This document shows positions 1 through 56,149 of a stretch of 56,149 nt of DNA, piece after piece. The notes beneath the pieces are model-generated. The model had not been told where the DNA came from. It saw nothing but the letters and a program-made list of their open reading frames with translations, and made no database searches. The position numbers were made by a program, and so were the translations under genes. The DNA is from Pseudomonadales bacterium (GTDB taxonomy: Bacteria; Pseudomonadota; Gammaproteobacteria; Pseudomonadales; Pseudohongiellaceae). Each line of letters starts with the position of its first letter. The stretch's first letter is position 1. The stretch spans positions 1 through 56,149 of the forward strand of contig JAJDVS010000109.1 of assembly GCA_022825945.1 (NCBI GenBank). The letters are read 5' to 3'.

Positions 1-1
1 G

Positions 2-190
2 CGCGTATCCCGCCCAACCGCCGCGAGGTATCTGAATACGCTTGCCGATCACGATTTTGTCTCCAAGCGCAGGCATGGAAGGAACAACTACTTTGTATCT
101 GAAAACCTGATTGGCTTGTTCCTTGCGGCGGCCGCTGATCCGGTCGACGCCCGCGGAGCCGAAGATCAGGGCCGGGGCGGGTTATTGTGA
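2..190 (+). CDS. Fic-family protein, C-terminal winged helix (partial)
   Basis: The reading frame is open from the window edge to a TGA and gives 62 residues. The first half reads SRPTAARYLNTLADHDFVSK followed by a GRNNYF turn. This is the pattern of the winged-helix domain that closes many Fic/DOC AMPylating proteins (recognition helix with TAxxYL, then a basic wing with GRxxYY). The catalytic Fic motif would lie to the left and cannot be seen, so the family call rests on the tail alone; another winged-helix regulator is the alternative. It would be the outermost gene of the toxin-rich left flank. A MITE-like element begins 31 bp after the stop. Confidence 0.5.
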   Translation, partial: RVSRPTAARYLNTLADHDFVSKRRHGRNNYFVSENLIGLFLAAAADPVDARGAEDQGRGGLL

Positions 191-217
191 TTCCGGGAAA
201 TCCCAACACCATCCAAA

Positions 218-384
218 CTAGGAGCCTGCGCCGTGGGAATTCACGGCTGCAAATCCGCTCCCGTCCACGCCCCTGGCCGCTCGATTTCGTTGCATATCCA
301 CCAATATTCGCCTCAATCGACCGGCCGGGGGCGCGCCGATAGCGAATTTTCGCTTTCGCGAATTCCTACGGCGCAGGCTCCTGG
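218..384 (+). mobile_element. MITE-like element, full-length copy A (159 bp)
   Basis: The element at 222-380 has terminal inverted repeats of 21 bp starting GAGCCTGCGCCGT and ending in a GAATTC core, with one mismatch between the arms. It is flanked by CTAG (218-221) on the left and CTGG (381-384) on the right. It has no coding capacity. The same 159-bp sequence occurs in opposite orientation at 52778-52936, and a 64-bp deletion form lies at 16139-16202. A 4-bp CTAG-type flank is typical of target duplications of the IS5 group of the IS5 family, so mobilisation in trans by such a transposase is an inference. Confidence 0.85.
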
Positions 385-665
385 GCGAGCGAATGGCACG
401 GGTGGAGACTCGACTAGGCGATATCGAGAGGGTGCTTTACCTGGACCCCGAAGCGCCGCGACCGCAATAGCCGCTGTAGCCTGTCGGCAAACTCCTCCGG
501 TGTATGGCGACGGGAGGCGGGATCATGCACATGGGGCCGGTTTCCGGAATGATCACTCGCAGGCGGGGGAAGTTTCACAGGTTGCCGGAAATGTCTGGAA
601 AACGGGGAGATTATCGAGGGCGCGCGGTGCGGCATGCCTGCCGGGTCAGGACCGACGCTTCCCAA

Positions 666-1007
666 TCATCCGTACACCTGCTGCAGGGTGAAAAATATGC
701 TGTTGATCAGGAACACGGCGCCGACCAGCCGCCAGGTCTGCGTTGTCGCCAGTGCATGCATTTTCGCGGTGAGCTTGTGCTCCGTGGCTTCGAGTTCCTT
801 CCGCACAAGCTTGGACTCGGACTCCATTTCGCTCCGAACGGATTTGAATTCGGACTTCACCTCGCCCCGAAAGGCTTCGAGCTTGGCATCGGTGGCCAGC
901 GGGGCCACCATGGATTGAACGGTTCGGACGACGGATTCAGCTTCGGATCGATCCATGCCGGACTCTTCAAGTTGCTGGGTGGCAGTCAGTATATCGCAAG
1001 TTTCCAT
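666..1007 (-). CDS. DUF1640-like coiled-coil protein with C-terminal membrane helix
   Basis: A 113-residue protein. Residues 12-50 (QQLEESGMDRSEAESVVRTV onward) match the opening of DUF1640/CCDC90-type proteins. Residues 45-88 form a charged coiled coil, and residues 92-108 (RLVGAVFLINSIFFTL) are one membrane helix near the C-terminus. The start at 1007 is chosen because GGAG lies five bases upstream; the frame extends further upstream, but that part is antisense to a decayed paralogue. Its N-terminal motif is shared with the divergent gene at 1469-1894, so the two are paralogues. No function is known to me beyond membrane-anchored coiled-coil architecture. Confidence 0.7.
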   Translation of the reverse strand: METCDILTATQQLEESGMDRSEAESVVRTVQSMVAPLATDAKLEAFRGEVKSEFKSVRSEMESESKLVRKELEATEHKLTAKMHALATTQTWRLVGAVFLINSIFFTLQQVYG

Positions 1008-1110
1008 GTGGACTCCACGTTTGTCACCAGATCGGCTGGTGTCCCTCGGCGCCGGCCCGCCCGGCGCCTCTCGGCCAAAGTCTGGGACAATCTTTCTGGA
1101 AACGCGTAAT

Positions 1111-1385
1111 TTTCGCCGCAAAAAGTTCCCTGGCTGAGACGGGACCCATGGAACTTCATGTATCTGATTTTTGCGCTGTTTGCAGCCCAGACCACCGCCA
1201 ACTGGGCGATGTACCTCGACAACAGGGCGACCACGGAATCCGTTTATCTGCGGCTTTACAACAAGTTGGAAACCATCATCCTGGACAATTCCGCCGACGA
1301 TGCCGGGGACGCTGAAGAGCCCCAGGATCCCGCGCTGCGCCCTTCCGGGTCTTTGCTTTTTTCCCCCGAAATACAGCATTTTTGA
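1111..1385 (+). pseudogene. Decayed copy of the TM/coiled-coil gene at 13762-14211
   Basis: From the codons for PWNFMYLIFALFAAQT onward this tract is nearly identical in protein and DNA to the gene at 13762. The segment coding for the coiled coil is deleted: ESVYLRLYNKLE runs straight into TIILDNSADDAGDAEEP, which in the intact copy lies some 60 residues later. The N-terminus is lost because an in-frame TAA stands just upstream (about 1108-1110), leaving only an internal ATG at 1158 and an open frame of 75 codons. It lies between two divergent DUF1640-like genes. Confidence 0.7.
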
Positions 1386-1468
1386 AAATCTTTCCTATCC
1401 TTTGTGCCCATGCAAGCGCTCGGGGCAACCGGCGCCACTGCAACCACAGCCTGTAGAGGAAGGAAATC

Positions 1469-1894
1469 ATGGATCAAGCCTTTGACACACACGCCGTATA
1501 TCGTAAACTTCAAGATTCCGACATGCCCGAGCGGCAGGCGGACGCTATCGTCGAAGTCATGAGCGACACCATGGGAACCCTGGTTACCAACGAGAAACTG
1601 ACCGCGGAGCTTGACCTGCGCTTCGGCAAGGCGAAGGAGGATTTCAACAGCCTGACGGGGAGTTTCATCGAACTCAAAGGAGACCTCATCGAACTGAAAG
1701 AGGGCTTCAGGAAGGTGGACAAGAAATTTTCCGACATGAATGAGCGGTTCACAAAACTCGAAGCGAAACTGGAAACGGATATCGCAAAGTCGCAGAGATT
1801 GATGATAGCGACAATCCTGGGCTCCTCACTCACCATCGTCGCAATGCAGTTCGCCGCGTTGCTGGTATTCCTTCGGCCACTGCTGGGTGAGTGA
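1469..1894 (+). CDS. DUF1640-like coiled-coil protein with C-terminal membrane helix
   Basis: A 141-residue protein. Residues 11-48 (VYRKLQDSDMPERQADAIVE onward) match the DUF1640-type head seen at 666-1007. Residues 45-108 are a long coiled coil with repeated LKEG/LIEL and KLEAKLE heptads. Residues 113-135 form a single hydrophobic membrane helix, leaving a very short tail (RPLLGE). The start has a strong ribosome-binding site, AGAGGAAGGAAATC-ATG. The likely topology is a cytoplasmic coiled coil anchored at its C-terminus. Function unknown. Confidence 0.75.
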   Translation: MDQAFDTHAVYRKLQDSDMPERQADAIVEVMSDTMGTLVTNEKLTAELDLRFGKAKEDFNSLTGSFIELKGDLIELKEGFRKVDKKFSDMNERFTKLEAKLETDIAKSQRLMIATILGSSLTIVAMQFAALLVFLRPLLGE

Positions 1895-1968
1895 GAGAAA
1901 AAACGGACACCCAGGCGGCAGGCCCCAAACAAGCGATGGAGATGGGTCACCCATAGTCTGAGTGGTGG

Positions 1969-2220
1969 GTGTCCTGCGTCTATTCGAATATTTCATTGCC
2001 TGAAGCGCTGAAGAGTTTTGTCGATGATCACGTCACTACTCGCGGCTATGGCACTTCAAGTGAGTATGTGCGTGAACTGATTCGCAAGGACAAAGATCGT
2101 CAACGGTTGCGCGGGCTGATTCTTGCCGGCGCCACCTCGCCGCAGGATGCCGTGATTGATTCGGAGTTTTTCGACCGGCTGCGCCGCCGGGTTCGCGATG
2201 CACGGTTTCCGAGGTCTTGA
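1969..2220 (+). pseudogene. ParD-type antitoxin, chimeric at both ends
   Basis: The core (NISLPEALKSFVDDHV, then GYGTSSEYVRELIRKDKDRQ and FFDRLRRRVRD) is a typical ParD ribbon-helix-helix antitoxin. Its native start is missing: the frame opens with a GTG in a stretch (1971-1987) that recurs exactly at 3102-3118, giving the foreign head VSCVYS. Its tail is also replaced: the last residues, ARFPRS, come from an inverted fragment of a ParE gene (2205-2345). No ParE partner follows. The protein may still be expressed, but it looks like a rearranged remnant. Confidence 0.65.
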
Positions 2221-2345
2221 CTGCCGTCACGATGGCCCCTATCGGGAAATCTCATGCACATGCGCTCGAAGGCCTTCGAAACATCGGTTGTCTACAGTGA
2301 GTGTTTTACCTTCCGACACTTCCGCACGGAATTGCGAGATGCGTT
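2205..2345 (-). repeat. Inverted fragment of the Phd/ParE junction at 3795-3955
   Basis: Read on the minus strand, this tract encodes ISQFRAEVSEGKTLTVDNRC, then FEGLRAHVHEISR and a stop, then the first codons of a ParE gene. It is a diverged copy of the end of the antitoxin at 3575-3913 and the start of the toxin at 3922. Homology stops right after the codons for TAHRE (GCATCGCGA). The copy lies inverted between the ParD remnant and the intact ParE at 2352, so it marks a recombination point between TA loci. Confidence 0.75.
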
Positions 2346-2351
2346 CATTCC

Positions 2352-2660
2352 TCAATTCAACGAAAGCAACCGCTCGTGTCTCCAGATACGGACAACGAAA
2401 ATCATGTTCTGCTCGTGACGGTAGATTATTCGGTATGGCGTGTGGATCAACTCGCGAAGAAATGGCTGGTTGAATTCAGGGACGACTCGGCCCAATTCCG
2501 GATGACGACCGAGATCTTCCACCCGAGCCAGAATCTCCGCGACAATTCTTTCGCCAACCTCCGGGACTCCCTGTGATTCGTACCAGGAGACCGTAGCGGC
2601 CAAATCCGAACACGCGGATTCAGTAAGTTCGATGGGAAGCCCTGGCATTCCCCTATGCAA
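2352..2660 (-). CDS. RelE/ParE-family toxin
   Basis: A 102-residue ParE-superfamily protein; an alternative start at 2648 (MPGLPIEL) gives 98. Typical features are an N-terminal ELTESACSDLAATVSWYESQ helix pair, the middle RHPELGRVVPEF segment, and the C-terminal LIHTPYRIIYRHEQ and WRHERLL strands. ParE toxins act on DNA gyrase and RelE toxins cleave mRNA on the ribosome; the sequence does not settle which applies here. It overlaps the end of its antitoxin gene by 8 bp, the usual antitoxin-first TA order. Its stop codon lies next to the inverted TA fragment that ends at 2345. Confidence 0.8.
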   Translation of the reverse strand: MHRGMPGLPIELTESACSDLAATVSWYESQGVPEVGERIVAEILARVEDLGRHPELGRVVPEFNQPFLRELIHTPYRIIYRHEQNMIFVVRIWRHERLLSLN

Positions 2661-2922
2661 GCCCGAATTGTTTCTTGACTTGCTGCAGTGATACTGTGCG
2701 GCCGGCTTCTACATCCGCAAGCCCGGTGACGACCGCCTTGAGAAACGCCAGTTCATCCGCAACGTTCTCGTAGTCGGACAGGGACTGCATGACAGCGACG
2801 CCGCGTCCCCGATTCGTAAGCAGCACGGGTCGACGCGATTCTTCGACATGCTTCACAACGCGCCCGGGGTTAACCTTCATCCGCGTGAGAGGAACAACAT
2901 CTTCCGAAAATTTGATTTGCAT
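2653..2922 (-). CDS. Phd/YefM-family antitoxin
   Basis: The start at MQIKFSEDVVPLTRMKVNP gives 89 residues, the usual Phd/YefM size; upstream codons back to 2967 lack family similarity. The N-terminal domain (DVVPLTRMKVNPGRVVKHVE, then RPVLLTNRGRGVAVMQSLSD) is the DNA-binding, autoregulatory part. The C-terminal LKAVVTGLADVEAGRTVS tail is the toxin-neutralising segment and has the common ADVEAGR motif. It is translationally coupled to the ParE gene at 2352-2660. Confidence 0.8.
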   Translation of the reverse strand: MQIKFSEDVVPLTRMKVNPGRVVKHVEESRRPVLLTNRGRGVAVMQSLSDYENVADELAFLKAVVTGLADVEAGRTVSLQQVKKQFGLA

Positions 2923-3144
2923 TGTCGGCCTATTCGGGACTCTAATTGGTGCTGATACTAGCACCAATTTCGAGTGCTCTCAAAATGCCATTTCTGCGCG
3001 GATCGCCTGGTCGCCTTTGGTCATTTCGGCCCGCAACTCGCCGAGGACGCCATTGAGGTCCGCCCGGATTATCAGCAGGGCTATCGGTACGACGGTGGAG
3101 GGTCCTGCGTCTATTCGAGGCTGAGCGGGTGTCCCATCAAAATC

Positions 3145-3195
3145 ATTTCGTTGCATATCCACCAATATTCGCCTCAATCGATCAGCCAGGGGCGC
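3145..3195 (+). mobile_element. Internal fragment of the MITE-like element
   Basis: The sequence from ATTTCGTTGCATATCCACC through the TCGATCAGCC region matches the centre of the 159-bp element, closest to the copy at 52778-52936. Both terminal repeats are missing. It directly follows a CTGAGCGGGTGTCCCATCA motif (3121-3138) that also occurs at two other broken TA loci. Confidence 0.75.
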
Positions 3196-3226
3196 CGCGC
3201 TGGCGAGAAAGTTCGCGAGCCTCATA

Positions 3227-3541
3227 TTGCAGGAGCGCGAGGACCTGGAGGTGGCCTTTCTCGACGCGGACGATATCCTGATGCATCCGAACGTCACCTG
3301 TGTCTCGCGGACGAGCCCCGAAGGACTCGGCAAGCTCTACGACAGGGCGCTGCGAAACGTATGCGTCCGCAAGAACAACGACGCGCTGCCCGCCGCTACG
3401 CATCCGCCGTTGCTGCATCACTCGGTAAAGGCGCGGTTCGACCTCGTGCCGGACTATCGGCCCGCGCCGCCGCAAACCGCAAGCGGCGAAACCGAAGTCG
3501 CGGCGCGGGCTGTTGGATGTGTGGGAAAACAGCTATTATAA
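3227..3541 (+). CDS. Orphan ORF, possibly a gene 3' remnant
   Basis: An open frame runs from the MITE fragment to a TAA at 3539-3541. From a TTG it would give 104 residues, beginning LQEREDLEVAFLDADDILMH and containing RTSPEGLGKLYDRALRN. I do not recognise the family. There is no plausible ATG or ribosome-binding site, and the frame continues upstream into the mobile-element fragment. A truncated 3' end of a displaced gene is as likely as a functional one. The opposite strand (2980-3333) is also open but its 5' half is built from the element. Confidence 0.25.
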   Translation: MQEREDLEVAFLDADDILMHPNVTCVSRTSPEGLGKLYDRALRNVCVRKNNDALPAATHPPLLHHSVKARFDLVPDYRPAPPQTASGETEVAARAVGCVGKQLL

Positions 3542-3542
3542 C
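3513..3542 (+). promoter_or_regulatory. Candidate promoter for the TA pair at 3575-4200
   Basis: TTGGAT (3513-3518) and TATAAC (3537-3542) are separated by 18 bp, 32 bp before the antitoxin start. The tract is locally AT-rich compared with its surroundings. No clear operator palindrome is visible. Confidence 0.35.
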
Positions 3543-3574
3543 TATATTGTCTACCAGCTGATCGAGACCCGACG

Positions 3575-3913
3575 ATGAAAACCATGTCAGCGCTTGAAGC
3601 AAAAAACGCGTTTGGTCAGTTCCTTGACGCCGCGCAGCGCGAGCCGGTCGCGCTCACAAAAAACCGGCGTCTGGTGGCGGCCCTGTTCTCAATGGAAGAC
3701 GTATCCGCCATGGCCAGGGCTTATCTTTCCGAGCCTTTGCGGCAACAGGTCGTCGCCGGCGAAATCGACGTCACCACTGCCCTGGTCCGTCAGGCGCGCA
3801 TGAACGAGGGCATCTCGCAATCCCGCGCGGAAGCGGCGGAAGGCAAAACGCTCACTGTGGACGACCGATATTTCGAAGGCCTTCGAGCGCATGTGCGTGA
3901 GATTTCCCGATAG
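3575..3913 (+). CDS. Phd/YefM-type antitoxin with long C-terminal tail
   Basis: A 112-residue protein. Residues 1-50 (MKTMSALEAKNAFGQFLDAA, then REPVALTKNRRLVAALFSME) form a Phd/YefM DNA-binding domain. The C-terminal part is longer than usual and ends TVDDRYFEGLRAHVREISR, which resembles the end of ParD proteins (YFERLRARV), so it may be a domain-shuffled antitoxin. The ATG at 3584 is an alternative start. It precedes the ParE toxin by 8 bp, so the pair is co-transcribed. A fragment of this junction is duplicated and inverted at 2205-2345. Confidence 0.75.
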   Translation: MKTMSALEAKNAFGQFLDAAQREPVALTKNRRLVAALFSMEDVSAMARAYLSEPLRQQVVAGEIDVTTALVRQARMNEGISQSRAEAAEGKTLTVDDRYFEGLRAHVREISR

Positions 3914-3921
3914 GGGCCGTC

Positions 3922-4200
3922 ATGGCGGTTATCAAGACTTCGGAAACCGCGCATCGCGAGTTGCTCGACATGCTCGCCTGGATCGCCCAGGACAACCCGA
4001 GGAAAGCGCTGGAGTTCATCGATGCGTTGCAGGACGAGATGCGCAAAGTGCTGGAAACGCTTCCGCAATCGGGCAGAGCGTTGGAGGATGGCGCGAGGTA
4101 TATCGTCGTTTCAGGCAGGGTTGTCGTCTATGAATACCGTGCCGATTCAGATGAGGTGATCGTACTTCACTACCACGCCCCGGGGCGGAACTGGAGATAG
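3922..4200 (+). CDS. RelE/ParE-family toxin
   Basis: A 92-residue protein of normal family length. The head, TSETAHRELLDMLAWIAQDN, forms the two leading helices. It is followed by FIDALQDEMRKVLETLPQSG and the strand-rich core YIVVSGRVVVYEYRADSDEV, and ends VIVLHYHAPGRNWR. It is the second gene of a two-gene TA operon with the antitoxin at 3575-3913. It looks intact, unlike the VapC on its right. Confidence 0.8.
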   Translation: MAVIKTSETAHRELLDMLAWIAQDNPRKALEFIDALQDEMRKVLETLPQSGRALEDGARYIVVSGRVVVYEYRADSDEVIVLHYHAPGRNWR

Positions 4201-4238
4201 ATGCCTGGATCTCCGGTGGAATCTGAGTGGGTGTCCCA

Positions 4239-4361
4239 TCATGGGCCTGATCCCCAACCATGGTTGATATGCCGGTCCCTCCATTCCGTTGCGACCATAT
4301 GGTGGACATGGTCGCAATCGAGCAGCGCAATCAGCACGTTTACATCAAATAGTGCTCTCAC
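4239..4361 (-). pseudogene. VapC PIN-domain toxin, truncated to 40 residues
   Basis: Three bases after the VapB stop, a GTG opens MRALFDVNVLIALLDCDHVH, then WRDRHINHGW, then a stop. This is the opening third of a PIN ribonuclease (first acidic residue in FDVNVL; full proteins have about 130-145 residues). The frame breaks off where the CTGAGTGGGTGTCCCATCA motif (4223-4241) begins. The later catalytic acids are lost, so it cannot be an active nuclease. Confidence 0.75.
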
Positions 4362-4364
4362 TCT

Positions 4365-4598
4365 TCAGTCGCCGGTGTCTTCCCGAAGCTCGTCTATCAG
4401 AGCATTGGTTACGACTCCGCCTCGGGAAGAAAAGGGTTTGAACTCGTAACTGATGGTCTCTTCAGCATCAGCCTTGCGCTGGTTCAATGCCCGGCGAAGC
4501 AACTCAGAAACGACCTGGCCGGCGGTTTTCCGCTGTCTCCGCGCCAGTTCTTTGGCGGCGATCAGCACTTCCGGGTCAAGATCAAGCGTTGTCCGCAT
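4365..4598 (-). CDS. vapB: VapB-type ribbon-helix-helix antitoxin
   Basis: The start MRTTLDLDPEVLIAAKELAR, preceded by GGGAGAACGAAC, gives 77 residues. The beta strand plus two helices (RTTLDLDPE, KELARRQRKTAGQVVSELLR) is the DNA-binding fold of CopG/Arc-type VapB proteins. The C-terminal tail, ISYEFKPFSSRGGVVTNALI, is the toxin-binding region. Its partner vapC directly downstream is truncated, so this is an orphan antitoxin, perhaps acting only as a repressor or on related toxins. A trace of a similar tail is seen near 56000-56070. Confidence 0.75.
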   Translation of the reverse strand: MRTTLDLDPEVLIAAKELARRQRKTAGQVVSELLRRALNQRKADAEETISYEFKPFSSRGGVVTNALIDELREDTGD

Positions 4599-4703
4599 GT
4601 TCGTTCTCCCGCATAAGAGGCAAATCATGCCGCATCAAACATCAACACCTCTCGCCCCACCTCTCGCCTCGTCAAGCTATCTATATAATCCCCCTTCCAT
4701 TCG

Positions 4704-5092
4704 TCATTCTGCGCGGAGCGAAGCGAAGTCGCAGAATCTCCCGAATTCATGACGGGTTCGAACGAAGCCATAACGGCCTCATCGGGGAATACCCGATCTG
4801 ATGAACCAGTCCCACAAAAAGCAGCGTTTACGAAGCGCAGCTTCGTGCGCAGTCCCGAGCGGCTCGACAGAAAATCGAGACTGGGGTTTGGCGAAGTCTC
4901 AACCGTCGCGCCGGGGATGGCATGAACAACCTCCCGGATTCCCCAAAGAGATTCTGCGACTGCGCTTCGCTCCGCGCAGAATGACGGGGGGGGGGGGGCT
5001 TCGCTACGCGCAGAATGACGGGGGGGCTTCACTCCGCTTCGCGCAGAATGACGGGGGGCTTCGCTTCGCTCCGCGCGGAATGACATGAAGGC
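4704..5092. repeat. Cluster of REP-like TTCTGCG/CGCAGAA repeats with G-tracts
   Basis: At least five copies of a short palindromic unit lie here: CATTCTGCGCGGAGCGAAGC on one strand and CTCCGCGCAGAATGACGGG on the other, near 4706-4740, 4954-4985, 5001-5020, 5029-5053 and 5066-5086. Each unit facing right ends in ATGACG plus a run of 6 to 13 Gs (the longest is 4986-4998). Single related copies lie at about 14813-14890 and 21829-21866. The tract separates vapBC from the large RTX gene and carries no credible gene. Confidence 0.75.
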
Positions 5093-5126
5093 TGGAGCGC
5101 CAAAATGAGAATTGCCGGTAATCGCC

Positions 5127-5161
5127 CCAAAAAGCAAAACCCCCGGCCGAAGCCGGGGGTT
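5127..5161 (-). terminator. Intrinsic terminator of the RTX gene
   Basis: A perfect 10-bp stem (arms 5138-5147 and 5152-5161, AACCCCCGGC) closes a TTCG tetraloop when read on the minus strand. It is followed by TTTTGCTTTTT (5137-5127). It lies 39 bp after the stop codon of the RTX gene. Confidence 0.9.
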
Positions 5162-5199
5162 CTGGTTGAGGGCGGCGAAGCCGCCGGGGTTTGGGGGGA

Positions 5200-8100
5200 T
5201 CAAGCAGGGGGGACTGGGACTAAATCGGCGGATGTAAGATCAACATCTCCCATGAGCTTGATGACATGGTCGGTCGTCATATCCAAGTCACCGTCGCCAT
5301 CGATATCGATGAACAGCCAAGTATTGTCAACAGACCCTCCACTATTCTCATGGACCACCGCCACCGAGTGCTTGTTGATGATACCGCCGAAGCCATCACC
5401 CGCTGTGGGAGTTGTAGTCTCGAAGAAGCCATTGGCTTGGTCCTTGACAAATTTCTCTAGCGTACCGGTTTCGAAAACCCAGTCCGCCGCAGTGACGTTG
5501 TCCGCCTCAGCATCCTTGATCAATCCCTGGAAGTTGTCGCGCAAAGCCTTCGGCAGCACGATGGAGTCATTACCAGCATCATCAAAATCGATGATGGTGT
5601 CCATGCCCATGGCAACTCCTTTATTGAAACTCAACTGCGAATCGGAAACGGCCTTGATGATGAACATGTCGTCGCCATCGCCGCCAATCAAGGTGTCGCC
5701 ACCCGCGCCGCCGGTCAATTCATCGTCACCGGCGCCGCCATTCAGCGTGTCCGCGCCGTCGTTGCCTTCGATCTCGTCGGCGCGTCCACCGCCAGTGAGC
5801 ATGTCCATGCCGCTGCCGCCCACCAAATCCAGGTCGCCGAGGGCATTGGACAAGGAGCTTGAACCGTTGTCTCGATCAGGATCTGTGCCGTCGAAAATCA
5901 CACCGCCGGTGTTATCGCTGGCATCGATCAGGTCCAGTTCGCCAAGGGCGCTCGCAGTGGCGTTGGAATCGATCTCGATCACAAGCATCGCGTTTCCGCT
6001 GACGTAGATGTCCTCTATCTTCGCGCTTGACTCCGCATCCAGCGTCAACATGTTCTGATAGTTGGCCGCTCCGGGACGGTTCGTCGCGGGAGATGTCTTC
6101 GAGCCGCCAGCCATGGCGCTTGAGTCGATATTGAGCGCTTCGATTTCGCCGTCGGTCTTAAGCATCAAGCTCACTTCACCCATGGTGCCGTCGTCGGATT
6201 TCGTATCACTGTCGCCACCAATGGCCAGCAAATTGACATCGAGCTCGCCGCTGTATCGGACGCGGGTCTCTGCCGGCATCATATGGACGATGTCGGCCAT
6301 GGTAGCCTCCTCCATGCCTTTCGTGCCATGCACGGTGATTCCCATGCCGTCCGCCATGTTCTTCAGCGTCACTTGTGCTTTTGTGCCGCCTCGGGCAACC
6401 ACGGTGCCGACGCCAAGACGCGCAATGTCATACTCCGCCTCGGCGCTGCCGCCAACATCCAGAATCTCGAAGTTCGAGAAGATGGATTTGGTGGTGGCGC
6501 CGTCCTTGTAGCCCATGTCCTGGGCGGTCAACTTCAACGTGTCCATGCCGTCGCCGCCGTCCACGCGGCTCTTTTCGCTGCCGCCATTGTCGCCGTGGAA
6601 GGTGTCGTCCCCGGCACCCAGGTCCACCATGAGGCCGGCGCCCCGATGCGCTCCCATGACGGTGACCATGTCGTCGCCGCCGCCGGAACTGACGCTCGCG
6701 AGCTTGGGGGAGGCGGAACTGGTCAACATGACCTTGTCGCCTCCATCGCCGGTCATGACGGACGCCAGCGCGGCGCCGCCCGCGGTGATCGTGTTGGCGC
6801 CCATGTTTCCGCTTGCGTCGATCGTGGCCAACTTGGCCATTCCGGACGCATCCGTGGTGAATTTTCCATCGCCGCTCACGGTGAGCATGGCCAGCGAGTT
6901 CGAAGCGGTCGTATTGTCGAACTTGTAGACATCCAGCACCAGGTTATTAGCGCCGAGGTCCACGGTGAGCATCTTCACTTCGTCCGACGCCAGGTGGAAA
7001 TAGGAGTTTCCGACGACTGCAATATCGATGTTTTCCGCGGAACCGGCGCCCTTGATGCACAGTTTGCCAGCCAGCTTCGTAGTGCCGTCGGTATTGAAGG
7101 AGCCGTAATGGTTGACGGTAATCGACAAGTCTTCCGGCATGTCCTTTCCGTCAGCCATCTTGGACTCATTCTGGATCAGCACAACCGCCTGGGTGTTGTG
7201 CAACTGGACGGTTTCGATCGCGTCCGAATGCACCTTGAGGGTGGGCCCGCCGCCGGAAGGCGTGCCGGGCGTTCCCGCAACGTAACCGTCCGCCATCATG
7301 ATGTCTCTGGTCACGCGAATCTGGCCTGTGGTCAACTCAACAGCAACTGCGGTTTCATCACCAGTCGTGTCAGGGTCATCAGCGATCGCGGGCAAGCCTT
7401 CCTGCTTCGCGATGTAGTACGTGTTTAGCGCCGCCTCAGTGGCAGTGACCGGATTGAATTGACGGGCTGCAGAATCCAACACCACATACTGCACCGCAGT
7501 CTCGGAAGGTGAGACACCTTGGTTGCCGGTGGGTATGTCCGCTTCCTTCACCGCCGACGTGTCGGGGTCTGTCCCTCCCGTAGTCGTTACCGCATCCCGG
7601 GCCAAACCGTCAACACTGACGCTGGTAACGGTTTGGGACTGCCCGCCTCCGGCATTCTTGCCGATGGTGACGCTCATGCCGCCCTTGACCATGACCGACC
7701 CGGTATGGCCGCCGGAACCGATATGCACCATTGAGCCCATGCCAGCTTCGATATCGACAGCGCCTCCGGCGCCGACGATTTCCACATTGCCGTGGAAAGT
7801 CCTGTCGGAACTGACCATGGCGCCATCCACCACGACCTCGACCGAGGTTTCGTCATCCCGGCCGAATCGTTCCAGGGAAACGCTTTCAAGCCCTTCCCAA
7901 TCGCTCAAATCGGCGTCCACGCCGCCCACGGTGTTGATGACAAGGTTCTCGACATTGCGGATGTCCTCGGTGCCGAGGATAAGTTCGCTACCGGTGTTGA
8001 CGCCAAACACATGGATGGTGTCGTTGCCCGCGCCGCCGTCGATGCTGTCGAAGGAACTCAGGGTTTCATTGAAGAGACCGTCAGCCCCCTGCTCCGGCTG

Positions 8101-8733
8101 GGCGACAAAGGTGTCATCGCCATCGCCGCCATTGAAAACATCGATCGTCGGCGTGAGGACATAACGCATGCCCATCATCGGGTCTTCCATGACGGGATTG
8201 TCAATGGCGTCGATGGCCATGGCGACGCTGTCGGCGTCGGCGGTGACGCCCTCCAGCACACTGGCGGAGTGCTCCGCCATGCGGGCGTTCAGCGTGTAGT
8301 GTTCGGCCACTTCGATCTGGTTGTGGAAGGCCATCGCCGCCATGCCGAGATCGCCGTAGGCCGGATGGTCCATGCCCGTCATGGCGATGTCGTGCAGGGC
8401 GTTTACCACCGCCAGCGCGAGCGCGCCGCGGGTCATGCCGTCGTTCAGCATGCCGACGACGATGTCTTCGGCCCCGGTCATCACTTCGTCGGACACATTG
8501 CCGCCGAGCACGTTGCCGAGAAAGTCCTCCGCGAACTCTTCGGGGGTGAGGAAGGCGGGATAGGTCGCCTGGAAGGCGTCGGAACCCGCTATGTGGTTCG
8601 CGATGTCTTCCAGCGACATGCCGTCTTCGTGGGCGGCCACCCATTCGTTGAGCAGATCGGTGCCCGGGGCGCTTCCCAGCATCGCCACCGACAGCCCGAT
8701 CAGGCCGGTTCTGGTTTCAGCAGTTACTGCCAT
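5200..8733 (-). CDS. RTX-type secreted, probably S-layer-like protein
   Basis: A 1177-residue acidic protein without an N-terminal signal peptide. Residues 25-115 (NEWVAAHEDGMSLEDIANHI onward) resemble DUF4214-like heads of type I-secreted surface proteins. A long beta-rich, Asp/Gly/Thr-rich middle follows, with an early GGAGNDTIHV repeat near residue 230. The main calcium-binding RTX block (GGAGDDELTGGAGGDTLIGG type nonapeptides) spans about 975-1028. The last 150 residues form the likely uncleaved type I secretion signal region. The start has AAGGAGTAACGAAAATG. No ABC exporter or TolC gene is in the window, so secretion genes must be elsewhere. The architecture suggests an abundant surface-layer protein; an adhesin is the alternative. 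Confidence 0.85.
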   Translation of the reverse strand: MAVTAETRTGLIGLSVAMLGSAPGTDLLNEWVAAHEDGMSLEDIANHIAGSDAFQATYPAFLTPEEFAEDFLGNVLGGNVSDEVMTGAEDIVVGMLNDGMTRGALALAVVNALHDIAMTGMDHPAYGDLGMAAMAFHNQIEVAEHYTLNARMAEHSASVLEGVTADADSVAMAIDAIDNPVMEDPMMGMRYVLTPTIDVFNGGDGDDTFVAQPEQGADGLFNETLSSFDSIDGGAGNDTIHVFGVNTGSELILGTEDIRNVENLVINTVGGVDADLSDWEGLESVSLERFGRDDETSVEVVVDGAMVSSDRTFHGNVEIVGAGGAVDIEAGMGSMVHIGSGGHTGSVMVKGGMSVTIGKNAGGGQSQTVTSVSVDGLARDAVTTTGGTDPDTSAVKEADIPTGNQGVSPSETAVQYVVLDSAARQFNPVTATEAALNTYYIAKQEGLPAIADDPDTTGDETAVAVELTTGQIRVTRDIMMADGYVAGTPGTPSGGGPTLKVHSDAIETVQLHNTQAVVLIQNESKMADGKDMPEDLSITVNHYGSFNTDGTTKLAGKLCIKGAGSAENIDIAVVGNSYFHLASDEVKMLTVDLGANNLVLDVYKFDNTTASNSLAMLTVSGDGKFTTDASGMAKLATIDASGNMGANTITAGGAALASVMTGDGGDKVMLTSSASPKLASVSSGGGDDMVTVMGAHRGAGLMVDLGAGDDTFHGDNGGSEKSRVDGGDGMDTLKLTAQDMGYKDGATTKSIFSNFEILDVGGSAEAEYDIARLGVGTVVARGGTKAQVTLKNMADGMGITVHGTKGMEEATMADIVHMMPAETRVRYSGELDVNLLAIGGDSDTKSDDGTMGEVSLMLKTDGEIEALNIDSSAMAGGSKTSPATNRPGAANYQNMLTLDAESSAKIEDIYVSGNAMLVIEIDSNATASALGELDLIDASDNTGGVIFDGTDPDRDNGSSSLSNALGDLDLVGGSGMDMLTGGGRADEIEGNDGADTLNGGAGDDELTGGAGGDTLIGGDGDDMFIIKAVSDSQLSFNKGVAMGMDTIIDFDDAGNDSIVLPKALRDNFQGLIKDAEADNVTAADWVFETGTLEKFVKDQANGFFETTTPTAGDGFGGIINKHSVAVVHENSGGSVDNTWLFIDIDGDGDLDMTTDHVIKLMGDVDLTSADLVPVPPA

Positions 8734-8771
8734 TTTCGTTACTCCTTGATATCAAGTTCAAATTTCGTCGT

Positions 8772-8793
8772 GGTCAGTTTGCGCAAACTGACC
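8772..8793. promoter_or_regulatory. 22-bp perfect palindrome in the RTX gene leader
   Basis: The 11-nt arm GGTCAGTTTGC is followed directly by its exact reverse complement, 38 bp upstream of the RTX start codon. It lies downstream of the inferred promoter, so it could be a repressor operator or, in RNA, a hairpin stabilising a long-lived surface-protein mRNA. Confidence 0.7.
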
Positions 8794-8809
8794 GCCAACT
8801 CGTCATGCG

Positions 8810-8852
8810 AGCATAAACAAGACACCCCGAAGCGCATGTGACTGTAATCACA
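8810..8852 (-). promoter_or_regulatory. CRP-type site and candidate promoter of the RTX gene
   Basis: TGTGACTGTAATCACA (8837-8852) is a perfect TGTGA-N6-TCACA site, the consensus for CRP-family regulators. On the minus strand a TATGCT box lies at 8815-8810. If that is the -10 element, transcription starts near 8803 and the site is centred close to -41.5, the class II activator position. Activation of the RTX gene by a CRP homologue is an inference. Confidence 0.65.
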
Positions 8853-9000
8853 CAAGTTCGGGATTGCCGGCTTTTGGGGCCGGCGCCGCCTGTCAGCCCG
8901 CGATTTTCCTGTGCTGCAAACCAGTCAGGGCCACGAGCAAGCAGACTTGGTGCGGGATGTTACTACTATTGGGCGGGGTGGAACAACATTTTGTGCGGGT

Positions 9001-9763
9001 TCAGCACATATGAGACCGGGAGGGGCTATCCTTGTTTTTTCGAAGATACTCGTCGGGCGTCATGAAGTCGAGCGCCTGGTGCGGTCGGACCTGGTGATAG
9101 AAGCGTTGATAGTCCTCGAGGGCGCGATTGGTGGCTTCGACGGTGAAGTCGCCGTCGTACCGGTTCCAGAACTCGACGCGGGTGGTGTCGTTGGCGCGTT
9201 CGACGCAGCCGTTAAGCTGGGGCCGTTTCGGGGGCAGCACGAACAAGGGGATTTTCAGGTCTTCGCAGGCCTGTTAGAAGTCGGCGCGGAACTCGCCGCC
9301 GCCGTCGACCTGGGCGGAGACGAGCGGGAACGGGAGTTGCGCGCGGACGGTTTCGAGGAAGCGTTTGGCGTTGCGGGCGGTGGCGCGGCTGAAAACCTGG
9401 ACGACCATCTGCTTGCCGATGGGGGAGACGGCCTCGAACTCCTCCGGTTGCCTGCTGTCGCGGGAGGCGGAGTTTCCGTTTGCCCATGAAGGGGAAATCG
9501 CGCCGCAAGGCCCATACCTTGCGCTCTTCGGCGGCGCTCCATCGCGGCGGGGGGACATGGCGGGGCCGGCGGCTTTTCGCGCACAGGCCGGACGGGCCGT
9601 CGCGCCGGTGGCGCTTGCGCCAGCGGTAGAGCGTGGCGCGCGACCAGCCAATGGCCTCAAGCGCGGTGGCTTCGGAGCAGCCTTCCGCGCGCAGCGCCTG
9701 GAAGAGTTCGAGCCGCGATAGCGGAGATGTTGGCTTTAACGATGCGGTCCAGTTTACTCCCAT
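9001..9763 (-). pseudogene. IS481-type transposase, degenerate
   Basis: The fragments read in order on the minus strand. A helix-turn-helix head (RLELFQALRAEGCSEATALE, then GWSRATLYRWRKR) comes first. Next, in another frame, is an integrase-core piece (SPIGKQMVVQVF onward, VDGGGEFRADF). After a stop codon comes the C-terminal piece with the third catalytic acid (NGCVERANDTTRVEFWNRYD) and HQVRPHQALDFMTPDEYL. The segment that should carry the first catalytic Asp is missing, and at least one frameshift and one stop are present, so it is inactive. It abuts the 3' end of the HAD fragment, which it probably interrupted. Confidence 0.8.
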
Positions 9764-10467
9764 TCGTATAGTTGGCGGGAGCTATGCAATGGACCCTGCC
9801 TTCCTTGAAGTAGTTATTGGCCTCATTGCGCGCACCCTTGGTGTTAGGCTTAAAGACGGCCACGGACAGTCCGCCCTGTTCCTTTACTAGGCGAAAGCAC
9901 GGAATATCCGTCGATCCGTCGCCAATGAAAACCATGTTTTCAAAGGGAACAGGCCTGTCGCGCTTCTCCACGAACTGGTTGACCTTGCTATTGTCGCTTA
10001 GGTCGAAGGCACCCTTGTTGATGCGGAACAGATACTGAGTCTTGGTTGTATAGTTCACGGCAAGCGCCGGCCAAGTAGCGACACCGTTAACAGCATCCTG
10101 ATCTTTTTTGGACAGTGCTTCCAAGACATCAAGCACACCTTCGGGCTCGGTTGGGGCAGCCCAGTCGAACCCTGGAATGATGATGTCCGTTCGATCTAGC
10201 GTGATCCGCTTCACTTGATCATATTTCGGATTCAGGAAATCGGGCCTGTCCCCGAAAGTGCTGATCGGATGGATCGTCAGGAATCTTTGCTGACCATTGA
10301 TATCCAGCAGCTTGACCCGATAATTCTCTGCCCGCGTCGGGTCGAGCCTTGCCGAAATCAGACTGCGCTCCGGCGGCACGAAGTAGACCTCGACGAAGTT
10401 TGGATGGACCTCATCGACCTCAAGCGTGCCGTCTTGCACCGGGTCGCGCTGTCGTACAACGAGCACC
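9714..10467 (-). pseudogene. HAD-family hydrolase 3' fragment fused to an unknown fragment
   Basis: Two pieces share one open frame. About 9714-10097 encodes the C-terminal half of a HAD-superfamily protein: GVATWPALAVNYTTKTQYLF, then PVPFENMVFIGDGSTDIPCF (with the GDGxxD acidic motif) and KLDRIVKANISAIA. The nucleophile DxD half is absent. About 10101-10467 encodes a stretch I do not recognise (EVHPNFVEVYFVPPERSLIS, then GQQRFLTIHPISTFGD). The frame has no start of its own and continues upstream as a shadow of the RhuM gene, so this looks like a deletion product joining three genes. Base composition is lower in GC than the housekeeping regions. Confidence 0.6.
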
Positions 10468-11313
10468 ATCGCGCTCGTTGAAGGACAGGAAAGCATCGAG
10501 CTTATCGGACCATTCCACCATTGTGACGGGGCGCCGCCGCCTGGCCTGATCCTCAGCATAGTCGAGGTACATCACGACAATGCGGTTGAGATCTTCAACC
10601 TCCTCGGCCTTGAGATAGTTCTTGGCAGTGCCGACATCGCCCTTTCGCACGACCGAGCCTTTCCAGCTGGTCAGGCCCATGTTGAGCGCATCAGGGTTGC
10701 TGCGGCTTTCGATCAGCTCGGCGGCTGTCTTGCCAGAGACTGCCCAGAGCATCTTGTTCTGTACCTTCTTGAAGAAGGCCTGTGCCTGTTCGGACGTCTT
10801 GTCGTAGTCGACAGCGGTTGTATAGAGGTCACGCACTTTCTGATAGAACCGTTTTTCCGAGGCCCGGATGTCCCGGATGCGGGCAAGCCACTCGTCGAAG
10901 TAATCCCATTGCTCAGCCTGTTTCAGCCGGCCATCATCCATGGCAAAGCCTTTGACCAGGTAATCACGCAGGACAGTCGTGGCCCACCTCCGGAACTGAA
11001 CTCCGCGGGCTGAGCGGACCCGATAGCCGACCGACAAGATGACATCAAGGTTGTAGGCGTCGACCTCGCGTTCGACCTGTCTGGAGCCCTCGGTTTGAAC
11101 TATCCGGAATTTCCGGATAGTTGCCCCGGGGTCGCATTCCCCCTCAGTGAATACATTGCGAATGTGTTCATTGACCGTGCGCACATCCTTATCGAACAGT
11201 TCCGCAATCTCCCGTTGGGCAAGCCATACGGTCCCATCCACGGCCCGCAAGACGATTGTCGCCGCACCATCTTCGGTGCTGTAAATGATTAACTCACCCT
11301 CAGACATCGACAC
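10420..11313 (-). CDS. RhuM family protein, C-terminally truncated
   Basis: A 297-residue frame. Residues 10-280 follow the RhuM family: an N-terminal Bro/KilA-like region (VWLAQREIAELFDKDVRTVN, then EHIRNVF), DVILSVGYRVRSARGVQFRR, and LTSWKGSVVRKGDVGTAKNY. It breaks at FLSFNERD (about 10468), where family members continue for some 40-50 more residues. The last 15 residues are out-of-frame sequence of the adjoining fragment. RhuM proteins are common in mobile and defence islands, but their biochemical role is not established. The missing tail may leave it non-functional. Confidence 0.7.
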   Translation of the reverse strand: MSMSEGELIIYSTEDGAATIVLRAVDGTVWLAQREIAELFDKDVRTVNEHIRNVFTEGECDPGATIRKFRIVQTEGSRQVEREVDAYNLDVILSVGYRVRSARGVQFRRWATTVLRDYLVKGFAMDDGRLKQAEQWDYFDEWLARIRDIRASEKRFYQKVRDLYTTAVDYDKTSEQAQAFFKKVQNKMLWAVSGKTAAELIESRSNPDALNMGLTSWKGSVVRKGDVGTAKNYLKAEEVEDLNRIVVMYLDYAEDQARRRRPVTMVEWSDKLDAFLSFNERDGARCTTARPGARRHA

Positions 11314-11443
11314 GTAACTCCTTCAAGTGGCCAGACATTTTTCCGCGTACTTCGGCCAGTTCAGTCTCACATGCATCTGAACCTACACAGCTGCAAAGGC
11401 CGTTTGGCGGGGATTTCCGCTATGGGAAAATCGAGAATATGTC

Positions 11444-12073
11444 TCAGCCCGGCGAAGTTCGACGAATCGAAAGATCGACTTCGCTAGCTCTTCGTCCTTC
11501 GGCGAACTCGAAACCAGGGCGCGAAGGCTCCAAAAATGTAATAGAAGAGTAAAAATCATCGAGCGAAACAAAAATACCGTTTGCCTCAGCCCAGCGTCTC
11601 ATCCTTTGGTTCGTCGCATCGGCCCAGGACAGAATTTCGACTCGCCAATTCCGCTTGTGCATACGTTCGAGCGTGCTGTGAAACCCGGACCCTTCACGGT
11701 AACCGGCCCCATCGCCGGTTAGCAGGACCACAATTCCAGGATCCCCGTTAAAGTCGATCGCGTCTTCAAGCATCCGGAGTTGTAGCAAGCGATCCGGAAC
11801 TTCCTGCTCTCCCTGACCCATGGAGCCCCGGTCGAACAGTTTGACCTCTACGTCGCGGCTCTCCAGGCGATTCCATAACAACCGCATTTCAGGTGGCACG
11901 GAGCCGGCGGCGGTCGCCTTTTGTACGGGACGGTCGGCGTGCGCCAGCCGGAGAAGGTTTTCGAAGTGTATGCGTAAACGATATTTGGCGTCGGGTCCCT
12001 CTTTCTCTTCAGCCAGTCGCTGCGCCTCGTGAAAAATGTTCGAGTTGTCCCAATAGATAAAAACCCTTTCCAT
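11444..12073 (-). CDS. NYN-domain (PIN-like) putative ribonuclease
   Basis: A 209-residue protein. The head, ERVFIYWDNSNIFHEAQRLA, carries the first conserved Asp of NYN/LabA-like nucleases. VEVKLFDRGSMGQGEQEVPD, LEDAIDF and VVLLTGDGAGYREG supply the later acidic residues, and WRVEILSWADATNQRMRRWA is the closing strand-helix. The fold is that of metal-dependent RNases. It stands alone, divergent from nothing obvious, with no clear Shine-Dalgarno before the ATG at 12073. Its neighbours (RhuM remnant, IS remnant) suggest an accessory or defence role, which is inference. Confidence 0.75.
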   Translation of the reverse strand: MERVFIYWDNSNIFHEAQRLAEEKEGPDAKYRLRIHFENLLRLAHADRPVQKATAAGSVPPEMRLLWNRLESRDVEVKLFDRGSMGQGEQEVPDRLLQLRMLEDAIDFNGDPGIVVLLTGDGAGYREGSGFHSTLERMHKRNWRVEILSWADATNQRMRRWAEANGIFVSLDDFYSSITFLEPSRPGFEFAEGRRASEVDLSIRRTSPG

Positions 12074-12409
12074 GACGGGATATTGTCTCCGGAGAATTGT
12101 TGTGCGGATTCTATTTCAGGAGTGCCACATAAAGTCAAGGAGAGTATGATTTCCTGGGCAAATGACGGCTGGCAATGTAATACGTAGAGTGGAGTAGGAG
12201 GGTAATCGATTCCCATCAAGCCACCGCGCCAGGCTTGAAGTCTGGGAATCTCTCGTGGACTCCATCCCCACGCTCCCCAAATTTCAAGTTGGGGTGCTTG
12301 GCACGCAGCTTGAGCACAGCCCGGTCGCCGGCGTCCGTCCAGCGCCGCCGGCGGACGGTTCGGGGCCGGGTGCTGCTGGGCTTGAGCGCCCTGGCGCCGC
12401 CGGTTCTTG
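12074..12409. other. Stretch without a recognised gene
   Basis: Positions 12074-12218 look like ordinary spacer upstream of the NYN gene. On the minus strand, 12219-12409 stays open and reads ALDAGDRAVLKLRAKHPNLK, then FGERGDGVHERFPDFKPGAV and a stop. It has no start of its own and I do not recognise it; it may be a gene remnant. Confidence 0.4.
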
Positions 12410-12793
12410 CTATTGGGCAGCCAGGTCGGGCTGTTCCGGTGAAGACGTGTCTTCGGTATCGGGGATTCCGATTCCGAGATGGGTCTCGATTCGGGTAACC
12501 CTCACAAGGAGGTCGGACACGGTGGACTCAAGCGAGATGAACCTGTTGTTCATCTCATTGAATCTGGCGTTGAAATCATCGAGTCGAAGGTTGACAGCTT
12601 CGAAACTGGCGTTATTGGCTGCGGCCAGGTCATCGATGCGTTGATTCACGGCGTCGAACCGGTTGTTCGTGTTGATCTGCGCAGACGCGGCGAGCGCGAT
12701 GACGACGGTTGCCATACCAATGAGTTGGACCCACGTGAATTGAACAACATTCACGGGGGGTTCGGATGTATTGTCGGCACTGCTATCGTTCAT
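12410..12793 (-). CDS. Small membrane protein with C-terminal coiled coil
   Basis: A 127-residue protein. The start at 12793 has an excellent GGGAGGAAGAC-ATG site. Residues 18-42 (VQFTWVQLIGMATVVIALAA) form one membrane helix. Residues 45-108 form a coiled coil with 7/11-residue repeats (NRFDAVNQRIDDL, SFEAVNLRLDDFNARFNEMN). The tail is acidic (GIPDTEDTSSPEQPDLAAQ). The architecture matches the other small TM/coiled-coil genes in the window. No function is assignable. Confidence 0.7.
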   Translation of the reverse strand: MNDSSADNTSEPPVNVVQFTWVQLIGMATVVIALAASAQINTNNRFDAVNQRIDDLAAANNASFEAVNLRLDDFNARFNEMNNRFISLESTVSDLLVRVTRIETHLGIGIPDTEDTSSPEQPDLAAQ

Positions 12794-12968
12794 GTCTTCC
12801 TCCCTGGGAAGCGTTGTGCAGCCTGACCGGTCCCGAAGGGCCAGTTCTGGCCACTTCGGGGGACGCGCAGGCGGGATGCCGACGCTGGTGGGTCGAGTGT
12901 ACATCATTTGCGGGATCGTCCATACAGCTGTTGCTATTTATCGCCACTTGTGATTTACAAGGGTGTGG

Positions 12969-12997
12969 TTGCGTAGTTCCACAACACTGCGTAGAAT
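12969..12997 (+). promoter_or_regulatory. Candidate sigma70 promoter of the 13060-13640 gene pair
   Basis: TTGCGT (12969-12974) and TAGAAT (12992-12997) are separated by 17 bp, predicting a start near 13004. The same -35 hexamer and spacing recur before the TA operon at 55005. Confidence 0.5.
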
Positions 12998-13014
12998 TAT
13001 GCGCCCCGTGCAAC

Positions 13015-13031
13015 GGGGGGGGGGGGGGGGG
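13015..13031 (+). repeat. 17-G homopolymer in the leader of the 13060 gene
   Basis: A run of 17 consecutive Gs lies between the predicted transcription start (about 13004) and the ribosome-binding site of the gene at 13060. Runs of this length are prone to slippage, so leader length may vary between cells. Sequencing or assembly error in the count is possible. Confidence 0.85.
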
Positions 13032-13059
13032 TGATGTACCCAAATTCAGGAGATGAGAC

Positions 13060-13362
13060 ATGTCAAAGAGATTGTTCGCTGTTGTCCTGACAGATGAACA
13101 AGACACCGGTGCCGCCAACATCGAAAATTCCTTCACGGAAACAGACTGGCATCGTTTGCGGGATGGGGTTTACGTTGTGGCTCATGCTGGCTTATCGCGT
13201 GATATAGCTATCCGAGCTGGCATCTTCGAAAATGTGGAAGAGGGCAGTAAGCCTGGCATAGTGTCAGGCGTCGTATTCAAACTGAACGGCGCTTACACTG
13301 GCTACGCCAACCAAGCCATTTGGGAGTGGCTCGAAGAGGCTGGCAAAGAAGCCGCAAAATGA
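13060..13362 (+). CDS. Small protein of unknown function
   Basis: A 100-residue soluble protein with AGGAG seven bases before the ATG. It begins MSKRLFAVVLTDEQDTGAAN and contains YVVAHAGLSRDIAIRAGIFE, then SGVVFKLNGAYTGYANQAIW. I do not recognise the family; the alternating strands and helices suggest a compact alpha/beta fold. Its stop overlaps the start of the next gene as ATGA, so the pair is translationally coupled. Confidence 0.65.
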   Translation: MSKRLFAVVLTDEQDTGAANIENSFTETDWHRLRDGVYVVAHAGLSRDIAIRAGIFENVEEGSKPGIVSGVVFKLNGAYTGYANQAIWEWLEEAGKEAAK

Positions 13363-13640
13363 GCCAGTTGCCCCGTCCTCCTGGTGATTACCGCCAGTCC
13401 CAGGCTCGTGTCCGTGGCAAGAAGGCCGTAGATGTTGAAGATGAGGTTACTCACATCAATAGCGACATCCGAGACATCGAGACTAGACTGGGCCACATGT
13501 CTGAAACAATGGCCACGAAGTTGGAAGTAAAAAATCTTCAGATAAAACTGCTCGTTGCCGGGATCACCATACTTTTGGCTGTGATTGGCGCGTCAGGCTG
13601 GATTATTAGAATTGTCACGTACGCATTGCCAGCGGCTTGA
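13359..13640 (+). CDS. Small coiled-coil protein with C-terminal membrane helix
   Basis: A 93-residue protein starting inside the stop of the previous gene (ATGA). A basic N-terminus is followed by a coiled coil (VEDEVTHINSDIRDIETRLG, residues 25-60) and a membrane helix (LLVAGITILLAVIGASGWII, residues 63-83). The likely topology is a cytoplasmic coiled coil with a C-terminal anchor. It probably works with the soluble protein at 13060-13362, since both share one promoter and overlap. Function unknown. Confidence 0.65.
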   Translation: MSQLPRPPGDYRQSQARVRGKKAVDVEDEVTHINSDIRDIETRLGHMSETMATKLEVKNLQIKLLVAGITILLAVIGASGWIIRIVTYALPAA

Positions 13641-13761
13641 TTTCTCAGTTATTGGCTTCTGTTGTATGTAATTCCCAAAAATTTTGCAGATTTCCGGGCC
13701 AAATCCGAAAACTTCTCCTATACTGAAGTACCATGTATTCACAACACTCGGGAGCGGGAGC

Positions 13762-14211
13762 ATGACATCGGAGCAATCCTCGAAATCAATGCGCAAGGGG
13801 AAACGGAAACACGGGAACTGGCTGGGACGGGAACCATGGAACTTCATGTATCTGATATTTGCGCTGTTTGCGGCCCAGACCGCCGCCAACTGGGCGATGT
13901 ACCTCGATAACCAGGCGGCCATGGAGTCCGTCTACCTGCGGCTTGACAGCAAGATTGACTCTCTCGACAACAAGGTCGATTCGGTTGAGACTGGTCTGCG
14001 GCAGGAGATTACCGCCCATGTGGGGCAGTTGCGGCAGGAGATATCCGAAGTGCGGCAGGAAATATCCGAGTTGCGGCAGGAAATCGCTGAAGTGCGGGAC
14101 TCCGTGTACCAGCTCACCGGACGGCTGATGCGTTTTGAAACCATAATCCTGGACAATTCCGCCGCCGATGCCCGGAACGCTGAAGAGCCCCGGGGGAACG
14201 CCCTGCCCTGA
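13762..14211 (+). CDS. Membrane-anchored coiled-coil protein
   Basis: A 149-residue protein; the start at 13762 is preferred because GGGAGCGGGAGC precedes it, although the frame is open from 13684. A basic N-terminus (SMRKGKRKHGNWLGREPWN) precedes a membrane helix at residues 25-45 (FMYLIFALFAAQTAANWAMY). Then comes a coiled coil of perfect seven-residue units (LRQEISEVRQEISELRQEIA). The short tail is acidic. A copy lacking the coiled coil is at 1111-1385, which shows the family has been duplicated within this region. Function unknown. Confidence 0.7.
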   Translation: MTSEQSSKSMRKGKRKHGNWLGREPWNFMYLIFALFAAQTAANWAMYLDNQAAMESVYLRLDSKIDSLDNKVDSVETGLRQEITAHVGQLRQEISEVRQEISELRQEIAEVRDSVYQLTGRLMRFETIILDNSAADARNAEEPRGNALP

Positions 14212-14331
14212 AACCTGCGCCCAAACGGAAGGCCCCAAAGTACGCCACTCTGCGCGTGGCAAAGCCACCAACAACCGCTGGAAGCACAATGCTGATAGAC
14301 TGCCGGGCGTTGCACCGGTGGAGAGCGTGAC

Positions 14332-14802
14332 ATGAACAAGGTGATACCGGCAGATGCCCTGCAGGACCACATCGGCCAGGAAGTGGGCGTAACCGACTGG
14401 ATGACCATCGAACAGGAACGTATCGACCAGTTCGCCGATGCCACCGACGATCACCAATACATCCACGTCGACACCGAAAGGGCCTCCCAAACCCCTTTCG
14501 GCGGCACCATCGCCCACGGTTTTCTGACGCTCTCCCTGCTCAGTGCGCTCAGTTCCCGGGGCGGCGGGCTGAAGCTCGAAAACACCATCATGGGAATCAA
14601 TTACGGCCTGGACCGGGTGCGTTTCGTGCATCCCGTGCGATCGGGTCAGCGGGTCCGCGGCCGTTTCCGGCTCAGTTCAGCGGAAGAAAAATCCCCCGGG
14701 CGCCATCTTGCCCGCTATGCGGTTACCGTGGAGATCGAAGGCGAGGAAAAACCTGCGCTGGTCGCTGATTGGCTTGGCATGACCATAGTGCAACAGAACT
14801 GA
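14332..14802 (+). CDS. MaoC-family (R)-specific enoyl-CoA hydratase
   Basis: A 156-residue hot-dog-fold protein. The hydratase 2 motif (FADATDDHQYIHVDTERASQ, then TPFGGTIAHGFLTLSLLSAL) holds the catalytic Asp and His. The family hydrates trans-2-enoyl-CoA to (R)-3-hydroxyacyl-CoA in fatty-acid or polyhydroxyalkanoate metabolism, and NodN-like members belong here too. The start has GGAGAGCGTGAC-ATG. It is a single gene, separated from ubiH by a REP-like repeat. The presence of a 3-hydroxybutyrate oligomer hydrolase at 52943 makes a PHA link possible, but this is inference. Confidence 0.85.
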   Translation: MNKVIPADALQDHIGQEVGVTDWMTIEQERIDQFADATDDHQYIHVDTERASQTPFGGTIAHGFLTLSLLSALSSRGGGLKLENTIMGINYGLDRVRFVHPVRSGQRVRGRFRLSSAEEKSPGRHLARYAVTVEIEGEEKPALVADWLGMTIVQQN

Positions 14803-14812
14803 AGTTGTGCCG

Positions 14813-14890
14813 GGAATGGCATGCGCAGGCCCACAGAATCCCTGATGAGATTCTGCGACTTCGCTTCGCTGCGCGCAAAATGACGGAAAT
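14813..14890 (+). repeat. REP-like repeat between maoC and ubiH
   Basis: About 78 bp (GCCGGGAATGGCATG onward, ending GAGATTCTGCGACTTCGCTT and AAAATGACGG) matches about 4912-4985 in the repeat cluster, including the leading CCGGG(G/A)ATGGCATG block. It lies in the convergent gap between maoC and ubiH and may act as a bidirectional 3' structure. Confidence 0.7.
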
Positions 14891-14895
14891 GCCAC

Positions 14896-16116
14896 TTAGC
14901 GCCGAAGTGCGTGTTGCTGCTGGGTGACATTGCTGACGAATTGCGTCCGCAGCGGTGGCAGCAGGTCCAGCGCCAGCAGGCCGAGTTTGCGGAATGCCGC
15001 CTTTGCCGCGCTCTGGCCGGAAAACAGGCGAACCAGCAGGTCCGTCAGGAACACCGTCCGGTCCTGATCGAATTCCTGCCGATCGAGATAGTCCTGCAGC
15101 ACCGCCAGATCACCCGGCGAGCGCCCTTGTCCGATGGCATCCCCCAGCGCCTCCGCCAGCGCCATGGCATCGCGCAAGGCGAGGTTGAAGCCCTGGCCCG
15201 CAACCGGATGCAGGGTATGGGCGGCATTTCCAAGCAGCGCCAATCCTGGCCGAACCTGCTCGCTGGCCTGACTCAATTGCAGGGGAAAACAAACCCTTCG
15301 CCCGATTGCGGTAACCCGGCCCATGCCCGGCCCGAACTCCCCTTGCAGCCGGGGCAGCAGGAGGTCTTCCGGCAGTGCGGCGTACTCCTCGGCCACCGCC
15401 CCGGGCAAGGTCCAGACCAGCGACGCGCGGTGAACCCCATCCGCCACCGGCAAGGGCAGCACCGCCAGAGGCCCGTGGGGGGTGAATCGCTCGTGGGCGG
15501 TATTGCGGTGCGATGCTTCCAGGGCGATATTGGCCACCAGCGCATGCTGCCCGTAGGGCTTCCGCCGCCGGGAAATGCCAAGGCTTGCGGCGATGGACGA
15601 CCTGCCGCCATCGGCGAGCACCGTCAGGGCTGCCGTGAGCCGCCGCCCGCTGCCACCCTGGCGCAGGGTCAGTTCCATGCCTTCGGCGATGGGCCTTGCC
15701 GCGGTGACATCGGCCGGCGCCAGGAACTCAATCGCCCCGCATGCGGCAATCCGGCCCTGCAGCACCTTGGCGAGCGCATGGTTTTCGACCACATAGCCCA
15801 GCGCATCAAGCCCCTGCTCGCGGTGGTCGAAACTGACGCCGCCGAGATGGCCCCGGTCAGTCACTTCGATACGCAGGATCGGGCAGGGCCCGGAGCCGAG
15901 TCGCTCCCAGACTCCCAGCGATTCAAAAATCCGCCGGGCGCCCCAGGACAGCGCCGTGGAACGGGCGTCGAAGCCGCCATCGGAAGCCCCGGCGCGAGCT
16001 TCCACCACCACGACCCGATATCCGAAGCGCGCCGCTCCAAGAGCAAAGCTCGCACCGGCAAGGCCGCCCCCCACCACTACGATGGGCCGCTCGCCCTGTG
16101 CTCTGTCATGCGCCAT
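14896..16116 (-). CDS. ubiH: 2-octaprenyl-6-methoxyphenol hydroxylase-type FAD monooxygenase
   Basis: A 406-residue flavoprotein. The N-terminal dinucleotide-binding motif is IVVVGGGLAGASFALGAARF. The second FAD motif reads LALLGNAAHTLHPVAGQGFN, with GNAA instead of the usual GDAA, which is characteristic of UbiH. The family hydroxylates the ubiquinone ring. The start at 16116 is chosen over the 16161 ATG because it has AGGAGGAG upstream and because the upstream codons belong to an inserted MITE. It follows pepP as in the conserved gammaproteobacterial pepP-ubiH order. Confidence 0.88.
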   Translation of the reverse strand: MAHDRAQGERPIVVVGGGLAGASFALGAARFGYRVVVVEARAGASDGGFDARSTALSWGARRIFESLGVWERLGSGPCPILRIEVTDRGHLGGVSFDHREQGLDALGYVVENHALAKVLQGRIAACGAIEFLAPADVTAARPIAEGMELTLRQGGSGRRLTAALTVLADGGRSSIAASLGISRRRKPYGQHALVANIALEASHRNTAHERFTPHGPLAVLPLPVADGVHRASLVWTLPGAVAEEYAALPEDLLLPRLQGEFGPGMGRVTAIGRRVCFPLQLSQASEQVRPGLALLGNAAHTLHPVAGQGFNLALRDAMALAEALGDAIGQGRSPGDLAVLQDYLDRQEFDQDRTVFLTDLLVRLFSGQSAAKAAFRKLGLLALDLLPPLRTQFVSNVTQQQHALRR

Positions 16117-16134
16117 GTGGATATGCCGCTCCTC

Positions 16135-16206
16135 CTGGGAGCCTGCGCCGTAGGAATTCACGGCTGCAAATCCGCTTTCGCGAATTCCTACGGCGCAGGC
16201 TCCTAG
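16135..16206 (-). mobile_element. MITE-like element, 64-bp deletion form between pepP and ubiH
   Basis: The element at 16139-16202 has the same ends as the 159-bp copies (GAGCCTGCGCCGT arms, here a perfect 21-bp inverted repeat) but lacks 95 bp of the centre. It is flanked by CTGG (16135-16138) and CTAG (16203-16206). The CTAG supplies the TAG stop codon of pepP. The other end lies 20 bp upstream of the ubiH start, just before its ribosome-binding site. In the pepP-ubiH transcript it would fold into a strong hairpin. Confidence 0.85.
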
Positions 16207-17513
16207 GCGGCCATCAGGGCCTCGATTTCTTCGGGTTCGCGGGGAAGTCCGTCGCTGAGGATGCGATTGCCATTTTCGGTCACCAGCACATCGTCTTCAA
16301 TGCGCACGCCGATGCCGCGCCAGCGCGGGTCCACGTTCTCGTTGCCGGGGGAGATATAGATTCCCGGCTCGATGGTGGTCACCATGCCGGGCGCAAAGGG
16401 CCGCCAGTCTTCGCCATTGCGGTAGCTGCCCACATCGTGCACGTCGATGCCAAGCCAGTGGCCCACCCGGTGCATGTAGAAGTCCTTGTAGGTTTCCTCT
16501 TCCATCACTTCGTCGGCGCTGCCGGTCAGCAGCCCGAGATCAAGCAAGCCGTCCACAATGGCCTTGACCGAAGCTTCCTGCGCCACATCCCAGGGCGCGC
16601 CGGGCGAGACAGCCGCCACGGCGCTGGCGTGGGCCCCAAGCACGATACGGTAGATTTCGCGCTGTTCGGCGCTGAAGCGGCCATTGGCGGGGAAGGTGCG
16701 GGTGATGTCCGCAGCGTAGTGGCGGTATTCGCAGCCGGCGTCCACGAGGACCAGATCGCCATCGGCGATTTCCGCCTGATTGCTGTCATAGTGCAGGATG
16801 CAGGCATTGGCGCCGGCGCCGATGATCGAGCCATAGGCCGCCGCCCGGCTGCCATGGCGCAGGAAACAGTGCAGCAACTCGGCTTCGAGTTCGTATTCGT
16901 GCATGCCCGGGCGGCAATACTGCATGATGCGGCGGTGGCCCTCCACCGAGATTCGCACCGCCTCCTCCATCAGGCGGATTTCAGACTCGCTCTTGATCAG
17001 GCGCATTTCATGCAGCAGTTCATCGAGCAACAGGAACTGCTTTGGCGCCGGCCCGCCGAGCCGCGCTTTTTCCCGGGCGCCGCGGGCCCAGCCCATGACC
17101 TGTTCATCGAATCCGGCATCGGCGCCCATGCGGTAGTGGATGCGTTCGCGGCCTTCAATGAGCTCTGGCATCAGATCATCGATTTCCGCGGTGGGATGGG
17201 CCTCGTCCACGCCGAGCGCTTCCACCGCCGCTTCCGGGCCGAGGAGCAAGCCCTCCCATTGTTCCTTTTTCGGGTCCTTTTGCTGGCAGAACAGCACAGT
17301 TTCGCCTTTCTCGCGCCCGGGAACAAGTGCAAGCAGGGCGCCTGCTTCGGTGAATCCGGTGAGATAGTGGAAATCGCTGTCCTGGCGGTAGGCGTGGTGG
17401 ACATCGCGGCTGCGCACCCGTTCCGGGGCGGCGGGCAGCAGGGCCAGCGACCCGGGCGCCATGCGCTCCATCAGCATGCCGCGGCGCTGGCGGTACTCGT
17501 GGTTTTCAGTCAT
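16203..17513 (-). CDS. pepP: Xaa-Pro aminopeptidase (aminopeptidase P)
   Basis: A 436-residue pita-bread metallopeptidase. The five metal ligands are visible: Asp in LVDAGCEY, Asp in AADITRTF, His in HRVGHWLGIDVHDVG, Glu in TTIEPGIYI and Glu in VRIEDDVLV. The N-terminal domain carries ALLPAAPERVRSRDVHHAYR and DSDFHYLTGF, typical of the proteobacterial type. It removes N-terminal residues preceding proline in the cytoplasm. The start MTENHEYRQRRG at 17513 is preferred; an in-frame ATG at 17546 is possible. The stop TAG is part of the CTAG flank of a MITE-like element. Confidence 0.92.
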   Translation of the reverse strand: MTENHEYRQRRGMLMERMAPGSLALLPAAPERVRSRDVHHAYRQDSDFHYLTGFTEAGALLALVPGREKGETVLFCQQKDPKKEQWEGLLLGPEAAVEALGVDEAHPTAEIDDLMPELIEGRERIHYRMGADAGFDEQVMGWARGAREKARLGGPAPKQFLLLDELLHEMRLIKSESEIRLMEEAVRISVEGHRRIMQYCRPGMHEYELEAELLHCFLRHGSRAAAYGSIIGAGANACILHYDSNQAEIADGDLVLVDAGCEYRHYAADITRTFPANGRFSAEQREIYRIVLGAHASAVAAVSPGAPWDVAQEASVKAIVDGLLDLGLLTGSADEVMEEETYKDFYMHRVGHWLGIDVHDVGSYRNGEDWRPFAPGMVTTIEPGIYISPGNENVDPRWRGIGVRIEDDVLVTENGNRILSDGLPREPEEIEALMAA

Positions 17514-17530
17514 CTGATCCCGCCTCATTA

Positions 17531-17559
17531 TTGACCGGCTTGGCAAGCGGCTCTATATT
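17531..17559 (+). promoter_or_regulatory. Sigma70 promoter of the zapB-like/zapA genes
   Basis: TTGACC (17531-17536) and TATATT (17554-17559) are separated by 17 bp, 32 bp before the zapB-like start. It lies in the 77-bp divergent gap with pepP. Confidence 0.75.
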
Positions 17560-17590
17560 CGCTAGGTGAATCAAGTCGGGCGCCTGCCGG

Positions 17591-17794
17591 ATGCACGATA
17601 ACAGAATTGACGCGTTGCATGGAAAAGTCGATGCCCTTATCGAGCTTTGCGGCGAACTGCGCGAAGAAAATCACCTGCTCAAGGCGAGTGAACAGAACCT
17701 GCGAGCCGAGCGCCGGCAATTGCTGGAGAAAAACCGCGAGGCGAAACAGCGGCTGCAGGCCATTCTGATGCGCCTGAAGGCATTGAATACATGA
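17591..17794 (+). CDS. ZapB-like coiled-coil protein (TIGR02449 type)
   Basis: A 67-residue protein that is almost wholly coiled coil (RIDALHGKVDALIELCGELR, then EENHLLKASEQNLRAERRQL). Proteins of this size and composition commonly precede zapA in gammaproteobacteria and resemble the division protein ZapB. The two genes are 28 bp apart on one strand. A role in Z-ring assembly is inferred from this order. Confidence 0.7.
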   Translation: MHDNRIDALHGKVDALIELCGELREENHLLKASEQNLRAERRQLLEKNREAKQRLQAILMRLKALNT

Positions 17795-17822
17795 AGCGAG
17801 CCTGACCGGCACGGCCAACGAA

Positions 17823-18161
17823 ATGACCAGTGACAACAACTCCGTTCTGCTGACCATCCTCAACAAGAGCTATTGGGTGAACTGCCCGCCCGAGGAAAGA
17901 AGCTCCCTGCTGGAATCCGCCCGCTATCTCGATGAGCGCATGTACCGGATTCAACGCCGGGTCAGCAAGCTCGACCGCGAACAGATCGCCGTCATGGTGG
18001 CGCTCAACATCACCCACGAACTGCTCAGGAAGCCCGCAGCCGAAGGCGGCAACACCCTGCTCGACGACGTCCGCCTCGCCCAGCTCGAGGACAAACTCAA
18101 TCACGCTCTCGGCAAGGAAGAAGCGACTCCCGATTCGCCCCAACCACCCCGCGCTCCGTAA
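17823..18161 (+). CDS. zapA: Cell division protein ZapA
   Basis: A 112-residue protein. The N-terminal domain (VLLTILNKSYWVNCPPEERS, then LESARYLDERM) and the C-terminal helix (DREQIAVMVALNITHELLRK) are typical of ZapA, which binds FtsZ and cross-links protofilaments. Its last 65 bp overlap the 3' end of mtnA on the other strand. The 6S RNA gene that often follows zapA in gammaproteobacteria has no room here. Confidence 0.88.
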   Translation: MTSDNNSVLLTILNKSYWVNCPPEERSSLLESARYLDERMYRIQRRVSKLDREQIAVMVALNITHELLRKPAAEGGNTLLDDVRLAQLEDKLNHALGKEEATPDSPQPPRAP

Positions 18162-19185
18162 TGATGCCGCTGACCAGCCGGGCCGGGGTGATATCGAAGG
18201 CGAAATTGCGGATGGCGCTCGACTCGGGATACTGGCGGACCTCGGCCTCTTCGCCATCGGCGCCGATGCCGCTGGCCATGCTCACTTCCCCGGCGCCGCG
18301 CTCTTCGATGGGGATGGGCGCCGCCATGGAAGACCAGTCGAAATCGATGGTGGACAGCGGCAGGGCGGCATAAAAAGGCACCTGGTTGTCTTTTGCCGCC
18401 AGGGCGAGCGGATAGGTGCCGATCTTGTTGCAGACATCCCCCGCCGCGCTGACCCGGTCGCTGCCGGTAATGCAGACATCCGCCATTCCCCGTGACATGA
18501 CATGACCCGCGGCGCTGTCCACAATCAGGCTGTGCTCGACGCCGGCCTGGCGCAATTCCCAGCAGGTGAGCGCCGCGCCCTGGTTGCGCGGCCGGGTTTC
18601 ATCTACCCAGACATGTAGCGGTATGCCTTTTGCCGCCGCCTTGAAAATCACCGCCAACGCAGTGCCCCAGTCCACAGCGGCCAAGGCGCCGGCATTGCAA
18701 TGAGTCAGCACCTGCAATGGGTGTCCCCGCCTGGTTTTGCCGCGCCAGAGTCTTTCCAGCAACACACTGCCGTGTTCGCCGATGGCTTCGCAGCAGGCGC
18801 TGTCGGCGTCCGCAAGCTTGTTGGCGAATCGCAATGCCCGAGTGGCAATCGAATCAGCGGGCTCCCGGGCAAGTGTCCTGGCGGCGCGGTCCAGAGCCCA
18901 GCGCAGATTGACCGCCGTGGGCCGGATGCCTTGCAACTGCGCCAGGGCATCCGCGAGACCCGCCGGATTCTCCCGCAGGGCGAGATACACGCCAAAGGCC
19001 GCGGTGACGCCAATCAGCGGCGCGCCGCGAACCCGCATGACGCGGATGGCCTCACAGGCTTCGGCCAAAGTCGCAAGGGTGCGGATTTCGAAATGATGCG
19101 GCAGCCGGGTCTGGTCGATGATGCGCACCTGGTCAGTCGCCGGCTCGTGCCAGATGCTGCGATATTCCTTGCCTTCCACGCGCAT
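18097..19185 (-). CDS. mtnA: S-methyl-5-thioribose-1-phosphate isomerase
   Basis: A 362-residue aldose-ketose isomerase of the eIF2B-like fold. Diagnostic stretches are MRVRGAPLIGVTAAFGVYLA, LTHCNAGALAAVDWGTALAV, HVWVDETRPRNQGAALTCWE and VCITGSDRVSAAGDVCNKIG (catalytic Cys in the THCNAG-type region and Asp in TGSDR). It converts 5-methylthioribose-1-P to 5-methylthioribulose-1-P in methionine salvage. It starts 5 bp after the stop of the aldolase/dehydrogenase gene, so the two are co-transcribed. No mtnB, mtnC or mtnD lies in the window. Its 3' end overlaps zapA antisense. Confidence 0.92.
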   Translation of the reverse strand: MRVEGKEYRSIWHEPATDQVRIIDQTRLPHHFEIRTLATLAEACEAIRVMRVRGAPLIGVTAAFGVYLALRENPAGLADALAQLQGIRPTAVNLRWALDRAARTLAREPADSIATRALRFANKLADADSACCEAIGEHGSVLLERLWRGKTRRGHPLQVLTHCNAGALAAVDWGTALAVIFKAAAKGIPLHVWVDETRPRNQGAALTCWELRQAGVEHSLIVDSAAGHVMSRGMADVCITGSDRVSAAGDVCNKIGTYPLALAAKDNQVPFYAALPLSTIDFDWSSMAAPIPIEERGAGEVSMASGIGADGEEAEVRQYPESSAIRNFAFDITPARLVSGIITERGVVGANRESLLPCRERD

Positions 19186-19190
19186 GGGAA

Positions 19191-21182
19191 CTACACCACC
19201 CTATCATTGCCGCCATCCACCGGAAGCTGGGCGCCGGTGGTGCGGCTGAAGGCGGTGCCGGCAAGGCCGGCGATGGCGGTGGCCACATGACTGCTTTTCA
19301 CTTCCACCCCAAGCAGGTTCCCGGAGCGGTACCGGCTGACTTCCATCCCGTGGTGGCGGGCCCGCTCCCGCAGCACTTCCCTGGTCCAGATACCCGTATC
19401 GAAGACCGCATCGGGATGCACAAGATTCACCCGGATGCCCTTGGCCGCCGCCTCCAGGGCGGCAACCCGGGCCATTTGCGTCAGGCCGGCCTTCGCCGCC
19501 GAGTACGCCGCCGCGCCCGGCCCCGGAGCGGCCACGTTTTTTGACGCCACAAAGACCACGGCGGGGTCAAAACCCGTCTCCAGCAGGGGCAGGCAGGCCC
19601 GCAGCACTTTCATGTGGGAGCTGAGGTTGAGGTCCAGCGATTGTTCCCAGTGCGCATCCGGCATTTCCCCCAGGCTTGCGCTCGCGGGGAAATTGCCGGC
19701 ATTGCTCACCAGTATGTCGAGCCCACCGAAATGCAGCACGCCCTGCGCAAGGGCCGCATCAATCGCATCCGCGTCGGTCACGTCACAGCGCAGGGCCAAT
19801 ACTTCGCGGCTGTCCCATGGTCCCCGCCAGGCTTCGCCTTCCGCTATGTCCAGGGCGATCACTACCGCGCCCCGGCGTCGCAGTTCCTCCACCGTGGCGC
19901 GGCCAATGCCCGAAGCCGCTCCGGTGACCAAAGCGACCTTGCCCCGCATTTCCGGCGCGCTGCCGGCGGCGGCGAGTTTGGCCTGCTCAAGTTCCCAGTA
20001 TTCCACTTCGAACAGCTTGTCCCGCGGCAGGGCGCGCCAGCCGCCCATGGCCTCGGCAAGCCGGATGGCCCGGATCGTGTGGCGGGTAATGTCTGCGACG
20101 ATTTCCAGCCGCTTGCCGCCGGGGGCCAGATGCACTACGCCTTTCTCGCGCCACACGCCGTAGCGCGGGGCGGGATCGAGGCATTGGTGATGGTCCTGGG
20201 CGTGGTCGCGAAAATAGGCCTGGTATTCCCTGGCGAAAGCGCGCAGCCCCGGCAGGGGGTCCGCATCGAAAACGGCGCCGAATGGTTTGGCGTGGATAGT
20301 ATGGTCCGGCGTCAGCGGCCCGCGCCGGATCAGTTCGCCGCAGTCATCGAGCGCGGCGAACGCAAGGGCCTCGGGGCTGCGGTCAAGCCGGGCAAGCATG
20401 GGGGCGCCGGACAATTCGCCCGCCGCCTTGCGCAATCCGGCGAGCGCAATGGCTGACCCGGCGTCCGGAGAAGCTGGCGCCGCAATCGCCGGCTGGAACA
20501 CTTTCGTCCCGGCCCGGCGCCCGAGTTCGCCCTCGGCGCGGTCCACGAGTTCCACCATGGACTCATAGCTGTCCCGGGCTTGCTCGTGAAAACTGAACAC
20601 GCCGTGTTGCAGCAAAACGATGCCTCGCAGGGCATTCCAGTCCACGTCCCGGGCAACGGCGGCGATCTGTCGCGCCAGAACGAAGCCGGGCATGACATAA
20701 GGCAGCACCAGCACTTCGTCGCCGTACAGCTCGCGCAGGATTTCCGCGCCATGGGGAGAGTTGCTGAGCGTGACCACGGCATCGGCGTGGGTGTGGTCTA
20801 CATGGCGAAAGGGAATCAGGGCGTGCAGAATCGCTTCCACCGAGGGGTTCGGCGCGGCCGGCTCGAGGGTCGCGAGCCTGAGCTGGCGCATCATCTCGCT
20901 GTCGCCGAGATGCTCCAGCGTGGCAAGACGCAGGAGATATTCGAGATCGACGGGCGCAAATCCCGCCGGGCCGATGCTTTTCAGATCCCAGCCGGAACCC
21001 TTGACGAACAGCACCCTGCGCGTATCGCCGAACAGGTCGCCGAGTTCTCCCTTGAGGGAGGTATTGCCGCCGCCATGGAGCACGAGGGCGGGGTCCTGGC
21101 CGAGCAGGCGGGAGGAATAGGCGCGCAATTCGAGATCGGTGGCGCAGGCGCGGGCTTCAGTATCGTTCCAGCGGCTTCGCAT
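19191..21182 (-). CDS. Bifunctional class II aldolase / short-chain dehydrogenase
   Basis: A 663-residue fusion. Residues 1-410 form a class II aldolase/adducin domain: LHGGGNTSLKG binds phosphate, HVDHTHADAVV and LLQHGVFSFHEQARDSYESM carry the metal histidines. Residues 415-660 form a Rossmann SDR: GKVALVTGAASGIGRATVEE is the dinucleotide site, and AAYSAAKAG holds the YxxxK catalytic pair. The same layout is known from rhamnulose-1-P aldolase/lactaldehyde dehydrogenase (RhaD) and YuxG-type proteins. Here there are no rhamnose genes; instead mtnA follows after 5 bp. An inferred role is cleavage of 5-methylthioribulose-1-P or 5-deoxyribulose-1-P to DHAP and an aldehyde, which the SDR domain would then oxidise or reduce. 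Confidence 0.85.
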   Translation of the reverse strand: MRSRWNDTEARACATDLELRAYSSRLLGQDPALVLHGGGNTSLKGELGDLFGDTRRVLFVKGSGWDLKSIGPAGFAPVDLEYLLRLATLEHLGDSEMMRQLRLATLEPAAPNPSVEAILHALIPFRHVDHTHADAVVTLSNSPHGAEILRELYGDEVLVLPYVMPGFVLARQIAAVARDVDWNALRGIVLLQHGVFSFHEQARDSYESMVELVDRAEGELGRRAGTKVFQPAIAAPASPDAGSAIALAGLRKAAGELSGAPMLARLDRSPEALAFAALDDCGELIRRGPLTPDHTIHAKPFGAVFDADPLPGLRAFAREYQAYFRDHAQDHHQCLDPAPRYGVWREKGVVHLAPGGKRLEIVADITRHTIRAIRLAEAMGGWRALPRDKLFEVEYWELEQAKLAAAGSAPEMRGKVALVTGAASGIGRATVEELRRRGAVVIALDIAEGEAWRGPWDSREVLALRCDVTDADAIDAALAQGVLHFGGLDILVSNAGNFPASASLGEMPDAHWEQSLDLNLSSHMKVLRACLPLLETGFDPAVVFVASKNVAAPGPGAAAYSAAKAGLTQMARVAALEAAAKGIRVNLVHPDAVFDTGIWTREVLRERARHHGMEVSRYRSGNLLGVEVKSSHVATAIAGLAGTAFSRTTGAQLPVDGGNDRVV

Positions 21183-21245
21183 GCCGACTTCTTACCACTG
21201 CGAATTCAGGAATTTGCGAACGGCAACGACCGCCGTTGCGGGAAG

Positions 21246-21273
21246 GCGGCGCAGGTTTTCGTGCCTGCGCCGC
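21246..21273. other. Strong hairpin between exbD and the aldolase gene
   Basis: Perfect 10-bp arms GCGGCGCAGG and CCTGCGCCGC enclose an 8-nt loop. No T-run follows on either strand, so it is not a standard intrinsic terminator. It may still stall RNA polymerase or protect the exbD mRNA 3' end. Confidence 0.5.
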
Positions 21274-21279
21274 GGAAAC

Positions 21280-21702
21280 TCAGTTTGCGTCAACGATGGA
21301 AATATCGGCAATGCCGGCCTGCCGCGCCGCGTCCATGATCAACACGAGGGTGGAAACATCGGAACTGGAATTCGGCTGGATGATAACCGTGGCGCTGGGA
21401 TTCTCGGCGCGCAACTGGTCGATATTCGACCGGATCTGGGTCGCGATGATGGGCCGCGGATTCCGGTTGAGAATAATCTCGTTATTGGCGCCGATCTCGA
21501 ACAGGATATTGCGGTCCTCAAGGTCTTGTTCGGGCGGCGGCTGATCATTGTTGCTGTCGCTGCTTGCCGCGCTGATGGCGGTTTCGGACAGGAACGTCGC
21601 CGTCACCACGAAAAAGATCAACAGGATGAACACCACATCAAGCATGGGTGTGAGGTCGATCCTGGAGTCATCCGACTTGTGCTTGACGCCTACTTTTTTC
21701 AT
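21280..21702 (-). CDS. ExbD/TolR-family biopolymer transport protein
   Basis: A 140-residue protein. The start MKKVGVKHKSDD has AGGAAACCGTA upstream. One N-terminal membrane helix carries the conserved Asp (RIDLTPMLDVVFILLIFFVV), followed by a periplasmic domain (PIIATQIRSNIDQLRAENPS and TLVLIMDAARQAGIADISIV). ExbD works with ExbB and TonB to energise TonB-dependent receptors. No exbB lies beside it, so it is either a solitary second exbD or its partners are elsewhere. Confidence 0.85.
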   Translation of the reverse strand: MKKVGVKHKSDDSRIDLTPMLDVVFILLIFFVVTATFLSETAISAASSDSNNDQPPPEQDLEDRNILFEIGANNEIILNRNPRPIIATQIRSNIDQLRAENPSATVIIQPNSSSDVSTLVLIMDAARQAGIADISIVDAN

Positions 21703-21828
21703 TACGGTTTCCTGCCACGCCAACAATCAGCCGGAGTATAGCAGCCGGGGATTCCAATGCAACGCTCGCTCACTGATGATTTTCCATCGCGGCAATTCTC
21801 GTTGTGGCAATGGCGCGCCCACATCAGT

Positions 21829-21866
21829 CATCCTGCGCGCAGTCGCAGGATCTCATTGGGTGGTTG
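21829..21866. repeat. Single REP-like unit
   Basis: CATCCTGCGCGCAGTCGCAGGATCTCATTGGG is a small palindrome of the same design as the TTCTGCG repeats at 4704-5092, with CCTGCG in place of TCTGCG. It lies just upstream of the gene at 21918. Confidence 0.55.
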
Positions 21867-21917
21867 CCATCCGGCTGCAATTTTCGTACTTTTCAGTTTT
21901 TACCTCAGGGGGGAAAC

Positions 21918-24107
21918 ATGATCCACGTAACAAGACTGAAACCACTTCTTGCAATCCTGTCTCTTGTGGCGGCCGCAATAGCCGTGTTGCCCGCCGCGGC
22001 GCAGTCGACCGCCCAGGGCGTGATCGAGGGCGTGGTCCAGAGCCCCGCAGGCGCGGAAGCCGGAGTCTGGGTCATCGCGGAGACCGACGACACGCCGACC
22101 CATTTCGTGAAGATCGTCGTGACCGACGACGAAGGCCGGTTTGTCCTGCCGGAACTGCCGGACGCGCTGTTCAGCGTATGGGTGCGGGGTTACGGCCTGG
22201 TGGATTCCGATCCGGTGTTCCTGCGACCGGGAGCGTCCGGCGTCAGCCTGAAAACCTTCCAGGCGGGAGACCCGCTGCTCGCGGCCCAGGTGTATCCGGG
22301 CAACTACTGGTATTCCCTGCTTGAAGTGCCCGGACACGAGGAGTTTCCCGGCACCGGCCCGGACGGCAACGGCATTTCCCCGTTCATGGGCAGCCAGGAT
22401 CACTGGATCGACACGACCAAGCAAAGGTGTCAGCTATGCCACCAGCTCGGCAACAAGGCGACCCGCACCCTGGATCACCTGAGTCATCTCGATTTCGAAT
22501 CCAGCGTCGAAGCATGGCGCTATCGCACGGCGATGGGCATCCGGGGGCCGCTCATGGCGGCCATATCCGGTTTCTTCGGGCCCCGCGGCATGGAAATGTA
22601 TGCGGACTGGACCGATCGCATCGCCGCGGGAGAAATCCCGCCGACGCCGCCGCGCCCCGAAGGCATCGAGCGGAATATCGTCATTACCCAATGGGACTGG
22701 GGCAACGAGTCCGCATTCATCCACGATGAAATCACCACCGACAAGCGCGACCCCACGGTGAACGCCGGCGGTCTGGTCTATGGCGTCGACGCCTCGTTCG
22801 GCGCCCTGCTTGAACTCGACGTGGAAACCCACGAGTGGCGGGAGCTGGAAATTCCGGTTCGCGACAACCCCGACAATCCCGCCGTGACCCGTTTCCTGCA
22901 GGAGTTCCCGGTGCCATCCGCCTATTACGGCGACGAGGCGCTGTGGCAGCGCCCCGCCGACCCCCACAATCCGATGTTCGACGAACTCGGCCGGGTATGG
23001 ATGACCACCAAGGTGAGAGGCGATATCCTGCCCGAATGGTGCCGGCCGGGGTCGGACAACCCCTTTGTGGAGTATTACCCCACCCGGGCGAGCACTCGCC
23101 AGGCTTCGTATTACGATCCGGCCACGGAAGATTTCGGGCTTATCGATACCTGCTTTACCACCCATCACCTGCAATTCGACTGGACCGAGGATCGCACCCT
23201 CTATTTCAGCACCCTCGCCGACGTCATCGGCTGGGTGAACACCCGGGAATTCGATAGGACCGGCGACGAGCAGGCGACCCAGGGCTGGTGCCCCATGGTG
23301 GTGGACACCAACGGCGACGGCCGCATCACCAAACCCTGGAACCCGCCCGTCGGACCCTTGTTCGACCCGGGCGCGGGCGGCGATTTCGATCCGGCTCTCG
23401 ACACCAGGATGGAGCCGGGACTGAACTACGGCATCATCGTGAATCCGGTGGACAATGTGGTCTGGGGCGCCGGCGAGGAGTTTCCCGGGCGCATCTATCG
23501 CATGGACATCGGCGACAATCCGCCGGAAACCTGCATTACGGAAGTCTACGAAGTGCCGGTGATCGACGGCGAGTTGCAGGGATTCGGCCCCCGGGGCATC
23601 GACGCCGACAGGAACGGCGTCATCTGGACCGCGCTGTCCGGCAGCAGCCACCTGGCCAGTTTCGACCGTAGCAAGTGCGAAGTGCTGAACGGACCCAGCG
23701 TGGTCACTTCCCAGCATTGCCCCGAAGGCTGGACCCTGTACGAGGCGCCCGGCCCCAACATGAAGGGCACCGACGTGAAAGCCGACTTCCACTATTACAA
23801 CTGGGTCGATAACTTCAACACCCTGGGCTTGGGCGAGAACATTCCCATCGCGACGGGTTCCGGTTCCGATTCCCTCAAGGTGCTGGATCCGGATACCGGA
23901 GAATGGATCGTCATGCGCGTGCCCTATCCGTTGGGATTCTATTCCCGCGGTCTCGACGGACGCATCGACGATCCGGACGCCGGCTGGAAAGGCCGCGCCG
24001 TATGGGCCAATTACGGCACCAATTTCAACTGGCATACCGAGGGCGGCAAGGGAACCCAGAGCAAGATGGTCAAGTTTCAGATCAGACCCGACCCGCTCGC
24101 GCGGTAA
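21918..24107 (+). CDS. Exported beta-propeller protein with CxxCH haem motif
   Basis: A 729-residue protein. The start at 21918 has CAGGGGGGAAAC upstream and opens a clear signal peptide (residues 1-29, ending LPAAAQS). Residues 32-110 form a carboxypeptidase-regulatory-like beta sandwich (GVIEGVVQSPAGAEAGVWVI). RCQLCHQLGN at 170-179 is a c-type haem site. The rest is propeller-like repeats as in Vgb-type lyases (GLVYGVDASFGALLELDVET, GRVWMTT, GIDADRNGVIWTALSGSSHL, GSDSLKVLDPDTGEWIVMRV). A periplasmic or surface redox/binding role is inferred; the substrate is unknown. The next gene starts 12 bp on. Confidence 0.7.
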   Translation: MIHVTRLKPLLAILSLVAAAIAVLPAAAQSTAQGVIEGVVQSPAGAEAGVWVIAETDDTPTHFVKIVVTDDEGRFVLPELPDALFSVWVRGYGLVDSDPVFLRPGASGVSLKTFQAGDPLLAAQVYPGNYWYSLLEVPGHEEFPGTGPDGNGISPFMGSQDHWIDTTKQRCQLCHQLGNKATRTLDHLSHLDFESSVEAWRYRTAMGIRGPLMAAISGFFGPRGMEMYADWTDRIAAGEIPPTPPRPEGIERNIVITQWDWGNESAFIHDEITTDKRDPTVNAGGLVYGVDASFGALLELDVETHEWRELEIPVRDNPDNPAVTRFLQEFPVPSAYYGDEALWQRPADPHNPMFDELGRVWMTTKVRGDILPEWCRPGSDNPFVEYYPTRASTRQASYYDPATEDFGLIDTCFTTHHLQFDWTEDRTLYFSTLADVIGWVNTREFDRTGDEQATQGWCPMVVDTNGDGRITKPWNPPVGPLFDPGAGGDFDPALDTRMEPGLNYGIIVNPVDNVVWGAGEEFPGRIYRMDIGDNPPETCITEVYEVPVIDGELQGFGPRGIDADRNGVIWTALSGSSHLASFDRSKCEVLNGPSVVTSQHCPEGWTLYEAPGPNMKGTDVKADFHYYNWVDNFNTLGLGENIPIATGSGSDSLKVLDPDTGEWIVMRVPYPLGFYSRGLDGRIDDPDAGWKGRAVWANYGTNFNWHTEGGKGTQSKMVKFQIRPDPLAR

Positions 24108-24119
24108 CGGGCGATAGCC

Positions 24120-25157
24120 ATGGAAAAGTCAGGCTCGGGCGCCGGGATTCACTTGACTGGAATCCTGGCGCTTCTCGCCTTGCCGCTTATGCCGGCCGCG
24201 CATGGCGCCGAGCCCGGCTGGGCCGTCCCCCGCACGGAGTACGGCCACCCCGACTTGCAGGGGCTCTGGACCAATTCGACGCAAACCCCCTTCCTGCGCC
24301 CCAGGGAACTGGGCAACCGCCAGGCCTATTCCGAGGAAGAAGCCCTGGAACTGGAGCGCGAAGTCCGCGAAGCGGAAGCCCGGCGGGCGCTGCCCAGCGA
24401 CCCGGACCGGGCGCCGCCTCCCGCGGGAGGATTCATCAGCCAGCGGTCCGACGAAAATTTCGACATCGCCCCGATCGGGATAGCCCGCATCGACGGCGAA
24501 TATCGAACTTCCATCGTTATCGACCCGCCCGATGGCCGCCTGCCGCCGCGGCTCGATTTCAAGGACATCTTCGAGCGCTGGAGCGAGCAGGGATTCGGCC
24601 CTTCCGACGGACCTGAAATGAGATCGATCCAGGACCGCTGCCTGGCGCCCCTGGTGCAGTTGCCCCTGCTTTATACTTTCGGCGCCGTGAACGCCGCGGA
24701 CGGAGACAATCCTTCGCGCAATATCCAGATTGTGCAAAACGAAAACTATGTCGTCGTCCTGTGGGAGTACTTCAGCGCCGTGCGCATTATCCGGCTGGCG
24801 GAAAACCACCTGGACAATTTCGGCCCCAAATGGCGGGGAGATTCCATCGCCCGTTACGAAGGAGACTCGCTCGTGGTGCATACCCGGAATTTCCGGCTGG
24901 AGCAGACCAATCCCTTCCTCAGGGCGTCCGAACAGTTCGAGATCACGGAAACCTATACGCCGGTATCGCCCGACGAAATGGTTTTCAGATTCACGATCTC
25001 CGACCCCATGGCCTACCCGCAATCCATCACCGGCGAGATTTCACTGCAAAGAATGGCGCCTGAACACAAACTCTACGAATTCGCCTGCCACGAAGGCAAC
25101 TACTCCTTTTCCTCCATACTGAGAGCCGCCCGCATGGAAGACGCCGGCGCGTTGTGA
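24120..25157 (+). CDS. Secreted protein of unknown function
   Basis: A 345-residue protein with a signal peptide (LTGILALLALPLMPAAHGAE). The opening HPDLQGLWTNSTQTPFLRPR, then MRSIQDRCLAPLVQLPLLYT and NIQIVQNENYVVVLWEYFSA, matches a family of secreted hypothetical proteins I know from environmental proteobacteria and acidobacteria, with no assigned reaction. It follows the CxxCH propeller gene by 12 bp on the same strand, so both probably act together outside the inner membrane. Confidence 0.65.
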   Translation: MEKSGSGAGIHLTGILALLALPLMPAAHGAEPGWAVPRTEYGHPDLQGLWTNSTQTPFLRPRELGNRQAYSEEEALELEREVREAEARRALPSDPDRAPPPAGGFISQRSDENFDIAPIGIARIDGEYRTSIVIDPPDGRLPPRLDFKDIFERWSEQGFGPSDGPEMRSIQDRCLAPLVQLPLLYTFGAVNAADGDNPSRNIQIVQNENYVVVLWEYFSAVRIIRLAENHLDNFGPKWRGDSIARYEGDSLVVHTRNFRLEQTNPFLRASEQFEITETYTPVSPDEMVFRFTISDPMAYPQSITGEISLQRMAPEHKLYEFACHEGNYSFSSILRAARMEDAGAL

Positions 25158-25169
25158 AATTGCTGATTG

Positions 25170-25379
25170 CGGCCAAGGAGCCAGCGAGTCGATTTCCACC
25201 GTCTGGCCGGTCTTGATCGACTGCTGGGCCGCAGGCATGTTCGGAAGCGAAAATCCGGGATGGCCGGAAACCTGCATCAAGCCATTCACCGCATGAATCC
25301 GGTGGTTTTCGCTGTCGGTGACATGGACCACGCCGTTGCGGAGGGAAGCGGAATTGGGGTAAAAGGGCACTTCAGTTAC
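25170..25379 (-). pseudogene. Possible 3' remnant of an oxidoreductase-like gene
   Basis: The minus strand reads VTDSENHRIHAVNGLMQVSG and HPGFSLPNMPAAQQSIKTGQ, then TVEIDSLAPW. The end resembles the tail of Gfo/Idh/MocA-type oxidoreductases (AxxSxxTGxxVEI). The frame has no start of its own and lies antisense between two plus-strand genes. It fills the 241-bp gap between the secreted protein and the dienelactone hydrolase. The family call is tentative. Confidence 0.3.
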
Positions 25380-25398
25380 CGGCTTGGAGGAGGCCGCA

Positions 25399-26274
25399 AT
25401 GTGTGACGAAAGAACGCAGTTCGATGCAGACAAGTACCTTCGCGGCGGTGAAATCAGCCGCCGGGATTTTGGACGGGTTTCCGCCACCGTAGGGCTCGGC
25501 ATGATGCTGCCCGGCATGGCCAATGCCCAGGAACTCGGCGAGCGCGATGTGGAAATCACCACCCCGGACGGGGTCGCCGATTGCTACTTCGCCTATCCCG
25601 CATCCGGCAGCCACGCCGCGGTGCTCGTCTGGCCGGATATTCTCGGCCTGCGCCCGGCATTCCGCGAAATGGGCCGCCGGCTGGCGTCGGCGGGCTATTC
25701 GGTCCTGACCGTCAATCCCTTTTACCGCAGCGCGCGTTCTCCCGTGGTGGGCGAGGGCGCCAGTTTCAGTCAGCCGGAAACCCGGGAAATTGTCCTGCCC
25801 ATGCGGCGGGCGCTCAGCGCCGAAACCGATTTCAGCGACGCCCGGGCCTTCGTCTCCTGGCTCGATGAACAGGACGAAGTCGATACCAGCCGCAGCATTG
25901 GCGCCACCGGCTACTGCATGGGCGGCCCCATGGTCATGCGCACGGTGGCGGTGATGGCGGACCGGCTTGGCGCCGGGGCGACTTTCCACGGTGGCGGCCT
26001 TGCTTCGGATTCCGACGACAGCCCGCATCTGCTCATTCCCGAAACCCGGGCGCACATGCTGCACGCCGTTGCGGAAAACGACGACGAAGCCGACCCGGAA
26101 GCCAAGAACACCCTGCGCGCCGCCTATGAAGCCGCGGGCATCCCGGCGGAGATTGAAGTCTACGAAGGCACCCTGCACGGCTGGTGCCCGACGGATTCGC
26201 AGGTCTACCATGAAGCCCAGGCCGAACGCGCCTGGAGCCGCATGCTCAATCTGTTCGAAACCGCGCTCGTCTGA
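25399..26274 (+). CDS. Tat-exported dienelactone hydrolase family protein
   Basis: A 291-residue protein. The start at 25399 has GGAGGAGGCCGCA-ATG. A twin-arginine signal (EISRRDFGRVSATVGLGMML, ending ANAQE) directs folded export. The alpha/beta-hydrolase core has the Cys nucleophile in GATGYCMGGPM, Asp in ENDDEADP and His in TLHGWCPT, the Cys-Asp-His triad of dienelactone hydrolases. Substrate unknown. It is followed closely by a membrane protein on the same strand. Confidence 0.85.
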   Translation: MCDERTQFDADKYLRGGEISRRDFGRVSATVGLGMMLPGMANAQELGERDVEITTPDGVADCYFAYPASGSHAAVLVWPDILGLRPAFREMGRRLASAGYSVLTVNPFYRSARSPVVGEGASFSQPETREIVLPMRRALSAETDFSDARAFVSWLDEQDEVDTSRSIGATGYCMGGPMVMRTVAVMADRLGAGATFHGGGLASDSDDSPHLLIPETRAHMLHAVAENDDEADPEAKNTLRAAYEAAGIPAEIEVYEGTLHGWCPTDSQVYHEAQAERAWSRMLNLFETALV

Positions 26275-26308
26275 ACCGGGCCGGGAAAGCCAACACCATT
26301 GGCGCGAC

Positions 26309-27058
26309 ATGACTGATTCCAGCCAGGGGAAGGCTTCGCCGCTGTCCCATGCCGCCGCCGCCGCGCCGGACAGCGGCGGCCCGCAGGTCCGGGTGCTGAC
26401 GCTGATCGCGCTGATCCTTGCGGTGCTGGCGCTGCCCGGTTTCGTCCTGCGCTATCAGGCGGCGGGCGAGTTCCAGTTCATCCACAGCCTGCTGTGCGTG
26501 TTTCTGGCGGTCAATCTGCTGATCTGCTACTGGGAAGCCTGTCTGTTCTTCCAGCGCGACTATATCGAGAAGCGCAGCGCGTACTGGCGGGAGCGGCAGC
26601 TAGCCGGAGGCCGCCTTGCGATAGCCGAGTTCTTTTTCGGCAAAGTCTCCCCCGCCCGGGTTTTCTCGCCAAAGCTGTGGGCCGATGTGTGGGCCACCTA
26701 CACCTGCTACGACACCGCCTTTGCCGACCGCAAGAGCTTCGGCTTCAATGCCGATGTGGGCAATGGATTCGTCACCGCGATTCCCACGGCGCTGCTCTAC
26801 CTGGCCTTTGCCGGCGGATTCCCGCCGGCCCTGGCCGCCGGCCTGCTCGGCCTCATGCTGTTCTGGCAGCAGACCTATGTGACCAGCGTCTATCTGGCTT
26901 CTTTCTTCATCGCCGGACGGCACCGGGAAATCAGCCGGCGCGAGCTTTGCCTGTGGGTCATTGGCTCGAATTGCCCCTGGGTGCTGTTCCCCCTGCTCGG
27001 GCTGCATGTTTCCCTGCGTCTCGTGCTCGATGGCAACTACGGCGTTCTGGGGTTGTGA
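26309..27058 (+). CDS. Multi-pass membrane protein of unknown function
   Basis: A 249-residue protein starting 34 bp after the dienelactone hydrolase. About six hydrophobic segments are visible: VLTLIALILAVLALPGFVLR, SLLCVFLAVNLLICYW, FVTAIPTALLYLAFAGGF, ALAAGLLGLMLFW, VYLASFFIAG and NCPWVLFPLLGLHVSLRLVL. The arrangement slightly recalls EXPERA-type proteins, but I cannot confirm that. The convergent neighbour is an FAD oxidoreductase. Confidence 0.6.
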   Translation: MTDSSQGKASPLSHAAAAAPDSGGPQVRVLTLIALILAVLALPGFVLRYQAAGEFQFIHSLLCVFLAVNLLICYWEACLFFQRDYIEKRSAYWRERQLAGGRLAIAEFFFGKVSPARVFSPKLWADVWATYTCYDTAFADRKSFGFNADVGNGFVTAIPTALLYLAFAGGFPPALAAGLLGLMLFWQQTYVTSVYLASFFIAGRHREISRRELCLWVIGSNCPWVLFPLLGLHVSLRLVLDGNYGVLGL

Positions 27059-27070
27059 CAGTTTCCGGCG

Positions 27071-28429
27071 TCAGGCCTTGCGGAAGCGCCAGCCGTACAT
27101 CATGCGGCCATAGAAGTTGAACCACTTCTTCGTTTCCGCATCGTTGAAGGGATAATCGGCGCCGAGTTGCCGCGCCGCGGCCAGGCCCGAGACAAAACAC
27201 GTCTCCTGGCTGTTGACCAGGGTGTGGGCGCCGCAGTGCCAGCTTCGCCGCCGGCCCTGAATGAAGCGGAACAGGTGCACGAGCAGCGCGATATGGCGCA
27301 CATCGTGGACCACATGCTGGAACCACCAGCGCTTGACGATCTTTTCCTGATCGATGGGGCTGACGGGATTGTAGGTCACCAGGCAGGGCTTGTCCGAAGG
27401 CTTCGCCCAGGGCTGCTGGTTGTGCATGATGTAGGTGATTTCGTAGTTGTCGGGCCGGGCGCCGTATTGTTCGATGTGGTTGCTGCGGGTTTCCAGGGGC
27501 TCGGCGGCGTTTTCCGGCAACAGCGAGCTGTCCCAATGCACAATGGCGTGATTGTGCAATTCGCTTTCGTAGCGAATCGAGGACAGCAGCCAGCCCTCGA
27601 ACAGGCTGGCCTGGTCCAGGGCCATCAGGGTCTGGTTGGCGTTGCAGGCGAACACCACCTCATCGAAGGTCTCGCGCTCGCCATCCTCGTCCTCGACAAT
27701 GACCTCGTCTCTGCCCCGGAACACCTTGCGCACCGGGCGGCTGAGGTAGATCCGGTCGCTGAATTCCGCGGTGAGTTTCCGGTAGATGTTGCGGGTGCCG
27801 CCTTCCCAGGTCTGCATGGGAGTTGCCCTGACGATGTCGAAGAATTCCAGATAGCGGCAGAACAGCGAGGCCGGCATGTCGAAGACATTGGTGGCCATCA
27901 GGAAGTTGACGAACATGGGTTTCAGCACCTTGTAGCGGAAATCCCCGGAATACCCGCCGAAATTCAGCACCGTCCCCATGCTGAGGTAATTGAAGGGATT
28001 GAGGGCATTGAGGAATTTCGACCGGGTCCGGTTGAGGGCGCCGAACCACTGCAGGCGCCCCAGCAGCCGCTGAAAACGGTCGATTTCCTCCCGCAACTGC
28101 CCGCTGATGTCGGTGTCGAGATCGTGGGCGTAGATTCCTTCCCGGTACTTCACGCTGTAGCTGAACTTCGTGTCCACCAGCTTTACCCCGAGTTGCCGGG
28201 TCAGCAGCAGGATATGGTGGTACACCGTGGGAATGCAGGCTGTCACCGATATGTCGAAGGGAATCGACGAGCCGTCGGCCTGGAGCATGTCGGCGGTAAC
28301 GGCATTGCCGCCCAGTTCCGGGTTGGCCTCAAACACGCGGAAATCAAAGCGGTCGGGATGCTGGTGCAGGGCCCAGGCCGCGCCGAGGCCGGAAACCCCT
28401 CCTCCGATGATGGCTATTTTTCTTGGCAT
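27071..28429 (-). CDS. FAD-dependent amine oxidase-like oxidoreductase
   Basis: A 452-residue flavoprotein. The FAD motif is KIAIIGGGVSGLGAAWALHQ, with FEANPELGGNAVT as the ribose-binding region. A VVFACNANQTLMAL stretch follows in the second FAD region. Proteins of this type (NAD(P)-binding Rossmann-like, related to cyclopropane fatty-acid cluster oxidases) act on lipids or carotenoids. The start at 28429 (MPRKIAIIGG) has GGGGGCGGCG nearby. It begins 10 bp after the yggX stop, so it is the last gene of the asmA-mutY-yggX strand. Confidence 0.75.
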   Translation of the reverse strand: MPRKIAIIGGGVSGLGAAWALHQHPDRFDFRVFEANPELGGNAVTADMLQADGSSIPFDISVTACIPTVYHHILLLTRQLGVKLVDTKFSYSVKYREGIYAHDLDTDISGQLREEIDRFQRLLGRLQWFGALNRTRSKFLNALNPFNYLSMGTVLNFGGYSGDFRYKVLKPMFVNFLMATNVFDMPASLFCRYLEFFDIVRATPMQTWEGGTRNIYRKLTAEFSDRIYLSRPVRKVFRGRDEVIVEDEDGERETFDEVVFACNANQTLMALDQASLFEGWLLSSIRYESELHNHAIVHWDSSLLPENAAEPLETRSNHIEQYGARPDNYEITYIMHNQQPWAKPSDKPCLVTYNPVSPIDQEKIVKRWWFQHVVHDVRHIALLVHLFRFIQGRRRSWHCGAHTLVNSQETCFVSGLAAARQLGADYPFNDAETKKWFNFYGRMMYGWRFRKA

Positions 28430-28439
28430 CGCCGCCCCC

Positions 28440-28709
28440 TCACTCCGGCGGGACATAGCCTGCGGCGCGGTCGAAGTCCTGGTTGTCGAGGAATTTCTCC
28501 ATTTGTCCGGTGAGGTACTTGCGGTCGGCGGCGCTGGCCAGGCTGAGCTGCTTTTCGTTGATGAGCATGGTCTGCTGGGCGAGCCATTCGCGCCAGGCTT
28601 GCTGCGAGACCGTCTGGAAGATTTGCTGGCCCTTTTCCCCGGGATATGGCGGCGCGGGCAGGCCCGGAAGCTCCTTGCCGTACTTTCTGCAATGCACCAT
28701 GCGCGTCAT
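28440..28709 (-). CDS. yggX: Probable Fe(2+)-trafficking protein
   Basis: An 89-residue protein of exactly the family size. MVHCRKYGKELPGLPAPPYP carries the conserved Cys, and QAWREWLAQQTMLINEKQLS and RKYLTGQMEKFLDN are YggX hallmarks. It is linked to iron-sulphur cluster protection and oxidative stress. It overlaps mutY by 4 bp (ATGA), the common gammaproteobacterial order, and MutY is itself an iron-sulphur enzyme. Confidence 0.92.
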   Translation of the reverse strand: MTRMVHCRKYGKELPGLPAPPYPGEKGQQIFQTVSQQAWREWLAQQTMLINEKQLSLASAADRKYLTGQMEKFLDNQDFDRAAGYVPPE

Positions 28710-29740
28710 GATCGTTCCTCATTGCCGGGCTTGGCCAGGCTTGCGAGCAGCTTGCTTGCCGGGGCGGCCAATCCCACTTCCGCCGGGGCGGCGATAGAGT
28801 ACCAGAGCCAGCGGTCCGAATCAGCCACGGCGTCATGCCGTGATCGCACGCCGTAGCGCAGGAGAGAGATATCCAGATGGAAATGGGTGAAGCTGTGGCG
28901 GATGGAGGGCAGCCTGGTTGGCGACTCTTCCGCAACGCAGAATTCGGGCAGGGCTTCGGGCAGTGAGTAGAGCGAGCCCCAGACGCCGGTTGGCGGACGT
29001 TTTTCCAGCAGCACCCGACCGGACTCGTCCCGCAGGATGTGCATGACGACCCGGCGCACGGGAAGCGCCCGACCGGGTTTCCTGCCGGGATAGCGTTCGA
29101 CTTGCCCCTGTTTTCTCGCCAGGCAGCGCGGCGACAGCGGGCATTGGCCGCAGGCGGGCAGGCTGCGGGTGCAGATCGTGGCGCCGAGGTCCATCATGCC
29201 CTGGGTGTAAGCGGCGGCGTCCCGCCCGGGCACGAGGCTTTCCGCCTTCGCCCAGAGTGCAGCCGCGGTCTTGCCGTGTCCGGGGAATCCGGCGATGGCG
29301 AAACAGCGCGCCAGCACCCGCTTCACATTGCCATCCAGAATCGGCGCCGGCTGGCCATGGGCGAGTGCCAGAATCGCCCCGGCGGTGGAGCGACCGACTC
29401 CGCTGAGTTGTTGCAGTTCTTCCAGATTGTCGGGAATCCTGCCCCGGTGCCGCTCGACAATGCATTGCGCCGCCTTGTGCAAATTGCGCGCGCGGGCGTA
29501 GTAGCCAAGTCCCGTCCACAAGTGCAGCACCTGGTCGATGTCGGCGGCTGCCAGGGTCGCCACATCGGGAAAACGCTCCATGAAGCGGAGGAAGTAGGGA
29601 ATCACCGTTGTCACCCGGGTTTGCTGGAGCATGATCTCGGAAACCCAGACCCGGTAAGGCGAGGGATGCTGCTGCCAGGGCAGGCCGTGGCGACCGTTTG
29701 ACTTGTGCCATTCGATGACGGCGGCGGCGAATCCGCACAT
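28706..29740 (-). CDS. mutY: A/G-specific adenine DNA glycosylase
   Basis: A 344-residue enzyme. The start MCGFAAAVIEWHKSNGRHGL aligns with the normal MutY N-terminus; upstream ATGs lie inside asmA. The helix-hairpin-helix with catalytic Asp is LSGVGRSTAGAILALAHGQP, then ILDGNVKRVLARC. The [4Fe-4S] ligands are CTRSLPACGQCPLSPRC. The C-terminal NUDIX-like domain (VLLEKRPPTGVWGSLYSLPE) recognises 8-oxoguanine. It removes adenine mispaired with 8-oxoG. It lies 16 bp after asmA and overlaps yggX. Confidence 0.93.
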   Translation of the reverse strand: MCGFAAAVIEWHKSNGRHGLPWQQHPSPYRVWVSEIMLQQTRVTTVIPYFLRFMERFPDVATLAAADIDQVLHLWTGLGYYARARNLHKAAQCIVERHRGRIPDNLEELQQLSGVGRSTAGAILALAHGQPAPILDGNVKRVLARCFAIAGFPGHGKTAAALWAKAESLVPGRDAAAYTQGMMDLGATICTRSLPACGQCPLSPRCLARKQGQVERYPGRKPGRALPVRRVVMHILRDESGRVLLEKRPPTGVWGSLYSLPEALPEFCVAEESPTRLPSIRHSFTHFHLDISLLRYGVRSRHDAVADSDRWLWYSIAAPAEVGLAAPASKLLASLAKPGNEERS

Positions 29741-29756
29741 TGCAGCCGCGGGGAAA

Positions 29757-31697
29757 TCAGTTGCCGGCGGCATTGCCGCCGATGCGGGAGAAAATCTGAC
29801 GCACGGCATTGAAGTCCGGTCGGCAGAACTGGACCAGTTCGGCGGTAAAGGAAGCCGCGCACTCCACCGGCCAGCTCAGGCCCTGGTAGTTACCGCCTAC
29901 CGGAATCGTCTGGTTCAGTGGTCCGCCCAGCATGGTCAGCGATACTTCGTAGTCGAACCGCTCCTCTTGCAGGTCGACCACCCCCGTGCCGGCGGCGCTG
30001 AAATTGTCCATGCGAAGGTTGAAGCCATGCTCGCGGCCGAGGCCGCCGTCGAGGGCGAGATCGCCGCTGACTTCGGCAAACCGGATCAGGTCGGGCCATT
30101 GCTGAATCGTCTCCCCGGTGGGACTGAGCGCCGCGATGGAAGTGAAGATCTGCTTGATCAGGCCGATGTTCACCAGGTTTTCGCTGACCACGAATGAGGT
30201 ATGGCCGCTCAGGTCCTCAAGCAGTTCGGTCGTGGAGCGGCCATTGGCGCTGAGCAGACCATCGATCTGCAGCCGCCCCGTGAGCACATCGAGCCGGGTG
30301 ATGAGGGGGGCGATATCGGCGATTGCCAGCTCCTCGCCGTGGAACTCGCTGGCGAGGTCGCCGCTGCGGGCATTCCAGCGCAGATTGGTGGAAATGCTGC
30401 CGCCAAACGCCGCAACCGGCGGCGCCTCCACGTCAAGCACCTGGTTTTCAATATTGGTGTAAACCACCAGATTTTCGAGGCGAAGCGGGCCAAGGCCCAG
30501 GGCATCGGCGGTAATCGAGCCGCTGAGGTTGAGGTTTTCGAGGCCGGGCAATTCCCGGCCGGGCCGCGGCGCGGCGGTGTGCTGCAGCGATGAATTGTCC
30601 GCCGCTGAAGCAGTCTCCGAATGGAGAAGCGCATCGAAATCGAGTTCTCCAATATCCATCTCGTAACGGACATTGGTCGGCGACAGATCGTTGGCAAATC
30701 GGATTTCGGTTTCGGCCTCAAGCAAGGGCTCGGCGGAACTGCTGGCGGCGGCGCTTGCAGCAAGGCCATTGGCGTCTCCCGTCACTTCGAACGCCAGCGC
30801 CGTGTGCAAGCCCTCATCCGCATCGCCATCGGGCACGGAAAGCGGCGCCGGTTCCGGTTCAGGCAGCCAACCGAGATTCCGCAGCAGCGCCCTGGCGTCG
30901 AACTCGCCGCTGGCCAGGTTCGCTTCATAGCGGGGATTGCCTCGAAAATCGCTGACCTCAATGCGGCCCTCAAGCAGAACCGGGGGGCTGAATACGCCAA
31001 GATCCGCGATGGACAGCTCACCGCTCTCCCCGTCGGCTACGACATTGCCCCACAGGCCGACCATCGTCCCGCGAACGCGCTGGTCGCCGGCGGCAAACCA
31101 TTCGAGTTCAAAATCGGAGATTGCGGAGAAGGCTTCGCCTTGCAGATTGAGGCCGTTGAGTTCCAGACCCAGGTTCTTGAGCATCAGCCGCCGATCACGG
31201 GACAAATCCTGATAATCAAGCCGGCCATTGCTGGCGACGATCCTGGCGGGAAGGGTGGTTTCGGAGGAAAGTGAATCGGCAGCGCTTCTCTCGCTGTTTC
31301 CCGCGCTCGAAGCCGCCGCGCTCCAGATGCTGCTGCCCGCAGCGTCCACAAATGCGTTGACGTGAAAGTCTTCGATTCGAATCTCACTGACGGTCAATTC
31401 GCCGCGAAACAGGTCGCCGCGGTCAACATCCAGTTCGACGCGCCCGACCGAGGCCAGTTCCTGAGGGAAAGCGGGATTGCGAAGGCGGGCGTCTTCCAGC
31501 GTGAGTCTGGCCACTGGCAGGAAATCGATTTCAATGGCGCCGGCCACCTGCAATTCATGCCCGGTGGCTTTCGCTGCATGGCTTTCCAGCAGGGACCGGT
31601 ACTTCCCCGGGCTAGCCAGCCAAAGCGCGACCGCGAAAACTCCCGCCACCGCAACAACTGCGATGCCAGCCAGAGTTTTCCGCAAGCGATTGAACAT
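29757..31697 (-). CDS. asmA: AsmA family protein
   Basis: A 646-residue protein with an N-terminal membrane anchor (RKTLAGIAVVAVAGVFAVAL) and a large periplasmic domain. The AsmA motif follows (GHELQVAGAIEIDFLPVARL, LEDARLRN, RVELDVDRGDLFRGELTVSE), with the C-terminal conserved block near SFVVSENLVNIGLIKQIFTS. AsmA-like proteins are implicated in phospholipid transport to the outer membrane. It is the first gene of asmA-mutY-yggX and is divergent from the ATP synthase operon. Confidence 0.85.
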   Translation of the reverse strand: MFNRLRKTLAGIAVVAVAGVFAVALWLASPGKYRSLLESHAAKATGHELQVAGAIEIDFLPVARLTLEDARLRNPAFPQELASVGRVELDVDRGDLFRGELTVSEIRIEDFHVNAFVDAAGSSIWSAAASSAGNSERSAADSLSSETTLPARIVASNGRLDYQDLSRDRRLMLKNLGLELNGLNLQGEAFSAISDFELEWFAAGDQRVRGTMVGLWGNVVADGESGELSIADLGVFSPPVLLEGRIEVSDFRGNPRYEANLASGEFDARALLRNLGWLPEPEPAPLSVPDGDADEGLHTALAFEVTGDANGLAASAAASSSAEPLLEAETEIRFANDLSPTNVRYEMDIGELDFDALLHSETASAADNSSLQHTAAPRPGRELPGLENLNLSGSITADALGLGPLRLENLVVYTNIENQVLDVEAPPVAAFGGSISTNLRWNARSGDLASEFHGEELAIADIAPLITRLDVLTGRLQIDGLLSANGRSTTELLEDLSGHTSFVVSENLVNIGLIKQIFTSIAALSPTGETIQQWPDLIRFAEVSGDLALDGGLGREHGFNLRMDNFSAAGTGVVDLQEERFDYEVSLTMLGGPLNQTIPVGGNYQGLSWPVECAASFTAELVQFCRPDFNAVRQIFSRIGGNAAGN

Positions 31698-31849
31698 GCC
31701 CTGTTCCCGGGGGCGCGGTAATGGGTAGAAAACCCCGGAAGTGTAGCCGAATGCCCCCCAGTGCGCGAGAGTCCCGGGTGGCTGCCCCTTGCGGCTTCCG
31801 CTTCTGGCTCCCCCGGTCTTGCCTCATATGTGCTGAACCCGCACACTTG

Positions 31850-31878
31850 TTGATTAGCATTTCCAATCTTCCTATAAT
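31850..31878 (+). promoter_or_regulatory. Strong sigma70 promoter of the ATP synthase operon
   Basis: TTGATT (31850-31855) and a perfect TATAAT (31873-31878) are separated by 17 bp, 40 bp before the atpI start. It lies in the 221-bp gap with the divergent asmA. Confidence 0.85.
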
Positions 31879-31918
31879 GCGCCTGCCCTGGCGGTAGCTG
31901 CCTGACTGTGTTCTTCAC

Positions 31919-32293
31919 GTGCGACCGTACAAGGTCATCCTGGCGCAACTGATTGCCCCGGCCCTGCTTGCCGCCACGTTCCTGTGGACGACAACCCCGG
32001 CCATCGCTCGCAGTGTGCTTGTGGGAGGCCTCATCAGCGCCTTGTCGAACAGCTATTTTGCGGTGCAGGCTTTCCGCTACCAGGGCGCCGACAATGCGGA
32101 TAAGGTTGTCAGGAGTTTCCTGAAAGGAGAGATCGGCAAGATTGTGATCGCGGTCTTGCTGTTCGCGCTGAGCTTCAATTTTCTGGAAGGCCTGAACGTG
32201 GTGGCGCTGTTTTCAGGATTCCTGTTTGCTCATCTCATTGGCATATCGGCAGTTGGCTGGATGACTCGCGATCCAGCCCGCGAATCGCGCTGA
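31919..32293 (+). CDS. atpI: ATP synthase subunit I
   Basis: A 124-residue membrane protein with four hydrophobic segments (LIAPALLAATFLWTTTPAIA, VLVGGLISALSNSYFAVQAF, IVIAVLLFALSFNFL, VVALFSGFLFAHLIGISAVG). AtpI helps c-ring assembly. The start is a GTG without a strong ribosome-binding site, as often in atpI. It is the first gene of the operon, 30 bp before atpB. Confidence 0.85.
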   Translation: MRPYKVILAQLIAPALLAATFLWTTTPAIARSVLVGGLISALSNSYFAVQAFRYQGADNADKVVRSFLKGEIGKIVIAVLLFALSFNFLEGLNVVALFSGFLFAHLIGISAVGWMTRDPARESR

Positions 32294-32305
32294 GAATTTG
32301 GCTGA

Positions 32306-33481
<1,176 letters not shown>

Positions 33482-33506
33482 ACCACCCTGCCCGCAGGAG
33501 GCTGAA

Positions 33507-33977
33507 GTGGACATAAACCTGACCATTATCGGGCAGTCGATCGCTTTCGCGGTCTTTTGCTGGTTCTGCCACCGCTACGTCTGGCCCTTGTTCGCGAATG
33601 TGCTTGAAGAGCGCAAGCGCACCATCGCCGAAGGGCTCGAAGCGGCCGCCCAGGCCGGGCGGAAGCTCGAATCCGCCGCCCGACAGTCCGCCGAGCAACT
33701 CGACGAGGCCAAGGCTTCCGCCGCCGGCATCATCGAGCAGGCGAACCGGCGGTCGGCACAAATCATCGATGAAGCCAGACAGCAGGCCCAGATGGAAGCC
33801 GAGCGCATCATGCTGGCGGCCCAGGCGGAAATCGAACAGGAGGCCAATCGCGCCAAGGAAGAGTTGCGCGCCCAGGTTTCGCTCATTGCCGTGGCCGGCG
33901 CCGAGAAAATCCTCGGCCGCGCGGTGGATCAGGCGGCCAATGAAGACATGCTCAGACAACTGGCGGCGGAGTTGTAA
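33507..33977 (+). CDS. atpF: F1Fo ATP synthase subunit b
   Basis: A 156-residue protein with an N-terminal membrane helix ([20 protein letters not shown]) and a long charged coiled coil ([20 protein letters not shown] onward), the peripheral stalk. It has a GTG start with GCAGGAGGCTGAA upstream. Confidence 0.93.
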
Positions 33978-33986
33978 GGCCCAGGC

Positions 33987-34523
33987 ATGGCGGATCCCAT
34001 TACTCTGGCGAGGCCCTACGCTCGGGCGGCATTTCAGGTTGCCCTCGGCTCCGGTGCGCTCGCGGAATGGTCGCGCATGCTTGGCGTGGCGGCGGCGGTA
34101 AGCGGCCAGGCCGCGGTGCATGCCGCCCTGACCGATCCCGGCCGCTCCTGGCAGGAAACCGCCGCGCTGTTCAGCGGCCTTTGTGGTGAAGAGATCAGCG
34201 AACAGGCCCGGAATCTGGTAAGCCTGCTCGCGGAGAACAAGCGCCTGACGCTGCTGCCGCAAATCCGCAGCCTGTTCGACCAACTCAAGGCCAGCCAGGA
34301 AAGATCGGTGGACGTGGAATTCGTCACCGCCTTTCCGGTCAGCGAAGAGGTTTCGACCGCGCTGGAGCAGGCCCTCAAGAGCCGGCTGGAACGCGAAATC
34401 AGGCTGCGCGCCAGCGTCGATCCCGCCTTAATCGGAGGCGCCATCATCCGGGCCGGCGACCAGGTCATCGACAATTCCATCCGGGGCAAGCTCGACAAGC
34501 TCGCCGAAACCATGCACACCTGA
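33987..34523 (+). CDS. atpH: F1Fo ATP synthase subunit delta
   Basis: A 178-residue protein. [20 protein letters not shown] at the N-terminus and the C-terminal [20 protein letters not shown] are the delta/OSCP signatures. It links the peripheral stalk to the top of F1. Confidence 0.93.
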
Positions 34524-34563
34524 AAACACATCAGTTGAAGAGATCAGTAACCAGGAAACCCAC

Positions 34564-36108
34564 ATGCAACAACTGAATCCCGCGGAAATCAGTGAAATCA
34601 TCCAGCAGCGAATCGAGAGCCTGGATACTTCGGTACAGGCCCGCAACGAAGGCACGATCGTCAGCGTCATGGACGGCATCATCCGCATTCACGGCCTGAC
34701 CGAGGTCATGTACGGCGAGATGATCGAATTCGAAGGCGGCATCTATGGCATGGCGCTCAATCTCGAGCGCGATTCCGTCGGCGCCGTGGTGCTCGGCGAC
34801 TATCTCGACCTCAAGGAAGGCCAGAGCTGCCGCTGCACCGGGCGCATTCTCGAAGTGCCCGTGGGGCCGGAGCTGGAAGGCCGGGTGGTGGACGCCCTCG
34901 GCCGGCCGGTGGATGGCAAGGGCCCCATCGGCGCCAGCCTCACCGACGCCATCGAAAAAGTCGCTCCTGGAGTAATCGCCCGGCAATCCGTCGGCCAGCC
35001 GGTGCAGACCGGCCTGAAGTCCATCGACTCGATGACCCCCATCGGCCGCGGCCAGCGCGAACTCATCATTGGCGACCGGGAAGTGGGGAAGACCGCCATC
35101 GCCATCGACACCATCATCAACCAGAAGGGCAAGGACCTGAAATGCGTCTATGTGGCGGTGGGGCAGAAAGCCTCTTCCATCGCCAATGTGGTGCAAAAGC
35201 TCGAGGAACACGGCGCCATGGACTACACCGTGGTGGTTTCCGCCAGCGCTTCGGACCCGGCGGCCATGCAATTCATCGCGCCCTACTCCGGCTGCACCAT
35301 GGGCGAGTATTATCGCGACCGTGGCCAGGACGCCCTGATCATCTACGACGACCTCACCAAGCAGGCCTGGGCCTATCGCCAGATTTCCCTGCTGCTGCGC
35401 CGGCCTCCGGGGCGGGAAGCCTACCCCGGCGACGTGTTCTACCTCCACTCCCGGCTGCTTGAGCGGGCGTCCCGGGTCAATGCCGAATACGTGGAAAAGT
35501 TCACCGGGGGCGAAGTGACCGGCGCCACCGGATCGCTCACCGCCCTGCCGATTATCGAGACCCAGGCCGGGGACATCTCCGCCTTTGTTCCCACCAATGT
35601 GATCTCGATCACCGATGGCCAGATCTTCCTTGAAACCGACCTGTTCAACTCCGGCATCCGGCCCGCCATGAACCCGGGCATTTCGGTCTCCCGGGTGGGC
35701 GGCGCGGCCCAGACCAAAATCATCAAGAAGCTCGGCGGCGGCATCCGCATCTCGCTCGCCCAGTACCGGGAACTCGCGGCCTTCGCGGCTTTCGCTTCCG
35801 ACCTCGACGACGACACCCGCTCGCGGTTGGAGCACGGCCAGCGCGTCACCGAACTCATGAAACAGAAGCAGTACGCGCCCCTGTCCGTCGCGGAAATGGC
35901 GGTTTCGCTGTATGCCGCCAATGAGGGCTATCTGCGCGATGTGCCGCTGAACAAGGTGCTCGATTTCGAAAGCGCCCTGCTTTCCTGGATGAACAGCGAA
36001 CACGGGGAACTGCTTTCCCGGATCAACACCACCGGCGATTTCGATGCGGAAATCGAGGGCGGTTTCAAGTCGGCCATCGAACGGTTCAAGGCCACCCAGA
36101 CCTGGTAG
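34564..36108 (+). CDS. atpA: F1Fo ATP synthase subunit alpha
   Basis: A 514-residue protein. The nucleotide site is [20 protein letters not shown]; the usual GDRQTGKT is slightly changed. It also has [20 protein letters not shown] and ALRR-type [20 protein letters not shown]. It forms the non-catalytic half of the F1 hexamer. Length is normal. Confidence 0.95.
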
Positions 36109-36148
36109 GCGCAAGCGCCGGCGGCAACCACAAGAGGCATTTCAGGCA

Positions 36149-37009
36149 ATGGCCCGAGGCAAGGAAATTCGCAACAAGATCTCGAGCATCAGGAACACGC
36201 AGAAGATCACCAAGGCGATGGAGATGGTTTCCGCGAGCAAGATGCGGAAGGCCCAGGAGCGCATGCGCCTCGGCAAACCCTACGCCACACATATCCGGGA
36301 AATGATCGGGCATATCGCGACCTCGTCCTCGGAATACCGTCACGGCTATTTCGAAAACCGGGAAGTGCGCCGGGTCGCCTACATCATTGTTTCCACCGAC
36401 CGCGGCCTTTGCGGCGGGCTCAATATCAATGCCTTCAAGTCCACCATTGCTTCGATGCGGGAGTGGCACGAGCGGGATATCGGGATCGATGTCTGCACCA
36501 TTGGCGCCCGGGCGGCGACATTCTTCAACAAGTACGGTGGCAACGTGGTGGCCGCGGTGCGCCAGCTTGGGGACCAGCCCGAGGTGGCCGATGTGATCGG
36601 CGCGGTCAAGATCGCCCTCGACAAGTTCGACAATGGCGAGATCGACCGGCTGTTCATCATCAGCAACGAATTCGTCAACACCATGGTGCACCGCCCGGTG
36701 GTGGCCCAGCTATTGCCCCTGCTGCCTTCGGAGGACGACTATCTCGGGCACCACTGGGATTATCTCTACGAGCCCGACGCGAAGGAATTGCTCGACGGGC
36801 TGCTGCTGCGCTACATCGAGTCCCAGGTGTACCAGGCGGTGGTGGAGAATATCGCCTGCGAGCAGGCGGCGCGGATGATCGCCATGAAGAGCGCCTCGGA
36901 CAACGCCGGCGATCTGATCGACGAGCTCGAGCTCGATTACAACAAGGAGCGTCAGGCGGCGATTACCCAGGAGTTGTCGGAAATCGCCGCCGGCGCGGCG
37001 GCGGTCTAG
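36149..37009 (+). CDS. atpG: F1Fo ATP synthase subunit gamma
   Basis: A 286-residue protein. The start [20 protein letters not shown] and the end [20 protein letters not shown] form the two terminal helices of the rotor shaft. The in-frame codons upstream of 36149 belong to shadow sequence. Confidence 0.95.
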
Positions 37010-37061
37010 TTCGAAACAGGCGCGGGGCGGTCCCCGCGCATGAAGAAACAACAGGTTTTGA

Positions 37062-38486
<1,425 letters not shown>

Positions 38487-38503
38487 GCGGGCGGGAAGCG
38501 ATC

Positions 38504-38926
38504 ATGGCCAGGACCATTCAATGCGACATCGTCAGTGCGGAGAAGAGCATTTTCTCCGGCGAGGTGGTCTTCATGGTGGCGGCAGGCAATATGGGCGAGC
38601 TGGGCATTGCGCCGGGGCACGCGCCGCTGCTGACCGATTTGCTGCCGGGGCCGGTGCGGCTCGACCTGCCCGACGGCTCGGAAGAGGTGTTCTATGTTTC
38701 CGGCGGCTTTCTCGAAGTGCAGCCGAAAAATGTCACCCTGCTTGCCGACACCGCCGCCCGGGCCCACGATGTGGATGAAGCGGCGGCCCGCAAGGCACTT
38801 GAGGACGCCGAACGGGCCATTGCCAACCAGGGCGCCGAGTTCGAGTATTCCGCCGCCGCCGTCCAGCTTGCCGAGGCCGCCGCCCAGCTTCGGGCCCTGC
38901 GACAGTTGCGAAAAGAGCGTTCCTGA
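38504..38926 (+). CDS. atpC: F1Fo ATP synthase subunit epsilon
   Basis: A 140-residue protein. The N-terminal beta sandwich ([60 protein letters not shown]) and the helical C-terminal domain are both present. It is the last ATP synthase gene; glmU follows after 30 bp. Confidence 0.94.
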
Positions 38927-38956
38927 GCCGCGCGCCAATAGGGGACAAACGCCGGA

Positions 38957-40324
38957 ATGAAGCTTGAAATCATCATTCTGGCGGCAGGCAAGGGAAGCCG
39001 GATGCGCAGCGACCTGCCCAAGGCGCTGCACCCCCTCGGCGGCCGGCCCCTGCTTTCCCACGTATTCGAAACCGCGGCAAGCCTCAACCACCGCGGCATC
39101 CACGCCGTGATTGGCCACGGCGCCGGGCAGGTCAGGCGCAGTTTTCACTTTTCCGAGTTTCCGGCGGTGAACTGGGTGCCGCAGGAGCGGCAACTCGGCA
39201 CCGGCCATGCGGTACAGCAGGCCATGCCGGGGATTTCCGCGGACCTGGTGCTCGTGCTCTACGGCGATGTGCCCCTGGTGCGCCGCGCCACCCTGAAGCG
39301 GATGCTGGCGATTGCCGACACCGGTTCGCTGGTCTTGCTGACGCTGGAAACGCCCAATCCCCGGGGGCTCGGCCGCGTCCTGCGCGGTCCCGACGGCGCC
39401 ATTGAAGCCATTGTGGAAGAGCGCGACGCCAGCGAAACCCAGCGGCGCATCTGTGAAGTCAACAGTGGCATAATGCTGCTGCCAGTCGCGCGGTTGCGCG
39501 ACTGGCTGGGCCGGCTCGACCGGGACAACTCCCAGGGCGAATATTATCTGACCGATGTGGTCGCCATGGCCCGGGCCGAGGGCGTGCCCCTGCGCGCGGT
39601 GACCATTGAAGACAGCGGGGAAGTGCAGGGAGTGAACGACCCCGCGCAACTCGCGTCGCTTGAGAGGCGGTACCAGATGGGCAAGGCGGAACAGTTGCTG
39701 GCGGCCGGTGTGCGGCTGCTTGATCCCGCCAGGGTCGATGTGCGCGGCGAGGTCGTGGCGGGCAAGGACGTGGAAATCGATGTCAACGTGGTCTTCGAGG
39801 GCAAGGTCAGCCTTGGGGATGGCGCGAGCATCGGTCCCAACTGCGTGGTCAGGAATACGGAGATTGGCCCCGGCGCCAGACTGCTTGCCGGCACCTGCGT
39901 CGAGGATGCGGTGATCGGCGCCGATTGCAGCATCGGCCCCATGGCGCGCCTGCGACCGGGGACCGAACTCGGCGACGGCGTGAAAATCGGCAATTTCGTG
40001 GAGACCAAGAAGGCCCGCCTCGGCAATGGCACAAAAGCCAACCACCTGTGCTATCTGGGAGACGTGGAAATCGGCGAGAACGCCAACATCGGCGCCGGGG
40101 TCATCGTCTGCAACTACGATGGCGAGCAGAAGCACCGCACCGTGATCGGCGACAACGTCTTCGTCGGCTCCAACAGCGTGCTCGTTGCGCCGTTGCGCCT
40201 GCACGACGATAGCTACGTTGCCGCAGGTTCAACCGTCAACAGCGAGGTTCCCGCTGGCCATCTCGCCGTGGGCCGCTCGCGCCAGCGCAATATCTCGCGC
40301 TGGAGACGCCCGGGCAAGCGGTGA
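38957..40324 (+). CDS. glmU: Bifunctional GlcNAc-1-P uridyltransferase / GlcN-1-P acetyltransferase
   Basis: A 455-residue enzyme. The nucleotidyltransferase domain opens IILAAGKGSRMRSDLPKALH. The C-terminal left-handed beta-helix carries hexapeptide repeats and the acetyltransferase motif NFVETKKARLGNGTKANHLC, then YLGDVEIGENANIGAGVIVC. It makes UDP-GlcNAc for peptidoglycan and LPS. The order atp-glmU-glmS is conserved in gammaproteobacteria. Confidence 0.95.
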   Translation: MKLEIIILAAGKGSRMRSDLPKALHPLGGRPLLSHVFETAASLNHRGIHAVIGHGAGQVRRSFHFSEFPAVNWVPQERQLGTGHAVQQAMPGISADLVLVLYGDVPLVRRATLKRMLAIADTGSLVLLTLETPNPRGLGRVLRGPDGAIEAIVEERDASETQRRICEVNSGIMLLPVARLRDWLGRLDRDNSQGEYYLTDVVAMARAEGVPLRAVTIEDSGEVQGVNDPAQLASLERRYQMGKAEQLLAAGVRLLDPARVDVRGEVVAGKDVEIDVNVVFEGKVSLGDGASIGPNCVVRNTEIGPGARLLAGTCVEDAVIGADCSIGPMARLRPGTELGDGVKIGNFVETKKARLGNGTKANHLCYLGDVEIGENANIGAGVIVCNYDGEQKHRTVIGDNVFVGSNSVLVAPLRLHDDSYVAAGSTVNSEVPAGHLAVGRSRQRNISRWRRPGKR

Positions 40325-40331
40325 TTGCGCC

Positions 40332-42170
40332 ATGTGCGGCATAGTCGGCGCCATCGCCCGGCGGAATGTGGCCGATATCCTGCTGGAAGGGCTGAAGCGG
40401 CTCGAATACCGCGGCTACGATTCCGCCGGCATGTCGCTGATCGATGGCCCCGATGGGGAAATTGTCACCATCAAGACCGTGGGCAAGGTGGCCAGGCTGG
40501 CCGCGGCGGCAAGCGATGAAGGCGCCTCGGGGAGGCTCGGCATTGCCCATACCCGCTGGGCGACCCACGGCAAGATCACCCGCGCCAATGCCCACCCCCA
40601 TGAATCCGGCGGCCGCCTGTCGCTGGTTCACAATGGCATCATAGAAAATCACGAGGAGCTGCGCCGGCAACTGCGCAGCAAAGGCTATGAGTTTACGACG
40701 GATACCGATACCGAAGTCATCGCCCATCTGATCCACCAGGAGCTGTCCCGGGACGAGGGCGTGAGCCTGCTCGATGCGGTTTCCCGTGCGCTCGGGAAAC
40801 TCCGGGGCGCCTATGGCCTGTGCGTCATCGACCGGCGGCAGCCGGACCGGATCGTGGCCGCCCGCAACGGCATGTCGCTGGTGGTGGGCGCCGGTATCGG
40901 CGAAAACTTCGTTGCTTCCGACACCCTGGCCCTCGGCCAGGTGACCGACCGCTTCCTCTATCTCGAGGACGGCGACCTCGCGGAACTGACCAGCGACTCG
41001 ATCCGGATCGTCAACCAGGGCCGGGAAATTGAGCGGGAAATCGCCACCTTGTCCGGCAAGGTTTCGGACATGGACAAGGGCAGCTACCAGCATTTCATGC
41101 AGAAAGAGATTTTCGAGCAACCCCGGGCGATTCGCGACACCCTGTCGGGCCGAGTCAGCGGGGAGCGGGCGCTGGAAGAGGCTTTTGGCGTCGACGCCGG
41201 GGAAATTTTCGACCAGGTGCGGCAAGTGCAGATCGTGGCCTGCGGCACCAGCTTTCATGCCGGACTCGTCGCCAAGTACTGGCTCGAATCCATCGCGAGG
41301 ATGCCCTGCCAGATCGATATCGCCAGCGATTACCGCTATCGCGACATCATCGTCCAGCCGGGCACGCTGTTCGTTGCGGTATCCCAGTCCGGCGAAACCG
41401 CGGACACCCTGGCGGCCCTGCGCTACGCCAATGGCCTTCAGCATACCGCCACCCTGGCCATCTGCAATGTGGCCACGAGTTCGCTGGTGCGTGAATCCGA
41501 TTTCTGCGTGCTCACCATGGCGGGCCAGGAAATCGGCGTTGCCTCCACCAAGGCCTTCACCACCCAGTTGACCCTGCTGCTTGTCCTCGCCATCGTCCTC
41601 GGCCGGCGCAATGGCTTGAGCAGCGAGGACGAAGCCCGGCTCGTGCGCGACATGAACCGCCTTCCCGCGCTGGTGGAAAAGACCCTCGGCCTCGACCGGC
41701 AGATCCGCAAGCTGTCCAGGCAGTTTTCGGACAAGCACCACAGCCTCTACCTCGGTCGTGGCATACAATATCCGGTGGCCAAGGAAGGCGCCCTCAAGCT
41801 CAAGGAAATTTCCTACATCCACGCCGAAGCCTATCCCGCCGGCGAGCTCAAGCACGGCCCCCTCGCCCTCGTGGACAGCGACATGCCCGTCATCGTGGTG
41901 GCGCCCAACAACGACCTGCTCGACAAACTGCGCTCCAACCTCTCCGAGGTCAGCGCCAGGGGCGGCAAGCTCTACGTATTCGCCGACGAAAGCATCGGCC
42001 TCGAAAACGACCGCAACCACAAGGTCATCAAACTCCCCGGCTGCCCCGAAGTCCTCGACCCCATCCTCTTCACCATCCCCCTGCAACTGCTCTCCTACCA
42101 CGTAGCCGTAATCAAGGGCACCGACATAGATCACCCACGCAACCTGGCCAAATCGGTTACGGTGGAGTAG
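40332..42170 (+). CDS. glmS: Glutamine-fructose-6-phosphate aminotransferase
   Basis: A 612-residue enzyme. The glutaminase domain starts MCGIVGAIARRN, with Cys2 as nucleophile, and contains GIAHTRWATHGKITRANAHP and HNGIIENHEEL. Two SIS domains follow (VACGTSFHAGLVAKYWLESI, VSQSGETADTLAALRYA, EVASTKAFTTQ-type GVASTKAFTTQLTLL). It ends DHPRNLAKSVTVE as usual. It makes glucosamine-6-P and starts 7 bp after glmU. Confidence 0.96.
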   Translation: MCGIVGAIARRNVADILLEGLKRLEYRGYDSAGMSLIDGPDGEIVTIKTVGKVARLAAAASDEGASGRLGIAHTRWATHGKITRANAHPHESGGRLSLVHNGIIENHEELRRQLRSKGYEFTTDTDTEVIAHLIHQELSRDEGVSLLDAVSRALGKLRGAYGLCVIDRRQPDRIVAARNGMSLVVGAGIGENFVASDTLALGQVTDRFLYLEDGDLAELTSDSIRIVNQGREIEREIATLSGKVSDMDKGSYQHFMQKEIFEQPRAIRDTLSGRVSGERALEEAFGVDAGEIFDQVRQVQIVACGTSFHAGLVAKYWLESIARMPCQIDIASDYRYRDIIVQPGTLFVAVSQSGETADTLAALRYANGLQHTATLAICNVATSSLVRESDFCVLTMAGQEIGVASTKAFTTQLTLLLVLAIVLGRRNGLSSEDEARLVRDMNRLPALVEKTLGLDRQIRKLSRQFSDKHHSLYLGRGIQYPVAKEGALKLKEISYIHAEAYPAGELKHGPLALVDSDMPVIVVAPNNDLLDKLRSNLSEVSARGGKLYVFADESIGLENDRNHKVIKLPGCPEVLDPILFTIPLQLLSYHVAVIKGTDIDHPRNLAKSVTVE

Positions 42171-42264
42171 AGGCCTGAAGCTGCAAGGCCCGCACGGCAT
42201 GCGCCGGTTCCGCATCCAGAATTCTCAGCAAGGCGCGGGTTGGACCAGTCTGAGCAATCACAAG

Positions 42265-43131
42265 CTACTGGCTACCCCCGCGCGTTCCCGTGCGCAGGGC
42301 GCGCTGGCTTCTTTCGAGGCGCTTGAGGTGATCGTTGAGCAGGGGCTTGCGGTGCACCGCGACGCCGGCGCCCAGGGCATCGATGACGGCCAGATGGGCG
42401 ATGCGCGAAGAAACCGGGGCGAAATCCTGGTGCTCCTCGCGCACATTGACGTGAATGGGAATGCTGCAGATATCGCTCAGGGGGGTTTTGTTCGGCGCGA
42501 GGCCGATCACCGTGGCGCCGGCTTCCATGGCGAGCCGGACGCTGTCGAGCAGGGCCCGGGTCTGGCCTGACTGGGATATCGCAATCACCACATCCCGGGA
42601 ATCGAGGGAAATCGCCGACATGTGCTGGATGTGCGGGTCGGTATAGGCTGCGGTGACGAGTTGCAGGCGGAAGAACTTGTGCTGGGCATCCGCCGCCACC
42701 GAGCCGGAAGCGCCGAAGCCATAGAATTCCACCCGCCGGGCGCGGATGATCGCGTCAATGGCCCGCTCGAGCGCCGCCGGGTCAAGCTCGTCCCGCACCC
42801 CGAGCAGCGAACCCACAGTGCTGTCGAAAACCTTGTTGCGGATATCCCGCACCGTGTCCTTGTCGTCTACTGCGAACTGGGTGTAGACATCACCAAGCCC
42901 CGCCTGCTGGGCGAGCTGAAGCTTGAAAGCCTGAAAGCCCTTGCAGCCCACCGCGCGGCAGAAGCGGATGACCGTCGGGTCGCTCACTCCGGCCTGTTCG
43001 GCAAGGTCCACCACCCGCATGCCGATCACTTCATTGACGTGGGCAAGCACATAGTTGGCGACCTTGGCTTCGGATTTGCGCAGTTGCCGCCGGGAATCGG
43101 CAATGCGCCGGATCAGGTTGGGAGATTCCAT
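42265..43131 (-). CDS. HexR/RpiR-family transcriptional regulator
   Basis: A 288-residue protein. The start MESPNLIRRIADSRRQLRKS matches HexR-type N-termini. Residues 1-78 form an RpiR helix-turn-helix (VDLAEQAGVSDPTVIRFCRA, VGCKGFQAFKL). Residues 110-270 form a sugar-phosphate-binding SIS domain (VEFYGFGASGSVAADAQHKF, VVIAISQSGQTRALLDSVRL). HexR controls central sugar metabolism in response to KDPG. It is convergent with glmS, so any control of that operon would be in trans. Confidence 0.85.
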   Translation of the reverse strand: MESPNLIRRIADSRRQLRKSEAKVANYVLAHVNEVIGMRVVDLAEQAGVSDPTVIRFCRAVGCKGFQAFKLQLAQQAGLGDVYTQFAVDDKDTVRDIRNKVFDSTVGSLLGVRDELDPAALERAIDAIIRARRVEFYGFGASGSVAADAQHKFFRLQLVTAAYTDPHIQHMSAISLDSRDVVIAISQSGQTRALLDSVRLAMEAGATVIGLAPNKTPLSDICSIPIHVNVREEHQDFAPVSSRIAHLAVIDALGAGVAVHRKPLLNDHLKRLERSQRALRTGTRGGSQ

Positions 43132-43219
43132 GGGGTAGCACACTGGGCCGGACGCTGAGAATCGGTACAATGCTACTGCAAGCCGCATTCCGCCGCATTC
43201 GTTCCAGGGAAACGACATC

Positions 43220-44434
43220 ATGACCGCAGGCTCCCAGGCCCGGGCGCTGCCGAAAAATGAACCGGCGCCGGAAATCCATCCAGTGAAAGCAAGGTTTGTC
43301 GATTCCATCGCCGAAATCGGGCAGCGGGACTGGAATGCGCTCACCGGAACCCGCAATCCCTTCATGCGCTACGAGTTCCTCCACGCGCTGGAAAGCACGG
43401 GCTGCACAGGCCCTGACAGCGGCTGGCTGCCGCGGCATCTTGTCCTGCATCAGGGCGGCGCCTGCCGCGGCATTGTGCCGCTGTACAGCAAGACCCATAG
43501 TTGGGGCGAATATGTGTTCGACTGGTCCTGGGCCAACGCCTACCAGCAGCACGGCCTTCCCTACTATCCCAAATTCGTCACCAGCGCGCCCTTCACGCCA
43601 TCCAGCGGCCAGCGCCTGTTCGGCATTGCCAGGAGCCATTTGCCGCTGGTGGCGGAGCAGATCCAGCGCCGCGCCGAGCGCGATGGCGCCTCTTCCTGGC
43701 ATGTGCTGTTTCCCACCGGGGAAGAGGCCCGGCTGTTACGCCAGCAGAATCTGCATATCCGCCGGGGCGCCCAGTTCCAGTGGCGCAATCGCGATTACCG
43801 CAGCTTCGATGACTTTCTCGCAGGCCTGGTTTCGCGCAAACGCAAGACCCTGCGCAAGGAACGCCGCCGCGTGGGCGAGCAGGACATCGGCTTTCGCGTC
43901 ACCGAAGGGCCGGAAATCAGCGAAGCGCAATGGGCGGACTTTTACCTGTTCTATCAGAACACCTATCTGCAAAGGGGGATGCAGGGCTATCTCAGCCTGG
44001 AGTTCTTTCACCGCATCGCCGCCTCCATGCCCGGGCAGCTCTTGCTGATCAATGCGTCCCATGGCGGGCAAGATATCGCCGCCGCGCTGTTCTTCCGCAA
44101 TGACGAGACCCTGTTCGGGCGCTACTGGGGCTGCCGGGAGGAGCGCGAACACCTGCATTTTGAGACTTGCTACTACCAGGGGCTCGATTACGCCATCGCC
44201 AACGGCCTGCAACGCTTCGACTCGGGCGCCCAGGGCGAACACAAGATCCAGCGGGGATTCGAGCCGGTGACCACAAGTTCGGCCCACTGGCTCGCCAACC
44301 CGGAATTCCACCGCGCCGTGGGCCAGTTCGTGGCCCGGGAGCGGGACCATATCGAAGCCTACCAACAGGCGGCGCGCTCGTTGCTGCCTTATCGAGACAC
44401 CCGGGAGCCCGCAAGAGGCGCCGGTAAAACATGA
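43220..44434 (+). CDS. DUF482/COG3146 GNAT-like acyltransferase
   Basis: A 404-residue protein. Typical stretches of this peptidogalycan-type GNAT family are NPFMRYEFLHALESTGCTGP, GWLPRHLVLHQGGACRGIVP, YVFDWSWANAYQQHGLPYYP, KRKTLRKERRRVGEQDIGFR and FDSGAQGEHKIQRGFEPVTT. Members are related to FemX-like aminoacyl transferases, but the substrate is not established. The next gene overlaps its end by 4 bp (ATGA). Confidence 0.85.
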   Translation: MTAGSQARALPKNEPAPEIHPVKARFVDSIAEIGQRDWNALTGTRNPFMRYEFLHALESTGCTGPDSGWLPRHLVLHQGGACRGIVPLYSKTHSWGEYVFDWSWANAYQQHGLPYYPKFVTSAPFTPSSGQRLFGIARSHLPLVAEQIQRRAERDGASSWHVLFPTGEEARLLRQQNLHIRRGAQFQWRNRDYRSFDDFLAGLVSRKRKTLRKERRRVGEQDIGFRVTEGPEISEAQWADFYLFYQNTYLQRGMQGYLSLEFFHRIAASMPGQLLLINASHGGQDIAAALFFRNDETLFGRYWGCREEREHLHFETCYYQGLDYAIANGLQRFDSGAQGEHKIQRGFEPVTTSSAHWLANPEFHRAVGQFVARERDHIEAYQQAARSLLPYRDTREPARGAGKT

Positions 44435-45021
44435 GGAGTTTCTGCGCCCGGGGTTGCCGGCAAATGCCGTTGACGGAGTTGATGTTAAGATGCCCGGCAC
44501 TGAAACTTCCATTCATTGAGATCGTTTTCTTGTTTCCTTTGCTGGCCAACTTTCGGTTTGGCGTGACCCGCGAAGCGCGGTACTGGAATCTGGCGGCGGC
44601 GCCCGCGTTCGCGCTGCTCGCGGGCTGTGGCGATGCGGGTATTGCCGCTGGTCCGGCCGATTCCGAAACCGGACGCTGGTATTCGGTGGAACAAGTGTCC
44701 GCCGGGGAAGAGGTATTCGCCGCTCATTGCGCGGAGTGTCACGGGGACACCGCCCAGGGCGCGGTTGCCGATTGGCGGGAGCGGCTGCCGGATGGTTCCT
44801 TTCCGCCGCCGCCGCTGAATGGTTCGGCCCATGCCTGGCATCATCCGCTTTCGGTGCTGCTGCAGGTGATTGACGAGGGCGGCATTGCCCTGGGCGGGCA
44901 AATGCCTCCATTCGGCACGGTGCTGGCCGAAGACGAAAAGCTGGCGGCAATCGCCTGGTTTCAGGATTTGTGGAGCGATGAGAACTATTCACAATGGCTG
45001 ATGATGGGTGGCGTGAATTGA
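44431..45021 (+). CDS. Cytochrome c family lipoprotein
   Basis: Up to 196 residues. The haem site is FAAHCAECHGDTAQGAV, with the axial Met in GGQMPPFG, a class I monohaem fold. A lipobox (APAFALLAGCGD) indicates a lipid-anchored periplasmic protein. The ATG at 44431 overlaps the previous stop, but the long leader suggests translation may start later (for example GTG at about 44561, nearer the signal peptide). It is probably an electron shuttle; the partner is unknown. Confidence 0.75.
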   Translation: MRSFCARGCRQMPLTELMLRCPALKLPFIEIVFLFPLLANFRFGVTREARYWNLAAAPAFALLAGCGDAGIAAGPADSETGRWYSVEQVSAGEEVFAAHCAECHGDTAQGAVADWRERLPDGSFPPPPLNGSAHAWHHPLSVLLQVIDEGGIALGGQMPPFGTVLAEDEKLAAIAWFQDLWSDENYSQWLMMGGVN

Positions 45022-46178
45022 ACTGGCGGGTTGGCAGGCGTTTCGGCGAGAGCGTGCGGGGAGCGCATCATCGGCCTGCGGCAAGATCCGCGGCGCTGAT
45101 GCTGTTCCTGGTGGCGCTGCTGACCGGCGCCTGCTCGGCCCAGCCGCCGGCGAATCCGGCGGTCTGGGAATCGCCCTTGCGTCAGGACCACGGGCTGGTG
45201 GGGCGCATCTGGGACAGCCGCCTGCAGCGCTTCGTCACCCCCGGGGAATTGCTGGACGGCCTGCGCGAAGCGCGGTTCCTGCTGCTCGGCGAAAAGCACG
45301 ACAACGCGGACCATCACCGCCTGCAGCTTGCGGTGCTGGAATCGCTGATTTCGGCCCGGGCCCTGTCCGGGGTCGCTTTCGAGATGATCGATGCGTCCCG
45401 GGCAGGGAAGCTTGAGGGCATCACCGGACGGGAGTTTGCCGATGCCGCGGCGCTGAAAAGCTGGCTCGAATGGGACGACGGCTGGAACTGGGATTATTAT
45501 TCGCCGCTGCTGCTTGCGGCCCTGGCGGCGAACTTGCCCCTGGCGGCAGCCAATATAAACGAAAGCGCGGTCATGGAAATCTATCGGGGCAATGGCCCCG
45601 CGCTGCCGGAGAACGTGTACGATGTCGAGGCCATGGACAAGTTCCATGCCGATATCGACGAGAGCCACTGCGGACTGCTGCCGGAAAGCCAATTCCCCGC
45701 CATGGTGCGGGTGCAGCATAGCCGCGACCTCGCCATGGCCCGGGCCATGAGCGACCTCGCCGGAGACTCGCGCGCCGCCTTGTTGATCGCCGGCAACTAC
45801 CACGCCCGCCATGACCTCGGCATGCCCAACTACCTGCTGGCCCTTGAGCCCGACCTGCGCCGGGGACAAATCATTTCCCTGTCCTTCGTCGAAGTGCGGC
45901 TCAATGAAACCGTGCCGGTGACCTACCTCGAACGCTTCGGCGGCATCGCCGACCACGACTACCTCTGGTTCACCCCCGCCGCGGAAGATCAGGACTACTG
46001 CGCGGAACTGCGCTTGGTAAACGCTTGGCCTCGGGACCTTACCCGGCAGTCGCAAGCAGCGGCGCCAGTGGCCCGGGGCGCCTGCGTGGGCACAAGGCAT
46101 GGGAGGATTCCGGAAAACACCGCATTTCGGGGGAAAATACCTTCGGGTGTCATCACCACCGGCGTTGGCAGGGATTGA
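44994..46178 (+). CDS. ChaN-family haem-binding lipoprotein
   Basis: A 394-residue frame overlapping the cytochrome gene by 28 bp. A hydrophobic signal region (ALMLFLVALLTGACSAQPPA) suggests a lipoprotein, although the -3 position of the box is unusual. The ChaN domain has FLLLGEKHDNADHHRLQLAV, SGVAFEMIDASRAGKLEGIT, WEWDD-like LEWDDGWNWDYYSPLLLAAL, and LIAGNYHARHDLGMPNYLLA. ChaN-type proteins bind haem at the outer membrane and aid iron uptake. The family normally ends near DYCAELR; the last 53 or so residues look like read-through into non-conserved DNA. Confidence 0.8.
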   Translation: MADDGWRELNWRVGRRFGESVRGAHHRPAARSAALMLFLVALLTGACSAQPPANPAVWESPLRQDHGLVGRIWDSRLQRFVTPGELLDGLREARFLLLGEKHDNADHHRLQLAVLESLISARALSGVAFEMIDASRAGKLEGITGREFADAAALKSWLEWDDGWNWDYYSPLLLAALAANLPLAAANINESAVMEIYRGNGPALPENVYDVEAMDKFHADIDESHCGLLPESQFPAMVRVQHSRDLAMARAMSDLAGDSRAALLIAGNYHARHDLGMPNYLLALEPDLRRGQIISLSFVEVRLNETVPVTYLERFGGIADHDYLWFTPAAEDQDYCAELRLVNAWPRDLTRQSQAAAPVARGACVGTRHGRIPENTAFRGKIPSGVITTGVGRD

Positions 46179-46241
46179 GTATCCCGAACCCGGTCAGCCA
46201 TGGCATGTATGGTCCACCTCGCGTTCGCAGAGAGGCGACCC

Positions 46242-47387
46242 TCACTGCGCGAAGGAAGCTTCGGGGAAATCCGCGGGCAAATGGGTGCTGAGCACTTCCC
46301 GGGCTTGTCGGCGCCGCTCCGGGTCTTCGGCGAAAACCGATTCGAAGAAGGCGGTGATCGCGATTTCATTGATCATCAATTGACGGCCGGGGTGGATGGC
46401 GGCCGGCGGCGGCATGTTGCCGCAGATTTCCGGGCTTCCCGAGGCCAGGTCGATGCCGTCGCTGTCGTCCCCAAACAGGTTGTAATCGACGCTGGACTGG
46501 TCATCGAGCACTCCGAGCACCGCATTGCAGGCGATGCCGTCGGGATTGTCCATGAAGCGGAAAGCAGGGTCGGCCAGCCCGGTAAAACCGAGGTGCGAGC
46601 CTCCCTCGATCACGAGCAGGCCGCTGCCGGGGGCGCGTTGCGTCATGCTTGCGCCATTGCCGGAGTACTCGATCAGGGCGTCGGCGGTGCCGGCAATGGA
46701 CAGCAATCGCGCATCGCTGTTGGCGAAGAATCGCCGGGTGAAGCCGGTGGATGGCCCGGCGATTGCCGCTGTGGCGCGAATGCGGGGTTCTCGCCACTCC
46801 GGATGATAGGTGGCCAGATAGCTGGTCAGGCCGCCAAGGGAATATCCGCTCAGGCCGATTCGCTCCGGGTCGGGTTCGGCGGCGAAGGGGCGCCCGGCTT
46901 CGGGCCAGCCGAGGATGGAATCGATCAGGAAACTGATATCCCCCGGCTGATTCACCACATCAAGGGCATTGGCGCCGCCTTCGGTGCCGCCCGAAGTCAG
47001 CGGATAATCGGGCGCCGCCACGATGTAGCCGAGGCTGGCAAGATGGGAGGCGACGTAGGCGAGTTCGCCGCGGTTCGACAGAATGCCGTGGCTGTGAATG
47101 ATCAACGGCAACGGTCCGCTCGCTTCCCGGGGATACCAGACGCTGAGCGGAAAAGTACGCTCGGGCTTGCCGGGAACGCCCCGGTTCCCGCTTGTGGGCC
47201 GGGATTCATCCACGAGCACGAGATCAAGCTGCTCGACGGAATACACGCGTTCATCCAGCCAGGCCCTGCTGGCCGAGCCTTCCGCCGGCATTTCCGGGCC
47301 GGTGGCCAGATACACCGCGCCTCCGGCCACCGCCAGCACGACCACAAGGACGGCAATGCCAGCACCAATGCGTTTCAGCCATTTCAT
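46242..47387 (-). CDS. Membrane-anchored alpha/beta hydrolase (PAF-acetylhydrolase-like)
   Basis: A 381-residue protein. The start MKWLKRIGAGIAVLVVVLAV, with AGAGGCGGATCT upstream, opens an N-terminal membrane anchor. The nucleophile elbow is RIGLSGYSLGGLTSYLATYH; the oxyanion region is LPLIIHSHGILSNRGELAYV; the late His lies in IEGGSHLGFTGL. The layout follows PAF-acetylhydrolase II/dienelactone-like lipases. Substrate unknown. It lies 48 bp downstream of cobB on the same strand. Confidence 0.78.
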   Translation of the reverse strand: MKWLKRIGAGIAVLVVVLAVAGGAVYLATGPEMPAEGSASRAWLDERVYSVEQLDLVLVDESRPTSGNRGVPGKPERTFPLSVWYPREASGPLPLIIHSHGILSNRGELAYVASHLASLGYIVAAPDYPLTSGGTEGGANALDVVNQPGDISFLIDSILGWPEAGRPFAAEPDPERIGLSGYSLGGLTSYLATYHPEWREPRIRATAAIAGPSTGFTRRFFANSDARLLSIAGTADALIEYSGNGASMTQRAPGSGLLVIEGGSHLGFTGLADPAFRFMDNPDGIACNAVLGVLDDQSSVDYNLFGDDSDGIDLASGSPEICGNMPPPAAIHPGRQLMINEIAITAFFESVFAEDPERRRQAREVLSTHLPADFPEASFAQ

Positions 47388-47435
47388 AGATCCGCCTCTG
47401 TATTCCCTGAAGCTCTGAATCATCAGGGCTTCCCT

Positions 47436-48134
47436 CTACTTCACCTGGAAAAATTCCGGGACTTTCTCCGTCGCCGGGCCATACAAGCCCCGGTGGAAAT
47501 TGCCACCCGTGGGCTCAAGGTTCAACTCCACGGTTTCCGCCCCCGCGCTGCTTGCCGCCTGGTGGAATCCCGCGGCCGGGTAGACATTGCCCGAGGTGCC
47601 TATCGCCACAAACAGGTCGCAAGCCGCCAGCGCGGCGAAAATCTCGTCCATGTGGAATGGCATCTCGCCGAACCAGACCACATCCGGCCTCAGCCCGCCC
47701 CGACGGCCGCAACAGGAGCACTCGGTTTCCGGGAATACATCCTCGCGGTTGGCGAATACCCGGCCGGAATACCCGCAGCGGATCTTGAGCATTTCGCCGT
47801 GCATGTGCAGCAGGCTGCGGCTGCCCGCGCGCTCGTGGAGATTGTCGATGTTCTGGGTCACCAGCAGGAATTCACCGGCAAAACCCCGCTCGAATTCGGC
47901 GAGGGCGAGATGCGCCGCGTTGGGCTTGATCCGCGGCTGCCGCAATTGCCGCCGGCGCTGGTTGTAGAAGTCCTGAACCAGATGCGGGTCCCGGGCAAAG
48001 CCTTCGGGCGAGGCCACGTCTTCCACCCGGTGCTCTTCCCACAGCCCTTCCGCCGCGCGGAAAGTGTGGATGCCCGACTCGGCGGAGATACCCGCGCCGG
48101 TCAGCACGACAATGGAGCGGTGAGCGGGGTTCAT
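47436..48134 (-). CDS. cobB: NAD-dependent protein deacylase (sirtuin)
   Basis: A 232-residue class III sirtuin. NAD-binding motifs are [20 protein letters not shown] and [20 protein letters not shown] (catalytic His). The zinc Cys motif is [10 protein letters not shown] paired with [10 protein letters not shown]. The FYNQRRRQL stretch supplies the Tyr and Arg that favour succinyl-lysine. [16 protein letters not shown] completes the site. Complete length. Confidence 0.92.
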
Positions 48135-48160
48135 GGGCGTGAATCATAACCGCTTGCCGG

Positions 48161-48166
48161 TATAAT
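48161..48166 (+). promoter_or_regulatory. TATAAT -10 element of bcp
   Basis: A perfect TATAAT lies 31 bp before the bcp start, in the 63-bp divergent gap with cobB. No convincing -35 hexamer stands at 16-18 bp spacing. Confidence 0.5.
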
Positions 48167-48197
48167 GCGAGCCCGTTCATTCAGCAAGAGACAGCAG

Positions 48198-48671
48198 ATG
48201 ACCACATTGCAACAGGGCGACAAGGCGCCGCCGTTCAGCCTCGCGGACCAGCAGGGAAACACCGTCAATCTGGCGGATTTCGCCGGGAAATCCCGGGTGG
48301 TGCTCTACTTCTACCCCAAGGCGATGACGCCGGGTTGCACGGTGCAGGCCCAGGGCCTTCGCGACAAGAGCGCCGATCTCGCCGCCCGCGGCGCCGTGGC
48401 CATCGGCGTCAGCCCGGACCCGATCAAGCGATTGAAGAAATTCGAGGAGAAGGAATCACTCAACTTCACCCTGCTGGCCGATGAAGACCACGCCGTGGCT
48501 GAAGCCTATGGCGTGTGGGGGTTGAAAAAATTCATGGGGAGGGAGTACATGGGCGTGCACCGGATCACTTTCATCATCGGCCGGGACGGCGGCATCGCCC
48601 ACGTCATGGACAAGGTCAAAACCAAAACCCACCACGAGGACGTGCTTGAGATTCTCGACTCGCTGGATTGA
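48198..48671 (+). CDS. bcp: Thioredoxin-dependent peroxiredoxin (Bcp/PrxQ)
   Basis: A 157-residue protein. The peroxidatic Cys lies in YPKAMTPGCTVQAQGLRDKS. In E. coli Bcp a second Cys stands four residues later (CTVQACGLRD); here it is Gln, so the enzyme should work by a 1-Cys mechanism or use another resolving partner. VHRITFIIGRDGGIAHVMDK is the conserved C-terminal part. Divergent from cobB. Confidence 0.9.
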   Translation: MTTLQQGDKAPPFSLADQQGNTVNLADFAGKSRVVLYFYPKAMTPGCTVQAQGLRDKSADLAARGAVAIGVSPDPIKRLKKFEEKESLNFTLLADEDHAVAEAYGVWGLKKFMGREYMGVHRITFIIGRDGGIAHVMDKVKTKTHHEDVLEILDSLD

Positions 48672-48730
48672 GCCCTTCCCTGGCGCTCCGGTCATTCCCG
48701 CGGAAACCCCGGCGACAACACGGCAGCGCC

Positions 48731-49468
48731 ATGACCCGGCTCAGCATCAACGTCAACAAGATCGCCCTGCTGCGCAATTCCCGCGGCCGCGACTACCCGA
48801 GTGTGACAGGCTTCGCCCGCCGGGTGGTGGAACTTGGCGTGCGGGGCGTCACCGTCCACCCGCGCCCGGACGAGCGCCACATCCGCCGCGGCGATGTGCA
48901 TGAACTGCGCGAGATGCTGGAAGACTTTCCCGGGGTGGAATTCAATATCGAAGGCTATCCCTCGGCGGAATTCCTTGCCCTGATCGAGGCGGTAAAGCCC
49001 GGCCAATGCACCCTGGTCCCCGATGCGCCCGAACAAATCACCTCGGACCACGGCTGGGACATCCCGGCAAACCGGGAATTGCTGCGGGACGTCACCACAA
49101 GACTGCGCGAAGCCGGCATCCGCAGCAGCCTGTTCCTCGACCCGTCCACCGCCATGGTGGAGTACGCCCCCGAAGCAGGCTGCGACCGCATCGAACTCTA
49201 CACCGAAGACTACGCCCGGGCCTTCGGCGGTTCGGAGCAGGCGGCAGTGCTGGAGCGCTACCGCGAGACGGCGTCCCGGGCGGCGGAACTGGGCATCGGC
49301 GTCAACGCCGGCCACGACCTGAACCTCGAAAATCTCGCCAGCTTCCTCGAAATCGGCAACATCCTCGAAGTCTCCATCGGCCACGCCCTGATCGTGGAAT
49401 GCCTGGAGCATGGCGTTGAGCAGGTGATTTCGCGGTACCTGGGGATTTGTGCTGGCGTAAAGTCGTGA
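48731..49468 (+). CDS. pdxJ: Pyridoxine 5'-phosphate synthase
   Basis: A 245-residue TIM-barrel enzyme. Motifs are LSINVNKIALLRNSRGRDYP, GVTVHPRPDERHIRRGDVHE, FNIEGYPS, QCTLVPDAPEQITSDHGWDI, IELYTEDYA and GVNAGHDLNLENL, with SIGHALI near the C-terminus. It condenses 1-deoxyxylulose-5-P with aminoacetone phosphate for vitamin B6. The start at 48731 (MTRLSINVNK) is chosen by similarity. Confidence 0.93.
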   Translation: MTRLSINVNKIALLRNSRGRDYPSVTGFARRVVELGVRGVTVHPRPDERHIRRGDVHELREMLEDFPGVEFNIEGYPSAEFLALIEAVKPGQCTLVPDAPEQITSDHGWDIPANRELLRDVTTRLREAGIRSSLFLDPSTAMVEYAPEAGCDRIELYTEDYARAFGGSEQAAVLERYRETASRAAELGIGVNAGHDLNLENLASFLEIGNILEVSIGHALIVECLEHGVEQVISRYLGICAGVKS

Positions 49469-49676
49469 GACTGAACGACTGAACGGGCGGCCATTGGCCA
49501 TGGGACGGCGACTGAAGTCCGGCTGCACTGGACGGCCATGATGCTGCGGCCATGGGACACCCACTCCGGTGCGGTTGCAGCTTATGGGTCGTGATGGGCA
49601 TCCTGGCCCCATCCTTGGCCCCGCCTTCCGCGAGCAGGCAAGCATAGTGCATCCCCCCAGGCGCAACAAGCCGTTC

Positions 49677-50339
49677 TCAGGCGCCGCCTTCCGGATGCTC
49701 CATGCAGAGCTTCCTGAAACCGGCCACCACGAAGGGAATCATAAGATCGTAGACGGTTTCCACGTCGCTTTCCCGGCACAAGCCATCCGAAAGCCTGCCG
49801 ATCCTGCCGGTCTGGGCGAGGGTCAGTGTCAACGCGCCGGAAAAAAACTGATACGCCCAGTAGATCCGTTGCGGGTCGGCGTCGGGCATGTTCTTTTTCA
49901 GCGCCTCGATAAAGCGCGTCACCAGGGGATCGAAGGACTTGTGCATCATCTCCTCGCCCCAGACCGAACTGGAATTGACCCAGCCGACCAGCGCCAGGTA
50001 ATTCCGCCAGCCCTCGTCTCCCGTCAACTGAAATCGTTGTATCGGGCGCAGAAAAGCGCTGACGATCTGTTCCAGCGAAGGCCGCCCGCCGCTGCTCGCC
50101 TCCGCTTCGAGCAGGGCGTTCAGCCGCGCTTCGTTGAGAATCTCGGCGCGGCGCATGAACACGACTTCGAACAACTTTTTCTTGACGCCGAAATGATAGT
50201 TGAGAAGGGCGACATCCACGCCGGCGGCGGTGGCGATCCCGCGCAGGGTCACGCCATCGAAACCGTGCAAGGCAAATAGTTCTTCGGCGGCGTTCAGAAT
50301 CCTTTCGCTTTTCGGCGCCGGGGGAGTGTAGTCAGGCAT
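49677..50339 (-). CDS. TetR-family transcriptional repressor
   Basis: A 220-residue protein. The start at 50339 (MPDYTPPAPKSERILNAAEE) has GGGAG with ideal spacing; ATGs at 50369 and 50363 are weaker alternatives. The helix-turn-helix is GFDGVTLRGIATAAGVDVAL, then LNYHFGVKKKLFEVVF. The C-terminal ligand domain has FLRPIQRFQLTGDEGWRNYL and VDEE-like acidic patches. It is divergent from the TonB receptor gene, whose promoter carries an inverted repeat, so local control of that gene is likely. Confidence 0.88.
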   Translation of the reverse strand: MPDYTPPAPKSERILNAAEELFALHGFDGVTLRGIATAAGVDVALLNYHFGVKKKLFEVVFMRRAEILNEARLNALLEAEASSGGRPSLEQIVSAFLRPIQRFQLTGDEGWRNYLALVGWVNSSSVWGEEMMHKSFDPLVTRFIEALKKNMPDADPQRIYWAYQFFSGALTLTLAQTGRIGRLSDGLCRESDVETVYDLMIPFVVAGFRKLCMEHPEGGA

Positions 50340-50403
50340 CGGCCTGTCTCCCGAGTCCACCATTGACATATTGCTTCAGTTTTGCCGTTTTGCCGTTTTG
50401 CCG

Positions 50404-50480
50404 TTGACATTTACATAACTCGAATATAGATTCAACAACTGATGAATTCAACAAATGTTGAAAATTATCATCATTTGTTG
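50404..50480 (+). promoter_or_regulatory. Promoter and TetR-type operator before the TonB receptor
   Basis: A perfect TTGACA (50404-50409) and TAGATT (50427-50432) are separated by 17 bp, with predicted start near 50439. Downstream lies a perfect 9-bp inverted repeat CAACAAATG (50449-50457) / CATTTGTTG (50472-50480) and a related half site CAACAACTGATG (50433-50444). This arrangement would let the divergent TetR protein block transcription; ligand unknown. Confidence 0.7.
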
Positions 50481-50518
50481 AGAAACAGCCTGAAATTTGA
50501 CCCGGGAGGTGTAAAGCC

Positions 50519-52777
50519 ATGAGAAATGCACTCGGTATTTCCGTCAAATCACTGGCGATTTTCGGGCTGGCGATAACGCCCGCCGGCGCGATTCACGCCC
50601 AGGAATCGGCAACCGTCGAAGAGATTGTCGTCACCGCCAGACGGCGCGCTGAGAACCTTCAGGACGTGCCCGTGGCCGTATCGGCTTTCGGCGAAGAACG
50701 GATTTCCAGTCTCCAGGCCGATGACTTGTCCGGTCTTCAGTACGCAACGCCGAATTTCTATTTCGACGAGGGAGACGCCTCCAACGCCGTCGTCTACCTG
50801 CGCGGCGTCGGACAGAACGACAGTCTCGCCTTCGCCGACGCCGGCGTCGGCGTCTATGTGGACGATGTATTTATCGCGCGGTCCCAGGCGGCGTTTCTCG
50901 AATTGTTCGACGTGGAACGCGTCGAGGTGTTGCGCGGCCCCCAGGGAACTCTCTATGGCCGCAATACGATCGGCGGCGCGGTAAAATTCGTCTCCAGGCG
51001 GCCGACCGACGAAGTTGAAGCCTATAGCGAAGTCGGTTTTGGCGACTTCGATTCCGTAGTCGCCAAGGGCCGGCTAAGCGGGCCGATCTCGGAAGGTCTC
51101 GTGTACGCCAAGGGGGCATTCGCTTTCTCCCGGCGCGACGGGTTCAACGGCAATCTCTTCACCGGCGGGACCGACGGCGACGTCGACAACCTCGCCGGCC
51201 GCCTCGGCCTGTATTTCACGCCGAACGAGAACGTGGAAATAGACCTTACGCTTGACCTGCGCCGCGAACGACCAGACACGGCGCGCAATCCATCGCGGAC
51301 GACATCCGTCTCCGGCATCCCCGACCCCTACGGCGCTCCCACCGCGCTGGAGACGTTTTCGGCCTCGCCGGACCCATATCAGGTGGACGTCAATGCCGGC
51401 GGTTTGTCCAATATCGACGCGCTCGGCCCGACCGCCAGAATAAGCTGGCAGGCGAACGACGACTGGGTGCTCGAGTCCATCACTTCCCGGCGCGACTTCG
51501 AGTTCGAACTGAATCTGGATACCGACGGCACGCCACTCAAACTGCTGGACGTTTACCTCTACCAGGATCAGTCACAGCTAAGCCAGGAGTTTCGCGGTAC
51601 CTACGATGCCGGCGGTCCGCTCGGTTTTACCGGCGGATTCTACTATTTTCACGACGACGACCTGACCTTCAGCGGCGTGGACAACCTGTCGGCTTCGATT
51701 TTCGGGTTCCCGGTCACCGCGTTCGGTCTTTCCATCGCATCGCTCGCCGACACCGACCAGATCACCGATTCTTCCGCGGTCTTCGGCGATTTCACATACG
51801 AGCTGAACGATCGGTTGAGCGTCGGCGCAGGCGCACGGTACACGATCGAAAACAAGGAGTCCTCCCGGCGCTTCGAAAACTTCTTCGACCCGGCCGTATC
51901 GGTCATCCAGAGCCAGCCGCCCTTCCTTTCGGGCGTTGGCACGCCTGGCGTCGTGATCAGGGGCGAGGAGGATTTCGAGGCATTCACGCCGCGAGTTTCG
52001 GTCTCCTACGACGTAAGCGGCGATGTCCTGCTGTACGGTTCGGTTTCGCGCGGCTTCAAGAGCGGCGGCTTCTCCGGCCGCGCCAATAGCGATTTCGGCT
52101 TCCAGCCGTTCAAGCCCGAATTCGTCTGGAGTTATGAAACCGGTCTGAAAACAAGCTGGAACGACGGGCGGCTCGTGGCCAACGCGGCGTACTTCTACAA
52201 CGATTACACCGACATCCAGGTGACTTCCTTCGGCGCCGACCCGCAGACCGGCGTTTTCGTGGACCTGTTCACCAACGCCGCGGCGGCGACGATCCAGGGA
52301 CTCGAACTCGAAATCCTCGCCGTGCCTACCGATCGTCTGACGCTATCGGCCTCCCTCGGCCTGATGGATGCGCAATATGATGAGTTCGACATTCAGGTTG
52401 GCGGCGTCGTCACCGATGTGAGCGACCGGGATCTGGTCAACACGCCCGAAGTCAGCGGAAGCCTCGCCGCCACTTACGATTTCGACCTCAGCGCCTCCCT
52501 GACAGCCACTTTGCACGGCGATATCTCCTATCGCGACAGTTACGCCAACGAAGTGACGGATTCGCCCAATCTGCGGCAGGACGCCTACTGGCTGTCCAAT
52601 GCCTTCGTGGCGGTGAAGACTCGGGACGGACGCTGGGAGGCGCGCGCCGGAATCCGCAACATCGGCGACGAAACCATCCGCGTCCAGGGCTTCAACATCT
52701 CCGCCTTTCCGGGTGTCGAGACCGCCTTCTACGGCGCGCCGCGCATCTACGATTTCAGGCTGATCTACCGCTACTAG
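50519..52777 (+). CDS. TonB-dependent outer-membrane receptor
   Basis: A 752-residue protein with GACCCGGGAGGTGTAAAGCC upstream. A signal peptide ending GAIHAQE is followed by the TonB box VEEIVVTARRRAENLQDVPV. The plug domain (VYLRGVGQNDSLAFADAGVG, VDDVFIARSQAAFLELFDVE, RVEVLRGPQGTLYGRNTIGG) and a 22-strand-type barrel follow, ending FRLIYRY. The next gene encodes a 3-hydroxybutyrate oligomer hydrolase, so oligoester uptake is a plausible role. The TAG stop is part of a CTAG flanking a MITE-like element. Confidence 0.92.
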   Translation: MRNALGISVKSLAIFGLAITPAGAIHAQESATVEEIVVTARRRAENLQDVPVAVSAFGEERISSLQADDLSGLQYATPNFYFDEGDASNAVVYLRGVGQNDSLAFADAGVGVYVDDVFIARSQAAFLELFDVERVEVLRGPQGTLYGRNTIGGAVKFVSRRPTDEVEAYSEVGFGDFDSVVAKGRLSGPISEGLVYAKGAFAFSRRDGFNGNLFTGGTDGDVDNLAGRLGLYFTPNENVEIDLTLDLRRERPDTARNPSRTTSVSGIPDPYGAPTALETFSASPDPYQVDVNAGGLSNIDALGPTARISWQANDDWVLESITSRRDFEFELNLDTDGTPLKLLDVYLYQDQSQLSQEFRGTYDAGGPLGFTGGFYYFHDDDLTFSGVDNLSASIFGFPVTAFGLSIASLADTDQITDSSAVFGDFTYELNDRLSVGAGARYTIENKESSRRFENFFDPAVSVIQSQPPFLSGVGTPGVVIRGEEDFEAFTPRVSVSYDVSGDVLLYGSVSRGFKSGGFSGRANSDFGFQPFKPEFVWSYETGLKTSWNDGRLVANAAYFYNDYTDIQVTSFGADPQTGVFVDLFTNAAAATIQGLELEILAVPTDRLTLSASLGLMDAQYDEFDIQVGGVVTDVSDRDLVNTPEVSGSLAATYDFDLSASLTATLHGDISYRDSYANEVTDSPNLRQDAYWLSNAFVAVKTRDGRWEARAGIRNIGDETIRVQGFNISAFPGVETAFYGAPRIYDFRLIYRY

Positions 52778-52940
52778 GAGCCTGCGCCGTGGGAATTCGC
52801 GAAAGCGAAAATTCGCTATCGCCGCGCCCCCGGCTGATCGATTGAGGCGAATATTGGTGGATATGCAACGAAATCGGGCGGCCGGGGGCGTGGATGAGAG
52901 CGCATTTACAGCCGTGAATTCCCACGGCGCAGGCTCCTAG
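52774..52940 (-). mobile_element. MITE-like element, full-length copy B (159 bp)
   Basis: The element at 52778-52936 has perfect 21-bp inverted ends (GAGCCTGCGCCGT arms) and exact CTAG on both sides (52774-52777, 52937-52940). It is the same length as, and inverted relative to, the copy at 222-380. The left CTAG contains the stop codon of the TonB receptor; the right CTAG ends 2 bp before the next start codon. In a joint transcript it would form a long hairpin and it occupies the position of that gene's ribosome-binding site. Confidence 0.9.
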
Positions 52941-52942
52941 AC

Positions 52943-54871
52943 ATGACCTCGAATCTGTCCAGCAACGCCGGAGCCGGCCAGACCGTCCTGGAGGCCGACC
53001 CCGTCACGCGCGCCGGGCCGGACGACGACCTGCTTACCGCCGGGCTCGGCCTTGAGGGCTTGCGCAATCCGGTATTGCCGCCGGGCGCAAGCGCCCGGGC
53101 GGCGGCGGTCCACAAGAATTTCCGCGAAGTGGTTGACATCGCCCCGGGAGGCGTTTTCGACAACCTCATCGCCGGCGGCGCGGACGGCCTGAAGGTATCG
53201 GGGCGGGATTACGCCGCACTCATTCGCATTCCGGGCGCCTCCCAGCCGATCGGCGCGAACTTGCTCGTACCCGACCATTTCGACTGGGGCCGCCCGGTCA
53301 TGGTGGTGGCGCCTTCGCCGGGTTCGCGCGGCGTTTCCGGCGCCATCGGCGATATCGGTTCCTGGGCGCTATCGCGGGGCTGCGCGCTGGTTCTCACCGA
53401 CAAGGGAACCGGCGGTGTGCAGATCCTGGCCGACGACACCTGCTACGGCACGGACCTCGAACCCGCGCCCGCAAGCGATACGCCAACGGTGTTCCGCCTG
53501 CGGTCCACCGCGGCGCTGCGAAAGTTCCGCAAGGCAAATCCGCAAGCCATCGCCCTGAAACACGCCCATTCCGGGGACAATGTGGAAGCATTATGGCCCG
53601 AAGCCGTGCTGGCGGCCGCGCGATTCGGGCTCGATACCTTAAGGCGGCGCGAGGGAAGCGGTCAGCCGCCATCGGCGCTGGGCAGGATCAAGGTGATTGC
53701 CGCCGGCTTGTCGAACGGCGGCGGCGCCGTGCTGCGCGCGGCGGAGAACGACAAGGGCGGCGTCCTCGACGGGGTCGTCGCGGTGGAGCCCAATATCACG
53801 CCGCGGGAAGGCCACGGCGGAAAGGTCCGGTTCGGCGCCGGACCGAGCGCATCGCCCGGCAGGCGTCTTGTGGATTACGCCACGGAGATGAATCTTCTGC
53901 TGCCCTCGGCGCTCAGGGCGCCGGAGCTCGCCGACATGCCTTTTGCCGAAGTGACGGCGATGGCCGAAGCGCGTCAGGCCGCATGGGCGGACGGGCTGGC
54001 AAAAGCGGGCCTCGTCGAGGGCGGCAATACGGCGGCGCGGGCCAGCGACGCGTTGCGAAGGATCAGGGCGCTGGGCTTCGGCGAAGACTCCGAAGCGCTC
54101 CTTCCCATGATGGCGGTCATGCACATCTGGCCGGCCGTCAGCCACACTTTCGTCAGCGCCCTCGGCCGGCTTCCGGTCGAAGCCGACCCGCTAGGCGCCT
54201 GCACGGCCTTTGCCAGGACCGATGCGCTTGGGTTGACCCTGGAGGAACTTGCGGACCCCACACCCGAACAGAAGCGTTTGTTCGGCGCGTTGAGCGGCGG
54301 CCTTTCGCCCGGGGGCGGTGCGTACACGATCTACGCGAACCGCGATATTCATCCGAGTCTGGAGGACGCCCTCGACCTGCGGCGGATGGCCATGGGCGAA
54401 GGGCGGAACGGCGGTCGCGTGCGCCGGGGATCGGAAGAGGTTCTCGCAAGCGCGCGAGGGCGGGGCAAACCGACGATCGTTCTTCACGGCAGATGCGACT
54501 CCCTCATCAGCGTGCAGCACAGTTCCCGGGCCTATGTCGCCGCGGCAATGGCGTCGGGTTCCGACACGCGGCAATTGCGATACTACGAGCACGACAGCGG
54601 CCAGCATTTCGAATCGCTCCTCGGCGTACCGGGAATCTCCCAACGATACAACCCGCTGCTGCCGTCGTTCTTTCAGGCGCTGGATCTGATGCGGGAGCGC
54701 GTCTTCGGCGGCGCCGAATTTCCTCCGAGCCAGGTGCTGCGTCGCTCCCTGCCGGACGAAACCGGCGAGAACGGCCTCGCGGTGCGCGGACGGCTGTCCG
54801 GTGAAATCCTCGCGCGGCCCGGAGACAATGAAATTGTGCGTTCCGGGAATTCGCTCGGAATCCCGGCGTAA
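52943..54871 (+). CDS. D-(-)-3-hydroxybutyrate oligomer hydrolase
   Basis: A 642-residue protein. The family is recognised from DDDLLTAGLGLEGLRNPVLP, GRPVMVVAPSPGSRGVSGAI, LTDKGTGGV, the nucleophile region KVIAAGLSNGGGAVLRAAEN (Ser about 256), and HGRCDSLISVQHSSRAYVAA near the C-terminus. It hydrolyses 3-hydroxybutyrate dimers and oligomers from PHB breakdown. Known members carry a signal peptide; this frame starts MTSNLSSNAGAGQ with none. The ATG lies 2 bp after a MITE and lacks a Shine-Dalgarno of its own, so the element may have replaced the original 5' end. Confidence 0.82.
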   Translation: MTSNLSSNAGAGQTVLEADPVTRAGPDDDLLTAGLGLEGLRNPVLPPGASARAAAVHKNFREVVDIAPGGVFDNLIAGGADGLKVSGRDYAALIRIPGASQPIGANLLVPDHFDWGRPVMVVAPSPGSRGVSGAIGDIGSWALSRGCALVLTDKGTGGVQILADDTCYGTDLEPAPASDTPTVFRLRSTAALRKFRKANPQAIALKHAHSGDNVEALWPEAVLAAARFGLDTLRRREGSGQPPSALGRIKVIAAGLSNGGGAVLRAAENDKGGVLDGVVAVEPNITPREGHGGKVRFGAGPSASPGRRLVDYATEMNLLLPSALRAPELADMPFAEVTAMAEARQAAWADGLAKAGLVEGGNTAARASDALRRIRALGFGEDSEALLPMMAVMHIWPAVSHTFVSALGRLPVEADPLGACTAFARTDALGLTLEELADPTPEQKRLFGALSGGLSPGGGAYTIYANRDIHPSLEDALDLRRMAMGEGRNGGRVRRGSEEVLASARGRGKPTIVLHGRCDSLISVQHSSRAYVAAAMASGSDTRQLRYYEHDSGQHFESLLGVPGISQRYNPLLPSFFQALDLMRERVFGGAEFPPSQVLRRSLPDETGENGLAVRGRLSGEILARPGDNEIVRSGNSLGIPA

Positions 54872-54945
54872 CCCCGCGTTTCAGCCCGGCGCAACCTGTC
54901 AATCAATGAACTATCGAATCATGCCGCGACAACCGTGCCTTCAGC

Positions 54946-54989
54946 TTGCGTCGGTTCAGTGATTTTAATATAGTCTGACCTGGTCAGAC
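54946..54989 (+). promoter_or_regulatory. Promoter and palindromic operator of the Phd/VapC operon
   Basis: TTGCGT (54946-54951) and TATAGT (54969-54974) are 17 bp apart. GTCTGACC (54973-54980) and GGTCAGAC (54982-54989) form a perfect 8-bp inverted repeat around one base, overlapping the -10 box. This fits autorepression by the antitoxin complex. Confidence 0.7.
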
Positions 54990-55004
54990 CAAATAGAAAC
55001 TCAT

Positions 55005-55241
55005 ATGTCAACCGTGTTCAGCCTCAGTGAAGCCAAGGCGAAGTTTTCCGAAGTCGTGGAACGCGCCAGCCTGGGCGAAGACATCATCATCACCCGAATG
55101 GGGCGCACCACTGTTCGCATCACACGCTTCGAACCCGCGAGTCCCGACCGCCGCCTCGGACTTTTGAAAGGTCGAGTGCGTCTGGCGGATGATTTCGACG
55201 AGTGGCCTGAAGACATCGCCCGCGATCTGGGAATTCGCTGA
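55005..55241 (+). CDS. Phd/YefM-family antitoxin
   Basis: A 78-residue protein. FSLSEAKAKFSEVVERASLG and EDIIITRMGRTTVRITRFEP form the DNA-binding Phd fold. The C-terminal LKGRVRLADDFDEWPEDIAR is the usual toxin-neutralising tail of VapC-linked Phd antitoxins (contains DFDE/PED acidic pattern). It precedes the VapC gene by 5 bp. Complete. Confidence 0.85.
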   Translation: MSTVFSLSEAKAKFSEVVERASLGEDIIITRMGRTTVRITRFEPASPDRRLGLLKGRVRLADDFDEWPEDIARDLGIR

Positions 55242-55246
55242 AATCA

Positions 55247-55621
55247 ATGGGCTACCTGCTGGACACCCATTCCCTGCTATGGGCGCTTGGCGAACCGGAT
55301 GCTCTGTCGAGTCGGGCCAGAGCCGCCATTGGCGATACCGGCAGCATCGTCCACGTCAGCACTGCATCCTTGTGGGAATACGCCATCAAGGCGTCCATCG
55401 GAAAACTGGAACTGCCGGAGGAATTCTTCGATTCGATCACGATGGCCGGCTTTGAAGAGTTACAAATCAGGATCCCACACCTGCAAGTCTACGGCGAATT
55501 GCCGATGCATCACCGAGACCCGTTCGACCGAATCCTGGTGGCTCAAGCCAAAGCGGAATCACTGACACTGATCAGCCAGGATTCGAAGATTGCGGAATAC
55601 GAAGTCGATATTCTCAACTGA
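55247..55621 (+). CDS. VapC-family PIN-domain ribonuclease toxin
   Basis: A 124-residue complete PIN protein. The acidic residues are in GYLLDTHSLLWALGEPD, VSTASLWEYAIKASIGKLEL (Glu) and MHHRDPFDRILVAQAKAESL (Asp), and the end is LISQDSKIAEYEVDIL. VapC toxins cleave tRNA or rRNA. It is the only evidently intact VapC in the window and is paired with the Phd-type antitoxin upstream. Confidence 0.87.
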   Translation: MGYLLDTHSLLWALGEPDALSSRARAAIGDTGSIVHVSTASLWEYAIKASIGKLELPEEFFDSITMAGFEELQIRIPHLQVYGELPMHHRDPFDRILVAQAKAESLTLISQDSKIAEYEVDILN

Positions 55622-55639
55622 ATCAGACAGGAGTTCGTG

Positions 55640-55826
55640 ATGGCGCCGCTTGCTGGAGTTCGAGTAATCGAGATGGCCGGGCTTGGGCCCGGTCCGTTCT
55701 GCGCCATGATGCTTTCCGACCTCGGGGCCGAAGTCGTCCGGATCGATCGCCTGAGACTGAAAGGCGCGGGCGATCGCGCCACCCCTGAACCTGATCGGCG
55801 ATTTCGGCGGCGGCGCCATGTATCTG
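55640..55826 (+). pseudogene. CaiB/BaiF CoA-transferase (alpha-methylacyl-CoA racemase type), deleted
   Basis: An ATG with AGGAGTTCGTG upstream opens [20 protein letters not shown], then [17 protein letters not shown], the N-terminus of alpha-methylacyl-CoA racemases. After about 40 codons the frame is lost; 55783-55820 in another frame gives [14 protein letters not shown], a motif that lies over 100 residues further on in intact proteins. So an internal deletion with frame change is evident. It then runs directly into a VapC gene at the ATGTATCTG where GGGAMYL and MYLLDTNV coincide. Confidence 0.7.
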
Positions 55827-56015
55827 CTGGACACAAACGTGATCTCCGAGTTGCGCAAGCTCGGCGATGGCAAAGCGGATTCCCGGGTTACAACCTGGGT
55901 CTCGAAGCGGGAAGCGACGAGCTTCTACATCTCTGTTCTGACTTTGATGGAGCTTGAGATTGGCGTCTTGCGCTTCTTCGCGTCGTGCTCCAACTCCGCA
56001 AACGTCAACTCTTGA
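55818..56015 (+). pseudogene. VapC/FitB-type PIN toxin, C-terminally truncated
   Basis: [20 protein letters not shown] and [20 protein letters not shown], then MELEIGVLR, is the first half of a FitB-type PIN domain (first Asp in LLDTNV, Glu in MELEIG). Homology stops after GVLR (about 55976). The remaining 13 residues come from an inverted antitoxin-like remnant. The C-terminal acidic residues are missing, so it should be inactive. No antitoxin precedes it; the racemase fragment does. Confidence 0.7.
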
Positions 56016-56081
56016 CTTCAACGGTTTCAACTCGTAAGTGATTGATTTCATTGGGTTGGCCATTTTCTTTAGGCACAACAT
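55985..56081 (-). pseudogene. Possible VapB-like antitoxin remnant
   Basis: The minus strand reads MANPMKSITYELKPLKSRVD. ITYELKPLKSR resembles the C-terminal ISYEFKPFSSR segment of the VapB at 4365-4598. The remainder of the frame is antisense to the truncated VapC and is not similar to anything I know. A short gene trace, low certainty. From 56082 to the window end I see nothing. Confidence 0.3.
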
Positions 56082-56149
56082 CCGGGTTTTCCTTGCTGGC
56101 GGGGGATCATTTCAAGGCATACGGCACATCCGTGAACTTGAGCCCGAGG

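Follow-up and report, generated by a model that had tools for sequence, protein, structure and literature searches.

A class II aldolase/short-chain dehydrogenase fusion encoded beside mtnA, a candidate fused DHAP shunt

In a stretch of DNA of 56,149 nucleotides from a Pseudomonadales bacterium (hereafter the window), the gene mtnA lies immediately downstream of a gene encoding a class II aldolase fused to a short-chain dehydrogenase (SDR). The pair probably forms the later half of a DHAP shunt that disposes of spent 5'-deoxynucleosides, with the SDR domain handling the aldehyde. Many bacteria without full methionine salvage have no assigned route for MTA and 5'-deoxyadenosine, and the enzyme that takes up the aldehyde of the shunt continues to be described as 'putative' (PMC5893883, PMC6302742). 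A widespread fusion tied to mtnA is a candidate both for that route and for the aldehyde step. The first-pass annotation, which had proposed the fused shunt, knew of no description of an mtnA-linked fusion, and none was found in the open-access papers searched.

Architecture of the gene pair and of the fusion

The two genes share a strand, with 5 bp between the stop of the fusion ORF and the start of mtnA (Table 1), an arrangement already noted in the first-pass annotation and confirmed by the ORFs and by TIGR00512, Pfam and NF006196 matches. The MtnA product scores 363.7 bits in the profile search, above the TIGR00512 cut-off of 279, can be aligned along its length with the solved MtnA structures 1t9k and 2yrf, and retains two stretches, THCNAG and G(S)DR, which we take to hold the catalytic Cys and Asp. 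The other neighbours at the locus are ZapA and ExbD/TolR-like genes. An Rfam scan of the window at the gathering threshold returned 0 matches, and a promoter/terminator scan around the pair gave counts near the shuffled means.

Table 1. Coordinates of the gene pair and of the domains of the fusion within the window
Feature	Position	Strand	Basis
mtnA, S-methyl-5-thioribose-1-phosphate isomerase	18097..19185	-	362 aa ORF; TIGR00512, PF01008 matches
Class II aldolase/SDR fusion gene	19191..21182	-	663 aa ORF; NF006196 match over full length
Fusion, aldolase domain, about aa 1-225	20508..21182	-	PF00596; nearest solved structure 3m4r
Fusion, connecting region, about aa 226-410	19953..20507	-	conserved, without Pfam match
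Fusion, short-chain dehydrogenase domain, about aa 411-663	19194..19952	-	PF00106/PF13561

Within the fusion, Pfam places Aldolase_II at aa 23-217 and adh_short at aa 415-599, while a Pfam search found no family match for aa 226-410, a helical and confidently modelled connection with conserved blocks in the alignments. The match to NF006196, 'bifunctional aldolase/short-chain dehydrogenase', covers positions 1-657 of 657 at 810.3 bits, yet just misses the curated cut-off of 831, which the relatives L037 and L040 exceed (898 and 866 bits). Because the fusion nevertheless shares a tree with L037 and L040, falling with the NCBIfam group PRK08324.2-4, it is treated as a divergent relative and not as an equivalog. 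The substrate is not named by the NF006196 (PRK08324.2-4) model.

Residues expected for catalysis are retained in the alignments. In the aldolase domain, E116, H130, H132 and H193 are identical in 82/82 fusion rows; by the example of FucA-type aldolases, these four are presumed to provide the acid/base and the zinc ligands. In the SDR domain, the glycines of the glycine-rich motif, D445, N519, S547, Y560 and K564 are likewise identical in 82/82 rows, and the Asp ending the second strand presumably points to NAD(H). The structure predicted from 43 sequences (mean pLDDT 90.6, pTM 0.89) supersedes a model from 8 sequences with some weak stretches (mean pLDDT 73.4). Foldseek on the prediction returned 3m4r as nearest for the aldolase domain (TM-score 0.93 over the target) and SDR structures for the dehydrogenase domain, in agreement with the sequence assignment.

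The same two-domain build is found in the rhamnulose-1-phosphate aldolase/lactaldehyde dehydrogenase, to which the fusion had been likened under the name RhaD; the likeness in architecture holds, and the characterised enzyme is named RhaEW (PMC3870299). That the fusion is itself a RhaEW is nonetheless hardly credible. Its TIGR02632 match, at 390.3 bits, falls short of the cut-off of 567.75, whereas the 4 RhaEW found in the order reach 931.7-1044. Identity to RhaEW is 33-37% in one alignment and 31-36% in another, the fusion occupies a separate branch with a support of 100, and 34 positions are consistently unlike RhaEW, including position 116, which is D in 4/4 RhaEW rows. Rhamnose isomerase adjoins 2/2 tested RhaEW of the order, whereas the neighbour of the fusion in the window is mtnA. 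A rhamnose role was rejected on the score, the tree, the neighbours and the FGGY kinases, which were not found in the source genome. In RhaEW, the aldehyde is oxidised with NAD+ and cleavage requires the dehydrogenase (PMC3870299). RhaEW is a precedent for one chain combining aldol cleavage with NAD+ oxidation, and is counted in favour of the fused shunt.

Gene content of the source genome and the proposed route

The source genome is 96% complete, and the fusion is the sole class II aldolase found in it. The first-pass annotation had reported mtnB, mtnC, mtnD and rhamnose genes missing from the window and had named a complete mtnBCD set with a rhamnose pathway as evidence against its proposal. 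Over the whole genome, mtnB (TIGR03328, cut-off 137.05) has no match at E 0.001, and neither mtnD nor FGGY sugar kinases were found, so that for mtnB, mtnD and these kinases the named counter-evidence does not arise. That the aldolase domain acts instead as a dehydratase of the MtnB type is very improbable and was rejected; MtnB belongs to the same superfamily (PMC6302742) and acts downstream of MtnA, but TIGR03328 is unmatched, the mtnD gene was not found and a fused dehydrogenase fits an aldehyde product.

A source of aldose-1-phosphate is present. The single PNP_UDP_1 gene (G000:C62, about 97298-98044) scores 296.3 bits against NF006599, above the methylthioinosine phosphorylase cut-off of 223. 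Of two APH-family genes, one is AmgK-like (below cut-off) and the other is without an NCBIfam hit at 1e-10; neither was recognised as MtnK. Set against the DHAP shunt, the genome contains MtnA and a class II aldolase, adjacent to each other, and this phosphorylase, with mtnB and mtnD not found.

The genes, their domains and conserved residues, the linkage, the co-occurrence and the gene content are observed; what we infer for the fusion concerns its substrate, reaction, redox direction and the transfer between its domains. The methylthioinosine phosphorylase, whose gene lies away from the pair, would release 5-methylthioribose-1-P; alternatively, 5-deoxyribose-1-P would be released from 5'-deoxyadenosine after deamination. 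MtnA would convert the aldose-1-P to the ribulose-1-P form, and the aldolase domain would cleave 5-methylthio- or 5-deoxyribulose-1-P, yielding DHAP together with 2-(methylthio)acetaldehyde or acetaldehyde. The SDR domain of the same chain would then oxidise or reduce this aldehyde. By analogy with RhaEW, NAD+-dependent oxidation to the acid is more likely than reduction. In a fuller version, to which we lend tentative weight a little short of an even chance, one polypeptide cleaves both ribulose-1-P substrates and passes the aldehyde straight to the NAD-dependent domain, giving methylthioacetate or acetate with DHAP, serves as the chief outlet for MTA in genomes that lack mtnB and mtnD, and is spread over many phyla. 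If so, the fused enzyme would account for the aldehyde step to which no enzyme of the DHAP shunt is yet assigned, and an NCBIfam group now named by its domains alone would gain a function.

The pair resembles the DHAP shunt of Rhodospirillum rubrum, Rhodopseudomonas palustris and some E. coli (MtnP or MtnN and MtnK, MtnA, Ald2) in placing a class II aldolase after MtnA, in the phosphorylase present in the genome and in the expected products, DHAP and (methylthio)acetaldehyde. Unlike Ald2, the aldolase of the fusion belongs to another lineage and is joined to a dehydrogenase, whereas in the known shunt a separate enzyme, a putative alcohol dehydrogenase, is credited with the aldehyde step (PMC5893883). 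The characterised shunts reduce the aldehyde and do not oxidise it (PMC5893883, PMC10986504), which counts against the reading proposed here. The 5-deoxyribose salvage of Bacillus thuringiensis (DrdA/DrdI/DrdK) similarly combines an isomerase with a class II aldolase, although DrdA is unfused and has a kinase within its cluster, while in the window the aldolase is fused and the pair has no kinase alongside.

Linkage and co-occurrence in other bacteria

The pairing recurs beyond the window. Among the 80 best relatives in named genomes (several hundred further relatives are reported beyond them), mtnA occurs in the neighbouring DNA covered at 28, of which 20 are gammaproteobacterial and 8 are others; at the remaining 52, many of them on short contigs, mtnA is absent from the DNA covered. 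The two genes lie apart in most of the class, a point against the fused shunt. The entire gammaproteobacterial neighbourhood is syntenic, so linkage there counts as few events. In the 8 other loci, from SAR324, Bacteroidota, Planctomycetota, Marinimicrobia and Sulfurimonas, gene orders differ, with mtnA before, after, convergent, or one gene away. The linked/unlinked label requires at least 8 changes on the fusion tree, and outside the gammaproteobacterial linked set 7/59 loci are linked (L101 and L104 counted as one) against 0.59 expected from a generous 20 kb in 2 Mb. The pairing is more than chance, and its recurrence in distant bacteria points to a known clean-up route in which one protein carries out what is otherwise divided.

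Additional enzymes of the shunt are encoded in two of the clusters, lending support to the fused shunt in addition to the placement outside RhaEW, the mtnB and mtnD not found and the pairing in several phyla. In Sulfurimonas (L123), the order is mtnK (TIGR01767, 489 bits against a cut-off of 275), mtnA, one sensor gene and the fusion. In a Neomarinimicrobiota locus (L126), an MTAP/MTIP-superfamily phosphorylase and an MTA-deaminase-like amidohydrolase, both under the curated cut-offs of their best models, precede the fusion and mtnA. At L091, the fusion is followed by an adenosine deaminase gene.

It might be argued that the fusion serves another sugar pathway and adjoins mtnA solely through inherited gene order, as the synteny in gammaproteobacteria would allow. 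Family members may indeed serve other sugars, given that an AI-2 kinase gene adjoins the fusion at L110 and that UPF0261, PEP_hydrolase and creatininase genes adjoin it in 3 of the 4 fusion genomes, among 56 in a broader set, that lack an mtnA match. This explanation is improbable for the fusion in the window, however, since the linkage returns in other phyla with different gene orders and mtnA co-occurs genome-wide with the fusion even where unlinked. In 232 genomes of the class, 41 of which (about 18%) carry the fusion, mtnA is present in 39/41 with it and 108/191 without (Fisher p 5e-7); with one genome per family, the counts are 23/24 and 65/119.

The relationship to mtnD depends on the sample. 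Matches to ARD and mtnB below cut-offs were left out of all counts. In a hand-chosen sample (50 of the 80 named loci, 8 fusion genomes and 22 controls of the order, less two of the 80 genomes that were duplicates with identical places, G125 = G011 and G138 = G059), mtnD exceeded the cut-off in 6/52 mtnA-bearing fusion genomes versus 9/14 mtnA-bearing controls, suggesting that the fusion simply replaces methionine salvage. The even class sample speaks against this: among mtnA-bearing genomes, mtnD is present in 17/39 with the fusion and 31/108 without (p 0.11), so that the two are not anticorrelated, and the fusion, often coexisting with mtnD over the class, does not simply take the place of methionine salvage. 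Replacement is kept only for mtnA-linked genomes, representing few lineages, where 0/17 tested have mtnD and 0/17 have mtnB over the cut-off.

Those 17 of 39 genomes, in which mtnD gives MTA its own route, also favour a narrower role, in which the fusion acts on 5-deoxyribulose-1-P only, as a counterpart of DrdA with a built-in acetaldehyde dehydrogenase for radical-SAM waste, and MTA takes another route or none. One MtnA-like isomerase shared between 5-deoxyribose and methionine salvage has been described in organisms with both routes (PMC6079011). This restriction is unlikely, though less so than the other alternatives, because known Ald2 enzymes accept both 5-methylthio- and 5-deoxyribulose-1-P (PMC10986504) and because in the source genome, with its one methylthioinosine-type phosphorylase and neither mtnB nor mtnD found, no other known step would consume the MTRu-1-P that MtnA forms. 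Under the fused shunt, relatives that carry mtnB and mtnD would use the fusion mainly on 5-deoxyribulose-1-P, with MtnA common to methionine salvage.

The mtnA-linked fusion protein

The pairing of mtnA with an aldolase/dehydrogenase fusion, claimed in the first-pass annotation, is borne out by the open reading frames, the TIGR00512 match and both domain matches, with mtnA beginning 5 bp past the fusion stop. The next same-strand gene upstream of the fusion is ExbD/TolR-like, and zapA lies on the opposite strand past mtnA.

Features of the window, with the matches on which their assignment is based
Feature	Position	Strand	Evidence
Large protein	5200-8733	minus	RTX-type repeat match
mtnA	18097-19185	minus	TIGR00512, 363.7 bits vs cut-off 279, passed
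Aldolase/SDR fusion, 663 aa	19191-21182	minus	ORF
Aldolase_II domain	fusion aa 23-217		domain profile match
adh_short domain	fusion aa 415-599		domain profile match
Long ORF	21804-24107	plus	no Pfam/NCBIfam match at E 0.001
Long ORF	24120-25157	plus	no Pfam/NCBIfam match at E 0.001; 34% relative at another site of the same genome (L046:3641-4687)
V/A-type ATPase subunit, in a gammaproteobacterium-like genome	37077-38486	plus	PF00006, PF22919
3HB-oligomer hydrolase	52943-54871	plus	PF10605

The top NCBIfam model for the fusion, NF006196, matches over the whole length with 810.3 bits, slightly under the curated 831, while the rhamnulose-1-phosphate model TIGR02632 scores below its cut-off (390.3 vs 567.75 bits). 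With 43 sequences as input, structure prediction gave a confident model (mean pLDDT 90.6, pTM 0.89); in Foldseek searches its N-terminal domain matches the Thermoplasma structure 3m4r, an uncharacterised class II aldolase domain, with a TM-score of 0.93 over the target, its C-terminal domain matches many SDRs, and no solved structure spanning both domains is among the matches listed. E116, H130, H132 and H193 of the aldolase domain, which we take from comparison with FucA-type aldolases to be the acid/base and zinc ligands, are invariant in all 82 aligned fusion rows, as are, in the SDR domain, D445, N519, S547, Y560 and K564. In contrast, the four RhaEW proteins of the same order, which share the two-domain build, carry D at 116 and L at 519; these four rows differ consistently from the fusion at 34 positions overall.

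Relatives, linkage and gene clusters

Full-length fusions with at least 48% identity are present in 8 of the 95 genomes of the order, the window's own included, and the RhaEW type in 4 of 95; all four RhaEW proteins exceed the TIGR02632 cut-off, and both of those tested have rhamnose isomerase as a neighbour. At least 589 relatives were found in named genomes, the closest among the matches listed belonging to an uncultured Pseudohongiella (71% in tblastn and 76% in the alignment). In the best 80 of these, mtnA lies near the fusion at 28 loci, some loci ending at a contig edge, and this count is a lower bound because many of the other 52 lie on short contigs. Twenty of the 28 are gammaproteobacterial, with the order fusion to mtnA and shared syntenic surroundings. 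At the remaining eight, from SAR324 (L097), Bacteroidota (the near-identical L101 and L104), Marinimicrobia (L108), Planctomycetota (L120), Saprospiraceae (L122), Sulfurimonas (L123) and Neomarinimicrobiota (L126), mtnA stands before, after, convergent to or one gene off the fusion. Outside the gammaproteobacterial linked set, and with L101 and L104 counted once, linkage occurs at 7 of 59 loci, against a generous expectation of 0.59.

The phylogenetic check suggested in the first-pass annotation, run here against RhaEW, placed the four RhaEW rows on their own side of an 86-row tree with support 100 (quick run, LG+G4, SH-aLRT support only, with 29 of its 83 inner branches left open). The window's fusion sits in a 20-row group, every row of which is mtnA-linked (support 99), and the linked label requires at least eight changes over the tree. 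L084, labelled as a Klebsiella pneumoniae MAG, clusters closely with uncultured Gammaproteobacteria in a Pseudohongiella-like clade, and its label looks wrong.

Several clusters contain the neighbours expected for a route from MTA or 5'-deoxyadenosine: mtnK (489 bits vs 275), mtnA, a NIT/PAS/HD sensor gene and the fusion in L123; an MTAP/MTIP-superfamily phosphorylase, an amidohydrolase whose top models include 5'-deoxyadenosine and MTA deaminases, the fusion and mtnA in L126, where the phosphorylase and amidohydrolase matches are each under their own curated cut-off; and the fusion followed by adenosine deaminase in L091. Ten Bacteroidota loci (L071, L076, L089, L092, L098, L106, L107, L111, L116, L122) have a PEP_hydrolase-like TIM barrel and UPF0261 close to the fusion, with creatininase as well at four of them and mtnA at L122; this cluster appears to be undescribed. 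Since three of the four fusion genomes without mtnA in the hand-chosen set described below (L076, L106, L111) belong to this Bacteroidota group and have UPF0261, PEP_hydrolase and creatininase genes beside the fusion, the family probably serves more than one function. In an Arcobacteraceae locus (L110:10001-13542), an autoinducer-2 kinase gene (865 bits vs cut-off 528) follows the fusion, with a cupin further along.

Co-occurrence with mtnA and methionine salvage

Across the class, 232 genomes at least 90% complete were sampled evenly; the fusion occurs in 41 of them (40 above the cut-off plus the window's) and mtnA in 147. The fusion goes with MtnA: mtnA is present in 39 of 41 fusion genomes vs 108 of 191 without the fusion (p 5e-7), and in 23 of 24 vs 65 of 119 when one genome per family is taken (p 6e-5). 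Replacement of methionine salvage by the fusion across the class was considered and rejected, as mtnD is found in 17 of 39 mtnA-bearing fusion genomes vs 31 of 108 mtnA-bearing genomes without it (p 0.11); over the class, therefore, the fusion accompanies MtnA and does not replace that pathway. A further set, put together by hand from 50 of the 80 named loci plus eight fusion genomes and 22 controls from the order, holds 56 distinct fusion genomes, with mtnA in 52, mtnD in 6 and mtnB in 7; mtnD and mtnB are each found in 0 of its 17 mtnA-linked genomes.

The window's own assembly (2.64 Mb, 113 contigs, 96.28% complete) gave no match to ARD/mtnD or to mtnB, both checks suggested in the first-pass annotation, and the fusion is its sole Aldolase_II match in the profile search. 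FGGY kinases gave no match there, vs four in each of the rhamnose-type controls G048 and G065. Its single PNP_UDP_1 gene passes the methylthioinosine phosphorylase model (296.3 bits vs 223), and no MtnK was recognised, because its two APH-family genes are, respectively, AmgK-like and without any NCBIfam match at 1e-10. Elsewhere in the family, genome G044 carries mtnA, mtnB and mtnD, with no such fusion among the matches listed for it in the order scan; in a genome of the same genus (G081) the fusion adjoins mtnA and mtnD is absent.

The DHAP shunt as a proposed account of the pair

The DHAP shunt is the best-supported account of the pair. Phosphorolysis would be followed by isomerisation by MtnA, after which the aldolase domain of the fusion would cleave the product to DHAP and (methylthio)acetaldehyde, and the dehydrogenase domain would dispose of the aldehyde. 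Sequence alone does not tell methylthio from deoxy sugar as the main substrate; in the window's genome both are likely substrates, since no other exit was found there.

The first-pass annotation knew of no description of an mtnA-linked aldolase/SDR fusion, and none was found within open-access literature searched by title and start of abstract, where absence is not proof; the available portions of PMC6302742, PMC6079011, PMC10986504, PMC12632272, PMC5893883 and PMC3870299 make no mention of one. In the known shunt of R. palustris, the aldehyde step is assigned to a putative alcohol dehydrogenase (PMC5893883, available text), whereas here the dehydrogenase domain is on the aldolase chain. In our judgement, oxidation of the aldehyde is modestly favoured, because RhaEW, which has the same architecture, oxidises with NAD+, is inactive with NADH and, when NAD+ is absent, forms no products (PMC3870299, available text).
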